Part shown: one piece after another, positions 1 to 43,057 of the stretch
Position numbering within the stretch: the first letter of the stretch is position 1
How the letters are laid out: each line of letters opens with the position of its first letter
DNA from: Gemmatimonadota bacterium
Lineage (GTDB): Bacteria > Gemmatimonadota > Gemmatimonadetes > Longimicrobiales > Gaopeijiaceae
Direction: 5' to 3'
DNA: 43,057 nucleotides
Assembly: GCA_007126575.1 (NCBI GenBank)
Contig: SLBA01000075.1
Location: forward strand, 1 to 43,057
Program-made: the position numbers and the translations under genes
Notes under the pieces: generated by a model
Told to the model about the DNA's origin: nothing
Seen by the model: only the letters and a program-made list of their open reading frames with translations
Database searches by the model: none

Positions 1-128
1 CTTCACCGATGCTAGTGCATCGCCTTCAGCGAACCGCCTTGACCCGGGCACACACGCGCCCCGCGCGTGGGTCGCGCAAGACCCTGTCCCGGTGCGCCCT
101 GTATTTCTTCAACAGCCTTCCGAAAGGG

Positions 129-929
129 TCAGATCTCTTCGTCGCCGTCGTCCTCGATGAAGACCTTGGCGATCACCCGCGCCGTGGCGTCGAGCAGGAT
201 CCCCCCCAGGTCGGCATCCATCCCCCGTGGGTCACCCAGGATCCCGTTCGCGGTCACCGACCGGAGCCCCCGCTCGAAGACGCGGTCGACCATCGACTGG
301 TCGAGGTCGCCCTTGAGTCCGGGCTCGGCCCGTCCGACCCGGACGAGGTTCGGGTGCAGGAAGAGCATCTCCGACGCCTCGGCGATGTCGGCGTGTCCCC
401 CGACGTTGGCCCCCAGCCCGACCTCCTCCTCGACCACCCATTTCCAGACCCCCACGAGTCCCAGCAGGTCGGTGTACGCGCTCACCCGGGCCTTCGGGTC
501 GAGGGCCGCGGCGGCCTCCTGAAGCTCGGGGAGCATCTCGGCCAGCGGCTTGAAGTTTCCGCCGTGCGAGGGCACGAAGTAGATCCGGGTGAAGCCGTGG
601 CGAACCAGGCTCACCACATAGTCGTGACAGATCGCCCTGAGCGTCTCGGGCCGGATCGAGACGGTGCCCGCAAACCCCATGTGATGCTCCGAGCACCCGA
701 CGCGGATCGTCGGAGCCACGAGGGCGTCACCCAGGTTGCGCGCCACCCGGATTCCCAGGGCCGTTCCCAGCTCGGCGTCGACGCAGAGCGGAAGGTGGGG
801 GCCGTGCTGCTCGATCGCGCCCACGGGGACCACGACTCCGTTCGTGCCCCGCGTGATCGAAAGCTCGACCTCGGGCCAGGTGTGGTGTTCGAGAAGGAGC
901 GACTCGGGTAGATCGGAGGTTTCACTCAC
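129..929 (-). CDS. Creatininase-family amidohydrolase
   Basis: This 266-residue protein belongs to the creatininase/creatinine amidohydrolase family, metal-dependent hydrolases of cyclic or linear amide C-N bonds. The family includes MftE-like peptidases and FAPy deformylase-like enzymes, so the substrate cannot be named. The metal-binding signature EQHGPHLP lies at residues 40-47 and is followed by Asp51. A PSHGGN motif and a GGHADIAEASEM segment, which supplies the distal His and Glu, follow in the usual order and the length is typical. The start is a GTG; the open frame runs further upstream, but the homologous sequence begins here. It lies 164 bp downstream of speA on the same strand, so cotranscription is possible but not shown. 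The family call is secure; the reaction is not. Confidence 0.9.
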   Translation of the reverse strand: MSETSDLPESLLLEHHTWPEVELSITRGTNGVVVPVGAIEQHGPHLPLCVDAELGTALGIRVARNLGDALVAPTIRVGCSEHHMGFAGTVSIRPETLRAICHDYVVSLVRHGFTRIYFVPSHGGNFKPLAEMLPELQEAAAALDPKARVSAYTDLLGLVGVWKWVVEEEVGLGANVGGHADIAEASEMLFLHPNLVRVGRAEPGLKGDLDQSMVDRVFERGLRSVTANGILGDPRGMDADLGGILLDATARVIAKVFIEDDGDEEI

Positions 930-1035
930 GGGTTCATCCGGCGGGTACGGGGCGAGACGGGGTCCCGAAGCGGGGGGCTGCGGGAGGGGTCCTCCAAAGA
1001 TAAACGATTCCGCGTGTCTGTCTGCCCGCCTCGCA

Positions 1036-1081
1036 TCGGCACCGTGCTTCGGCGCCATCCGTCGGCACCGTCCTTCGCGCC
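1036..1081. repeat. Imperfect direct repeat, about 20 bp, two copies
   Basis: Two near-identical segments, 1036-1056 and 1062-1081, share TCGGCACCGT followed by a similar GC-rich tail. They lie between the end of speA and the start of the creatininase-like gene. The function is unknown and chance duplication is possible. Confidence 0.3.
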
Positions 1082-1093
1082 GGCCGGGCCTCG

Positions 1094-2989
1094 CTATCGC
1101 ACCTCGCCCTCGAGATAGGTATATCCCGCCAGCCCGGCGATGTAGTCCGCGATGAAGGCGTTCGCCTCGCTTCTCGGGAGCGACGAGGCCTTGGCCACCT
1201 TTCGCCGGAAATTGGCGATCAGGGCATCGCTGTCGAACTGGACGTAGTTGAGCACGTCGGTGACGGTGTCGCCGTGCATCAGCCCCGCCACGTCGTACCC
1301 CCCCTCTTCGGTCAGCCGCAGGTGCACCGCGTTCGTGTCGCCGAACAGATTGTGCAGGTCTCCCAGGATCTCCTGGTAGGCACCGGTCAGGAAGATCCCG
1401 AGGATGTAGCGCTCCGCGTGGTCGAAGGTGTGCAGCTCGAGCCCCTGCCGCCCCTCTCGGTCCCCGATGAAGCGCTCGATCTTCCCGTCGGAGTCGCAGG
1501 TCACGTCCTGGAGGGTGCCCCGCCGGGTCGGCCGCTCGGTCAGCCGATGGATCGGCATGATCGGAAAGAGCTGGTCGATGGCCCAGGAATCGGGGAGCGA
1601 CTGGAAGAGCGAGAAATTGCAGAAATACCGGTCGACCAGGGTCCCCTCCATCTCGGGCAGGATGTCTTCCCATTCCTCGGGATCGCGGTGGGCCAGCTCC
1701 ACCCCCCGCGTCACGATCGCCAGGTAGAGTCGCTCGGCCAGCGCACGCTCGGGAAGGCTGAGCACCCCGCTGTTGTAGAGCGAGCGCATCCGTTCCTTCC
1801 AGTACGAGGCATCGTGAAACACCTCGCGCAGGGACCGCTCGTCCATCCCGTGCAGGGTCTCGGCCAGGTCGTGCACCACCGCGTGCATCTCGTCCGGAAT
1901 CTCGTCACGGTCCTCGACGATCTGCGTCTCCAGGTCGACCACGTTCACCAGGAGCAGGGTGTGGTGCGCCGTCAGGGCCCGCCCCGACTCCGAGATGATG
2001 TGGGGCATGGGGAGTTCGTTTTCGCGACAGCTCTCGGCGAGCGCGTACACGATGTCGTTGGCGTACTCCTGGATCGAGTAGTTCACGCTCGCCGGCCCGG
2101 TCGAGCGGGTACCGTCGTAGTCGACCCCCAGCCCGCCCCCCACGTCGATGTGCGTGATGTCGATCCCGAGTCGCCGGAACTCCACGTAATACCGGGCGAC
2201 CTCGGTCATCGCCTCCTTGATGTTCCGGACGTCGGGGATCTGCGAGCCCAGGTGGAAGTGGAGCATCCGCAGGATGTCGGTCCGGCCGGCCGCCCGCAGC
2301 TTCTCGACCACGCGCATCAGCTCCGACGCCGACAGCCCGAACTTGCTCTTCTCTCCCGCCGTGTCCGACCATCGACCCGCACCGGCCGCCGAGAGCTTGA
2401 TCCGAATCCCGGCGGTCGGCTGGATCTCCATCTCCTCGGCCAGCTTCAGCAGGAGGTCCACCTCGGAGATCTTCTCGATCACGATCATGACCTCGTGCCC
2501 GAGCTTCTGCCCCATCAGCGCCAGGTACAGGTACTCCTCGTCCTTGTAGCCATTGCAGACGATCAGGTGGTCGGAACGATCGGTGAGCGCCAGCACGGCC
2601 TGCAGCTCCGGCTTGCTCCCCACCTCGAGGCCCAGTCCGTGCTCGTCTCCCGCCGCCACCAGCTCCTCGAGCACCCGCCGCTGCTGGTTCACCTTGATCG
2701 GGTAGACGAGGGTGTAGTCGCCCTCGTACTCGTACTCGGTCATCGAGTTGGCGAAGCGGGTGACCAGGGTCTCGATCCGGGTCCTCAGGATATCCGGGAA
2801 CCGGAGCAGAAGGGGCAGGCTCAGCCCCTGCGCCTCGAGGTCGGTCGCGATCTCGTACAGATCGAGACCCCGATCGGGATCCAGGGTCGGGTGCACGGTG
2901 ACGTGTCCCGCTTCGTTGATGTCGAAGTGCCCGACGCCCCATCCCGGAACGTTGTAGAGCTGGCGGGCGTCATCGATGGTCCATTCCAT
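1094..2989 (-). CDS. speA: Biosynthetic arginine decarboxylase (SpeA)
   Basis: This PLP-dependent enzyme of fold type III decarboxylates L-arginine to agmatine, the first step of the agmatine route to putrescine and spermidine. The protein has 631 residues, close to E. coli SpeA (about 658). Visible signatures are YPIKVNQ with the PLP-binding Lys near residue 99, HFHLGSQ, the glycine-rich phosphate loop DVGGGLGVDYDG, SESGRA and, towards the C-terminus, VTCDSDGKI with the active-site Cys. The ATG at 2989 was chosen because homology begins at MEWTIDDARQLY; 18 extra in-frame codons upstream look non-coding. No agmatinase or agmatine deiminase is in the window. A roughly 200-bp divergent gap separates it from the Mrp operon. 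Confidence 0.97.
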   Translation of the reverse strand: MEWTIDDARQLYNVPGWGVGHFDINEAGHVTVHPTLDPDRGLDLYEIATDLEAQGLSLPLLLRFPDILRTRIETLVTRFANSMTEYEYEGDYTLVYPIKVNQQRRVLEELVAAGDEHGLGLEVGSKPELQAVLALTDRSDHLIVCNGYKDEEYLYLALMGQKLGHEVMIVIEKISEVDLLLKLAEEMEIQPTAGIRIKLSAAGAGRWSDTAGEKSKFGLSASELMRVVEKLRAAGRTDILRMLHFHLGSQIPDVRNIKEAMTEVARYYVEFRRLGIDITHIDVGGGLGVDYDGTRSTGPASVNYSIQEYANDIVYALAESCRENELPMPHIISESGRALTAHHTLLLVNVVDLETQIVEDRDEIPDEMHAVVHDLAETLHGMDERSLREVFHDASYWKERMRSLYNSGVLSLPERALAERLYLAIVTRGVELAHRDPEEWEDILPEMEGTLVDRYFCNFSLFQSLPDSWAIDQLFPIMPIHRLTERPTRRGTLQDVTCDSDGKIERFIGDREGRQGLELHTFDHAERYILGIFLTGAYQEILGDLHNLFGDTNAVHLRLTEEGGYDVAGLMHGDTVTDVLNYVQFDSDALIANFRRKVAKASSLPRSEANAFIADYIAGLAGYTYLEGEVR

Positions 2990-3191
2990 GGCGGCAGCGG
3001 GCTGAGGTCGAGAGGAGGAGCGTCGGTCTCGGTAGAGGTGCACGATACTCGCGTCGAAAGCCGCCGTTCCATGCGGCCCGGGTGCGAATCCCGAGATCCG
3101 GCCGTCACGGCCCGGCGGAACAAGTGACCCCCGTGTACGGTTGTGTAGGGTTCATTCTCACTGGAACCACCGACTCGGAGCGGGCCAAGCC

Positions 3192-3683
3192 ATGCCGCGA
3201 CGCGCCATCTTCTGGGCCCTGGGATTCGCCTTGCTCTGGTGGACGCTCACGGGTCCCGGGCTGGCGGGGTGGTACGCGGGCCTCCTGGCCCTCGTCCTGG
3301 CGACCCTCGCCTTCGCCGGGCTTGCCGGGGTCCCGATTCCGACGATCCACCCCCTTGGCCTCGCTCGCTTCATCCCCTACTTCCTGACGAGCGCCGTTCG
3401 GGGAGGGGTGGATGTGAGCCTGAGGGCCTTCTCGCCGAAGCTCCCCCTGGCACCCGACACCCTTCGCTACCGGATCCGGTTGCCCGCGGGGGCTCCCCGA
3501 ACCCTCTTCGTGAACACGATCAGCCTCCTTCCGGGGACCTTCAGCGCCGAGCTCACAGACGACCGCGTGACCGTGCACCTCCTCTCGCGGGATCCGGGGA
3601 CCGAAGACCGTCTCTCCGAGCTCGAGGGCAGGGTCGGAGGCCTCTTCGGGCTGACTCTCGACGCGTCGCCCGAGGTGGAATGA
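3192..3683 (+). CDS. mrpE: Mrp-type Na+/H+ antiporter subunit E
   Basis: This 163-residue MnhE/MrpE family protein is a small membrane subunit at the periphery of Mrp cation/proton antiporters and of MBH/MBX complexes (MbhA). Two hydrophobic N-terminal helices (about residues 5-45) are followed by the family block with an FVNTISLLPGT-like segment near residues 110-122 and a soluble C-terminal tail. The ATG at 3192 starts the hydrophobic N-terminus; upstream codons look unrelated. It is the first gene of an eight-gene run, and its TGA overlaps the ATG of mrpF as ATGA. A divergent intergenic region of about 200 bp lies upstream; I see no convincing sigma-70 boxes there. Confidence 0.93.
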   Translation: MPRRAIFWALGFALLWWTLTGPGLAGWYAGLLALVLATLAFAGLAGVPIPTIHPLGLARFIPYFLTSAVRGGVDVSLRAFSPKLPLAPDTLRYRIRLPAGAPRTLFVNTISLLPGTFSAELTDDRVTVHLLSRDPGTEDRLSELEGRVGGLFGLTLDASPEVE

Positions 3684-3973
3684 GTCACCTTCTCCTCGGG
3701 GCCGCCCTCTTCCTCATCCTGAATGTCGGGGCCGGGCTCCTGCGTGTGATCCGGGGTCCGACCCCCGCCGACCGGATGGTCGCGGCCCAGCTCTTCGGGA
3801 CCTCGGGGGTGGCGATCCTCCTCCTGCTGGCCGAGGCATCGGACGAGGGCAGCCTGCGCGATGTCGCCCTGATCTTCGCGCTCCTGGCGGTGGTGATCTC
3901 GGTGGCCTTCGTCAAGCGGGGGTGGATCCGGGCCGAGGGCTCGAGCGATGGCGAGGCCGACCATGCCGGCTGA
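3680..3973 (+). CDS. mrpF: Mrp-type antiporter subunit F
   Basis: This 97-residue protein with three predicted membrane helices matches the MnhF/MrpF family (MbhB in MBH complexes). The characteristic stretch RVIRGPTPADRMVAAQ occurs near residues 22-37, followed by a second helix and the LRDVALIFALLAVV helix. The start ATG overlaps the mrpE stop by 4 bp, which decides the start and implies translational coupling. The protein is known to be required for assembly or activity of the seven-subunit Mrp complex. Confidence 0.93.
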   Translation: MSHLLLGAALFLILNVGAGLLRVIRGPTPADRMVAAQLFGTSGVAILLLLAEASDEGSLRDVALIFALLAVVISVAFVKRGWIRAEGSSDGEADHAG

Positions 3974-4328
3974 CCTCACCCTCACTCTGGTCATGGAGGT
4001 CGCTTCGGGGATTCTGATCGTTGCGGGGTGCCTCTTCTTCCTGGCCGGCACCGTGGGACTCCTCCGCTTCCCCGACCTGTACTGCCGGCTCCACGCCCTG
4101 ACCAAGGCCGACACCCTCGGACTCGGGCTCATCGTGGCCGGCCTCGTGCTCCAGAACCCGGTCTGGCCCGCCCGCCTGCAGCTCGTCCTGATCTGGATCC
4201 TGGCGCTCTCGGCCGCGGCGACCGTCTGCCACCTGCTCGCCCGCTCCTCGCTGGCCGCCGGAATCGAACCGATTCGCGAGCCCGGGGGCTCCTCCGCGGG
4301 CGTGACCTCCGCCGGGGAAGACCGATGA
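3963..4328 (+). CDS. mrpG: Mrp-type antiporter subunit G
   Basis: This 121-residue, three-helix membrane protein belongs to the MnhG/MrpG family (MbhC). The typical block GTVGLLRFPDLYCRLHALTKADTLG lies at about residues 29-54. The ATG at 3963 has a GAGG 6 nt upstream; an alternative in-frame ATG at 3948 is also preceded by a purine-rich stretch, so the start is uncertain by five codons. The gene overlaps the end of mrpF and its own stop overlaps the next start as ATGA. The C-terminal 25 residues are hydrophilic and poorly conserved. Confidence 0.92.
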   Translation: MPADLTLTLVMEVASGILIVAGCLFFLAGTVGLLRFPDLYCRLHALTKADTLGLGLIVAGLVLQNPVWPARLQLVLIWILALSAAATVCHLLARSSLAAGIEPIREPGGSSAGVTSAGEDR

Positions 4329-5365
4329 CGGCCCTCGGATTCCTCCTCGACGCCGCGGTCGTGCTCCTCCTGGTGGGCCTCGCCACCCGGCTCCTCCTGA
4401 CCCGACATCTCTTCGAGGCGATCGTCCTGTTCGTCTCGTACGGGCTGACCCTCTCCCTGGCGTGGGTACGCCTCGGGGCTCCGAACATCGCGCTGGCCGA
4501 AGCGGCGCTGGGCGCAGGGGTGACCGGCGCCCTCTTCCTGAACACGTACCAGCGACTGACCGAGCGGATCGGCGACGGCCCGAAGTCCCCGCTCCTCGAA
4601 GACGACGGGTCGCGGGATCCCCCCGCCTGGTTCAAGGGAGTGCTCGGAGGGGGCGTCCTCCTGCTGGTCCTGGGCGCCGGGTGGGCCCTGCTCGGAGCCG
4701 GCCGCCGCCCCGCCTTCCTGCCCCACGAGATCGCTGCGCGCCTGCCCGAAACCGGGGTCCAGAACCCGGTCACCGGGGTGCTCCTGAACTTTCGGGGCTA
4801 TGACACCCTCCTCGAGATCGCGGTACTCGTGGCGGCGATGGCCGGGGTCTGGTCGCTCGACCGGGGAAGCCGCCGTTTCGGCCGGGCCCGCGGGGAGCCC
4901 GACGAGGACCCGGTGCTGCACGCACTCACGCGATTCGCGGTCCCGGTCACCGTGGTGACCGCGGTCTACCTGACCTGGGTCGGCTCGACGGAGCCGGGGG
5001 GCGCCTTCCAGGCCGGCTCCCTCCTGGCGGGCGCCGGGGTGCTCCTGACGGTGGCGGGCGTCCTACCCCCGCCCACCGCCGCCTCGCGCCCCGTCCGGGC
5101 GATGGTGGCGGGGGGGATGGCCGGTTTCATCCTGGCGGGCATCGCGGTCCTCCCCCTCACCGGGCAGTTCCTGCACTACCCCGAGGGCTGGGCCTATCCG
5201 ATGATCCTCGGGATCGAGGCCCTCCTCACCGTCTCGATCGCGGTCGTTCTCGTGGAACTCTTCGTCGACGTCCCGGCGGTCCCCGAGCCCGACCCGGCGC
5301 TCGAATCGGTCGATCCCTCGGGCGACCCGCTCGGGCGGGCGCTGCGCGGGAAGGAGGGCTCGTGA
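4325..5365 (+). CDS. Fused MrpA C-terminal (MbhD/MbhE-like) and MrpB subunit
   Basis: This 346-residue membrane protein appears to combine three modules that are separate in MBH complexes. Residues about 1-75 resemble the DUF4040/MbhD part, with the GAPNIALAEAALGAG motif. Residues about 100-180 carry QNPVTGVLLNFRGYDTLLE, equivalent to the NVILVDFRGFDT block in the C-terminal part of MrpA (MbhE). Residues about 195-325 form an MnhB/MrpB domain with GGAFQAGSLLAGAG. The NuoL-like N-terminal part of MrpA is absent here; the best counterpart is the separate gene at 7187-8695. The start ATG overlaps the mrpG stop, and its stop overlaps the GTG of the next gene. Its role is a structural and possibly ion-path subunit of the antiporter. 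Confidence 0.88.
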   Translation: MTALGFLLDAAVVLLLVGLATRLLLTRHLFEAIVLFVSYGLTLSLAWVRLGAPNIALAEAALGAGVTGALFLNTYQRLTERIGDGPKSPLLEDDGSRDPPAWFKGVLGGGVLLLVLGAGWALLGAGRRPAFLPHEIAARLPETGVQNPVTGVLLNFRGYDTLLEIAVLVAAMAGVWSLDRGSRRFGRARGEPDEDPVLHALTRFAVPVTVVTAVYLTWVGSTEPGGAFQAGSLLAGAGVLLTVAGVLPPPTAASRPVRAMVAGGMAGFILAGIAVLPLTGQFLHYPEGWAYPMILGIEALLTVSIAVVLVELFVDVPAVPEPDPALESVDPSGDPLGRALRGKEGS

Positions 5366-5709
5366 ATCCCGTCGACCTCTATATGCTGGCGGGCATCGTG
5401 ATCACCCTGATCGCCCTGTACGCCGCCCTCACCCGCGCGCACCTGTTCTGGAAGGTCCTGGCGATCAACCTGATGGGCACGGGAGTCTTCCTGATCCTGC
5501 TGGCCGCTCCGTCACGCCGGACACCCGAGATCGCTGACCCGCTCCCGCAGGCGATGGTGCTGACGGGGATCGTGGTCGCCGTGGCGGCCACTGCGCTCGC
5601 CCTCGGGATCGCCCTGCGCGTGATCGCCCGGTCCGGCCTCCCCTTCCTGCCCGACGGTGACGAAGAGGACCAGGGATCCGGAGGTTCGGCGGGCGAGGCC
5701 TCCCGATGA
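5362..5709 (+). CDS. mrpC: Mrp-type antiporter subunit C (NuoK-like)
   Basis: This 115-residue protein with three membrane helices belongs to the NuoK/MrpC family (MbhG). The DPLPQAMVLTGIVVAVAATALALGIALR segment (residues about 58-85) is diagnostic; NuoK-type proteins carry conserved ion-path carboxylates in this fold. The start is a GTG overlapping the previous TGA (GTGA), and the stop overlaps the next ATG. The C-terminal 20 residues are acidic and serine/glycine-rich. Confidence 0.92.
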   Translation: MNPVDLYMLAGIVITLIALYAALTRAHLFWKVLAINLMGTGVFLILLAAPSRRTPEIADPLPQAMVLTGIVVAVAATALALGIALRVIARSGLPFLPDGDEEDQGSGGSAGEASR

Positions 5710-7193
5710 CCGAGTTCGAGCTCTGGAGCACCGTCGTCATCTTCGGGCCCCTCCTGGCCTCGGTAGTCGCCCTCAGCGCCCGCCCGGCCCTTCTCCGGGC
5801 CGGGCTCGTCCTGGGGTCCCTGAGCACACTGGTCGGATCGGCCGGGCTCTGGCGGGCGGTCGCCCTGTACGGCCCGGGGCGTCACCCCCTCGGCGGATGG
5901 GGACAGCCGCTGGGCATCGAGCTCTGGATCGACGGCTTCGGCGTCGCGATGCTCGCGGTCACCGCGCTCGTGGGGGCGCTGACGAGCCTCTACGCGAATT
6001 CCTATTTCGGGGACCTCTCGGAGCTCAGCGTGCGCGACTCTCCCGCCGGACGGGGTGCCCGCTTCTTCGCGCCCCTCTGGCTCCTCCTCTGGACCGCGCT
6101 GAACGGGATCTACCTGTCGGCCGATCTCTTCAACCTGTACGTGACCCTCGAGATCCTGGGGCTCTCGGCGGCCGCGATCGTCACCCTCGCCGTGTCCCGC
6201 CAGGCCACCGTTGCCGGGATGCGGTACCTGCTCGTCTCGCTCATCGGGTCGCTCCTCTACCTCCTGGGGGTGGCGCTCCTCTACGTGCAGTACGGCACCC
6301 TCTCGCTCGAGGGCCTCGCCGCGATCGGTCCCTCCGGGCCGATCCCCGCCATCGCCCTGGCGGCGATGACGGTAGGAATGGCGGCGAAGACCGCCCTCTT
6401 CCCCTTTCACGCCTGGCTCCCCCCGGCACACGCCGGAGCGCCCGCACCCGGGAGCGCGATCCTCTCGGCCCTGGTCGTGAAGGGCTCCTTCTTCATCCTC
6501 GTGCGGCTCTGGTTCTCGGTGTACGGAGGAGGGTCCCCCGAGGGGCTGATCCTGCTGGGGGTGCTGGGGAGCGGAGCCATCCTCTGGGGTTCGATCCTCG
6601 CGCTGCGCCAGGTCAGCCTGAAGCGCCTGATCGCCTACTCCACCGTGGCCCAGCTCGGCTATCTGTTCGTCATGTTTCCCCTCCTGATCCCCGAGCCGCG
6701 GCTCTGGAACGCCGACGCATGGACGGGGGGGCTCCTCCTGGCCATCTCGCACGCCCTGGCCAAGGCCGCGATGTTCCTGGCGGCGGGGAACATGAGCTAC
6801 GCGGTCGCCGAGGACCGGCTCACCTCGATCTCGGGGGTCGCGCACCGCCTGCCCATGTCCTTCTTCGCCTTCGGAGTCGGAGGGCTGAGCCTGGCCGGGC
6901 TCCCCCCCTCGGCGGGCTTCGTAGGCAAGTGGCTCCTCCTGCGCTCGGCCTTCGAGACCGCGCACTGGACCTGGATCGCGGTCATCGCGGTCGGGGGGCT
7001 CCTTACGATCGCGTACGTGCTCAAGGTGCTCCGGTACGCCCTCGACCGCGATGAGGCCCCCGAAGACTTCCGGCCGGTGCCGCGGCGCATGGAGTGGGCC
7101 GCCGCCCTTCTGGCTCTGGCAGCGATGGCGCTGGGGGTCCGGGCGCTGGAGCTGGTCGAACTCCTCCTGGTCGGAGGCCCCTTCCCATGGTGA
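5706..7193 (+). CDS. mrpD: Mrp-type antiporter subunit D (NuoL/M/N-like, copy 1)
   Basis: This 495-residue polytopic proton-conducting subunit belongs to the NuoL/M/N superfamily and most resembles MrpD/MbhH. Ion-pathway residues are visible: Glu149 in TM5 (SADLFNLYVTLEI), the TM7 Lys in MAAKTALFPFHAWLP, the TM8 Lys in SALVVKGSFF and a Lys in FVGKWLLL. The start overlaps the mrpC stop as ATGA; the end overlaps the next gene by 7 bp. It is the first of three homologous large subunits encoded in tandem. Known family members exchange Na+ (or K+) for H+ across the inner membrane; specificity cannot be read from the sequence. Confidence 0.93.
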   Translation: MTEFELWSTVVIFGPLLASVVALSARPALLRAGLVLGSLSTLVGSAGLWRAVALYGPGRHPLGGWGQPLGIELWIDGFGVAMLAVTALVGALTSLYANSYFGDLSELSVRDSPAGRGARFFAPLWLLLWTALNGIYLSADLFNLYVTLEILGLSAAAIVTLAVSRQATVAGMRYLLVSLIGSLLYLLGVALLYVQYGTLSLEGLAAIGPSGPIPAIALAAMTVGMAAKTALFPFHAWLPPAHAGAPAPGSAILSALVVKGSFFILVRLWFSVYGGGSPEGLILLGVLGSGAILWGSILALRQVSLKRLIAYSTVAQLGYLFVMFPLLIPEPRLWNADAWTGGLLLAISHALAKAAMFLAAGNMSYAVAEDRLTSISGVAHRLPMSFFAFGVGGLSLAGLPPSAGFVGKWLLLRSAFETAHWTWIAVIAVGGLLTIAYVLKVLRYALDRDEAPEDFRPVPRRMEWAAALLALAAMALGVRALELVELLLVGGPFPW

Positions 7194-8695
7194 GCCCCAT
7201 CTGGGCCTGGGACGGGCTCCCCCTCGCGGTCGTCCTCAGCTCCTTCGTGCCGGGCGTGCTCATCATGTTCCTGCGCGAGGAGCAGACCCTCCTGCGCAAC
7301 ACCCTCAACATGACCGGGGCGCTCGCGAAGGTGGCCTTCGTGGGCCTCATGCTCCAGGGGGTGGCGGCTGGGGCCAGCTACGAGTGGGCCTTCGAGATCC
7401 TTCCGGGGCTCGAGCTCTCGCTCGCCGGTGACGCCCTCGCACTCCTCTTCGTGACCCTCTCGGCCGTGCTCTGGCTCGTCACCACGGTCTACGCGATCGG
7501 GTACATGGAGGCCTCGCGGAGCCGGACCCGCTTCTTCGCCTTCTTCAGCCTCTGCGTGACCGCGACCACCGGAATCGCGATGGCGGGTGACCTGTTCACC
7601 TTCGTGATCTTCTACGAGGCGCTCACCTGGGCCACCTACCCCCTGGTGGTCCACAACGGCACCCCCGAGGCCATCCGCGCCGGTCGCACCTACCTGGCCT
7701 ATACCCTCGGAGCGGGGGCGATCCTCGTGGTCGGCGCCGTGGGGTTCGAGGTCACCGCCGGAACCGTCGCCTTCGCCGCGGGCGGGGTGGTCGACCCGAT
7801 GGCCGTCGAGGCCGAGCCGATCCGCTACTTCCTCCTCTTCCTCTGCCTCCTGATCGGGATGGGGGTGAAGTCGGCGATCTTCCCGATCCACGGCTGGCTC
7901 CCCACCGCCATGGTCGCCCCGGCCCCGGTGAGCGCGCTCCTGCACGCCGTAGCGGTCGTGAAGGCGGGAGCCTTCGGGATCATCCGGCTCATCCACTCGC
8001 TCTTCGGGATCGAAGTGAGCTGGGAGATGGGACTCACGACCCTGGTCGCGGTGCTGGCGTCGTTCACGATCGTCTACGCCTCGGTGCGTGCGCTGGCGCA
8101 GACCGACATCAAGCGCATCCTGGCCTTCAGCACCGTGAGCCAGCTTTCGTACATCGCCCTCGGGGTCGCCCTCCTCGATCCCCTGGCGCAGGTGGGGGGC
8201 CTGGTCCATCTGGTGCACCAGGGCATCATGAAGATCACCCTCTTCTTCTGCGCCGGGATCATCGCACAGACGCTGGGGGTGAAGACCGTCGGGGCCATGG
8301 GAGGGGTGGCCCGGCGCATGCCGCTGACCATGGCCGCCTTCACCGTAGGGGCGCTGGGCATGATCGGGCTGCCCCCGGTGGCCGGATTCATCTCGAAGTG
8401 GTATCTGGGCCTCGGGGCGCTCGGCGCCGGCGCGCCCTGGGTGATTCTCGTGCTGCTGGCCAGCAGCCTCCTGAACGCCGCGTACTTCCTGCCCATCCTG
8501 CGCACCGCCTACTTCGACGAGCCCTCGGAGTCCTGGTCCGACCCCTGGCCCCACCATCGACTCGAGGCCGACTGGAGGATGGTGTTTCCCGCCGTGATCA
8601 CCGCCGCGCTCTCGCTCGCCGTGGGCGTCTTCGCTGCATCGGACTGGAGCCCGCTCGGCTGGGCCCTGCTCATCGTGGAGCGGGGGGCGCTCTGA
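7187..8695 (+). CDS. NuoL/MrpA-N-like antiporter subunit (copy 2)
   Basis: This 502-residue polytopic subunit is the most NuoL/MrpA-like of the three, judged by the segment PTAMVAPAPVSALLHAVAVVKAG after the HGWLP motif. It probably supplies the N-terminal MrpA module that is missing from the fused subunit at 4325-5365. Ion-path residues are present: Glu144 in AGDLFTFVIFYEALTW, the TM7 Lys in GMGVKSAIFP, the TM8 Lys in AVVKAG and a Lys in FISKWYLG. The ATG at 7187 overlaps the preceding stop by 7 bp; a GTG at 7190 is an alternative that would give a tight GTGA overlap. Its stop overlaps the following ATG as TGATG. Confidence 0.9.
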   Translation: MVSPIWAWDGLPLAVVLSSFVPGVLIMFLREEQTLLRNTLNMTGALAKVAFVGLMLQGVAAGASYEWAFEILPGLELSLAGDALALLFVTLSAVLWLVTTVYAIGYMEASRSRTRFFAFFSLCVTATTGIAMAGDLFTFVIFYEALTWATYPLVVHNGTPEAIRAGRTYLAYTLGAGAILVVGAVGFEVTAGTVAFAAGGVVDPMAVEAEPIRYFLLFLCLLIGMGVKSAIFPIHGWLPTAMVAPAPVSALLHAVAVVKAGAFGIIRLIHSLFGIEVSWEMGLTTLVAVLASFTIVYASVRALAQTDIKRILAFSTVSQLSYIALGVALLDPLAQVGGLVHLVHQGIMKITLFFCAGIIAQTLGVKTVGAMGGVARRMPLTMAAFTVGALGMIGLPPVAGFISKWYLGLGALGAGAPWVILVLLASSLLNAAYFLPILRTAYFDEPSESWSDPWPHHRLEADWRMVFPAVITAALSLAVGVFAASDWSPLGWALLIVERGAL

Positions 8696-10524
8696 TGGAG
8701 TCGACCCTCACCACCCTGGTCGGCCTCGCCTGGGGGGTCCCCCTCGCGCTCTGCCTCCTCTGGGCCTTCCCCTCGGGCCACCGGCTCGGGGAGCGACTCG
8801 TCCCCTGGTCCGCGCTTCCGGCGCTCCTCCTGGCGCTGCTGTCGGGTGGCGCCGAAGGGTCGGAGCCCGGACTCGCCCTCCCCATGCTCTTCACGGGGGC
8901 CGAGTTTTCGCTCGATCCCCTGGGTCGCGCCTTTCTCCTCTTCACGGCCCTCCTCTGGCTCGCGGGTGGCTGGTTCGCCGCCGCCTACCACCGGACGGAC
9001 CCCCGCTCCGGAGCCTTTTTCCTCTTCTTCGCCCTGACCATGGCGGGCAACCTCGGGCTCGTCCTCGCGGCGGACCTGCTGACCTTCTACCTCTTCTTCG
9101 CCCTCATGACCTTCGCGGCCTACGGTCTCGTGGCACACGCGCGCGATCGCCCGGCGCGGAGGGCCGGACGGATCTATATCGTGATGGCGGTGCTCGGGGA
9201 GCTGGCGCTCCTCTCCGGACTCCTCAGCCTCGGTGTCGCCCTGGGAGGGGTGCCGACCTTCGGGGTCGAGATCGAGGGGAGCTGGCGCCTCCTCGAGGGG
9301 GGCGACGCCTCGGGGCTCCCGATCCTGGCGACCGGGCTGCTTCTCGCCATCGGGCTCGGGGTGAAGGCCGGCATCGTCCCCCTCCACCTCTGGCTCCCCC
9401 TCGCGCACCCCGTGGCACCGACCGCGGCGAGCGCGCTCCTGAGCGGTGCGATGATCAAGGCGGGTCTGCTGGGCTGGGTGCGGGTCCTGCCCGAGGAGAC
9501 GGCGCTCCCGGTCCTGGCGCTGGGATTTCTGGGCATGGGGGTCTTCACCGCCTTCTACGGGGTTCTGATGGGGGTCGCCCAGGATGACCCCAAGACGGTC
9601 CTGGCCTACTCCAGCGTGAGCCAGATGGGGTACATGGCGATCGGGGTGGCGCTGCTCGTGGGGGATCCGGCGCTCGCGCCTCTGGCACTGGCCGCGATCG
9701 CCCTGTACGCGATGCACCACGGGCTGGCCAAGGGCGCCCTCTTCCTCTCGGTGGGACTCGCGGACCGGGCCCCCCTGGCGGCGGGCTCGACCGAGGATGC
9801 GTGGCGATATCGGATCCTCGCAGGTGCCGCCCTCCCGGCGATCGCGCTCGCTGGGCTCCCTCTGACGAGCGGCGGCCTGGCCAAGAACGCCCTAAAGGAC
9901 GGGCTCGGCGAACTGGGGGGCGTGCACTACGCCGTCGTCGACCCGCTCCTGCTCGTGGCGGCCTTCGGCACGACGCTCCTGATGGTGCGCTTCCTGGTCA
10001 CCCTGGAGCGCCGACGCAGGGACAGCCTGGCGGAGGCCGGGCCCGAGGGGATCGACGGGTCCGGCTTCGGCGGACTCCTGCTCCCCTGGGCCGGGCTGGT
10101 CGGGATCGGTCTGGTCGGGGCGGCCTGGATGGGGATCTACACCCCGGTCGCCGAAGACACCGCTCTCCCCGGCCTCCTCGACGGATGGCTTGCGGGGCTG
10201 GCTCCCGTGCTCCTGGGGGGACTCGCCGGATTCACCGTCCTGCGCCGAGGCGAGTGGCTCGGATCGTTCCGATCGGTGAGGATTCCCGCCGGCGACCTCC
10301 TCCGACCGATCGAGTGGGCGATCCAGCGGATCCACCGACCGGACCAGGAGGCGGTCATCGACGGTCTGGCGGCGGCGGGCGGACGGGGGATCGGCTGGAT
10401 CGGGCGCCTCTTCGGGCCGGCACTTCGCCTCGCCGACCACGACCTGAAATCCGCTCGGGGCGGTCCCCTCGCGGTGCTCGTCTTCGGGCTCGCCCTCGCC
10501 CTGGTCGTGCTGCTTCTGCGCTGA
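8695..10524 (+). CDS. NuoN/HyfB-like antiporter subunit lacking the TM5 Glu (copy 3)
   Basis: This 609-residue polytopic member of the NuoL/M/N superfamily resembles hydrogenase-4 subunit B/NuoN-like proteins through LHLWLPLAHPVAPTAASALL and GAMIKAG. Gap-free alignment of its TM5 (AADLLTFYLFFALMTFAAY) with copy 2 (AGDLFTFVIFYEALTWATY) places Ala136 where copy 2 has Glu144 and copy 1 has Glu149. The TM7 Lys (GLGVKAGIVP), TM8 Lys and a Lys in GLAKNALK are kept. A C-terminal extension (about residues 510-609) contains an amphipathic stretch and one final membrane helix. It may be a structural or non-pumping paralogue. It is the last gene of the operon; a GC hairpin lies just downstream. Confidence 0.88.
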   Translation: MESTLTTLVGLAWGVPLALCLLWAFPSGHRLGERLVPWSALPALLLALLSGGAEGSEPGLALPMLFTGAEFSLDPLGRAFLLFTALLWLAGGWFAAAYHRTDPRSGAFFLFFALTMAGNLGLVLAADLLTFYLFFALMTFAAYGLVAHARDRPARRAGRIYIVMAVLGELALLSGLLSLGVALGGVPTFGVEIEGSWRLLEGGDASGLPILATGLLLAIGLGVKAGIVPLHLWLPLAHPVAPTAASALLSGAMIKAGLLGWVRVLPEETALPVLALGFLGMGVFTAFYGVLMGVAQDDPKTVLAYSSVSQMGYMAIGVALLVGDPALAPLALAAIALYAMHHGLAKGALFLSVGLADRAPLAAGSTEDAWRYRILAGAALPAIALAGLPLTSGGLAKNALKDGLGELGGVHYAVVDPLLLVAAFGTTLLMVRFLVTLERRRRDSLAEAGPEGIDGSGFGGLLLPWAGLVGIGLVGAAWMGIYTPVAEDTALPGLLDGWLAGLAPVLLGGLAGFTVLRRGEWLGSFRSVRIPAGDLLRPIEWAIQRIHRPDQEAVIDGLAAAGGRGIGWIGRLFGPALRLADHDLKSARGGPLAVLVFGLALALVVLLLR

Positions 10525-10556
10525 ACGGCCAGCGCGGCATGGCCCGCCCGCGGGCG

Positions 10557-10571
10557 CCCGCCAGAGGCGGG
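10557..10571. terminator. GC hairpin between convergent genes
   Basis: A perfect 6-bp stem CCCGCC/GGCGGG with an AGA loop sits in the 80-bp gap between the converging Mrp operon and LysE-family gene. There is no U-tract on either strand, so intrinsic termination is only a suggestion. Confidence 0.3.
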
Positions 10572-10603
10572 TCGGTGCTTCAGCGAATCTCTGATTCAGG
10601 ACG

Positions 10604-11278
10604 CTACGAAGGCACCTCGTCGACCCGCTCCTCGATCGCCTGGGGTGCCTGGATCAGGTCGGCGAAGTTGCCCTCCCAGCTCTGCCAGATCAGCCCGGCT
10701 CCGATCAGTCCGAGGGCGACCCCCGCGCCTCGAAGCGTCCTTCGATACCACTTTACGTTCAGATAGCCCCGGCCGGTCGACACCCCCCACGCGAGCAGGA
10801 CCATCGCCAGAACGAAGCAGCCCATGAAGGCGCCCACGAAGGCGATCGCGTGGCCCGGGCCCACGTGCCAGCGGCTCACCGCCAGGGGCCCTCCGATGAA
10901 GAACCAGAAGACCCATGGGCTGGGGGAGAGGACGCCGACCAGGATCACCCGGGTGAGGTGGCCGGCGAAGGGCTTCACATCGCCCCCTGCGAGCGGATCG
11001 GAGTCGCGGGCGTCGTGAAATACCCTCCAGGCCATGTGGAGCAGAACGAGCCCGCCGGTGATTCCCACCCATCGGAGGACGCCTCCGGGAAGCTGCGTCA
11101 GGAGGAGGACCGAGACCAGGAGCACCGGGATCTCGGTGGCGAGGGGAACGAGCGAGACCTGGATCCCCTTCTTCAACCCCCGCTCGAGAGTGGTCGTGGC
11201 CACGATGGCGAAGAAGGCCCCGGGCACCAGTCCCGCGATGAGTCCGAGCGCCCCCCCGAGAAGGATCGATTCGATCAA
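10604..11278 (-). CDS. LysE-family amino-acid exporter
   Basis: This 224-residue inner-membrane protein of the LysE/RhtB superfamily has about six hydrophobic segments. The N-terminal GGALGLIAGLVPGAFFAIV block and SPSPWVFWFFIGGP near the middle are typical of the family, which exports amino acids such as lysine, threonine, homoserine or cysteine. The likely start is a TTG that overlaps the stop of the upstream PLP-enzyme gene as TTGA, since the family N-terminus begins exactly there. Coupling to a Cys/Met-metabolism enzyme makes a sulfur amino acid or homoserine derivative a reasonable substrate guess, but this is inference. Confidence 0.87.
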   Translation of the reverse strand: MIESILLGGALGLIAGLVPGAFFAIVATTTLERGLKKGIQVSLVPLATEIPVLLVSVLLLTQLPGGVLRWVGITGGLVLLHMAWRVFHDARDSDPLAGGDVKPFAGHLTRVILVGVLSPSPWVFWFFIGGPLAVSRWHVGPGHAIAFVGAFMGCFVLAMVLLAWGVSTGRGYLNVKWYRRTLRGAGVALGLIGAGLIWQSWEGNFADLIQAPQAIEERVDEVPS

Positions 11279-12540
11279 GCCCGATCCCCGATCCGGCCGA
11301 GGGCACGCTCGAGGTCCGCCACGAGATCCGAAGAGTTCTCGATCCCCACCGAATAGCGGATCAGCGCCTCGGGGATCCCCGCCCGAGCACGCGCCTCCCT
11401 CGTCAGCTCCACATGACTCGTGGTGGACGGGGGCCCGACGAGGGTGGCGACCGAGCCCAGCGAGGCCGCACGATGGGCCAGGTCGAGCCCCCCCAGGAAG
11501 CGGGCCACGAGGGCTTCCGCCTTGGCGGCCTCCCCGGACGCACCGATCCCCACGGCCTCCGCCGCCTCCACCACCTCCACGGCGAGGGCGAAGCTGAGCA
11601 CGCCACCGAATCCGCGCATCTGCCGACGCGCGACCTCGTGCCCCGGATGGCTTTCGAGCCCCGGGTAGTAGACGGCCTCGACCGCGGGATGATGGGAAAG
11701 GAAGCGGGCAACCTCGAGAGCGTTGGCGTTCTGCCGCTCCACCCGGAGCTCCAGCGTCTTCAGCCCCCGGGTGAGAAGGAAGGCCGACATCGGGTCCAGC
11801 GAGGCCCCGTTGATCTCGCGGTACCGGAAGATCGTGCCCACGAGCGCCTCGGAGCCCGCCACGACACCGCCCATCGCGTCGGAATGTCCGCCGATGAACT
11901 TGGTCGCGCTGTGCAGGACCAGGTCGGCACCGAGCTCCAGTGGGCGCTGGTTGATCGGGGTGGCGAAGGTGCTGTCGACCACGACCGTCGCCCCGACCGC
12001 CCGCGCCGACCCGGCCATGCGGGCAATGTCGACCACCTTGAGCGTCGGATTCGTGGGAGTCTCGAGGTAGACCAGCGAGCACCCCCGATCGATCTCGGCG
12101 GCCAGAGCCTCGGCGTCGTGGGTGGGCACGAGCGTCACCTCGATCCCCAGCCGCGGCAGGAACTCGGTGAAGATCCGGTTCGCGCCCCCGTAGGTGTCGG
12201 TGATCGAGACGACCCGATCCCCCGGCGCGAGGAGGGCGGAGAGGGTATCGCTGATCGCGGCCATTCCGGTCGCGAAGGCCGTCGCGGCTTCGGCGCCCTC
12301 GAGCTCCCGGACCTTCCGCTCGAAGAGCTCCACGGTCGGGTTGGTGTTGCGGGAGTAGATGTGGCCCGGACGCTCGCCAAGCGCCACCGCCTTCCACTCG
12401 GCCATGTCGTCATAGCCGTAGGTGACGCCGTGATAGACCGGGGGAACCGTGGCGCCATCGGGGCCGAGCGAGGCCTCTCCGGCCCACACGCAGCGGGTGC
12501 CGTCTCCCCAGTCGGCTGCCTCGGCCGGGTCTCCTCTCAT
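11275..12540 (-). CDS. Trans-sulfuration family PLP enzyme (Cys/Met metabolism)
   Basis: This 421-residue fold-type I PLP enzyme belongs to the Cys/Met metabolism family (cystathionine gamma-synthase, cystathionine lyases, O-acetylhomoserine sulfhydrylase, methionine gamma-lyase). Visible signatures are YSRNTNPTVELFE near residue 62, FATGMAAI near residue 88, LETPTNPTLKVVDI near residue 160, DSTFATPINQRPLELGAD and HSATKFIGGHSD with the Schiff-base Lys. The C-terminal SLG...PSTTSH...YSVGIE is also present. Members of this family cannot be separated reliably by eye. Both ends overlap neighbours by 4 bp (MlrC-like gene upstream, LysE-like exporter downstream), so the three proteins are probably made together. 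Confidence 0.93.
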   Translation of the reverse strand: MRGDPAEAADWGDGTRCVWAGEASLGPDGATVPPVYHGVTYGYDDMAEWKAVALGERPGHIYSRNTNPTVELFERKVRELEGAEAATAFATGMAAISDTLSALLAPGDRVVSITDTYGGANRIFTEFLPRLGIEVTLVPTHDAEALAAEIDRGCSLVYLETPTNPTLKVVDIARMAGSARAVGATVVVDSTFATPINQRPLELGADLVLHSATKFIGGHSDAMGGVVAGSEALVGTIFRYREINGASLDPMSAFLLTRGLKTLELRVERQNANALEVARFLSHHPAVEAVYYPGLESHPGHEVARRQMRGFGGVLSFALAVEVVEAAEAVGIGASGEAAKAEALVARFLGGLDLAHRAASLGSVATLVGPPSTTSHVELTREARARAGIPEALIRYSVGIENSSDLVADLERALGRIGDRA

Positions 12541-14144
12541 CGCCGGCCTCCATACGGGTAGAAGTCCTCGAGGCGGACATTCTCGTACTCGAGGGCGTCG
12601 AGCCGGATCGTGCCGAACCAGTCGCCCGGAGCATCCACGATGTGAATGGTGGGCGCATACCCCGTCTCGTCGAAGCCCCGGCGGAAGTGCACGCGGGTCT
12701 TGAGCACGAAGACGTCGTAGTCGTCGGGCTCGATTCCGGCGAAACGGATCGCCCCGAGGGTGGTGACCTGCTGGTAGGCCGGCACCAGAATGATGCTGCT
12801 TCGCTCCCCGAAGTCGATCACCGCCACCTGGTCATACCCCCAGCGGCTACCGCGCCAGCGCAGCGTGCCGCTCAGTTCGACCGGCTCGCCGGCCTGCTCG
12901 CCGGTGTACCCGCCCATCTCGCCCACGAACGGGTCACCGGGCTGGAGGTCCGCCTCCCAGATCGCGTCGAGGGTCGGCTGTGCGCTGAGCGCGGCGTAGA
13001 GGATCCCGTCGACCTCCTGCTCCAACAGGGCCCGCAGGGTCCAGGTCGCGTCGCCGGGGCGGTCCCAGTAGTCGGCCAGGACGGCCGGACCCTCGCCCCT
13101 GTCGAGCGCCTCCCGGGTCAACCGGACGGCTTCGTCGGGCAGGGGAAAGGCTCCCGACGCGTACTCTTCGCGAACCCGCCAGATGAACTCGCCCATGTCC
13201 TCGGCGATCGCGTCGGCGAGCGCCTGGTCATCGTCGGTCATCACGTGGACCGTGGTGCCCACGTCGGGCACGTCGGACCAGGGAAAGCCCAGGAACACGC
13301 TCACATAGGCGCCGGGCTCCCGATCCTCCCATCGCCGCGCGCGCTCCATGATATCCATCACCGGCGACGCTCCGGTCCACTGCAGCACCGTCGGCGTGAT
13401 CACGGGCGGGCGGCTGGTGGCGGTGGTCGGCGTATAGCGCCCGGCCATCACCGCGCGCAGGTACCGGGCCGCACGATCCCCCTGCCGGTAGGCGTCGTAG
13501 TGCGGAAAGCGCTTGGTGACGAAGGCGCCGTCGGCCCACTCCATAAACACCTCGTCCTCGTTCCCATGGAGGTCGAAGGCGGCGACGATCGGCACATCGG
13601 GCCCGACCACCTCGCGGAACCGGCGAGCCATCTCCGCCTCGGGACGCGGGATATTGCGCACCGCCATCGCGCCGTGGAGCGCCAGGTAGACGCCGTCGAC
13701 CGGAAGCGCGTCGCGGAGTTCCTCGATCATCCGGCCCACGAAGTAATCGAAGGTCTCCTCGGTGTTCCAGCTGCGAGAGGACCCCCCGAACACCCCCCGC
13801 GGGGACGAGAGTCCGATCATCTCGATGTCTCCGTAGTCCCGTGCACGGTCCACGAAGCCCTGCACGTAGGAACCTCCCCCATCGAGCAGGTCCAGTCCTC
13901 TCTGCAGTTCCCCCATGACGAGCCAGTCCTCGACCTGGGTATCCCCGCCCGGACAGAAGGTGCAGGTCTCGTGCGAGAAGCGGGCGACCGCCACCCGGTA
14001 GTGGGAGTGGAGTGTATCGCCGTGGGCACTGTCCGCCTGCGCGACGTGGGGCGTCCCCCACCCAGCATCGCTACCCGGGGCATCGCCGAGAAGCGGACTC
14101 AGAAGCAGAGCGGGGACGAGAGTCATCAGGGTGAAATGAATCAT
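12537..14144 (-). CDS. Exported M81/MlrC-like metallopeptidase
   Basis: This 535-residue protein belongs to the M81 (microcystinase C, MlrC) family, named for the enzyme that completes breakdown of linearised microcystin; most members have unknown substrates. A hydrophobic N-terminus (residues about 4-20) followed by a polar linker suggests Sec export. The conserved region begins at RVAVARFSHET and includes LALHGAM near residue 155, AFDLHGNEDE near residue 190, TKRFPHYDAYRQGD and the C-terminal DRPGDATWTLRALL. An unusual detail is HETCTFCPG where I remember the family having HETNTFSP. It is the first gene of a coupled minus-strand operon with the PLP enzyme and LysE-type exporter. Confidence 0.9.
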   Translation of the reverse strand: MIHFTLMTLVPALLLSPLLGDAPGSDAGWGTPHVAQADSAHGDTLHSHYRVAVARFSHETCTFCPGGDTQVEDWLVMGELQRGLDLLDGGGSYVQGFVDRARDYGDIEMIGLSSPRGVFGGSSRSWNTEETFDYFVGRMIEELRDALPVDGVYLALHGAMAVRNIPRPEAEMARRFREVVGPDVPIVAAFDLHGNEDEVFMEWADGAFVTKRFPHYDAYRQGDRAARYLRAVMAGRYTPTTATSRPPVITPTVLQWTGASPVMDIMERARRWEDREPGAYVSVFLGFPWSDVPDVGTTVHVMTDDDQALADAIAEDMGEFIWRVREEYASGAFPLPDEAVRLTREALDRGEGPAVLADYWDRPGDATWTLRALLEQEVDGILYAALSAQPTLDAIWEADLQPGDPFVGEMGGYTGEQAGEPVELSGTLRWRGSRWGYDQVAVIDFGERSSIILVPAYQQVTTLGAIRFAGIEPDDYDVFVLKTRVHFRRGFDETGYAPTIHIVDAPGDWFGTIRLDALEYENVRLEDFYPYGGRR

Positions 14145-14231
14145 GGGCGTACGATCTCGCTGTTCTGGAGCTGTGCGAACGTAGGGGATGTCCCAAACGA
14201 CCCAAGGTAGGGCGGAGCAAGCCGCGGGGAC

Positions 14232-14252
14232 ACCCGGAAGAGCTTCGGGTCA
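14232..14252 (-). terminator. Hairpin at the end of the kinase operon
   Basis: A near-perfect inverted repeat, ACCCGGAAG/CTTCGGGT with one bulged base, lies directly at the stop codon of the REC-PAS-kinase gene. No U-tract follows. It may protect or terminate the three-gene kinase transcript before the MlrC-like operon. Confidence 0.25.
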
Positions 14253-15818
14253 GGAGGCAGGCACCGCACCGGCGTCGTCACGATCGGATTTCCGTTCGGA
14301 CCCGATCACCCGCGGCAGATGGACGGTGAAGGTGGTCCCCTCGCCGGGTGCACTCACCACGTCGATTCGTCCGCCCAGCTGATCGACGATCCCGAACACG
14401 GTCGAAAGACCGAGGCCGGTGCCCTGGGACTTCGTGGTGAAGAACGGCTCGAAGATGCGATTCAGGACCTCGTCGGTGATCCCGGACCCGTCGTCGGTCA
14501 CCGAGAGGGTGCAGTACGCGACCTCGGCTTCGTCGCCCCCGCTCCCCCGGCGGATCGGCTCGAACGCGCTGGAGCTCCGGTCGGTCGAGATCCGGATCGT
14601 ACCCGACGCCGGGCCCAGTGCCTCGCGTGCATTCACCGCCAGATTCAGGATGACCTGCTCGAGCTGCCCGGGATCGGCACGCACCCGGCTGGGTTCGGAA
14701 CACAGGTCGACCTCGAGCTCGACCTCCTCTCCGATCAGCCGTCTTGCCATTCCCTGCATGTCTCGAACAATGGCCTCGAGGCTCACCTCCTGGAGGTCGA
14801 GAATCTGGCGCTTGCTGAATGCCAGGAGTCGGCGAGTCAGCGACGAGGCCTGGCGCACGGCGCGCTGGATCTCTTCCACGTCTTCCTGCAGGACCGAGTC
14901 GGCACCGAGGTCCGAACTCAGGAGATCGGCCCGTCCCCCGATCACCGTGAGAAGGTTGTTGAAGTCGTGGGCGACCCCCCCGGCCAGCCGCCCGACCGCC
15001 TCCATCTTCTGCGAATGCAGGAGCTGCTGCTCGAGCGTGACCTGCTCGGTCACGTCCTCGGCGACCCCCACGATCCGGTCCACCCCGCCCTCGGGACCGC
15101 GAACCGGGAAGGCCCGGTCCCAGACCCACCGGATGTCGCCGTCGGGACGGACGATGCGGTAGCGGAGCTCGTACTCGCCCCGGATCTGCAGCTCGAGCGC
15201 GTCCCGCACCCGATCCCGGTCCTGGGGGTGCACGGCATCGAGCCACTCCGTGGGGTCCGCGTAGAGCGCGGCGCGACTCCGCCCCCAGACCTCCTCGTAG
15301 GCAGGGCTCACATACTCGATCGAGACCTTTTCGGGATCCGATACCCAGAAGACGTCGCGGATGTGCTCCGCGAAGTCTCGAAAGCGAGTCCGGCTCGCCT
15401 CGAGATCCCGCTGCGTTCCGGCCTGGCGGCGACGGATGGCGGCGTCACGCAGCTCCCGCTCCACCGCCGGGACCAGCCTCCCGAGGCGGTCCTTCGAGAG
15501 GAAGTCATGGGCCCCGGCCGTCATGACCTCGACCGCGGTGTCCTCGTCCACGGTCCCGGAGACGACCAGGAAGGGCACGTCCTCCTCGTGGTCCCGCAGG
15601 ACGCTCATCAGCTCCTCGACCGGAAGCCCCGGGATGTGGTAGTCGGCCAGGATCAGGTCCCATCCGCCCCGCGCCAGCGCATCGATCAGCTCCTCACGGG
15701 TCTCCACCCGGTCGACATCGACGTCGAACCCGCCACGCCGAAGCTCGCGGGTGAGCAGGAAGGCATCATCCGGAGAGTCGTCGATCAACAGCACCCGCAG
15801 GAGCCGGGGAGACGTCAT
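14250..15818 (-). CDS. Receiver-PAS-histidine kinase hybrid
   Basis: This 522-residue soluble signalling protein has no membrane segment. The domain order is an N-terminal receiver (residues about 8-120) with Asp59 as phosphoacceptor in LADYHIPG; a PAS_3-like domain with PAC tail (about 145-260: EYVSPAYEEVWG, VWDRAFPVRG, GVAEDVTE); HisKA with His284 in GGVAHDFNNLL; and an HATPase with N, G1 and G2 boxes (NLAVNAREAL, DDGSGI, GTGLGLSTV). The catalytic core resembles NtrB/PAS sensor kinases. The start overlaps the stop of the upstream Rcp1-like regulator as ATGA. The receiver may take phosphate from the upstream kinase, making an intracellular relay. No dedicated output regulator is nearby. Confidence 0.93.
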   Translation of the reverse strand: MTSPRLLRVLLIDDSPDDAFLLTRELRRGGFDVDVDRVETREELIDALARGGWDLILADYHIPGLPVEELMSVLRDHEEDVPFLVVSGTVDEDTAVEVMTAGAHDFLSKDRLGRLVPAVERELRDAAIRRRQAGTQRDLEASRTRFRDFAEHIRDVFWVSDPEKVSIEYVSPAYEEVWGRSRAALYADPTEWLDAVHPQDRDRVRDALELQIRGEYELRYRIVRPDGDIRWVWDRAFPVRGPEGGVDRIVGVAEDVTEQVTLEQQLLHSQKMEAVGRLAGGVAHDFNNLLTVIGGRADLLSSDLGADSVLQEDVEEIQRAVRQASSLTRRLLAFSKRQILDLQEVSLEAIVRDMQGMARRLIGEEVELEVDLCSEPSRVRADPGQLEQVILNLAVNAREALGPASGTIRISTDRSSSAFEPIRRGSGGDEAEVAYCTLSVTDDGSGITDEVLNRIFEPFFTTKSQGTGLGLSTVFGIVDQLGGRIDVVSAPGEGTTFTVHLPRVIGSERKSDRDDAGAVPAS

Positions 15819-16306
15819 CCCGAGGCCTCTTCCCCTCCCCCGACCGGCGGGGGAAGGTTGATGATCAGCCAGTAGAGCCCCACCTCCTCGATCACCCGGC
15901 TGAACTGCTCGAAGGCCACCGGCTTGCGGATGTAGCTGTTCGCGCCGAGCTGGTAGGACTCCACGAGATCCCGGTCCTCGTCCGACGAGGTGAGAACCAC
16001 GACGGGGAGCATGCGGGTCCGGTCCGAGCTCCGGATTCGACGCAGCACCTCGAGGCCGTCGATGCGGGGCAGCTTCAGGTCCAGAAGGATCAGGCGCGGA
16101 AGCGCTCGCGACCAGCGGGTGGGCCCGGGCCGATCGTCGTTTTCGCTCCCGAACAGGTACTCGAGCGCCTCGACCCCGTCACGAACGACATGGACCTCGT
16201 TGGCGACCTTGCTCTTCCGGAAGGCCCGAAGCGTCAGCGCCTCGTCGTCGGGATTGTCCTCGACCAGGAGGACCACATTTTGGGACTGGCTGGATTGATC
16301 AGGCAT
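15815..16306 (-). CDS. Rcp1-like single-domain response regulator
   Basis: This 163-residue stand-alone receiver resembles Rcp1, the regulator paired with cyanobacterial phytochrome Cph1. Acidic residues are in VEDNPDDEALTLRAF (about 15-29), the phosphoacceptor is Asp76 in LILLDLKLPRIDG, the Thr/Ser is in VVLTSSDEDRD and the Lys is in ANSYIRKPVAFEQF. It has the typical Rcp1-type LGANSYIRKPV and LYWL(I)IN ending plus a short glycine-rich tail. It has no output domain. The start ATG at 16306 is inside the end of the upstream kinase gene (8-bp overlap), implying obligate co-expression. Confidence 0.93.
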   Translation of the reverse strand: MPDQSSQSQNVVLLVEDNPDDEALTLRAFRKSKVANEVHVVRDGVEALEYLFGSENDDRPGPTRWSRALPRLILLDLKLPRIDGLEVLRRIRSSDRTRMLPVVVLTSSDEDRDLVESYQLGANSYIRKPVAFEQFSRVIEEVGLYWLIINLPPPVGGGEEASG

Positions 16307-17558
16307 CGTGGCTCCCTTCGGCCTCGGGGTCGCGCCGCCCGGACTCCGGCGATCCGTCAGAACTGGACTCCGGCTCGACCCCACGCGCCTCGAACGACGT
16401 CGGAAGTGAAAAATGGAAGGAGGCACCCTGACCCGGCCGGCCCTCTGCCCCGACCTCTCCCCCGTGCAGCTCGATGATCCGCCGGACCGTCGCGAGCCCG
16501 ATCCCGTTCCCCTGGAAGTCCCGGGCCGGGTGCAGGCGCTGAAAGGGCAGAAAGAGCTTGTTTTCGAATTCCGGATCGAATCCGACGCCGTTGTCCCGCA
16601 CCTCGAAAGTCGGGGTGTCGGGGGCAGCCGCCGACTCGCGACCGATGGAGCAGCGGGCCAGTGTGATCCGGGTGGGGGTACGATCCCGGGTGAACTTGAA
16701 GGCGTTCGCCAGAAGGTTCTCGAGGGCGATCCCGATCAGGTTCGGATCCGCCTCGACCTCGAGGTCGCCCTCGGCGGAAAACTCCACGGCGCGATCCGGC
16801 TCCTGCGACCGCAGGTCGGCCATGATGGCCCGTGCCATCGGCTCCATGTCGAACTCCTCCCGGCGGACCGACTCCCGTCCCACACGCGAGAGCGCCAGCA
16901 GGTCGTCCATCAGCGTGCCCAGCCGCTGACTCGCGGCCCGGATCCGCTGCAGGTACTCGAGACCGGTCTCGTCGAGCCGGTCCCCATAGTCCTCGATCAC
17001 CGCCTGGCTGAATCCGTCGAGCGCCCGCAACGGACCCCTCAGGTCATGCGACACCGAGTAGGTGAAGGCCTCCATCTCGGCGACGGACTCCGAGAGCTTC
17101 CGGTTGGCGGCGGCGAGCTCGCGGGTCCGATCCGGGATTCGATCCTCGACCGCGGACCTGAGTGTGGCCAGCTCCCTCTCAAGTTGCACGCGATGGGTGA
17201 GGTCGGTGAGCATCACCAGCGTTCCGCTCGGGCCATCCGGGCTGTCCGGGAGTGCATTCGATCGAAGGAGCGCGGATACCCGGCGACCATCCGCCGCCTG
17301 CAGTTCGACTCGCCTCGGCTCCGACCCCCGCTCCCGGTTCTCCGGTCGAGGGAGAAGGCCCGAACCGTCTCCATCCGCCAGAAACTCGCCGACCGAGCGT
17401 CCCACCTGGCGGTCGGCGGACACCCCCAGAAGCTCGGCCACTCGGGGATTCGCGAAGGTGATCTCCCCACCGGGGACCAGGACCCATACGCCCTCTTCGG
17501 CGGTGTCCACGACACGGCGAAAGAGCGCCTCGGAGCCCGTAGCGGATCCTGATCTCAT
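16299..17558 (-). CDS. PAS-containing histidine kinase (phytochrome-kinase-like core)
   Basis: This 419-residue soluble kinase starts with a PAS domain (about residues 10-125; VWVLVPGGEITFANPRVAELLG). A coiled linker with RTRELAAANRKLSES follows, then HisKA with His171 in SVSHDLRGPLRALDGF and an HATPase (ENLLANAFKFT, DNGVGFDPEF, GNGIGLATVRRII). The HisKA/HATPase core is of the type attached to cyanobacterial phytochromes and normally paired with Rcp1-like regulators, which is exactly its downstream neighbour. No GAF/PHY chromophore domain is present. No clear Shine-Dalgarno precedes the ATG. The leader and the repeat-rich region upstream are described separately. Confidence 0.92.
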   Translation of the reverse strand: MRSGSATGSEALFRRVVDTAEEGVWVLVPGGEITFANPRVAELLGVSADRQVGRSVGEFLADGDGSGLLPRPENRERGSEPRRVELQAADGRRVSALLRSNALPDSPDGPSGTLVMLTDLTHRVQLERELATLRSAVEDRIPDRTRELAAANRKLSESVAEMEAFTYSVSHDLRGPLRALDGFSQAVIEDYGDRLDETGLEYLQRIRAASQRLGTLMDDLLALSRVGRESVRREEFDMEPMARAIMADLRSQEPDRAVEFSAEGDLEVEADPNLIGIALENLLANAFKFTRDRTPTRITLARCSIGRESAAAPDTPTFEVRDNGVGFDPEFENKLFLPFQRLHPARDFQGNGIGLATVRRIIELHGGEVGAEGRPGQGASFHFSLPTSFEARGVEPESSSDGSPESGRRDPEAEGSHDA

Positions 17559-17590
17559 GTGTTATGAACTGCCGGATAGGGGAAGGGGCC

Positions 17591-17605
17591 GGGGACCGGG
17601 TCCCC
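17591..17605 (-). promoter_or_regulatory. Perfect hairpin in the kinase-operon leader
   Basis: GGGGAC-CGG-GTCCCC forms a perfect 6-bp stem about 33 bp upstream of the kinase start codon at 17558, so it would lie in the 5' leader of the three-gene kinase operon. It could affect translation or transcript stability; the function is unknown. Confidence 0.35.
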
Positions 17606-17631
17606 GAGGTGCCGATGAGCGGCCAGTGGGC

Positions 17632-17725
17632 TCGTACGCAAGGGTGAACTGAAGCGTGCACAACTGAAGCGTGCACAGGGGTGAGCATCGTACGCTGAAA
17701 CGGGCCGCGCATGCACTTTGTGCAC
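17632..17725. promoter_or_regulatory. Operator-like repeat region between divergent genes
   Basis: Two exact tandem copies of AACTGAAGCGTGCAC occupy 17647-17661 and 17662-17676. They are flanked by two copies of TCGTACGC at 17632-17639 and 17688-17695. The palindrome GTGCAC occurs three times (17656, 17671, 17720), the last inside the perfect inverted repeat TGCACTTTGTGCA at 17712-17724. The position between the divergent kinase operon and a small membrane-protein gene fits a multi-site operator. The cognate factor is unknown. Confidence 0.5.
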
Positions 17726-17799
17726 GCACGCCTCTCTCCCATCTTTACTCTCCGAACCCACCACCTGTCAAGCAATGCCCACCCGGACCCAACGCCGTC

Positions 17800-18219
17800 A
17801 TGACCCGGAATCGAACGCCCGATCGCACCCGACTCGCCCCGTCGATCCGCAAGGCCCACAGGAGGGTCCTGCTCGCCCTGATCGCGTCCGTTGCGCACAG
17901 CGCGATCCTCTTGGCGACCGGGGCCTATCTCCTCCTGGGCGTCGACGCTCCCGGGGTGATCACGGCCCCCCGGATCCTCGCGGGAGTCGCCCTGCTCGGC
18001 GCCGTCGTGGTGCCGCTGCTGGGGAGGGCCTCCTACCGCGGGAATTCTTTCGCCGCCCTCCTCCTGCTGCTGACGTCGATCGTGCCCCCGATCCTCGCCC
18101 TTCTGGCCGGACGCGACCCGACGCTCACCCTCTTCGGCCTGCTGGTCGCACCCTTCTACTTCGTCGGCGCTCGGGGAGCGATCGGCTTGCGGGGCCGACG
18201 GGGCTCGCGACGGGAGTGA
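17800..18219 (+). CDS. Small hypothetical membrane protein
   Basis: This 139-residue protein has a basic N-terminus and four likely membrane helices (about residues 23-50, 57-75, 83-103 and 110-125), ending in an Arg-rich tail. I do not recognise a family. The ATG at 17800 was chosen because it precedes the basic leader of the first helix. The ribosome-binding site is weak and the frame stays open upstream into the repeat region. It is divergent from the PAS-kinase operon across the repeat-rich control region. The strict alternation of hydrophobic and basic segments supports a real gene, but evidence is limited to composition and reading frame. Confidence 0.55.
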   Translation: MTRNRTPDRTRLAPSIRKAHRRVLLALIASVAHSAILLATGAYLLLGVDAPGVITAPRILAGVALLGAVVVPLLGRASYRGNSFAALLLLLTSIVPPILALLAGRDPTLTLFGLLVAPFYFVGARGAIGLRGRRGSRRE

Positions 18220-18346
18220 AGGGTCACCCGAACGCCTTTCCCCTGCGGCCGGTGCATGCGAGGTTGAAACCGTGACTCGTCGGGACCGATCCGGCCGATC
18301 CGAATCCGGTCCCGTATTCCGAACCCCAACGCACAGCCACGCGCCC

Positions 18347-19867
18347 ATGACCGACCTGCTCGAATCTCTCGGCATCCAGAGTGAAAATCCCGGCACCTCG
18401 ACCGGCCGCGCCTTCTTCGCGGACGACTCGGCCGAGCTTCTGGCCAGCCACACCCCCATCGATGGCTCCACGCTCGCCCACGTCCGCCTGACCACCCGCG
18501 AGGAGTACGACCGGGTCGTGGAAGCGGCCGAAGAGGCCTTCGCGGTCTGGCGCATGACCCCCGCGCCCCAGCGCGGCGAAATCGTGCGACAGATCGGACT
18601 CGAGCTCCGCAGGTACAAGGAGCCCCTCGGACGCCTCGTCTCGACCGAGATGGGCAAGATCCACCAGGAAGGGCTGGGCGAGGTGCAGGAGATGATCGAC
18701 ATCTGCGACTTCGCGGTCGGCCAGTCGCGCATGCTCTACGGCAAGACCATGCACTCGGAGCGGCCGAAGCACCGCATGTACGAGCAGTGGCACCCGCTCG
18801 GTCCGGTCGGGATCATCTCGGCATTCAACTTCCCCGTCGCCGTCTACGCCTGGAACGCGATGATCGCGGCCGTCTGCGGCGACGTGGTCATCTGGAAGGG
18901 ATCCGAGAAGACCCCCCTGTGCGGGATCGCGGTCCAGAAAATCGTCGCCCGGGTCCTCGAGGCCAACGGACTTCCGGAAGGCATCTTCAACCTGATCACG
19001 GGGGCCAGGGAGGCCGGTGAGTGGCTCTCGACCGACGAGCGTCTCCCCCTCATCTCGGCGACCGGCTCGATCCCCATGGGCCGCGAGGTGGGACGCACGG
19101 TGGCCTCGCGACTCGGGCGCACCATCCTGGAGCTCGGGGGCAACAACGCGATCATCATCTCGAAGGACGCCGACCTCGAGATGGCCATGCGGGCGACGGT
19201 GTTCGGCGCGGTGGGCACGGCCGGTCAGCGGTGCACCTCGACCCGACGCCTGATCGTCCACGACGAGGTCTTCGACGAGGTGAAGGACCGCCTCCTCCAG
19301 TTCTATGCGAGCATCCGCATCGGGGACCCTCTCGAAGAGGGCACCCTGGTGGGGCCACTGATCGACCAGACCGCCGTCGACCTGATGCAGGCGGCGCTGC
19401 GAAAGGTGGAAGCCGAAGGGGGAGAAGTCATCTATGGAGGAGAGCCCCTCGACGACCTCCCCGGCCACTACGTGCGTCCGGCGATCGCAGTGGTCGAAAA
19501 CGACTACGAGATCGTCCAGGACGAGACCTTCGCCCCGATCCTCTACCTGATCCGCTACCGGGAATTCGACGAGGCCCTCGCCATGCACAACGGGGTCAGA
19601 CAGGGGCTCAGTTCCTCGATCTTCTCGCTCAACCTGCGCGAGACCGAGACCTTCCTCAGTCACCGCGGGTCGGACTGCGGCATCGCGAATGTGAACATCG
19701 GCACGAGCGGAGCCGAGATCGGGGGCGCCTTCGGGGGCGAAAAGGAGACCGGAGGGGGCCGCGAGTCGGGCTCCGACGCCTGGAAGGCCTACATGCGCCG
19801 CCAGACCAACACCATCAACTGGAGTGACGAGATGCCGCTGGCGCAGGGCATCGAATTCGAGCTCTGA
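18347..19867 (+). CDS. ALDH7-like aldehyde dehydrogenase
   Basis: This 506-residue NAD(P)+-dependent aldehyde dehydrogenase has catalytic Cys296 in TAGQRCTSTRR and general base Glu262 in LELGGNNAII. The overall sequence resembles ALDH7 (alpha-aminoadipic semialdehyde/piperideine-6-carboxylate dehydrogenase, bacterial AmaB/Pcd): AFNFPVAVYAWN, the ISATGSIPMGR stretch and the C-terminal NIGTSGAEIGGAFGGEKETGGGRESGSDAWK are typical. Those bacterial enzymes oxidise a lysine-derived semialdehyde to 2-aminoadipate. No lysine-catabolic partner is present, so the physiological substrate is inferred. The start at 18347 follows the family N-terminus; a longer frame from 18272 is less likely. A beta-propeller gene follows after 18 bp. 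Confidence 0.93.
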   Translation: MTDLLESLGIQSENPGTSTGRAFFADDSAELLASHTPIDGSTLAHVRLTTREEYDRVVEAAEEAFAVWRMTPAPQRGEIVRQIGLELRRYKEPLGRLVSTEMGKIHQEGLGEVQEMIDICDFAVGQSRMLYGKTMHSERPKHRMYEQWHPLGPVGIISAFNFPVAVYAWNAMIAAVCGDVVIWKGSEKTPLCGIAVQKIVARVLEANGLPEGIFNLITGAREAGEWLSTDERLPLISATGSIPMGREVGRTVASRLGRTILELGGNNAIIISKDADLEMAMRATVFGAVGTAGQRCTSTRRLIVHDEVFDEVKDRLLQFYASIRIGDPLEEGTLVGPLIDQTAVDLMQAALRKVEAEGGEVIYGGEPLDDLPGHYVRPAIAVVENDYEIVQDETFAPILYLIRYREFDEALAMHNGVRQGLSSSIFSLNLRETETFLSHRGSDCGIANVNIGTSGAEIGGAFGGEKETGGGRESGSDAWKAYMRRQTNTINWSDEMPLAQGIEFEL

Positions 19868-19885
19868 CCCACAGCCGGAGGGCCC

Positions 19886-21220
19886 ATGCGAAACCCGGTT
19901 CACCCCCTGTCCCCCCGGATCCCCGGAAGCCGGCGGGGCGGGGTCGGTCGGTCGGCCACCCTCGCCGCGACCGTCTTCGCCCTTCTGGCCCCCACCGGGT
20001 GCTCTGACGCCGAGCGGTCCACCGACCCACCGGTGAACGAGCTGCCGGCGCTGACCCTGGTCGAGGAGCTCCGCCTGGGTGACGTCGACGACCCTGACGT
20101 GGGCTTCAGCCAGCCCTCGTCGGTCGCCCAGCGCCCCGACGGCACCTTTGCCGTGGTGGAAGCTCAGGGGCTCCAGATCCGCGTGTACGAGGCCGACGGC
20201 ACCCCACTGCACCGGTTCGGCTCGCGGGGCGAAGGACCGGGCGAATTCGGGATGGTCCCCTCGATCGGGTGGGTGGGGGACACCCTGTGGGCGATGGACG
20301 GGGGGCACGAGCGCCTGACCAATTTCCGGGCCGACGGCACCGTCCTGGGCGCGCATCGGATCGAGACCCTCGAGGTGCCGCTGCCCAGCGGCCGGGGAAC
20401 GATCTTCCCCATCGTGCCCCGCGAGGACGGCACCCTGACCGGGCACCTGGTCCGGGTGATGGTCCGCCAGGACGATCCCGAGACCGGGGTGGCGCCCGGT
20501 GACCGGATCCCCGTGCCCCTGGTCCGGTACGGCCTGCAGGGCCAGGTGCTCGACACCCTCGGGCTCCTCGACAAGCCCAATCCCCGGATCTGGTCGCGGG
20601 AGATCGCCCGGATCCCGGAGCCCGACATCATCCAGCTCGGCGATCGCAGGGTGCGGATCCCCGCTCCACCTCCCGCCCTGCCCTACTTCGAGGGGACCGA
20701 CGACGGATACGTGGAGTTTCGTGCCCCCACGCCCTCGGGAGGCGGAGTGCACGAGGTCGAGATCTACCGCGTCCATCCCGGCAGCGACACGGTCTGGGCC
20801 CGGAGCCTGCGCTGGCGTCCGGTCGCCTACACCGCCGAGGACCTGGACTCGATCGCGACGCGTGCCGCGCGGAGCGGGGGCGGGTTCACGGCCGCGGGAG
20901 GGAGCCCCCCGTCACCCCCGGAGGGGTGGGAGGAGCTGCGCGACCGGATCCAGACCCGAATGGACTTCCCCTCGCACCAGCCGTTCGCTTCGGCGACCTG
21001 GCTCGGCAATGACGGTACCCTGTGGATCCGGCTGCGGGGCCCGGAGTCCGCCACCCAGGTGGAGTGGCTCCGGGTCGGCGCCGACGGCGAGCTGCGCGGG
21101 CGGTTGATCCTGGGAGTGCAGGACCGCCTCCTGTGGAGCCACGGAGACGAGGTCTGGGTGTCGGAGCCCGACGACCTCGGGGTCCCCTGGCTCGTCCGGT
21201 ACCGGATCGAGGCGGACTGA
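19886..21220 (+). CDS. Six-bladed beta-propeller-like exported protein
   Basis: This 444-residue exported protein has a basic, hydrophobic leader ending at a possible lipobox (ALLAPTGC, Cys39). The lipobox is imperfect, so periplasmic release is also possible. The body shows NHL/6-bladed-propeller-like repeats: PSSVAQRPDGTFAVVE, LQIRVYEADGTPLHRFGSRGEGPGEF, LWAMDGGHERLTNF and a late blade WLGNDGTLWIRL. The motif GSRGEGPGEF is typical of this propeller type. A Pro/Gly-rich insertion lies near residues 330-350. A GGAGG Shine-Dalgarno precedes the ATG, and the gene follows the aldehyde dehydrogenase by 18 bp, so co-transcription is likely. The ligand or partner is unknown. Confidence 0.83.
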   Translation: MRNPVHPLSPRIPGSRRGGVGRSATLAATVFALLAPTGCSDAERSTDPPVNELPALTLVEELRLGDVDDPDVGFSQPSSVAQRPDGTFAVVEAQGLQIRVYEADGTPLHRFGSRGEGPGEFGMVPSIGWVGDTLWAMDGGHERLTNFRADGTVLGAHRIETLEVPLPSGRGTIFPIVPREDGTLTGHLVRVMVRQDDPETGVAPGDRIPVPLVRYGLQGQVLDTLGLLDKPNPRIWSREIARIPEPDIIQLGDRRVRIPAPPPALPYFEGTDDGYVEFRAPTPSGGGVHEVEIYRVHPGSDTVWARSLRWRPVAYTAEDLDSIATRAARSGGGFTAAGGSPPSPPEGWEELRDRIQTRMDFPSHQPFASATWLGNDGTLWIRLRGPESATQVEWLRVGADGELRGRLILGVQDRLLWSHGDEVWVSEPDDLGVPWLVRYRIEAD

Positions 21221-21251
21221 CGCCCAGACCTCTCCGGGGCGTGCGTCAGTC
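21215..21251. terminator. Bidirectional terminator-like inverted repeat
   Basis: GACTGACGC at 21215-21223 pairs perfectly with GCGTCAGTC at 21243-21251; an inner CGCCC/GGGCG pair can form instead. It overlaps the stop codons of the two convergent genes. There is no U-tract, so it may act as an RNA-end stabiliser or a rho-assisted stop. Confidence 0.45.
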
Positions 21252-22346
21252 GTGGCCGGCGGCGAGGGGGAGCTCGAGGCGGAGTCGTGTGCCGCCTTCC
21301 CTTCGGGAGTCCACCTCGAGGGTGCCTCCGACGAAGCGGGCTCTCTCGTGCATGCGCAGCAGTCCGACCCCGTTGCCCGCGACCCGCCCGGGATCGAACC
21401 CGACACCATCGTCCTCGACCTCGACCTCGAGGGCGTCGGGGCCGCGTCCGATACGGACCACGAGCGTCGAGGCGTGCGCGTGACCGAGGGCGTTGGCCGC
21501 GGCCTCCTGCACCACCCGGTAGAGCACCAGGGACTGGTCGGGAGCCAGGAGCGAATCGGGATCTCCGCCTTCGACCCGGACGGTGACCCCCGTCCCCTCG
21601 AAGCGCTGTCGAAGGTGTGCCTCGATCGCCTTGCGCACCCCGAGTTCGTCGAGCTCCGGTGGGCGGAGCCCGCGGGCGATCCGCTGGATCCCGGCCAGAG
21701 CGGAGAGGGCTTCCCGTCGGGCCCCCTCGAGGGCGATTTGACAACGGGACCCCGACGTTTCGCTGCCGGCCGCCTCTGCGGGCAGACAGCGGGCGACCAG
21801 CTTCAGCTGCAGAAGGATCGACGAGAGCAGCTGCGCGGTCTCGTCCAGGAGCTCGTGCGAGATCCTCTTTCGCTCGAGCTCCTCGGCGTCGAGAAGACGG
21901 GCCGAGAGCTCTCGCTGCCGCACCCGCGAGGCGGCCAGGGCCGCGAGCATGCTGTTGAGACCGCCGGTCAGCCGCTGAAGACTCCGGTCGGCAAGGGGCG
22001 AGAGGGCGATCGTCGTGTCGAGATTGCCCTCCTCGACCCGTCGGGCCGCGAGTTCGACGTCTCGCAGTGGGCGGAGGGCAAGGTGGACGAGCAGCCAGTT
22101 GAGCGCGACCAGCGCCAGGAGTCCCACCGACCCCCAGGCCAGGATCTGGGGGTCCGAAAGGGTCGGTGCGACAAGGGCGCCCCAGCCGGCCGCCGCCACT
22201 GCGAGCACCGAGTTCGCCACCACGATCTTCAGGGGAAGCGGGGCCCTGAGCGGTCGGGTCAGCCACCCGGGCACCCCGGTCTCACGACGGGACTCGGAGC
22301 CGCTCCGGCTCCCGGTATCACCTGCGGCTCGTTGCTCCATGGGCAT
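21246..22346 (-). CDS. Membrane histidine kinase, NarX/LiaS (HisKA_3) type
   Basis: This 366-residue sensor kinase has two membrane helices (about residues 39-60 and 70-92) with almost no periplasmic loop between them. A HAMP-like segment (LRPLRDVELAARRVEEGNLDT) follows, then HisKA_3 with His164 in KRISHELLDETAQ and HATPase boxes (YRVVQEAAANALGHA, DDGVGFDP, GVGLLRMHERA). The near-absence of an extracytoplasmic domain suggests sensing within or below the membrane. The ATG at 22346 was chosen for a GGAG 6 nt upstream. No regulator is adjacent on its strand; it is divergent from a second HisKA_3 kinase whose NarL-type partner it may share. Confidence 0.92.
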   Translation of the reverse strand: MPMEQRAAGDTGSRSGSESRRETGVPGWLTRPLRAPLPLKIVVANSVLAVAAAGWGALVAPTLSDPQILAWGSVGLLALVALNWLLVHLALRPLRDVELAARRVEEGNLDTTIALSPLADRSLQRLTGGLNSMLAALAASRVRQRELSARLLDAEELERKRISHELLDETAQLLSSILLQLKLVARCLPAEAAGSETSGSRCQIALEGARREALSALAGIQRIARGLRPPELDELGVRKAIEAHLRQRFEGTGVTVRVEGGDPDSLLAPDQSLVLYRVVQEAAANALGHAHASTLVVRIGRGPDALEVEVEDDGVGFDPGRVAGNGVGLLRMHERARFVGGTLEVDSRREGGTRLRLELPLAAGHD

Positions 22347-22528
22347 CTCGATCTCCGACCGGTCGGTTCCCCTCGGTGGTGGTGGACCCTGAAATGTTGC
22401 ATCTTCCGGCCGGTCGATCTGTCGGGATCTGGCTGAGAGCCGTGTGGGGAAATCCTCCACACCGGTCGCACGCCACCGCCCGAATCCCGGATCGACGCTC
22501 GCTCACGACCCGCATGGGGAGACTCTGC

Positions 22529-23611
22529 ATGGCCTCGGACTCCGACACCCCCACCTTCAACGCCTTTCGCGCGGTCTTCGATTCCGCACCGGACGGCATT
22601 CTGATCGTGGACTCCGAAGGAATCATCCGGGAAGCCAACCCGCAGTCTCTCCGGATTCTGGGGTTCGAGCGCGACGATCTCCTGGGGGGAGCCGTCGAGC
22701 GCGTCGTTCCCCCGGACTCGCGGGGGCCGCACCAGGCGATGCGCGAAGCGTACGCCTCGAACCCGCATCGGCGACCGATGGGGGCCGGCATCGAGCTCCG
22801 GGCCCTCCGCTCCGATGGTCGCGAGGTTCCGGTCGAGATCTCGCTGAGCCCCTGTTCGACCCCCGAGGGCGACTTCGTGATCGCGGCGATCCGAGACATT
22901 TCCGCCCAGCGCAAGCTGAGGCGCCTGGGCTCCGGCGCGCTGAAGGCTGCGGAAGAGGAACGGCAGCGCATCGCCCGGGAGCTCCACGACGACACGGCGC
23001 AGTGTCTCGCCGCCCTGCTGATCCGCCTGCGCCTCCTCCGCAACGCCCGGAACGAGGGGGAGCGAGTCCGGCTCCTCGACGAGATGCAACGAGAGCTGGG
23101 GGTGGCGATGGAAGGTGTCCGCCGGATCTCGCGAGGGCTTCGTCCTCCGGCTCTCGACGACGCCGGGCTCGAGACGGCGCTGCGGAGCCATTTCCGCTCG
23201 GTCGTGGAGCCCTCGCCACTCGTGGGCCGCATCGGACTGGAGCCGGTGGGCCCCCAGCTGGACACCGAGACCCAGCTCGTCGTCTACCGGATCGTCCAGG
23301 AATCGCTGGCGAATGTGATCCGGCACTCGGGGGCCGAACGCGTCTCCCTCGAGATGGCGGGCGAAGGCCCCGTGATCCGGGTAACCATCGCCGACGACGG
23401 TCGCGGCTTCGATGCCGCCTCGCAGCTCCTCGACGGATCGGGGCTGGGACTGATCGGGATGCAGGAGCGAGCCCGGCTCGTCGGTGGAGATCTGTCGATC
23501 GAAAGCGTCCCGGGTAGCGGAACCCGCATCAACCTGACGGTTCGTCGTGAACCCGGCCCCACCCCCATGCCAGCCCACCCCATCGCTCACCAGGATGTCC
23601 AGCATGGCTGA
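22529..23611 (+). CDS. Soluble PAS histidine kinase, HisKA_3 type
   Basis: This 360-residue cytosolic kinase has an N-terminal PAS domain (about residues 10-128; SAPDGILIVDSEGIIREANPQSLRILGF, PVEISLSP, IRDISAQ). HisKA_3 follows with His153 in RQRIARELHDDTAQCLAALL, then an HATPase (YRIVQESLANVIRHS, DDGRGFD, GLGLIGMQERA). This is the layout of NarX/DegS-like kinases that signal to NarL-type regulators, and such a regulator begins inside its last codons. The ATG at 22529 was preferred to upstream ATGs because GGGGAG sits 7 nt upstream. The PAS domain shows no obvious cofactor motif. Confidence 0.93.
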   Translation: MASDSDTPTFNAFRAVFDSAPDGILIVDSEGIIREANPQSLRILGFERDDLLGGAVERVVPPDSRGPHQAMREAYASNPHRRPMGAGIELRALRSDGREVPVEISLSPCSTPEGDFVIAAIRDISAQRKLRRLGSGALKAAEEERQRIARELHDDTAQCLAALLIRLRLLRNARNEGERVRLLDEMQRELGVAMEGVRRISRGLRPPALDDAGLETALRSHFRSVVEPSPLVGRIGLEPVGPQLDTETQLVVYRIVQESLANVIRHSGAERVSLEMAGEGPVIRVTIADDGRGFDAASQLLDGSGLGLIGMQERARLVGGDLSIESVPGSGTRINLTVRREPGPTPMPAHPIAHQDVQHG

Positions 23612-24266
23612 CCCGATCCGAATCCTGCTCGCCGACGACCACGCGATCTTTCGCGCGGGGCTGCGCGCGCTGATCGAACTCGAAGACGATGTCGTGCTCG
23701 TGGGCGAGGCGCCCGACGGCGACGCGGCCGTCGACCTGGCCCTCGAGCTCAGGCCCGACGTGATCGTGATGGACCTGTCGATGCCCGGCACCAATGGCCT
23801 CGAGGCGACCCGGCGGATCGCCGCGCTCGACATCGGGGTCCATATCCTGGTGCTCACGGTGCATGCCGAAGAGGAGTACCTGGTCCCGGTCGTGGATGCG
23901 GGCGCCTCGGGCTACCTCACCAAATCGAGCGCCGACACCGACCTGATGGAGGCGATCCGCGTGGTGGCACGTGGCGAGGTCTACCTGCCGGCCCGCGCCA
24001 CGACCCTCCTTCTGAAGCAGTACCGGACCAACGAGGACGATGCCGATCATGGACAGGGGCTTCGGGACCTGAGCGCCCGGGAGCGCGAGGTCCTGGCCCT
24101 GACCGCCGAGGGCTTCTCGTCGTCGGAGATCGGCAAGAAGCTCTACATCTCACCCAAGACCGTCGACACCTACCGCTCGCGCATCATGCAGAAGCTGGGG
24201 CTGAACCATCGCTCCGAGCTCGTGCGCTTCGCGCTCCGTGTCGGTCTGCTCAAGGAGCTCGAGTGA
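23604..24266 (+). CDS. NarL/FixJ-type response regulator
   Basis: This 220-residue regulator has an N-terminal receiver with Asp11-Asp12, phosphoacceptor Asp57 in VIVMDLSMPGTNG, the Thr in LVLTVHAEEEY and the Lys in GYLTKSSADT. The C-terminal LuxR-type helix-turn-helix (about residues 150-215) contains LSAREREVLALTAEGFSSSEI and SPKTVDTYRSRIMQKLGL. It overlaps the end of the kinase gene, so the two form a pair. AGGA lies 8 nt before the ATG at 23604; an ATG at 23595 is the alternative. Its stop overlaps the GTG of a D-aminoacylase-like gene (GTGA), an uncommon coupling of a regulator to a hydrolase. Confidence 0.94.
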   Translation: MADPIRILLADDHAIFRAGLRALIELEDDVVLVGEAPDGDAAVDLALELRPDVIVMDLSMPGTNGLEATRRIAALDIGVHILVLTVHAEEEYLVPVVDAGASGYLTKSSADTDLMEAIRVVARGEVYLPARATTLLLKQYRTNEDDADHGQGLRDLSAREREVLALTAEGFSSSEIGKKLYISPKTVDTYRSRIMQKLGLNHRSELVRFALRVGLLKELE

Positions 24267-26014
24267 GCGCGCGGATGCAGGCCCGCCGACGCACCGTCCC
24301 CCCGATGCACCTGCTGATTTCGGCGCTGGCGGGGCTGGTCCTTTCCGGGTGCGGGGGCGACCCCCCGGACGCTCGGGATGTCGAGGCCGACGACCCCGGG
24401 GCCGAGGTGCACGCCCCCCCCGTCACGGGACCCGTCGACTGGCACCTGGCGGGTGGACGGATCGTCGACGGGTCCGGCTCCGAGCCCCGGATGGCCGACG
24501 TGCTCGTGCAAGACGACCGGATCGTCTTCGTGGGCCCCGTGGATCCCGACACCCTCGAGATCCTCGAGCGCTTCGACGCGACGGGCATGGTGATCACCCC
24601 GGGATTCATCGACTCGCACGCGCACGGCGACCCCCTTTCGACTCCGGCCTTCGAGAACTTCCTCGCGCAGGGGGTCACCACGATACTCCTGGGTCAGGAC
24701 GGCTCCAGCCCCCCCGCGGGTGAGCTCGGCGCACACCTCTCCGAGGTCGAACGCTCCGGCGTCGTCCCGAACGTGGCGTACCTGGCGGGGCACAACACCC
24801 TGCGTGGAGAATCGGGGCTCGGCTTCGGGACCGGCAGCGACGAGGCGGCGCTGGCCCCCCTCGTCGGACTCGTCGAGACGGCGCTCGAAGCGGGAGCCTT
24901 CGGCCTCTCCCTCGGACTCGAGTACACCCCCGGTCAGCTGGCCGGAGACGAGGAGCTCGCCGCGATGGCGCGCCCCGTCGCAGCCCGCAATGGCGTGGTG
25001 ATGAGCCACATGCGGACCGAGGATGCGGGTGCGGTCGCCGGGGCCGTCGACGAGCTGCTCGAGGTCCGGCGGCGCACCGGGGCCCGCGTGCACGTCTCGC
25101 ACATGAAGGTCGTGCTCGGCTCGGACCCGGGCGAGGCGACCGGGATCCTCTCGATGATTCAGGAGGCCCGGGCAGCCACCGCGGGCGGCAGCGCACATAC
25201 CCCCGACGGTACCGGGGGGGTGACGGGCGACGTCTACCCCTACCTGGCCAGCTTCACCGGGATCGCGATCCTCTTTCCCGACTGGGCTCGCCCCCCGAAC
25301 GACTACGACGCCGTGCGGGCGGAGCGGGGCGATGAACTGGCCGCACACCTGAGAGACCGGGTGAATGCGCGAAACGGTCCCGAGGCCACCCTCTTCGGCA
25401 CCGGCCCCTGGGCCGGGCGGACCCTCGCCGAGGCCGCCGAGGCCGAGGGGCGCCCCTTCGAGGAGTTGCTCGTCGAGCTCGGTCCGGGAGGCGCACGGGC
25501 GGCCTATTTCGTGATGGACCCGGGGGTGATGAGCGTCTTCCTGACCGACCCGCACGTGGCGATCTCCTCGGACGGGAGCCCCACCATGGGCCATCCGCGA
25601 GGGTACGGAAGCTTCGCCCGGGTGATCCGTCAGTACGTCCTGGACGAGGGTCTGCTCACCCTGGAGGAGGCCGTGCGGAAGATGTCGGCGCTCCCGGCCT
25701 CGATCATCGGGCTCGACGACGACGCCCGAGTCGAGGTCCCCCGGGGTCGGATCCTGCCCGGATGGGCCGCCGACCTGGCGGTCTTCGACCCGGAGGCCTT
25801 CATCGACCGGGCCGACTTCCAGGACCCGCACACCCTCGCCGAGGGGATGGCCGGGGTCTGGGTGAACGGCACCCTGAGCTGGACCGGGGGCGCTCCCGTC
25901 GCGAGTGCGCGCGACGGTCGGGTGCTTCGCGACCGGGGATCGCCCCCATCCCCCGAGGCCCCCACGGAAGACCTCTCCGACACCGAATCGAGTCCGAGCC
26001 ACGAAGGAGGCTGA
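24263..26014 (+). CDS. Lipoprotein of the D-aminoacylase (N-acyl-D-amino-acid deacylase) family
   Basis: This 583-residue amidohydrolase-superfamily protein is targeted to the envelope by a lipoprotein signal (lipobox LVLSGC, Cys30). Metal-site signatures are ITPGFIDSHAHGD near residue 115, RVHVSHMKVVLG near residue 280 and ISSDGSPTMGHPRGYGSFARV near residue 435. Family members cleave N-acyl groups from D-amino acids or related D-peptides. The usual GNCGxS motif, whose Cys bridges the metals in the characterised enzyme, appears here as GQDGSS, so Asp replaces Cys. The C-terminal 40 residues are a Ser/Pro/acidic tail. The GTG start overlaps the NarL-regulator stop. A downstream amidohydrolase begins at the very next base after the stop. 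Confidence 0.9.
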   Translation: MSARMQARRRTVPPMHLLISALAGLVLSGCGGDPPDARDVEADDPGAEVHAPPVTGPVDWHLAGGRIVDGSGSEPRMADVLVQDDRIVFVGPVDPDTLEILERFDATGMVITPGFIDSHAHGDPLSTPAFENFLAQGVTTILLGQDGSSPPAGELGAHLSEVERSGVVPNVAYLAGHNTLRGESGLGFGTGSDEAALAPLVGLVETALEAGAFGLSLGLEYTPGQLAGDEELAAMARPVAARNGVVMSHMRTEDAGAVAGAVDELLEVRRRTGARVHVSHMKVVLGSDPGEATGILSMIQEARAATAGGSAHTPDGTGGVTGDVYPYLASFTGIAILFPDWARPPNDYDAVRAERGDELAAHLRDRVNARNGPEATLFGTGPWAGRTLAEAAEAEGRPFEELLVELGPGGARAAYFVMDPGVMSVFLTDPHVAISSDGSPTMGHPRGYGSFARVIRQYVLDEGLLTLEEAVRKMSALPASIIGLDDDARVEVPRGRILPGWAADLAVFDPEAFIDRADFQDPHTLAEGMAGVWVNGTLSWTGGAPVASARDGRVLRDRGSPPSPEAPTEDLSDTESSPSHEGG

Positions 26015-26857
26015 ATGCCCCGCATGATCATCGATTGCCACACGCACCTCAACAACTACGACGAGGCGCGCCCGAACACCATCGAGAAGCGGACCGAGGC
26101 GCTGCTGGCCTCGATGGACGAGGCGGGGATCGATCATGCGGTGGTGCTGAGTTCGTACACCGCGAATGCCCACCGCCCGCACATCGACGAGCTGATCGAG
26201 GCCGTGGGGGACCACCCCAGGATCAGCCTGGTCGAGGGACTCCGCTGGCGCTACGACGAGGAGCGGACCGACCTGTTCCGGATGGAGGAGCGGATCCGCG
26301 ATGGACAGGTGAAGGGGATCAAGCTGTATCCGGGCTACGATCACTACGCGATCAACGACCCCTCACTCGAGTCGGTCTTCCGGATCGCCGCGAAGCACGA
26401 CGTGCCGGTGATGATCCATACGGGGGACACCTACTCGGCGCATGCCAAGGTGCGACACGCCCACCCGCTCCTGGTCGACGACGTGGCGGTGGATTTTCCC
26501 GACGTGCGCTTCCTGATGTGTCATCTCGGGAACCCCTGGTTTCAGGACTGCGCGCAGGTGCTCTACAAGAACGACAACGTCTACGCCGACATCTCCGGGC
26601 TCACCCTGGGCGACTTCGAGTACGAGTTCGAGCGCTACGTGATGCAGCGGGTGAAGGACATGCTCGTGTACATGGGTCAGCCCGGGCGCCAACTCCTGTT
26701 CGGGACGGACTGGCCGCTGGCCGGAATGCGAAGCTACGTTCGGTTTTTGGAGGGGATGGAGGTCAGCGACGAGGATCGGGAGCACATCGCGTGGGAGACC
26801 GCGCGGGATCTCTTCCGAATCGAGGTGGAGCCCGAGGTGGAGCCCGACGGGGACTGA
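26015..26857 (+). CDS. Amidohydrolase-2-type TIM-barrel metal hydrolase
   Basis: This 280-residue cytosolic protein of the amidohydrolase-related family (COG2159-like) belongs with decarboxylase/hydrolase TIM barrels. The N-terminal IIDCHTHLNNYDE carries the HxH metal ligands; later come GIKLYPGYDHYAIND, PVMIHTGDTYS, FLMCHLGNPW and LLFGTDWPLAG, which supplies the final Asp. The substrate is unknown. A near-perfect AAGGAGG lies just before the ATG, inside the end of the upstream deacylase gene, so the two are cotranslated. The next gene is convergent. Confidence 0.9.
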   Translation: MPRMIIDCHTHLNNYDEARPNTIEKRTEALLASMDEAGIDHAVVLSSYTANAHRPHIDELIEAVGDHPRISLVEGLRWRYDEERTDLFRMEERIRDGQVKGIKLYPGYDHYAINDPSLESVFRIAAKHDVPVMIHTGDTYSAHAKVRHAHPLLVDDVAVDFPDVRFLMCHLGNPWFQDCAQVLYKNDNVYADISGLTLGDFEYEFERYVMQRVKDMLVYMGQPGRQLLFGTDWPLAGMRSYVRFLEGMEVSDEDREHIAWETARDLFRIEVEPEVEPDGD

Positions 26858-26884
26858 TATGCGGGAGGGGCGGTCGGGCCCGGA

Positions 26885-27781
26885 TCACTCCGGCTTCGGA
26901 TAGATCGAGCCCTTGGCGGCCAGGAGGGTGTTCTTCATCAGCATCGCCACCGTCATGGGGCCCACCCCGCCGGGGACCGGGGTGATCCAGCTCGCCTTCT
27001 CGCGGACGCTCTCGAAGTGGCAGTCTCCCACGAGCCGGTATCCGCGGTCCTCGGTGTCGTCGGCGATCCGGTTGATCCCCACGTCGATCACCACCACCCC
27101 CTCCTTGACCATCTCGCCACGGATCAGGTTGGGCTGACCGGCGGCGACGACCAGGATGTCGGCGCTGATCGTGTGCTGCGTCAGGTCCTTGGTGAACTTG
27201 TGACAGATCGTGGTGGTAGCCTTGCCCGAGGTGTTCTCCCTGGAGAGCATGGTGGCCATGGGGGAGCCCACGATGTTGCTGGCCCCGACCACAACGGCGT
27301 GCCGGCTCTTCACGGGAATGCTGTAGTGCTTGAAGAGCTCGAAGATCCCCGCCGGCGTGCACGACCGGAAGGTCGGCTGATCGAGCGAGAGGCGGCCGAC
27401 GTTCATGGGATGGAAGCCGTCGACGTCCTTTCGGTAGTCGATGCTCTCGATCACCGCGTGCGAGGAGAGGTGCCCGGGGAGGGGGAGCTGGACGAGGATC
27501 CCGTCGACCTGGTCGTTCTCGTTGTGCCGGAGGACCGCGTTTCGGAGCTCCCGGGCCGAGATGGTGTCGGGCAGACGCTCCGTGGCGGAGTCGATCCCCA
27601 CATCGCGGCAGGCTCGGGTCTTGGCGCCGATGTAGGTGGTCGAGCCCGGATCGGCTCCCACCTGGACCACCTGCAGGAAGGGAGGGCGGTTCCCGGCTGC
27701 GACCCAGGCCTCCACGTCTTCGCGGACCTCCGCTCTCAGGAGTTCCGCCACCTTCCTGCCGTCGATCAGCTTTCCGCTCAT
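26885..27781 (-). CDS. folD: Bifunctional 5,10-methylene-THF dehydrogenase/cyclohydrolase
   Basis: FolD interconverts 5,10-methylene-, 5,10-methenyl- and 10-formyl-tetrahydrofolate in one-carbon metabolism. The 298-residue protein shows the Tyr-x3-Lys catalytic pair in TTYIGAKTRAC, GILVQLPLP, KDVDGFHPMNVGRL, a CTPAG segment (usually PCTPxG; here the first residue is Ser), the dinucleotide-binding VVVGASNIVGSPMATML and the C-terminal PVPGGVGPMTVAMLMKNT. The ATG at 27781 is preceded by GGAGG and matches the family start. It is single-gene and convergent with the amidohydrolase. No folate riboswitch is recognisable in its upstream region. Confidence 0.97.
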   Translation of the reverse strand: MSGKLIDGRKVAELLRAEVREDVEAWVAAGNRPPFLQVVQVGADPGSTTYIGAKTRACRDVGIDSATERLPDTISARELRNAVLRHNENDQVDGILVQLPLPGHLSSHAVIESIDYRKDVDGFHPMNVGRLSLDQPTFRSCTPAGIFELFKHYSIPVKSRHAVVVGASNIVGSPMATMLSRENTSGKATTTICHKFTKDLTQHTISADILVVAAGQPNLIRGEMVKEGVVVIDVGINRIADDTEDRGYRLVGDCHFESVREKASWITPVPGGVGPMTVAMLMKNTLLAAKGSIYPKPE

Positions 27782-28114
27782 CAGCCCTCCTCCCGTCGGT
27801 CCATTCCGCGCTGGCGCACCCGGCTCCGGGGCCCGGTCTCGCCCCGGATCGAGGCGCGAGCCCGCCGGTAGTCTCTCCCTCCCGCCGGAAAAGGGAAAGC
27901 CCCCCACCGGTGTGGATCGGGGGTGGCCCCGGGGCGACCTGCCCCCTAAATCGTTTTTTCACAAGGAGTTACAGACCCCTCTCGAGTCGACCCGTCTCGG
28001 TCGGAGCCTCGTTCGGGCTCGGCGGACTGGACGGGCGGGTGCCAGCGCCGATAGCTTCAGGCGTATTCTACTTGAATCGGGTAGGTTGAGTCACCGCGGA
28101 CCCAGGAGATCGAG
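27782..28114. other. 333-bp divergent intergenic region (folD / TPR gene)
   Basis: This gap lies between the divergent folD and TPR genes. An AT-rich patch around 27945-27975 stands out from the GC-rich surroundings and is the best place for a folD promoter, but I cannot assign -35/-10 boxes with confidence. Nearer 28115 there is a milder AT-rich stretch (28060-28085). I see no open frame with a start, tRNA or known riboswitch. Confidence 0.5.
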
Positions 28115-29407
28115 ATGGCCCCTTCGAAAGCAGAGACCCAGGAAGTCAAGCGCAGATGGCGCATTCCCCCTCCGGTCCTCCGGGGACCGGACACACTGGG
28201 GCCCGAGGGACTGGCGGTCCTCGAGGAGCTCCGCAGCGACCTGGGGCTCCTACTCTGGAAGCAGCTGCGCTCCGTGCTCCTGTGGGCCGACGTCTCCCCT
28301 TCGGAGCGTGTGGCGCTCTTCCCCGAGGAACTGGCCCCGAGACGGCAGGCCGAAATCCTGGCCGTCCTCCCCGAAGAGGACCACGACCTGCGGGGCCCGC
28401 TCGAGGAGCTGCTCGAGGTGATCGCGCGACCCGACCGTGTGGATCCGGAGCGGATCGGTCTGGCCTGCTCCAGGGTGGCGAGCTGGGCCGAGGGGGAGGG
28501 AGCACAGGGCACGGCGCTGGAATTCCTGCAGGCGGCCGCGGTCTCCTGCCCCGCGAACCCCCGCTTCGCCCTCGCGGTGATGAAGACCTCGAGAGACCTG
28601 GCGCAGTATCCGCGCGCCGAAGCATGGTTTCACCGAGTGGTCGGGCTCGCACGGCAGTGCCGGGACTGGGAGACCTATATCCGGGCCTACATCGCCCACG
28701 GGACGATGATGCTGCGCAAGGGGGCCCTTCCGGCCGCACGGCGCAGCTTCCTGAAGGCCTACCGCAGGGCGGCGCGCCAGGGGCTCAAGGAGGTGAGGGC
28801 GATGGCCCTCCATGACCTCTTCGTGGTCGAGTACCATCTCGGCAACGAGGAGAAGGGGGACGAGTATGCCGCCGAGGCCGTCGCGCTCTACGGACCCGAG
28901 CACGAGCGCTTCCCCCGGATCGCTCACGACATCGCCTTCGTCTGGCTTATGAAGGGAGCCTACGAGAACTCGATGAAGGTGCTCGAGAGTGTGCTCCCCC
29001 GCCTCCCCGATTCGGCGCAGTCGACGGTGAACGGCACGTTGGCGCGCGCCGCTGCCGGAGCCGGCGCCCCCGAGGTCTTCGAGTCGGCCCGAAAGCGCCT
29101 GCGCGCCTTTCCGGACCACGCCGGACTCGCCGAAGCCTGGGTCGAAGTCGCCCGGGGAGCGCTCATCCTGGGACGGCACGAGGAAGCGCGCGAGGCAGCG
29201 GTGAAAGCCGAATCCCTCGCGCGCCGAAGACTGGAGGGCCAGGTGCGCTTCATGGCCGAGTCGGTCCTCGACGCGGTCAACGCCGAAGAGAAGGCCGCGA
29301 TCCACCTGCGGGAGCTCCCCGCGGCTCCCCGATCACGCAGCCGGGACGAACTCGAGGTGAACATCGTCGAGGGCCTCCGCAAGTCGGCGCTCGCAGCCTC
29401 CGGCTAG
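28115..29407 (+). CDS. TPR-like helical repeat protein
   Basis: This 430-residue soluble, alpha-helical protein has no signal peptide. From about residue 130 it consists of TPR-like helix pairs rich in Ala/Leu/Arg: AQYPRAEAWFHRVVGLARQ, GALPAARRSFLKAYRRAARQG, GNEEKGDEYAAEAVALYG, GAYENSMKVLESVLPRLP and GRHEEAREAAVKAESLARR. The first 130 residues are helical with no recognised domain and no evident DNA-binding motif. GGAG lies 8 nt before the ATG. It is convergent with a tiny lipoprotein gene. TPR proteins are protein- or peptide-binding scaffolds; the partner is unknown. Confidence 0.83.
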   Translation: MAPSKAETQEVKRRWRIPPPVLRGPDTLGPEGLAVLEELRSDLGLLLWKQLRSVLLWADVSPSERVALFPEELAPRRQAEILAVLPEEDHDLRGPLEELLEVIARPDRVDPERIGLACSRVASWAEGEGAQGTALEFLQAAAVSCPANPRFALAVMKTSRDLAQYPRAEAWFHRVVGLARQCRDWETYIRAYIAHGTMMLRKGALPAARRSFLKAYRRAARQGLKEVRAMALHDLFVVEYHLGNEEKGDEYAAEAVALYGPEHERFPRIAHDIAFVWLMKGAYENSMKVLESVLPRLPDSAQSTVNGTLARAAAGAGAPEVFESARKRLRAFPDHAGLAEAWVEVARGALILGRHEEAREAAVKAESLARRRLEGQVRFMAESVLDAVNAEEKAAIHLRELPAAPRSRSRDELEVNIVEGLRKSALAASG

Positions 29408-29408
29408 A

Positions 29409-29440
29409 GGGGAGACGACCATGCTCCCGGCCGTCTCCCC
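29409..29440. terminator. Bidirectional terminator-like hairpin
   Basis: GGGGAGACG (29409-29417) pairs perfectly with CGTCTCCCC (29432-29440), leaving a 14-nt loop. It starts right after the TPR gene stop and ends 13 bp from the stop of the convergent small lipoprotein gene. It lacks a U-tract. Confidence 0.5.
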
Positions 29441-29452
29441 ACCCTCGGTGCC

Positions 29453-29677
29453 TCAGCCGCCGGAGCCGAGGAAGCCGCCGAAGCCACAGGTGACCTCGCC
29501 GTCTTCGTCCTCGTCGCAGTCATCGTCGCCGTCGCCATCGTCCCCGCTCTGCTGGTCGAAGGCGGCCTCCATCTGGACCCCGTCATCGACGGGCAGATCG
29601 GTGGGAGACGAGAGGCCACAAGCCGGAAGGAAGAAGGCGATGGCCAGGAACAGGGCAAGAATTCGAGTGACGGACAT
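29453..29677 (-). CDS. Small Asp-rich lipoprotein
   Basis: This 74-residue protein is almost entirely a lipoprotein signal (MSVTRILALFLAIAFFLPAC, lipid-modified Cys20) plus a short mature part. The mature part contains a dense Asp/Glu run (about residues 48-63), two further Cys and a Gly-rich end (GFGGFLGSGG). The acidic run suggests cation binding or electrostatic contact, but no family is recognised. A GGGGA lies upstream of the ATG, and a good sigma-70-like promoter lies about 110 bp upstream. Its composition is unlike a random frame in this GC-rich DNA. It is convergent with the TPR gene and divergent from the AraC-type regulator gene. Confidence 0.7.
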   Translation of the reverse strand: MSVTRILALFLAIAFFLPACGLSSPTDLPVDDGVQMEAAFDQQSGDDGDGDDDCDEDEDGEVTCGFGGFLGSGG

Positions 29678-29789
29678 GGTGCGATCCCCTTTGCACGTAA
29701 GGATGGGCTCCCCGCTGCACGGCGGGGGTGACACACTGAAGATCTGGGGACCGTCTGCCATGTGCCCACATAGATTTCGTCAAAATCAT

Positions 29790-29819
29790 ATCATATTCCG
29801 TCTTTAGATGCGTATTCAA
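29790..29819 (-). promoter_or_regulatory. Sigma-70-like promoter for the small lipoprotein
   Basis: On the minus strand, TTGAAT (29819-29814), an 18-bp spacer and TATGAT (29795-29790) fit a -35/-10 pair. They lie in the most AT-rich stretch of the neighbourhood. The start point would be near 29783, giving a leader of about 105 nt. The -35 box overlaps the start codon region of the divergent regulator gene at 29808, so that gene's product or polymerase could interfere with it. Confidence 0.5.
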
Positions 29820-30626
29820 CCCCGTCCGCTCCTCCTGATGCACGAAAACCGGCTTCTGCGGGAACGGGTTCGTCGCGCCGCCCGCGACCGATTCCGACTG
29901 ATCGCGGTCGACGACTGGGATGAGCTCAGGGAGGGGATCTCGCAGGCGCCTCCGGCAGCGATCGCACTCGTCGATCCGTACCAGGGGCAACCGGAGGGCG
30001 ACGGACCGTCGCTCGAACTCCACGACATTCTGACGTCCTTCCCGTCGGCTACCGTGATCGTCGCGATGGACACCGAATCCTCGGGGTACCGGGATCTCTG
30101 GCTTCTGGGAGAGTGGGGGATCGCCGAGGTCCTGCAGATCTACGAGGATACGAGCCAGGGGGCCCTTCGCCGCCGGCTCCTGAGCGCCCGGGCGCAGCCG
30201 CTGCGCCGACTCCTCGCGCACGATTCGACGATCCAGCTCACCGGAAGGGCACGCAGCATTCTCGATGCGGCCGTAGCCACCGTGATGGTCGGGGGCTACC
30301 CGAAGGACATGGCCCGCTCGCTGCGGTTTTCCCCCTCGACCATGTTGCGATGGTGCGAGCGCTCCCAGCTGCCGACGCCCCGCCGGCTCCTCCTGTGGAT
30401 GCGCATGCTCTTCGCCGCCGCGCTCCTCGACGATCCCGGGCACTCGGTGTTCAGCGTGTCGCTGGCCTGCGGGTATTCCGGAGATCAAGCCCTCCGCCGG
30501 GCGCTGAAGAGCGTGGTTCCACACTCCCCGACGCAGCTTCGGAAGATGGGGGCCTTCGAGACCGTCTCCCAGGCCTTCTTCGACGAACTGGCTTCGCTTC
30601 GGGACCTCGACCAGGATCGAGTCTGA
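29808..30626 (+). CDS. AraC-type regulator with a degenerate receiver-like N-terminus
   Basis: This 272-residue protein has an N-terminal region (about residues 5-125) that looks like a receiver fold: strand-helix alternation, ALVDPYQG at the phosphoacceptor position and VIVAMDT at the Thr strand. The acidic pair and the conserved Lys are not evident, so phosphorylation is doubtful. The C-terminal region (about 165-250) resembles an AraC-type double helix-turn-helix: DMARSLRFSPSTMLRWCERSQ, then VFSVSLACGYSGDQALRRALKSVVPHSPTQLRKM. No Shine-Dalgarno precedes the ATG, so the transcript may be leaderless or the start may be internal (ATG at 29838). It is followed after 1 bp by a kinase gene, with which it likely forms an operon. 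Confidence 0.8.
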   Translation: MRIQPRPLLLMHENRLLRERVRRAARDRFRLIAVDDWDELREGISQAPPAAIALVDPYQGQPEGDGPSLELHDILTSFPSATVIVAMDTESSGYRDLWLLGEWGIAEVLQIYEDTSQGALRRRLLSARAQPLRRLLAHDSTIQLTGRARSILDAAVATVMVGGYPKDMARSLRFSPSTMLRWCERSQLPTPRRLLLWMRMLFAAALLDDPGHSVFSVSLACGYSGDQALRRALKSVVPHSPTQLRKMGAFETVSQAFFDELASLRDLDQDRV

Positions 30627-30627
30627 C

Positions 30628-31794
30628 ATGGTGACGAATCCCCGAACACCCGACCCCGCGGAGGGACCTGCCGGAGCCCCTCCCGACGCGCAGGCCATGG
30701 CGGCCTTCGGAAGGATCTCCGCCGAGCTCCTGCACGACCTGGCGGGGATGCTCGCCACGATCTCCGGACGTGTGGCGCTCGCGAACGAAGGGGCGGCACG
30801 CGGTCGACTTCCCAGCGACGAACTTCCACGCATCCAGGAGGATACCGAGGAGCTTCGCCGCATGATCACCGAGATCCTCGACGAGCTTCGGGGAGGCCCC
30901 CGCTCCCCCGAGGTGACCTTCTCACTTCGCGAGTCGGTCGAGGCCACCGTGGACCGCTGGGTCCAGAGCGCCCCGTCGGTGAACACGGTGCTGCGGAGTT
31001 CGCTGGAGTCGTCGGCCGAGGTCGCCGGCCCCCGGAGCTTCTTTTCGAGGACGCTCTGGAACCTGCTTCGGAACGCGGGCCGCCACGCGCACTCCCGCGT
31101 CCGGCTGACGCTGGAGCCGGGGCTTCGGCCCGGTACCGCCGTGCTCAGAGTCGAGGACGACGGCCGCGGGGTCGACGAGAGCATGGCCGACGAGCTCTTC
31201 ACCCCCTTCATCCGGGGAGAGGGCGGCGGGATGGGACTTGGGCTCTCGTTCGGCCGATGGGCCCTCGAGAGCCTGGGTGGCTCGCTCGAATACAGCGGCC
31301 GGTCCGAGGCGCTCGGGGGAGCGGAATTCCAGGTCACCGTGCCCCTCCTTTCTCGTCGCAGCCATCGGTCGCTGCGACGCAGCTGGGAGTCTTCGGGGAG
31401 CCCCGAGGCCGTCGCGTCCCCCCGACCGCTCGATGGACTCGGACTCGTTCTGGTCGACGATGAGCCCGCGCTCCTCTCCGTACTCGCCCGGATCCTGCGG
31501 CGAGCGGGGGCGCGAGTCGACGAGATCGATGCCCGTGAGATCCGGAACGCCGAGGGGCTGGCCGTGGTCCTTAGCGGCCACACCCCCGACGTCGTCCTAC
31601 TGGACCTGAACCTCGGCGGATTCACGGCTCTCGAGCTCCTTCCCCTCCTGCAACGGGATCAGCCGGCGCTCCTCGAGCGAGTGCTTCTTTTGACGGGGGG
31701 CGAGCCCCCGGACCCGGCCCCGGACTGCCCGGTGGTCCACAAGCTGGCCGAATGGGAAGTGCTCTTCCGGGAAATCCGCCATGTCGCCGACTGA
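30628..31794 (+). CDS. Histidine kinase-receiver hybrid
   Basis: This 388-residue soluble protein has a short Pro-rich N-terminus, then a HisKA-like dimerisation region with likely phospho-acceptor His36 in ISAELLHDLAGMLATI. An HATPase follows (LWNLLRNAGRHA, DDGRGVDES, GMGLGLSFGRWALESLGG). A C-terminal receiver (about residues 270-388) carries LVLVDDEPALL, VVLLDLNLGGFTALE and LLLTGGEP, with a probable Lys in PVVHKLAEWE. There is no sensory domain, so input may come from a partner protein. It sits 1 bp after the AraC-type regulator and 12 bp before the heme oxygenase gene. Confidence 0.88.
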   Translation: MVTNPRTPDPAEGPAGAPPDAQAMAAFGRISAELLHDLAGMLATISGRVALANEGAARGRLPSDELPRIQEDTEELRRMITEILDELRGGPRSPEVTFSLRESVEATVDRWVQSAPSVNTVLRSSLESSAEVAGPRSFFSRTLWNLLRNAGRHAHSRVRLTLEPGLRPGTAVLRVEDDGRGVDESMADELFTPFIRGEGGGMGLGLSFGRWALESLGGSLEYSGRSEALGGAEFQVTVPLLSRRSHRSLRRSWESSGSPEAVASPRPLDGLGLVLVDDEPALLSVLARILRRAGARVDEIDAREIRNAEGLAVVLSGHTPDVVLLDLNLGGFTALELLPLLQRDQPALLERVLLLTGGEPPDPAPDCPVVHKLAEWEVLFREIRHVAD

Positions 31795-31806
31795 CCCGCT
31801 CCTCCG

Positions 31807-33120
31807 ATGACGCTCAATCCGACACCGGTCCGCACGCGCCTGAAGGAGGAGACCCGCGGGGTACATCGGCGCACCGAGGACCTCCCCTTCTTTCACGCGC
31901 TCCGGGAGGGCCGCCTCAGCCTCGACGCCTATCGCGGATACCTCGTGGCGCTCCGGATCATCCTTCGCTCCCTGACCGAAGGGATCCAGGATGCGCATGA
32001 CCCGCGCGTGTCCGCTCTCGGTGGGGAGGACGGATTTCGCCTGAACACCCTCCAGGGTGATCTCGACTCCCTGGAGCACGCTCGACCCAGGGAATCCCGC
32101 GAGGCCGGGTGGCACCCCCATCCCCGCGCGATCGTGCGCGCCCACCTGATGGCCCAGCAGATTCGGGCGAGGGCCCGACGCTCCCCCGCCTCGCTCCTGG
32201 GAACCGCCTACGTCCTTCATGGATCGGTGATGGGCGGTCCGACCCTGGGGAAGTGGGCCGCAGATGCCTTCGGTCTGCGCAGGGCTTCGGGGGCGGAGTA
32301 CCTGTCCGGTGAGCGGGAGCGGGCGCGGGCCGGGTGGGAACGGCTCCTGGAGCGCCTCCATGCAATGGAACTCTCGGAAGATGAGACCGAAGAGGTCATC
32401 CGGGCCGCGGTCGAGGCCTTCGAGGGATTCGGTGCCGTCGTCCAGGCGCTCCACCCGGAGCCCGAAGACCTTCGAACCCTTCCTCTGCAGGACCTGAATC
32501 CCAGCGCGGGCGACCACCCGATCACCGTGGACCCCCTCGAACTCGAGGCGGCGTTGCGGGCAGGGGAGGACTCCTGGAACCGCTTCCCCTATTACGCCGA
32601 ACGCTATGGCTCCCGGGGAGCGGCCTTCACCCGCAGTGACAGCGCGTGGCTGGTCACCCTCGCTCGGGCGCCCCAGGAGGCGGCCCTGGCGAACGTTCTG
32701 TGGCTGAGCCGGCTCCTCTCGACGCGGGGCATGCCGCGGTGGCTCATGGAGGAGCACCTCCTCCGACTTCACGAGCGGCTCGTCGATACCACTCCCGCGC
32801 CCGCAGGGAGCTGGCGGAACCTGCTGCTCGCGGCCGAGACCCTCCGGGAAATGCGCACAGCTCACGTCACCGACGACGAGATGGTCTCCATCTCGGAGGC
32901 GTTCGACGCATCTGCAGGGGCGTCGTTCACTCGGCGCTTTCCCGAAACCGGAGCCCTTATCGCCGCGGCCGTGGCGGACGAGGCGGACGGGATTCAGGGT
33001 GCCACCCGGTCGGTTCGAGACTGGTTCACCAGCAGACGCAGATTCACTTCGTCGACGATCCAGGCGGTGAAAGCCGCCGTCGTGGCTTCGGAAACTGCGG
33101 TTCAGGCCCGTTCCCGCTGA
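31807..33120 (+). CDS. Heme oxygenase with a long C-terminal extension
   Basis: Residues about 1-195 of this 437-residue protein form a heme-oxygenase domain that would open heme to biliverdin, CO and Fe2+. The candidate proximal heme ligand is His20 in ETRGVHRRTED, at the position used in bacterial HmuO/BphO enzymes, and the distal-helix glycines are in YVLHGSVMGG (Gly139-Gly144). Typical bacterial enzymes stop near 200-220 residues. The remaining 240 residues are a mostly helical region of unknown family with PYYAERYGSRGAAFTRSDSAWL near 277-298 and a second helical part to the end. It is the third gene of the regulator/kinase operon. No bacteriophytochrome is in the window. The Shine-Dalgarno is weak. 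Confidence 0.87.
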   Translation: MTLNPTPVRTRLKEETRGVHRRTEDLPFFHALREGRLSLDAYRGYLVALRIILRSLTEGIQDAHDPRVSALGGEDGFRLNTLQGDLDSLEHARPRESREAGWHPHPRAIVRAHLMAQQIRARARRSPASLLGTAYVLHGSVMGGPTLGKWAADAFGLRRASGAEYLSGERERARAGWERLLERLHAMELSEDETEEVIRAAVEAFEGFGAVVQALHPEPEDLRTLPLQDLNPSAGDHPITVDPLELEAALRAGEDSWNRFPYYAERYGSRGAAFTRSDSAWLVTLARAPQEAALANVLWLSRLLSTRGMPRWLMEEHLLRLHERLVDTTPAPAGSWRNLLLAAETLREMRTAHVTDDEMVSISEAFDASAGASFTRRFPETGALIAAAVADEADGIQGATRSVRDWFTSRRRFTSSTIQAVKAAVVASETAVQARSR

Positions 33121-33162
33121 ACGACGGGGCCGGGTCCACTTCGGCGGCGGGCCGGGGGCGAT

Positions 33163-34521
33163 TCAGCGCACCGAACCGGGGAACCTGGTGTTCACGACGT
33201 TGGCGAACGAGGAGCCCCAGCGGTAGCTCAGTCCCAGCGAGGTCCGGTAACGGTACGACGAGGGCAGGCTCTGTCGTCCGAGCAGAATGTCCTCGTCCGA
33301 GATGTCACCCGCGGGGGTGTGAATGTTGTCGTTCACGATCGACGCCGATCCCGACACATTGAGTTCGAGCCCGCGAACGATGCGATAGCTGACATCCCCC
33401 TGGACCCCCAGGCTGTAGAAGTCGGCATCGTGCAGATACTGGTTGGCGTCGATCCCGAGCCCCGCGTTCCCCCACTGTTCCCGGGCCCGATACTGGACAC
33501 CGAGGCGGTGCTGGGGAAGCGTTTCCCGCAGCGAGCCGAACATGGTCTCCTCGATGTAATTCGAGTGTTCGAAGCCCACGGAGTAGTGCGCGATCAACTG
33601 CCGTCGGTTCGCTTCCGCGTAGGGGAAGTAGTTGTATTCGACGGCGGGGTTGAACTGCACGCGCGCATGCTGGTTCCGGGCGACCGAATTCCGCATGTCG
33701 GTGTCGATCCCGACCGAGAAGTGGTTGCTCACGCTCCTCACGACGAGTGCGGACATCCTCCAGTCGTCTCGGTCGTCCCGGACCACCCGACCGTCGGCCA
33801 GGTCTCTCGATTCACGGCGGAAGTCCAGCCGGCCATGAAAATTCATCTTCCAGTCTTCGGTCACCCGGTCGGCGTTGATCCGAGGGTTCACGCGGGTCGA
33901 GGTACGGGTCTCGCGGAAGTCGGCGTTTCCGGAAAGGGCGACCTGAAACGTCCAGTAATTCCATGGGTCGTAGACGCCCGCGTCCCCTTCCTCGAGAGCG
34001 TCGGACTCGACGTCTCCACCGGACTCCGGAGCCGCATCGCCGAGAAATTCCACATCGAGGTTGTCGCCCATCCCACTCTGGAGTGCGAATCGGAGAAGTC
34101 CCAGGCGGAGGGTGCGCGCCAGACCGTCCATCACCTCCGCCTGAACGTCCTGCCCGTCCTCGATGAAGGTCAACTCGTCGTTGAGGCCCTCCAGCGGCCC
34201 CTGGCCAACGAAATCGAGGGTGTACTCGCGCCCTCCCCCGCTGAGCCCCTGGCTGGTGAAGATGAGGTGAACGTCGGCGTCGGAGCGATCACGGACCCAT
34301 GTCGCGAACTCGATCTCGGTCTGAAACTGGGATCGGTTGCAGTTGCGACGGGACTGGCAGTCCAGAAACACCGCCGGTGGACTCACCGACTCCTGGCTTA
34401 CCTGGACCGTGAGGGCCTCGGCACCGGCCTCGACGGGGGCGGTGGCGAACAGGACGGGGGCGATGGCGAACAGGGCGAGAACCGCCAGGAATCCCCCGCC
34501 GCCTTTGACTCCAACGTCCAT
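33163..34521 (-). CDS. Outer-membrane barrel protein with a Cys-paired N-terminal domain
   Basis: This 452-residue exported protein has a signal peptide over residues 1-35. An N-terminal domain of about 130 residues follows, with a Cys pair (Cys55, Cys61) in VFLDCQSRRNCN and the block TEIEFATWVRDRSDADVHLIFTSQ. The rest alternates aromatic/polar beta-strands (NYWTFQVALSGNADF, QLIAHYSVGFEHSNY, SLGVQGDVSYRIVRGLELNVSGSASIV, TSLGLSYRWGS) as in an outer-membrane barrel, perhaps DUF481-like. The final residues are not the classical terminal Phe. GAGGGAA precedes the ATG. The function is unknown. A 386-bp gap lies upstream; the heme oxygenase gene is convergent downstream. Confidence 0.75.
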   Translation of the reverse strand: MDVGVKGGGGFLAVLALFAIAPVLFATAPVEAGAEALTVQVSQESVSPPAVFLDCQSRRNCNRSQFQTEIEFATWVRDRSDADVHLIFTSQGLSGGGREYTLDFVGQGPLEGLNDELTFIEDGQDVQAEVMDGLARTLRLGLLRFALQSGMGDNLDVEFLGDAAPESGGDVESDALEEGDAGVYDPWNYWTFQVALSGNADFRETRTSTRVNPRINADRVTEDWKMNFHGRLDFRRESRDLADGRVVRDDRDDWRMSALVVRSVSNHFSVGIDTDMRNSVARNQHARVQFNPAVEYNYFPYAEANRRQLIAHYSVGFEHSNYIEETMFGSLRETLPQHRLGVQYRAREQWGNAGLGIDANQYLHDADFYSLGVQGDVSYRIVRGLELNVSGSASIVNDNIHTPAGDISDEDILLGRQSLPSSYRYRTSLGLSYRWGSSFANVVNTRFPGSVR

Positions 34522-34907
34522 TTCCCTCACCGCACATCCCCCGATCTCTGCCGCGCCGTCGTTCCGAATCCACATCCGTGCACCTTCGGGCCCCGCGTCC
34601 CGGCGTCGAATGTCGAGTCCTGCGCCCGGTGGGGCCATCCCGGATTCATATCGACCCGTCGCCCCGGCCGAGGTTCCGGTGGTTTCAGCCACCTTCGCGG
34701 AGCCAGGGCAGGAATATTTTTCCCGTTTCGCGCGTCCAGCACCGGGAAGAAAGCTCCATGAGGGGCGGGGAGCCTGACCACGCAAGTGCCGTGACGACAA
34801 GGGCTTACCGGGATAGTACCGAGTCGCGGCACAAATACTGTACTTGGTTGACTCGGTCCGCTCTTCGACCATCTCACAATCATGTGAACCCTTGATGGAG
34901 TCTTCAT
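34522..34907. other. 386-bp divergent intergenic region (two outer-membrane genes)
   Basis: This gap separates divergent genes for two outer-membrane candidates. It holds a small perfect hairpin GGTGG-TTTCAG-CCACC at 34678-34693, an AT-rich run at 34711-34725 and another at 34831-34850. TTGACT at 34848-34853 looks like a -35 box, but the only plausible -10 (CACAAT, 34875-34880) is 21 bp away, too far for a standard promoter. No open frame with a start or known riboswitch is recognised. Confidence 0.45.
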
Positions 34908-35456
34908 ATGCCCAGTCGATTTGCTTTCATCGGTATGCTCGTCGTGCCGATTGCCCTCCTCCTTCCAGCCGACGGCTTGGATGCTCAGATGAGCTTCTCG
35001 GGTGAGGGTCGGGTCGGAGTCACCTTCCCCACGGGCGACCTTTCGAATGCCGGCGCCGAAGCCGGGCTCGGGTTCGGGGCCGAGCTGATGGCCACCTTCC
35101 GTCCGAACCTCACCGCCTACGTGGGCCTGAATCGGCACGGGTTCTCGTGCGGATCGGACTGTGAACTCGACGGGGGACTGAGAAGCTCCGGTATCGCCGG
35201 CGGCCTCAAGTTCATCTTCCCCAGCCCGCCCGACGCCCTGCTCTGGGGTCGAGCCGGCATCGTCGCACACGCCCTGTCGACCGACGACACCAGCGGGGAT
35301 CGAAACCTCGGCTTCGAGGTGGGAGCCGGAATGGACATGCCGATTGCTCCACGACTCCACATGACGCCGCACCTCGGATTCATCACGCACGATGCCGGGT
35401 CCGGGTTCACCGCTTCGTATTTCAACTTCGGAATCGGCGCCCACTACCACTTCTGA
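34908..35456 (+). CDS. Small outer-membrane beta-barrel protein
   Basis: This 182-residue protein has a signal peptide ending near residue 27 (PADGLDAQ). The mature part begins with MSFSGEGRVGVTFPTGDLSNAGAEAGLGFG and alternates amphipathic strands through to FNFGIGAHYHF. The C-terminal Phe and the preceding alternation fit recognition by the barrel-assembly machinery and an OmpW/OmpX-like eight-stranded barrel. Two Cys near residue 80 (SCGSDC) may form a loop disulfide. It is divergent from the larger barrel gene. Ligand and role are unknown. Confidence 0.78.
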   Translation: MPSRFAFIGMLVVPIALLLPADGLDAQMSFSGEGRVGVTFPTGDLSNAGAEAGLGFGAELMATFRPNLTAYVGLNRHGFSCGSDCELDGGLRSSGIAGGLKFIFPSPPDALLWGRAGIVAHALSTDDTSGDRNLGFEVGAGMDMPIAPRLHMTPHLGFITHDAGSGFTASYFNFGIGAHYHF

Positions 35457-35461
35457 GTCAT

Positions 35462-35494
35462 GCCCCACGGGGGGCTCCCGCGGCCGAGCTTTTA
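35462..35494 (+). terminator. Possible intrinsic terminator
   Basis: Just after the barrel gene stop, GCCCC-ACGG-GGGGC (35462-35475) and a second short stem GCTC/GAGC lead into TTTT. Stems are short and the U-run is only four, so efficiency is doubtful. Confidence 0.35.
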
Positions 35495-35589
35495 GCCTCG
35501 GAAACGGAACGGATCGACCCATCGGCAGTAGCTTCAGATTCGACCGGTTCGATTTCGATCGACCTGAGCCCACAGCCTAGGAGACCCGA

Positions 35590-35955
35590 ATGTTCATCAT
35601 CGCGACGCGCGGCCCCGACCAGCCGAATCTCGCCGCACTGCCCTTCGTCGCGCTCAAGGGCGCGATCGAGTCCGGTGAGTTCCCCGGGGAGCCCCCCGAA
35701 ATCTTCCTGATGCAGGAAGCGACGTACCTGGGAGACCGCGACCTGGATCTCCACGAGGTGAAAGCGGTCGGGCTTCCACCCGTGGGCCAGGTCGTGGAGT
35801 TTCTTCTGGAACACGATCTCCGCCTGGTCGTCTGCACTCCGTGCGCCGCCGCGCGCGGGATCACCGAGGACCGACTTGCCGACTTCGCACGCATGGGTGG
35901 CGCCGCGGACATGGCGAAGATGGCCAAGGCGCACACCGTGACACTCACCTTCTGA
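35590..35955 (+). CDS. DsrE/YchN-family protein
   Basis: This 121-residue cytosolic protein matches the DsrE-like family, small alpha/beta proteins in sulfur relay or of unknown function. The order is MFIIATRGPDQPN, a helix AALPFVALKGAI, EIFLMQEATYLGD and then VVCTPCAAARGI with a CxxC-type pair near residues 83-86. Sulfur-relay DsrE/TusD proteins use a conserved Cys in this region, so persulfide chemistry is possible. GGAG lies shortly before the ATG. It stands alone between two gaps, so its pathway cannot be inferred from neighbours. Confidence 0.83.
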   Translation: MFIIATRGPDQPNLAALPFVALKGAIESGEFPGEPPEIFLMQEATYLGDRDLDLHEVKAVGLPPVGQVVEFLLEHDLRLVVCTPCAAARGITEDRLADFARMGGAADMAKMAKAHTVTLTF

Positions 35956-36147
35956 AAGAACCCGGAAGAGGAGAGTGAGGCCCGCACCCCCGCGTGCTGT
36001 GTCCGGGGGTCGGCACCGCCCATGTAGGGTTGCAACAAAGCCATCGGCGACACCACAGGAAAACCGTCGAGCCCGGACGGGCGCGGGGGGCGTGATCGCC
36101 CTGCCACCATTGTACTTCCGGGAAATCCCCAGCCTCGTCCGACTTCG

Positions 36148-36163
36148 TGGCGTGCATCTTGCT
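36148..36163 (+). promoter_or_regulatory. Sigma-54 (-24/-12) promoter
   Basis: TGGCGTGCATCTTGCT matches the sigma-54 pattern TGGC-N7-TTGCW exactly, with GG and GC ten bases apart. Transcription would start near A36174, about 64 nt before the sugar-transferase ATG. The region further upstream (35956-36147) could bind an enhancer-type activator, but no palindrome stands out. No RpoN or AAA+ activator gene is in the window. Confidence 0.65.
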
Positions 36164-36237
36164 AAATCTTTTCACCGTCCACCGGGTCAGGGTTTCGACG
36201 TGAGATCGCACGGCAGAGAAAGCGGAAGAGGTTTCGG

Positions 36238-37041
36238 ATGTCCAGAGCCCACAAACAAAGCAAGTCCGGATATCGGGGGAGCCCCGGGTTCAGCTCCCAG
36301 TACCCGACGCAGCCGACTCGCAGTTCGGTGCCACCCCTGATCCAGGCCTCGGACGACAACCGGAGGTCGTCGGACCGGCAGAGGTCGATATTCACCGACT
36401 GGCTCTTCAGCCGCAGGTCGTTGAACGTGTCCGCGGCGCTGGTTCTGATCCTGATCACCGCCCCCCTGATGGCGGTGATCGCGCTGGCCATCCGCCTCAC
36501 CTCACGCGGCCCCATCATCTTCTCGCAGCCGCGTGTGGGCGTCGACCGTCGTCGTGACCCTGCCGACGTTCCCGTGGACCCTCGCCGGCGCCGTGACCTG
36601 GGTGGCCGCATCTTCCGGATCTACAAGTTTCGGACGATGGTGCACGACCCCGAGTCCTCCGGCCCCCAGCGATGGGCCAGCCGCGATGACCCGAGAGTGA
36701 CGGCAGTCGGTTCGATTCTCCGAAAATTCCGTCTCGACGAACTCCCCCAGCTCTTCAATGTCCTGAAGGGCGACATGAACCTCGTGGGCCCCCGCCCCGA
36801 GCAGCCGGAAATCTTCCAGCGGCTGCGTGACGAGGTCGAGGGGTATCAGCGCCGGCAATGGGTGCTTCCGGGAATCACGGGCCTGGCTCAGGTGAACCTC
36901 AACTACGACCAGTGTCTCGACGATGTGCGCCGCAAGGTCCGCCTCGACCTGGACTATGTCGAGCGGGTCTCGCCCTTCGAAGACGTCAAGATCATGGCGC
37001 GCACGGTGCCTGTGGTACTCTTTGGCAAGGGTTCCCAGTAG
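36238..37041 (+). CDS. Undecaprenyl-phosphate sugar-1-phosphate transferase
   Basis: This 267-residue bacterial sugar transferase (WbaP/WcaJ C-terminal, PglC-like fold) would load the first sugar phosphate onto undecaprenyl phosphate to start an exopolysaccharide or glycan. A polar N-terminus of about 55 residues is followed by the membrane helix (residues 63-88), then RIYKFRTMVHD, LRKFRLDELPQLFNVLKGDMNLVGPRPE, GITGLAQVN and the C-terminal LDLDYVERVSPFEDVKIM. Between PRVGVD and the KFRTM motif there is an Arg/Asp-rich insertion of about 20 residues compared with classical members. It lacks the multi-helix N-terminal half of WcaJ. It is expressed from a sigma-54-like promoter and closed by a strong terminator, so it is monocistronic. 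Confidence 0.93.
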   Translation: MSRAHKQSKSGYRGSPGFSSQYPTQPTRSSVPPLIQASDDNRRSSDRQRSIFTDWLFSRRSLNVSAALVLILITAPLMAVIALAIRLTSRGPIIFSQPRVGVDRRRDPADVPVDPRRRRDLGGRIFRIYKFRTMVHDPESSGPQRWASRDDPRVTAVGSILRKFRLDELPQLFNVLKGDMNLVGPRPEQPEIFQRLRDEVEGYQRRQWVLPGITGLAQVNLNYDQCLDDVRRKVRLDLDYVERVSPFEDVKIMARTVPVVLFGKGSQ

Positions 37042-37074
37042 GCGAGCCGGTCGTCTCTCCCCGACCTCGACCGG

Positions 37075-37102
37075 CGCCCCACCAGGGGGCGTTTCTTTTT
37101 TT
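37075..37102 (+). terminator. Rho-independent terminator
   Basis: CGCCCC (37075-37080), loop ACCAG and GGGGCG (37086-37091) form a perfect 6-bp GC stem, followed at once by TTTCTTTTTTT (37092-37102). It ends the sugar-transferase transcript 33 bp after its stop codon and is the clearest intrinsic terminator in the window. Confidence 0.85.
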
Positions 37103-37250
37103 CAGCCGGTTTCGGTGGAACGAACCTTTCCATCGGATGCGCCGGGTGCCGCCGAAGCACCACAGCTATTTCCGGTGCTCGTGGTGCTACCTCGGCACCC
37201 GTGAGCCGCAGGAGCCCCGGCCTGCCAAGCGAATGCCCCGAACCGCCGTC

Positions 37251-37266
37251 TGGCACGGAAGCTGTG
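37251..37266 (+). promoter_or_regulatory. Possible degenerate sigma-54 promoter
   Basis: TGGCACG, a perfect -24 element, is followed at the right distance by CTGTG instead of TTGCW. The start point would be near 37277, about 36 nt before the DUF5658 start. The weak -12 half makes this a suggestion only. Confidence 0.25.
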
Positions 37267-37312
37267 TTGTGAAGGGGTCGACCATTCGACCATCCTTCAG
37301 TGGAGAGACCGG

Positions 37313-37672
37313 GTGTCCGAGCCGACTCAAGTGACCGGGCAACAGGAGCAGCGCGACGAGGCCCTCCTCCTTCTCGTCGTGACGATCCTCCTTTTCAGCA
37401 CCCTGGATGGGATCTTCACCCTGCTTCTGATCGAGACCGGCCAGGTCCACGAGTGGAATCCCGTCCTCGCTCCCCTGATCGACCGCGACGTCCAACTCTT
37501 CGCGAACGTAAAGAGCGCGTTGACGACCGGGGGGGTCTTCGTGCTGGTGATGTTCGTCGACCGATCGCTCTTTCGCCGGATCCCCGTCCGCAGGGTGATC
37601 GAGCTGATCTTCGTGGCCTACACCCTCCTGATGGTCTATCACCTCTCCCTCCTGGTCCGAATCAGCGGGTGA
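37313..37672 (+). CDS. DUF5658-like small membrane protein
   Basis: This 119-residue inner-membrane protein has three hydrophobic helices (about residues 18-40, 55-78 and 90-113). The first helix contains LDGIFTLLLI and is followed by GQVHEWNPVL, the arrangement typical of DUF5658 proteins (helix, Glu-x-NP turn, helix). The GTG start at 37313 is preceded by GGAGAG at good spacing. Molecular function is unknown. It follows the sugar-transferase terminator and may have its own promoter. Confidence 0.78.
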   Translation: MSEPTQVTGQQEQRDEALLLLVVTILLFSTLDGIFTLLLIETGQVHEWNPVLAPLIDRDVQLFANVKSALTTGGVFVLVMFVDRSLFRRIPVRRVIELIFVAYTLLMVYHLSLLVRISG

Positions 37673-37852
37673 CGGTCCGGTAGAGGCGGCTTCTCTGGAC
37701 AATCCCTCCCCGGGGCGCTACTGGTACCGCGAGAACGGACAGCCTCTGCGCCGAACCGGCGACCGGTTCCGGCACCTCATCCACCCGGGAGCCCTCCATC
37801 ATGATCGGAAGCCTCTAGCCCCGTGCGGCCGAATCGGGAGTTGAGCGAGCCC

Positions 37853-39202
37853 ATGCCCCTCCTGGAGCGTCTGGGCCTCCACCGGCCGGAGCTTCGGGCC
37901 TGGGCGATGTACGAGTGGGCGACCACCGGGATGTGGGCGGTGATCGTGGCCGCCATATTCCCCATCTACTATCGATCCGTCCTCGCGGTCGATCTCACCT
38001 CGGAGCAGGCGGACTGGGGATTCTCGATCGCCACCACCCTCGGGATCGTCCTGGTGGCCGTCGTCGCCCCCTTCATGGGGGCCATTACCGACCGGGCCGC
38101 GATCAAGAAGCCCCTGCTCGGCGCCTTCGCCGCCCTCGGGATCGCGGGGTGCGGGCTGCTATTCTTCGCTCAGGAGGGCAACTGGTTTCTCGGCCTCTTC
38201 TTCTTCGTGCTCGTGAACATCGGGGCCAATGGCAGCATCGTCTTCTACGATGCGCTTCTGCCCCACATCGCCCGATCCGGCGAGGTCGACCGGGTATCGA
38301 CCGGGGCCTTCGCGGTCGGGTACCTGGGGGCGGGCCTCCTCCTTGCCTTCTGCCTGCTCATGATCCAGATGCCGGGGCTCTTCGGGCTCCCGGACGAAGG
38401 TACGCTCCCCGTGCGCCTCTCCTTCGTGGCGGTGGCGATCTGGTGGCTGGCCTTCTCGATCCCGCTCTTCCGACAGGTATCGGAGCCCAAGGCCGAACTC
38501 GCTCCGGGCGAGGTTCTCGAGACGAGCACCGTGCGCTTCGCGATCGACCGGATCAAGCGAACCTTCCATGAACTCCGCTCCTACCGGAATGCCTTCATCC
38601 TCCTGATCGCGTACCTGATCTACGGGGACGGCATCGGGACGATCATCCGTATGGCGGCCCTCTACGGAGAACGGATCGGAATCGGCCAGGAACACATGAT
38701 CGGTGCGATCGTGATGGTCCAGTTCATCGGCGTCCCCTTCGCCTTCCTCTTCGGGATGCTGGCGGGCCGGATCGGCACCAAGCCCGCCATCTTCGTGGGG
38801 CTTTCGGTCTATTCCGGGATCACGGTGCTCGGGTACTTCATGACCACCGCGGTCCACTTCTGGGCCCTGGCCGTGCTCGTGGGGATGGTTCAGGGGGGCA
38901 CCCAGGCGCTCTCGCGCTCCCTCTACTCAAGCCTGATCCCCGCGTACAAGTCGGGAGAGCTCTTCGGCTTCTACGGGGTGATGGACAAGTTCGCCGGCAT
39001 GATCGGGCCCACGGTCTTCGCGGCGGTGGGTGCGGCCACCGGCTCCCCTCGCCTCGGGATCCTCTCGATCATGGTCTTCTTCGTGGTCGGAGGCGCGGTC
39101 CTGTACATGGTGGATGTGGACGAGGGGCGCCAGGTGGCCCAGGACGCCCAGGCTCGTGCCCGCCCGGTTCCACCCGAGGCGACTCCGGGCCCGATCACGT
39201 GA
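37853..39202 (+). CDS. UMF1-family MFS transporter
   Basis: This 449-residue polytopic major-facilitator protein of the UMF1 (Atg22-like) family has about twelve membrane helices. Hallmarks are LRAWAMYEWATTGMWAVIVAAIFPIYY at the start, PFMGAITDRAAIKKP, FYDALLPHIA near residue 140, a cytoplasmic loop around residue 230, YLIYGDGIGTIIRMAALYG and VGMVQGGTQALSRSLYSSLIP. Bacterial members are of unknown substrate; yeast Atg22 exports amino acids from the vacuole. The ATG at 37853 was preferred to an upstream GTG at 37823 because the family sequence begins there. The stop overlaps the next gene's GTG (GTGA). Confidence 0.9.
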   Translation: MPLLERLGLHRPELRAWAMYEWATTGMWAVIVAAIFPIYYRSVLAVDLTSEQADWGFSIATTLGIVLVAVVAPFMGAITDRAAIKKPLLGAFAALGIAGCGLLFFAQEGNWFLGLFFFVLVNIGANGSIVFYDALLPHIARSGEVDRVSTGAFAVGYLGAGLLLAFCLLMIQMPGLFGLPDEGTLPVRLSFVAVAIWWLAFSIPLFRQVSEPKAELAPGEVLETSTVRFAIDRIKRTFHELRSYRNAFILLIAYLIYGDGIGTIIRMAALYGERIGIGQEHMIGAIVMVQFIGVPFAFLFGMLAGRIGTKPAIFVGLSVYSGITVLGYFMTTAVHFWALAVLVGMVQGGTQALSRSLYSSLIPAYKSGELFGFYGVMDKFAGMIGPTVFAAVGAATGSPRLGILSIMVFFVVGGAVLYMVDVDEGRQVAQDAQARARPVPPEATPGPIT

Positions 39203-40440
39203 CCCCGGCTCCCCCGCCGCCGCCCGCCCGAAGCGTCGTTGTCGCTTGCCGCTCGGGAACGCACAGGGTGCGTCTCGCCCGCGGCCTTCGGTTCTGGAGG
39301 TCCGCTCGATGTCCGAGTTGCCGAACCGTGGTCGACCCGCTGCGACATCGCAGGATCACGACCTGGCTGAAGAATCTCGGGGGCCCCGCATCGGACCGGC
39401 CTCACCACCGCGTGCTCTGGTGGGGGGTTGTCCTCTTCGCTGCGGCAACCCTGACGGCCGCCTTCCTGCTGTGGGGACTGAGCGACCTCTGGTGGCCGGC
39501 CACGACCCTCCTCTTCGGGCCCCGATGGGTGCTTGCCCTGCCCCTCGCCCTACTGATCCCCGCGGCGATGCTGTGGGACCGCGCGCTCCTCGTGCCCCTC
39601 GCCCTGCTCGCGGCCCTGCTGGCGGGGCCGATCATCGAGATGCGCACCGGCTGGCGTGGGTTGCTCGCTCAGCCCGACCCTGTCACCGACCTCCGCGTCG
39701 TGACCTACAACGTCGAGGGAGGGAGCCGGCTCGCCACCACCGCCGCGGGGATGGCCCAGCGTTGGGAGGCCGACATCCTCCTCTTCCAGGAGTGCGGGGG
39801 GATCCTTCGCGACGAGATCCAGGAGCTCATCCGGGAGCCGCCGGGCCCTCCCGATGCGTCAGCGCCACCCCTCTGGTACGGCGATTCCCGCGCGAGCCTC
39901 TGCGTACTGAGCCGACTCCCGATCCACGAGGTCGAAGAGATGGAGCGCACCGCCCTTCGGGCCGCCGGAGGGTCCGGACTCGTGGCCACCTACCGGATCG
40001 GACTCGCCGACACCCCGATCCAGGTCACCAACGTCCACCTCGAGACTCCGCGAGATGGCTTCGAATTGCTCCGGTCCGGGCAGATCCTGAGCTCCATCCC
40101 CCTGATCGCCGAGAAGTCCTACATGCGGACGATCGAGCTGGCACAGGCTCGCCGGTGGGTCGACCAGGCCGCCGGCACGCCCCGTATCGTGGGCGGCGAC
40201 TTCAACACCCCTCGTGAGAGTCGCGCCTACCGAAACGCCTGGTCCGACTGGACGAATGCGTTCACAGAGGTCGGGCGTGGCTACGGGGGAACGCGTCTGA
40301 ACGGCTGGATTCGCCCAAGGATCGACCACATCCTCGTGGATCGCAGCTGGCAGGTGATCGATGCGTGGGTCGGAGAGGACCTCGGGTCCGATCACCTTCC
40401 CGTGATCGCAACCGTCCGTTTGCGCGAAGGCCGCCGCTGA
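39199..40440 (+). CDS. Membrane-anchored endonuclease/exonuclease/phosphatase protein
   Basis: This 413-residue protein starts with a Cys-containing segment (Cys17, then CPSC near residues 38-41) resembling an incomplete zinc ribbon. Three hydrophobic helices follow (about residues 70-145), then an EEP catalytic domain: VVTYNVEG, ILLFQECGG, VTNVHLETPRDG, VGGDFNTPRESRAY, RIDHILVD and GSDHLPVIATV. These supply the Asn, Glu, Asp/Asn and Asp-His residues of Mg2+-dependent DNase I-like phosphodiesterases and phosphatases. Family substrates include nucleic acids, sphingomyelin and inositol phosphates. The GTG start overlaps the MFS stop, so both are likely made together. Confidence 0.88.
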   Translation: MTPAPPPPPARSVVVACRSGTHRVRLARGLRFWRSARCPSCRTVVDPLRHRRITTWLKNLGGPASDRPHHRVLWWGVVLFAAATLTAAFLLWGLSDLWWPATTLLFGPRWVLALPLALLIPAAMLWDRALLVPLALLAALLAGPIIEMRTGWRGLLAQPDPVTDLRVVTYNVEGGSRLATTAAGMAQRWEADILLFQECGGILRDEIQELIREPPGPPDASAPPLWYGDSRASLCVLSRLPIHEVEEMERTALRAAGGSGLVATYRIGLADTPIQVTNVHLETPRDGFELLRSGQILSSIPLIAEKSYMRTIELAQARRWVDQAAGTPRIVGGDFNTPRESRAYRNAWSDWTNAFTEVGRGYGGTRLNGWIRPRIDHILVDRSWQVIDAWVGEDLGSDHLPVIATVRLREGRR

Positions 40441-40454
40441 CGCGGTGACGCCTC

Positions 40455-40473
40455 AAAAACGCCTCAGAGGCTC
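40455..40473 (-). terminator. Weak intrinsic terminator for the TolB/TPR gene
   Basis: On the minus strand a short GCCTC/GAGGC stem is followed by GTTTTT, 7-25 bp after the stop codon of the TolB-like/TPR gene. The loop is very small, so the real stem is four base pairs. Confidence 0.4.
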
Positions 40474-40479
40474 CGAGTG

Positions 40480-42324
40480 TCAGTGGTCGGCCTGGAAGGC
40501 CGTGAGCTCGACGTAACGGGGGTGGTTCCGGACCGAGCGCCACCACCAGTGATGGCTGAAGTCGTAGCCCGGGTTCTGCACGGCGTAGAGCTTCAGGAGC
40601 TCGATCGCCTCCTCGGGATCCTGGAGCGCCGAAGCTCGCATCGCGGCCTCGAGCTTGTAGAGCTCACGGTGGGGGTCGAGTTCCGGACGGAAGAGATCTC
40701 GTGCCTGCCGAAGTACGGTGTCTGAGCTGTCGGGAAGGTTGGCCCGTGCGAGCACGCCCCCCACGTAGGTCAGGCTCACGGCGTTCTGAAGCTGCCGGTC
40801 CGCCTCGGGCAGGACTTCATTCCCGCGATCGACCAGGGCCCAGGCCCGATCGATGTCCGGCTCAGCCGCACGGGTGGTCATCATGAGGATCTGGCACTGG
40901 AAGAAGCGATGGTCGTGGTCGAACCGGCCGGCGCCGACCCGGCACCAGCGATCCGCGTCTTCGAAACTCTCCAGATCGTACAGTCCCGTGGTCAATCGCC
41001 AGAGCACCTCGCCGGCGGTCTCGAGGTAAGCGTCTTCCTCGTACGCGCGGCGGGCCGCCAGGACGCTCGAGCTCATCTCGTCGATCCAGGCGTACAGGTG
41101 ACTCAGGGTGGCGTGCGCGGTGGCCAGGGTCGGGTCCACCCGGACCGCCTGCTCCAGGTCTGCACGAGCCGCCGCCAGGACGCGGTTTCTCTCCTGAGGG
41201 TCCGGAATCAGGGGGAGCAGGTATCGCCAGTAATTCAGCGTGCCCCGCATCTCGAGGGCGCGGGGGTGCGCCGACTCCCGGGCGAGCGCCCGATCGGCGT
41301 GCTCCAGTCCGACCCGGATCCACGGCTCGGCGGCCTCGGGCGGGGGAAAGGACACGCGCGACCGGCGATAGGCGATCTCGGCCCGGAGCACGGTCGGCTC
41401 CGTCCACCCGGGCTCCGCCACCTCGGTGCGCTCCAGCAGCTCATCGGCCCGATCGAAGGCCGCAAAGGCGGCTTCGATCCCCTCCACCGCAAGGAGTCGC
41501 TCGCCCTCCTTGCGTTCCCGCTCGGCGCGCTGAAGGAGTGCCCAGGACGACACGTCGGTCACGGCGCGTTGGCGTCGGCGCACGGTAATCTCTTCACCCA
41601 GCCACTCCCTGAGGAAGCCGGCGGTCTCCTCGATGACCGCGTCTCGGGTCGTGAGAAGCTCGTCGGCAGACTGCTCCAGAGTGGTGCGACGGAACTCGGT
41701 CCCACTGAGGCCGTCGTGAATGCGGATGTTCACCCGTACGCGGCCCCGATCCTCCTCGACGGTACCCGAGACCACGGTACCCGCCCGCAGGGTGCGGGCG
41801 ATGCTGTCCACCGAGACCCCGCTCACGCGATAGGGCGCGACGGCGTTTCGGGAGACCACATCGAGCGCCCGGATCGTCGAAAGCTCCTGAATGAGCTCCT
41901 CGGTGAAGGCGTCGGCCAGGTACTGGCTCTCTCCATCCCCTCCGACGTCTTCGAAGTAGGTGACCGCGATCCGTCTCAGGTCCAGTTCACTGGCCGCCGC
42001 CGCGGCGCGGACCTCGCCCTCGGCCAGGTACCTCGAGACCTGAAATCCCGAGAGCCCGAGCAGCCCCACCGCGAGAATCGCGATCACGACGATCTCGATC
42101 AGGGGCGCCTTCTGTGCACCCTTCTCGCCATGGAACCACCCCACCATGATGGCCGCGATGAACCCGACTACATACCACCAGACCGTGAGGGGGTACACGA
42201 AGGCCGGGAGCATGTCGTTCTGGATCAGCTGATCGACGATCTGGAGCAAGACGAAGCCAGCGGCCGCGTAGGCGGCCACAATCTGGAAGAGACGGCGCTC
42301 CTTCAAGTCGCTGATCAGGCCCAC
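40480..42324 (-). CDS. Membrane protein with TolB-like and TPR domains
   Basis: This 614-residue protein has three N-terminal membrane helices (about residues 12-32, 44-64 and 74-94). A TolB_N/FlgO-like domain follows (about 115-235): RRIAVTYFEDVGGDGESQYLADAFTEELIQELSTIRALDVVSRNAV, GTVVSGTVEEDRGRVRVNIRIHD. The rest (about 260-614) is a TPR-rich solenoid (LEHADRALARESAHPRALEMRGTLNY, ADLEQAVRVDPTLATAHATLSHLY). Similar domain sets occur behind kinases or adenylate cyclases; here the N-terminus carries only membrane helices, so it lacks an evident output domain. The role is unknown, possibly envelope signalling or scaffolding. Confidence 0.87.
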   Translation of the reverse strand: MGLISDLKERRLFQIVAAYAAAGFVLLQIVDQLIQNDMLPAFVYPLTVWWYVVGFIAAIMVGWFHGEKGAQKAPLIEIVVIAILAVGLLGLSGFQVSRYLAEGEVRAAAAASELDLRRIAVTYFEDVGGDGESQYLADAFTEELIQELSTIRALDVVSRNAVAPYRVSGVSVDSIARTLRAGTVVSGTVEEDRGRVRVNIRIHDGLSGTEFRRTTLEQSADELLTTRDAVIEETAGFLREWLGEEITVRRRQRAVTDVSSWALLQRAERERKEGERLLAVEGIEAAFAAFDRADELLERTEVAEPGWTEPTVLRAEIAYRRSRVSFPPPEAAEPWIRVGLEHADRALARESAHPRALEMRGTLNYWRYLLPLIPDPQERNRVLAAARADLEQAVRVDPTLATAHATLSHLYAWIDEMSSSVLAARRAYEEDAYLETAGEVLWRLTTGLYDLESFEDADRWCRVGAGRFDHDHRFFQCQILMMTTRAAEPDIDRAWALVDRGNEVLPEADRQLQNAVSLTYVGGVLARANLPDSSDTVLRQARDLFRPELDPHRELYKLEAAMRASALQDPEEAIELLKLYAVQNPGYDFSHHWWWRSVRNHPRYVELTAFQADH

Positions 42325-42398
42325 GGTCCATCCTGCGTAGAGGCCGAAGACCGGCCGGTGATGCGGACACCCTCCTGAAACCTCTTCAGCCGCTCGTC

Positions 42399-42429
42399 AA
42401 GATTGCCACCGGGAGTGAGGTCCTGTCAA
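42399..42429 (-). promoter_or_regulatory. Possible promoter for the TolB/TPR gene
   Basis: A perfect TTGACA lies at 42429-42424 on the minus strand behind an AT-rich stretch (42430-42441) like an UP element. The -10 at the proper distance (CAATCT) is poor, so only the -35 half is convincing. Confidence 0.3.
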
Positions 42430-42493
42430 GAATTTTCAAACCGGCGCGGCCGCTCCGGCCCGCCGATGCGCTCCCCTTGCCCCCAGGGAAAGC

Positions 42494-42524
42494 GGGGCGG
42501 GCCCCCTCGCGCTGGGCCCGCCCC
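42494..42524 (-). terminator. Long GC hairpin downstream of the partial gene
   Basis: GGGGCGGGCCC and GGGCCCGCCCC form a perfect 11-bp stem with a 9-nt loop, 29 bp past the stop codon at 42553. On the minus strand it is followed by GCTTTCCC, so there is only a short U-run. Confidence 0.5.
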
Positions 42525-42552
42525 TGTGACTTCCTGCCCCCGAGCGCTCTCG

Positions 42553-43057
42553 TCAGGGGATGACGAAGGAGTACGTGCGGAAGTCTCGGTCGGCACCGGG
42601 CAACTCAGCACCACCGCAGGCGAACGCGACACCCCCGGCATAGTCATCCCCACCAACATACCAGGAGAGTTGTGACTGGTCGCTCTCGGCCCACTCGATC
42701 ACCAGGGTCGTGCCGGTGTCGACCACGAGGGCGGGAGCGATGGGAACCTCGATCCATACGTCTCCCGTACTCACGGCGTTTACAAGAACGGGAGCGCTGA
42801 ACAGGATGGGCCCCGCGGGGCTCCCTGCCCGAATGCTGAACGTAGAGGTGGTACCTTCGACCGGAAAACCCCCATCGGCCCGCGCCCGGACCTCCACACG
42901 GGTAAGGGGCGAGAGCCCTGGCGTGAAGCTCTGGTAGAGCGATTGCGGTCCTGGGCAGCTATTGGTCGTTCCACTTCCGGACTCATTCACCTGATCCAGG
43001 GTGTCGCCGGTCCCGGAGGGGAACAGTGTGAAATTCCGGGAGGCCGAACCACCGGGC
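42553..43057 (-). CDS. Exported-type beta-rich protein, 5' end outside the window
   Basis: At least 167 codons are visible and the frame is open to the window edge, so the true start and any signal peptide lie outside. The visible part is beta-sandwich-like: LYQSFTPGLSPLTRVEVRARAD, TFSIRAGSPAGPILFSAPV, GDVWIEVPIAPALVVDTGTTLVIEW and SQLSWYVGGDDYAGGVAFACGG. Two Cys (in NSCPGP and AFACGG) could pair. The pattern resembles accessory beta-sandwich domains of secreted proteins that end just before a sorting tag; no tag follows here. No family is assigned. The GTG at 42990 is an internal codon, since upstream in-frame sequence is equally protein-like. Confidence 0.72.
   Translation of the reverse strand, partial: PGGSASRNFTLFPSGTGDTLDQVNESGSGTTNSCPGPQSLYQSFTPGLSPLTRVEVRARADGGFPVEGTTSTFSIRAGSPAGPILFSAPVLVNAVSTGDVWIEVPIAPALVVDTGTTLVIEWAESDQSQLSWYVGGDDYAGGVAFACGGAELPGADRDFRTYSFVIP

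Follow-up and report, generated by a model that had tools for sequence, protein, structure and literature searches.

A heme oxygenase-globin fusion protein, a predicted biliprotein, encoded beside a receiver-like AraC regulator and a sensor-less hybrid kinase in a Gemmatimonadota bacterium

The window, i.e., the whole stretch of DNA analysed here (43,057 nucleotides), is one whole contig (C196; SLBA01000075.1) of the 3.68 Mb genome (completeness 96.5%; GCA_007126575.1) of a Gemmatimonadota bacterium of the order Longimicrobiales. It contains a gene for a TPR protein and, behind a direct repeat, genes for an AraC-type regulator, a hybrid histidine kinase and a protein (P0003) that joins a heme oxygenase to a second domain (Table 1). 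The positions of these last three genes in a first-pass annotation, made from the letters alone, proved correct, as did the gaps of 1 bp between regulator and kinase and of 12 bp between kinase and heme oxygenase. In the nearest genome (G080), which belongs to the same genus, the trio occurs in identical order with gaps of 3 and 12 bp. Between these two genomes, the amino acid identity is 98% for the regulator, 85% for the kinase and 88% for the fusion protein, with dN/dS values of about 0.015, 0.14 and 0.12, respectively; these values indicate purifying selection on each of the three genes.

Table 1. Features of the locus, with their positions in the window and the basis of each assignment.
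Feature	Position	Strand	Basis
TPR protein, 430 aa	28115..29407	+	TPR_12 (Pfam); conserved upstream partner of regulator
Direct repeat ATTYCRTC-N13-ATTYCRTC, candidate operator of regulator	29774..29802	+	Exact-pattern search
AraC-type regulator with receiver-like N-terminal domain, 272 aa	29808..30626	+	Pfam HTH_18; model and Foldseek; conservation
Soluble hybrid histidine kinase-receiver, sensor domain absent, 388 aa	30628..31794	+	Pfam; alignment of 12
Heme oxygenase-globin fusion protein (P0003), 437 aa, zero cysteine	31807..33120	+	Pfam; structural and profile comparison
Heme oxygenase domain, H20/G139/G143 kept	31807..32445	+	PF01126, E 1.9e-16; own-genome match 31831-32445
Bilin-binding-globin-like core of second half (model residues 1-134), with D278 and RGMP 307-310	32461..32862	+	VIA-align; profile match; motifs
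Helical C-terminal extension of second half	32863..33117	+	Model helices 138-218; outside structural matches

Residues 168-246 of the regulator match HTH_18 above the Pfam cut-off, and its N-terminus has no Pfam match. In the predicted structure (pLDDT 86), five alternating strands and helices precede the AraC-type HTH, and the best Foldseek matches are the response regulators NarL, StyR, and FixJ (best E 5.9e-5), in line with the receiver-like domain without an acidic pair that had been read from the sequence before. Indeed, M-H-E-N takes the place of this pair in an alignment of 19 rows, with H12 invariant across all 19, and the usual T/S and K are missing as well. Since the acidic pair is missing and yet 17 of the 19 rows retain the beta-3 Asp (D56; Asn in the remaining two), the label "pseudo-receiver" fits, while phosphorylation may still be possible. 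At E <= 0.001, the regulator finds matches in 97 of the order's 154 genomes; general AraC similarity contributes to this number.

For the kinase, HATPase_c and the receiver both score above the Pfam cut-off, and no sensor domain was found by the Pfam scan, which bears out the earlier description. The phospho-acceptor H36, the N and G boxes and the receiver residues D277, D278, D326, T356, and K372 show little or no variation across 12 aligned rows, i.e., the phospho-acceptor His and the ATP-binding motifs expected on the kinase side of a two-component system are present. The family occurs in 24 of the 154 genomes at E <= 1e-30; the copy in G086 has lost its H and G boxes. Together, the two proteins resemble a hybrid histidine kinase with an AraC-type response regulator in that the kinase core and receiver are complete and the regulator has a receiver-like fold, but they differ from it in that the kinase is without a sensor domain and the regulator without the acidic pair and Lys.

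Of 30 regulator loci surveyed, 24 have a homologue of the TPR protein upstream, 15 have the kinase downstream and 2 have the oxygenase, some of the absences being due to loci at contig ends. TPR protein and regulator are the older unit, which the kinase joins in the 15 loci mentioned. A direct repeat of 21-bp period is common to the regions upstream of the regulator. Its exact pattern was detected in 8 out of 15 genomes tested, always immediately upstream of the regulator, and one of the 15 has four additional overlapping matches that form a short tandem array; the reversed pattern gave zero matches in the same test. The exact pattern occurs once in the window's genome. Its position suggests autoregulation of the regulator, with the repeat, in its exact pattern only, as the candidate operator.

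The third gene had been annotated as a heme oxygenase. This holds for the first half of the protein, where PF01126 covers only residues 9-213 of 437 (61 bits against a cut-off of 23), whereas a second domain (residues 219-437) had been missed. The proximal His (H20) and the distal-helix glycines G139 and G143 are present, and the first half is, by profile and residues, a heme oxygenase that is predicted to make biliverdin. Among the 16 fusions in a set of 46 loci (see below), three (L119, L122, and L125) are without the heme-binding His, and the distal motif is altered or absent in these three and in L133 and L137.

The AlphaFold2 model of the second half (pLDDT 93.9) is all-helical, which rules out an FDBR-like fold, and neither Pfam nor NCBIfam gave a match for this part of the protein. 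Foldseek alone gave nothing significant (best E 0.29). When the Foldseek candidates were ranked with VIA-align, phycobiliproteins, smURFP and the photocobilin 8j2x took up the first 16 of 50 rows, with Z values of 9.2-6.8 and an rmsd of 2.3-3.2 over 106-117 residues. They were followed by secretion gatekeepers, globin-coupled sensors and hemoglobins, the last with Z values of 4.5 and lower; Z values under about 13 may be due to chance for helical models, and most rows cover just residues 1-136 of the model. Searches by sequence only linked the globin half to none of the solved structures, also when started from an FDBR-cluster globin. A profile of 59 rows of the second half matches the globins of two FDBR/B12 clusters (E 7.6e-16 and 2.3e-16), and the next match after these two and one true family member has an E of 0.43. 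Both clusters also contain an FDBR above the Pfam cut-off, a B12-binding protein and kinases, and their globins bear RGMC, the motif given for BBAG-2, for which biliverdin adducts have been demonstrated (Rockwell et al., 2023; PMC10151467). From this content and motif we infer that the two clusters belong to the published BBAG-2 group. The window protein, with RGMP at 307-310 and no Cys in its whole length, does not have the RGMC motif and is, therefore, counted as a relative rather than a member of BBAG-2. D278 of the fusion protein is invariant in the 59 rows and aligns, weakly (probability 1.7%), with the Asp of the smURFP chromophore motif; it may be equivalent to an Asp that, according to Zhang et al. 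(2024; PMC10979010), is a key residue contacting biliverdin in photocobilin. Model and profile together make a strong assignment of the second half to the globins of the bilin-binding superfamily (phycobiliprotein/photoglobin/BBAG-2), and a moderate case for the predicted binding of a bilin by it.

The fusion protein shares features with described biliproteins. With BBAG-2, as far as described by Rockwell et al. (PMC10151467), it has in common the profile homology to RGMC globins of FDBR/B12 clusters and the linkage to heme oxygenase and B12-binding proteins, but its globin is fused to the heme oxygenase, carries RGMP instead of RGMC, lacks Cys and has neither an FDBR nor a B12 neighbour within the window. 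The photocobilins and photoglobins, going by their description in PMC10979010, likewise have a globin fold of the biliverdin-binding type without a covalent Cys link, and the model matches 8j2x with a Z of 9.1; their globin, however, is fused to a B12-binding domain. No description of a heme oxygenase-globin fusion was found in the literature searched, the scope of which did not extend to supplements and the photoglobin paper PMC8717448. A photocobilin identity of P0003 was ruled out, as Pfam gave no B12-binding match on the chain. B12-binding_2 has four matches elsewhere in the window's genome and zero on the window's contig.

In bacteriophytochrome operons, the heme oxygenase BphO makes biliverdin for a biliprotein. 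The window oxygenase is, like BphO, a PF01126 protein, but its genome has no phytochrome and the predicted biliprotein lies on the same chain as the oxygenase. The absence of a bacteriophytochrome had been assumed before and was confirmed, since PHY (PF00360) has no match in the window's genome; a phytochrome as partner of the fusion is thereby ruled out. Within the order, PF01126 was found in 14 out of 154 genomes, at 15 places, and PHY in 9 out of 154. Eight of the 15 places share their contig with a nearby PHY match and seven do not (G000, i.e., the window's genome, G080, G068, G086, the second copy of G045, G133, and G134). The order has six genomes with a fusion (G000, G080, G068, G086, G076, and G045), one of which (G076) was missed by the Pfam search and recovered by a protein search, and five of the six are without a PHY match. 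A heme oxygenase always accompanied by a linked phytochrome elsewhere would have spoken against the first-pass annotation, and this is not what these genomes show.

A scan of a genome collection with one peptide pattern containing RGMP yielded 46 loci with the globin, in Gemmatimonadota, Myxococcota, Chloroflexota, SAR324, Pseudomonadota, Thermodesulfobacteriota, Acidobacteriota, and Actinomycetota. With RGMP in its pattern, the scan would pass over RGMC relatives, and part of the RGMP conservation among the 46 loci is built in. Heme oxygenase is fused to the globin in 16 of the loci and has a gene of its own in 5. The neighbours include B12-binding proteins in 12 loci, histidine kinases in 9 (one being the G080 locus) and phytochromes in 3, all from Magnetospirillum, where the oxygenase, globin and phytochrome genes stand in a row. 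In 35 arbitrary stretches of the same genomes (360 kb vs. 510 kb; 39 minus four under 3,000 bases) a kinase was encountered in 3, and oxygenase, B12-binding protein or phytochrome in none. The near-emptiness of these stretches indicates that the profiles used for the census are not promiscuous; some of the loci supplied the proteins for these profiles and so match by construction. The key neighbours were confirmed by Pfam.

Fourteen of the 39 genomes carrying the globin, including the six Intrasporangiaceae tested, have no PF01126 match, so that biliverdin would there have to come from another source, or the domain has another ligand. This, and the weakness of the smURFP link, would agree with a globin-like domain whose ligand, if it has one, is heme or some other molecule, and whose role is to help the oxygenase dimerise or to deliver heme to it. 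We consider such a role improbable, since the structural ranking puts bilin globins above heme globins, the profile matches the RGMC globins and the globin is associated with heme oxygenase across loci.

From the computed domains, relatives, contexts and repeat we infer, with slightly more confidence than doubt, a biliprotein that makes and keeps its own biliverdin, beside a regulator-kinase pair of which the sensor-less kinase receives its signal. The oxygenase half would turn heme into biliverdin and the globin half would hold it, without a covalent thioether bond because the protein has no cysteine, and the fusion would thus be a biliprotein supplying its own chromophore. The fusion protein is probably the source of the signal for the soluble, sensor-less kinase; this signal could be bilin occupancy, and hence the supply of heme and oxygen, or red light. 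The kinase would in turn act on the receiver-like AraC regulator, which would control its own operon via the direct repeat. The case for signalling through the neighbouring kinase is weak. The first-pass annotation had named heme, CO, iron or biliverdin as possible signals; biliverdin stands as a good candidate ligand, on other grounds, i.e., the globin half, and no finding speaks for CO or iron. A plain heme oxygenase in a heme-stress operon that has heme, CO or iron as its signal would accord with the adjacency of the genes and an oxygenase half that appears intact. This reading is, however, quite improbable: the enzyme is not plain but has a second, globin domain, a Pfam scan of six proteins of the region revealed no heme-uptake family, and at other loci it is B12-binding proteins, kinases and phytochromes that lie nearby.

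The distribution of the genes bears on whether the fusion protein and the regulator-kinase pair work together. A trio that does not recur in other genomes would, according to the first-pass annotation, speak against the reading given there, and this is what the survey shows: the trio occurs in just 2 of the 154 genomes of the order, i.e., the window's genome and G080, both of one genus. P0003 has matches in 21 of these genomes, comprising the 6 fusions, 12 with the second half only (meaning that no recognised oxygenase domain is joined to it) and 3 with the oxygenase alone, and in 17 out of 395 genomes drawn from the phylum at E <= 1e-20. When the flanks of 26 loci of P0003 relatives from the order and phylum searches were examined with tblastn, homologues of regulator or kinase were met only in G080. 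A third genome of the genus (G079) has the TPR, regulator, kinase and outer-membrane-type genes in the same order and lacks the oxygenase gene alone, between the last two. The confinement of the trio to one genus and the ability of G079 to do without the fusion are points against the reading that we favour, as is the loss of the heme-binding His or the distal motif from some fusions. It is possible, though we lean against it, that the fusion works by itself, degrading heme or holding biliverdin, for iron recycling or as a bilin sink, and does no more than share the transcript, with the regulator-kinase pair sensing something else, perhaps via the TPR protein. The conserved unit in the regulator loci is indeed TPR-regulator and not the trio, G079 retains the pair without the fusion, and in G068, G086, and G076 the fusion is elsewhere, the kinase being absent from the stretch examined. 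The 12-base gap, which is the same in the two genomes with the trio, and the kinases that adjoin fusions in L132, L156, L201, and L272 argue for a functional connection instead.

The boldest form of the favoured reading, a self-sufficient bilin sensor in which one polypeptide makes biliverdin, holds it and reports its state (red/far-red light or heme/oxygen) to a sensor-less kinase, seems rather unlikely on present evidence. If true, oxygenase-globin fusions would represent a widespread class of sensors outside the phytochromes and would provide a function for BBAG-type globins, whose functions were not yet known at the time of the description by Rockwell et al. (PMC10151467), which also reports that the BBAG-2 proteins studied were photoinert. 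With oxygenase and globin on one chain, such a function is directly testable, as loading the globin takes no further gene, and the fusions may be a source of compact far-red chromoproteins. The link of the fusion to the two regulatory genes is restricted to one genus and similar fusions occur in several phyla. In a tree of 58 globin rows, the label "fused" changes 7 times, compared to 16 in shuffles, and with the deep branches unresolved the tree is compatible with one as well as several fusion events. Further fusions were encountered outside the 46 loci, in G173, L201, L269, and L272; that of L201 (Azonexus) is accompanied by a B12-binding protein and a kinase, that of L269 by a B12-binding protein, and that of L272 has a kinase upstream.

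The most constant neighbour of the AraC-type regulator with the receiver-like N-terminus is the TPR protein, present at 24 of the 30 loci examined for the regulator; this protein, then, may be the regulator's true partner. A small divergent gene lies between the two in the window, and its product has a signal-peptide-like start, a lipobox-like cysteine and a very acidic tail; a counterpart is present in the related genome G080. A third genome of the genus, G079, lacks a segment of ~6.2 kb that includes a response regulator and other genes, and the flanks of this segment are contiguous there.

Four matches to the direct-repeat pattern ATTYCRTC-N13-ATTYCRTC, the candidate operator of the regulator, were found away from the regulator in the related genome G068, where they form a short tandem array with a 21-bp period.

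Relatives of the bilin-binding-globin-like half of the heme oxygenase fusion also occur in other architectures. In Intrasporangiaceae (L143, L145, L146, L147, L149 and L150) ~100-165 residues precede the globin half; a Pfam scan of three of these proteins matched no family in this front part, and PF01126 (heme oxygenase) was not found in the genomes concerned. Loci L196 and L197 are FDBR clusters, each with a B12-binding protein, an RGMC globin and two kinases, and the gene row of L196 also contains a heme oxygenase gene. A second heme oxygenase gene adjoins the Chloroflexales fusion.

Coordinates of the features discussed
Feature	Location	Coordinates	Strand	Remarks
TPR gene	window	28115-29407	+	
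Small divergent gene	window	29453-29761	-	between TPR gene and regulator
Segment absent from G079	window	19871-26024		
Direct-repeat array (L262-L265)	G068, contig C279	104-195		
Chloroflexales fusion	L137	2462-4360	+	one heme oxygenase domain, then two globin halves
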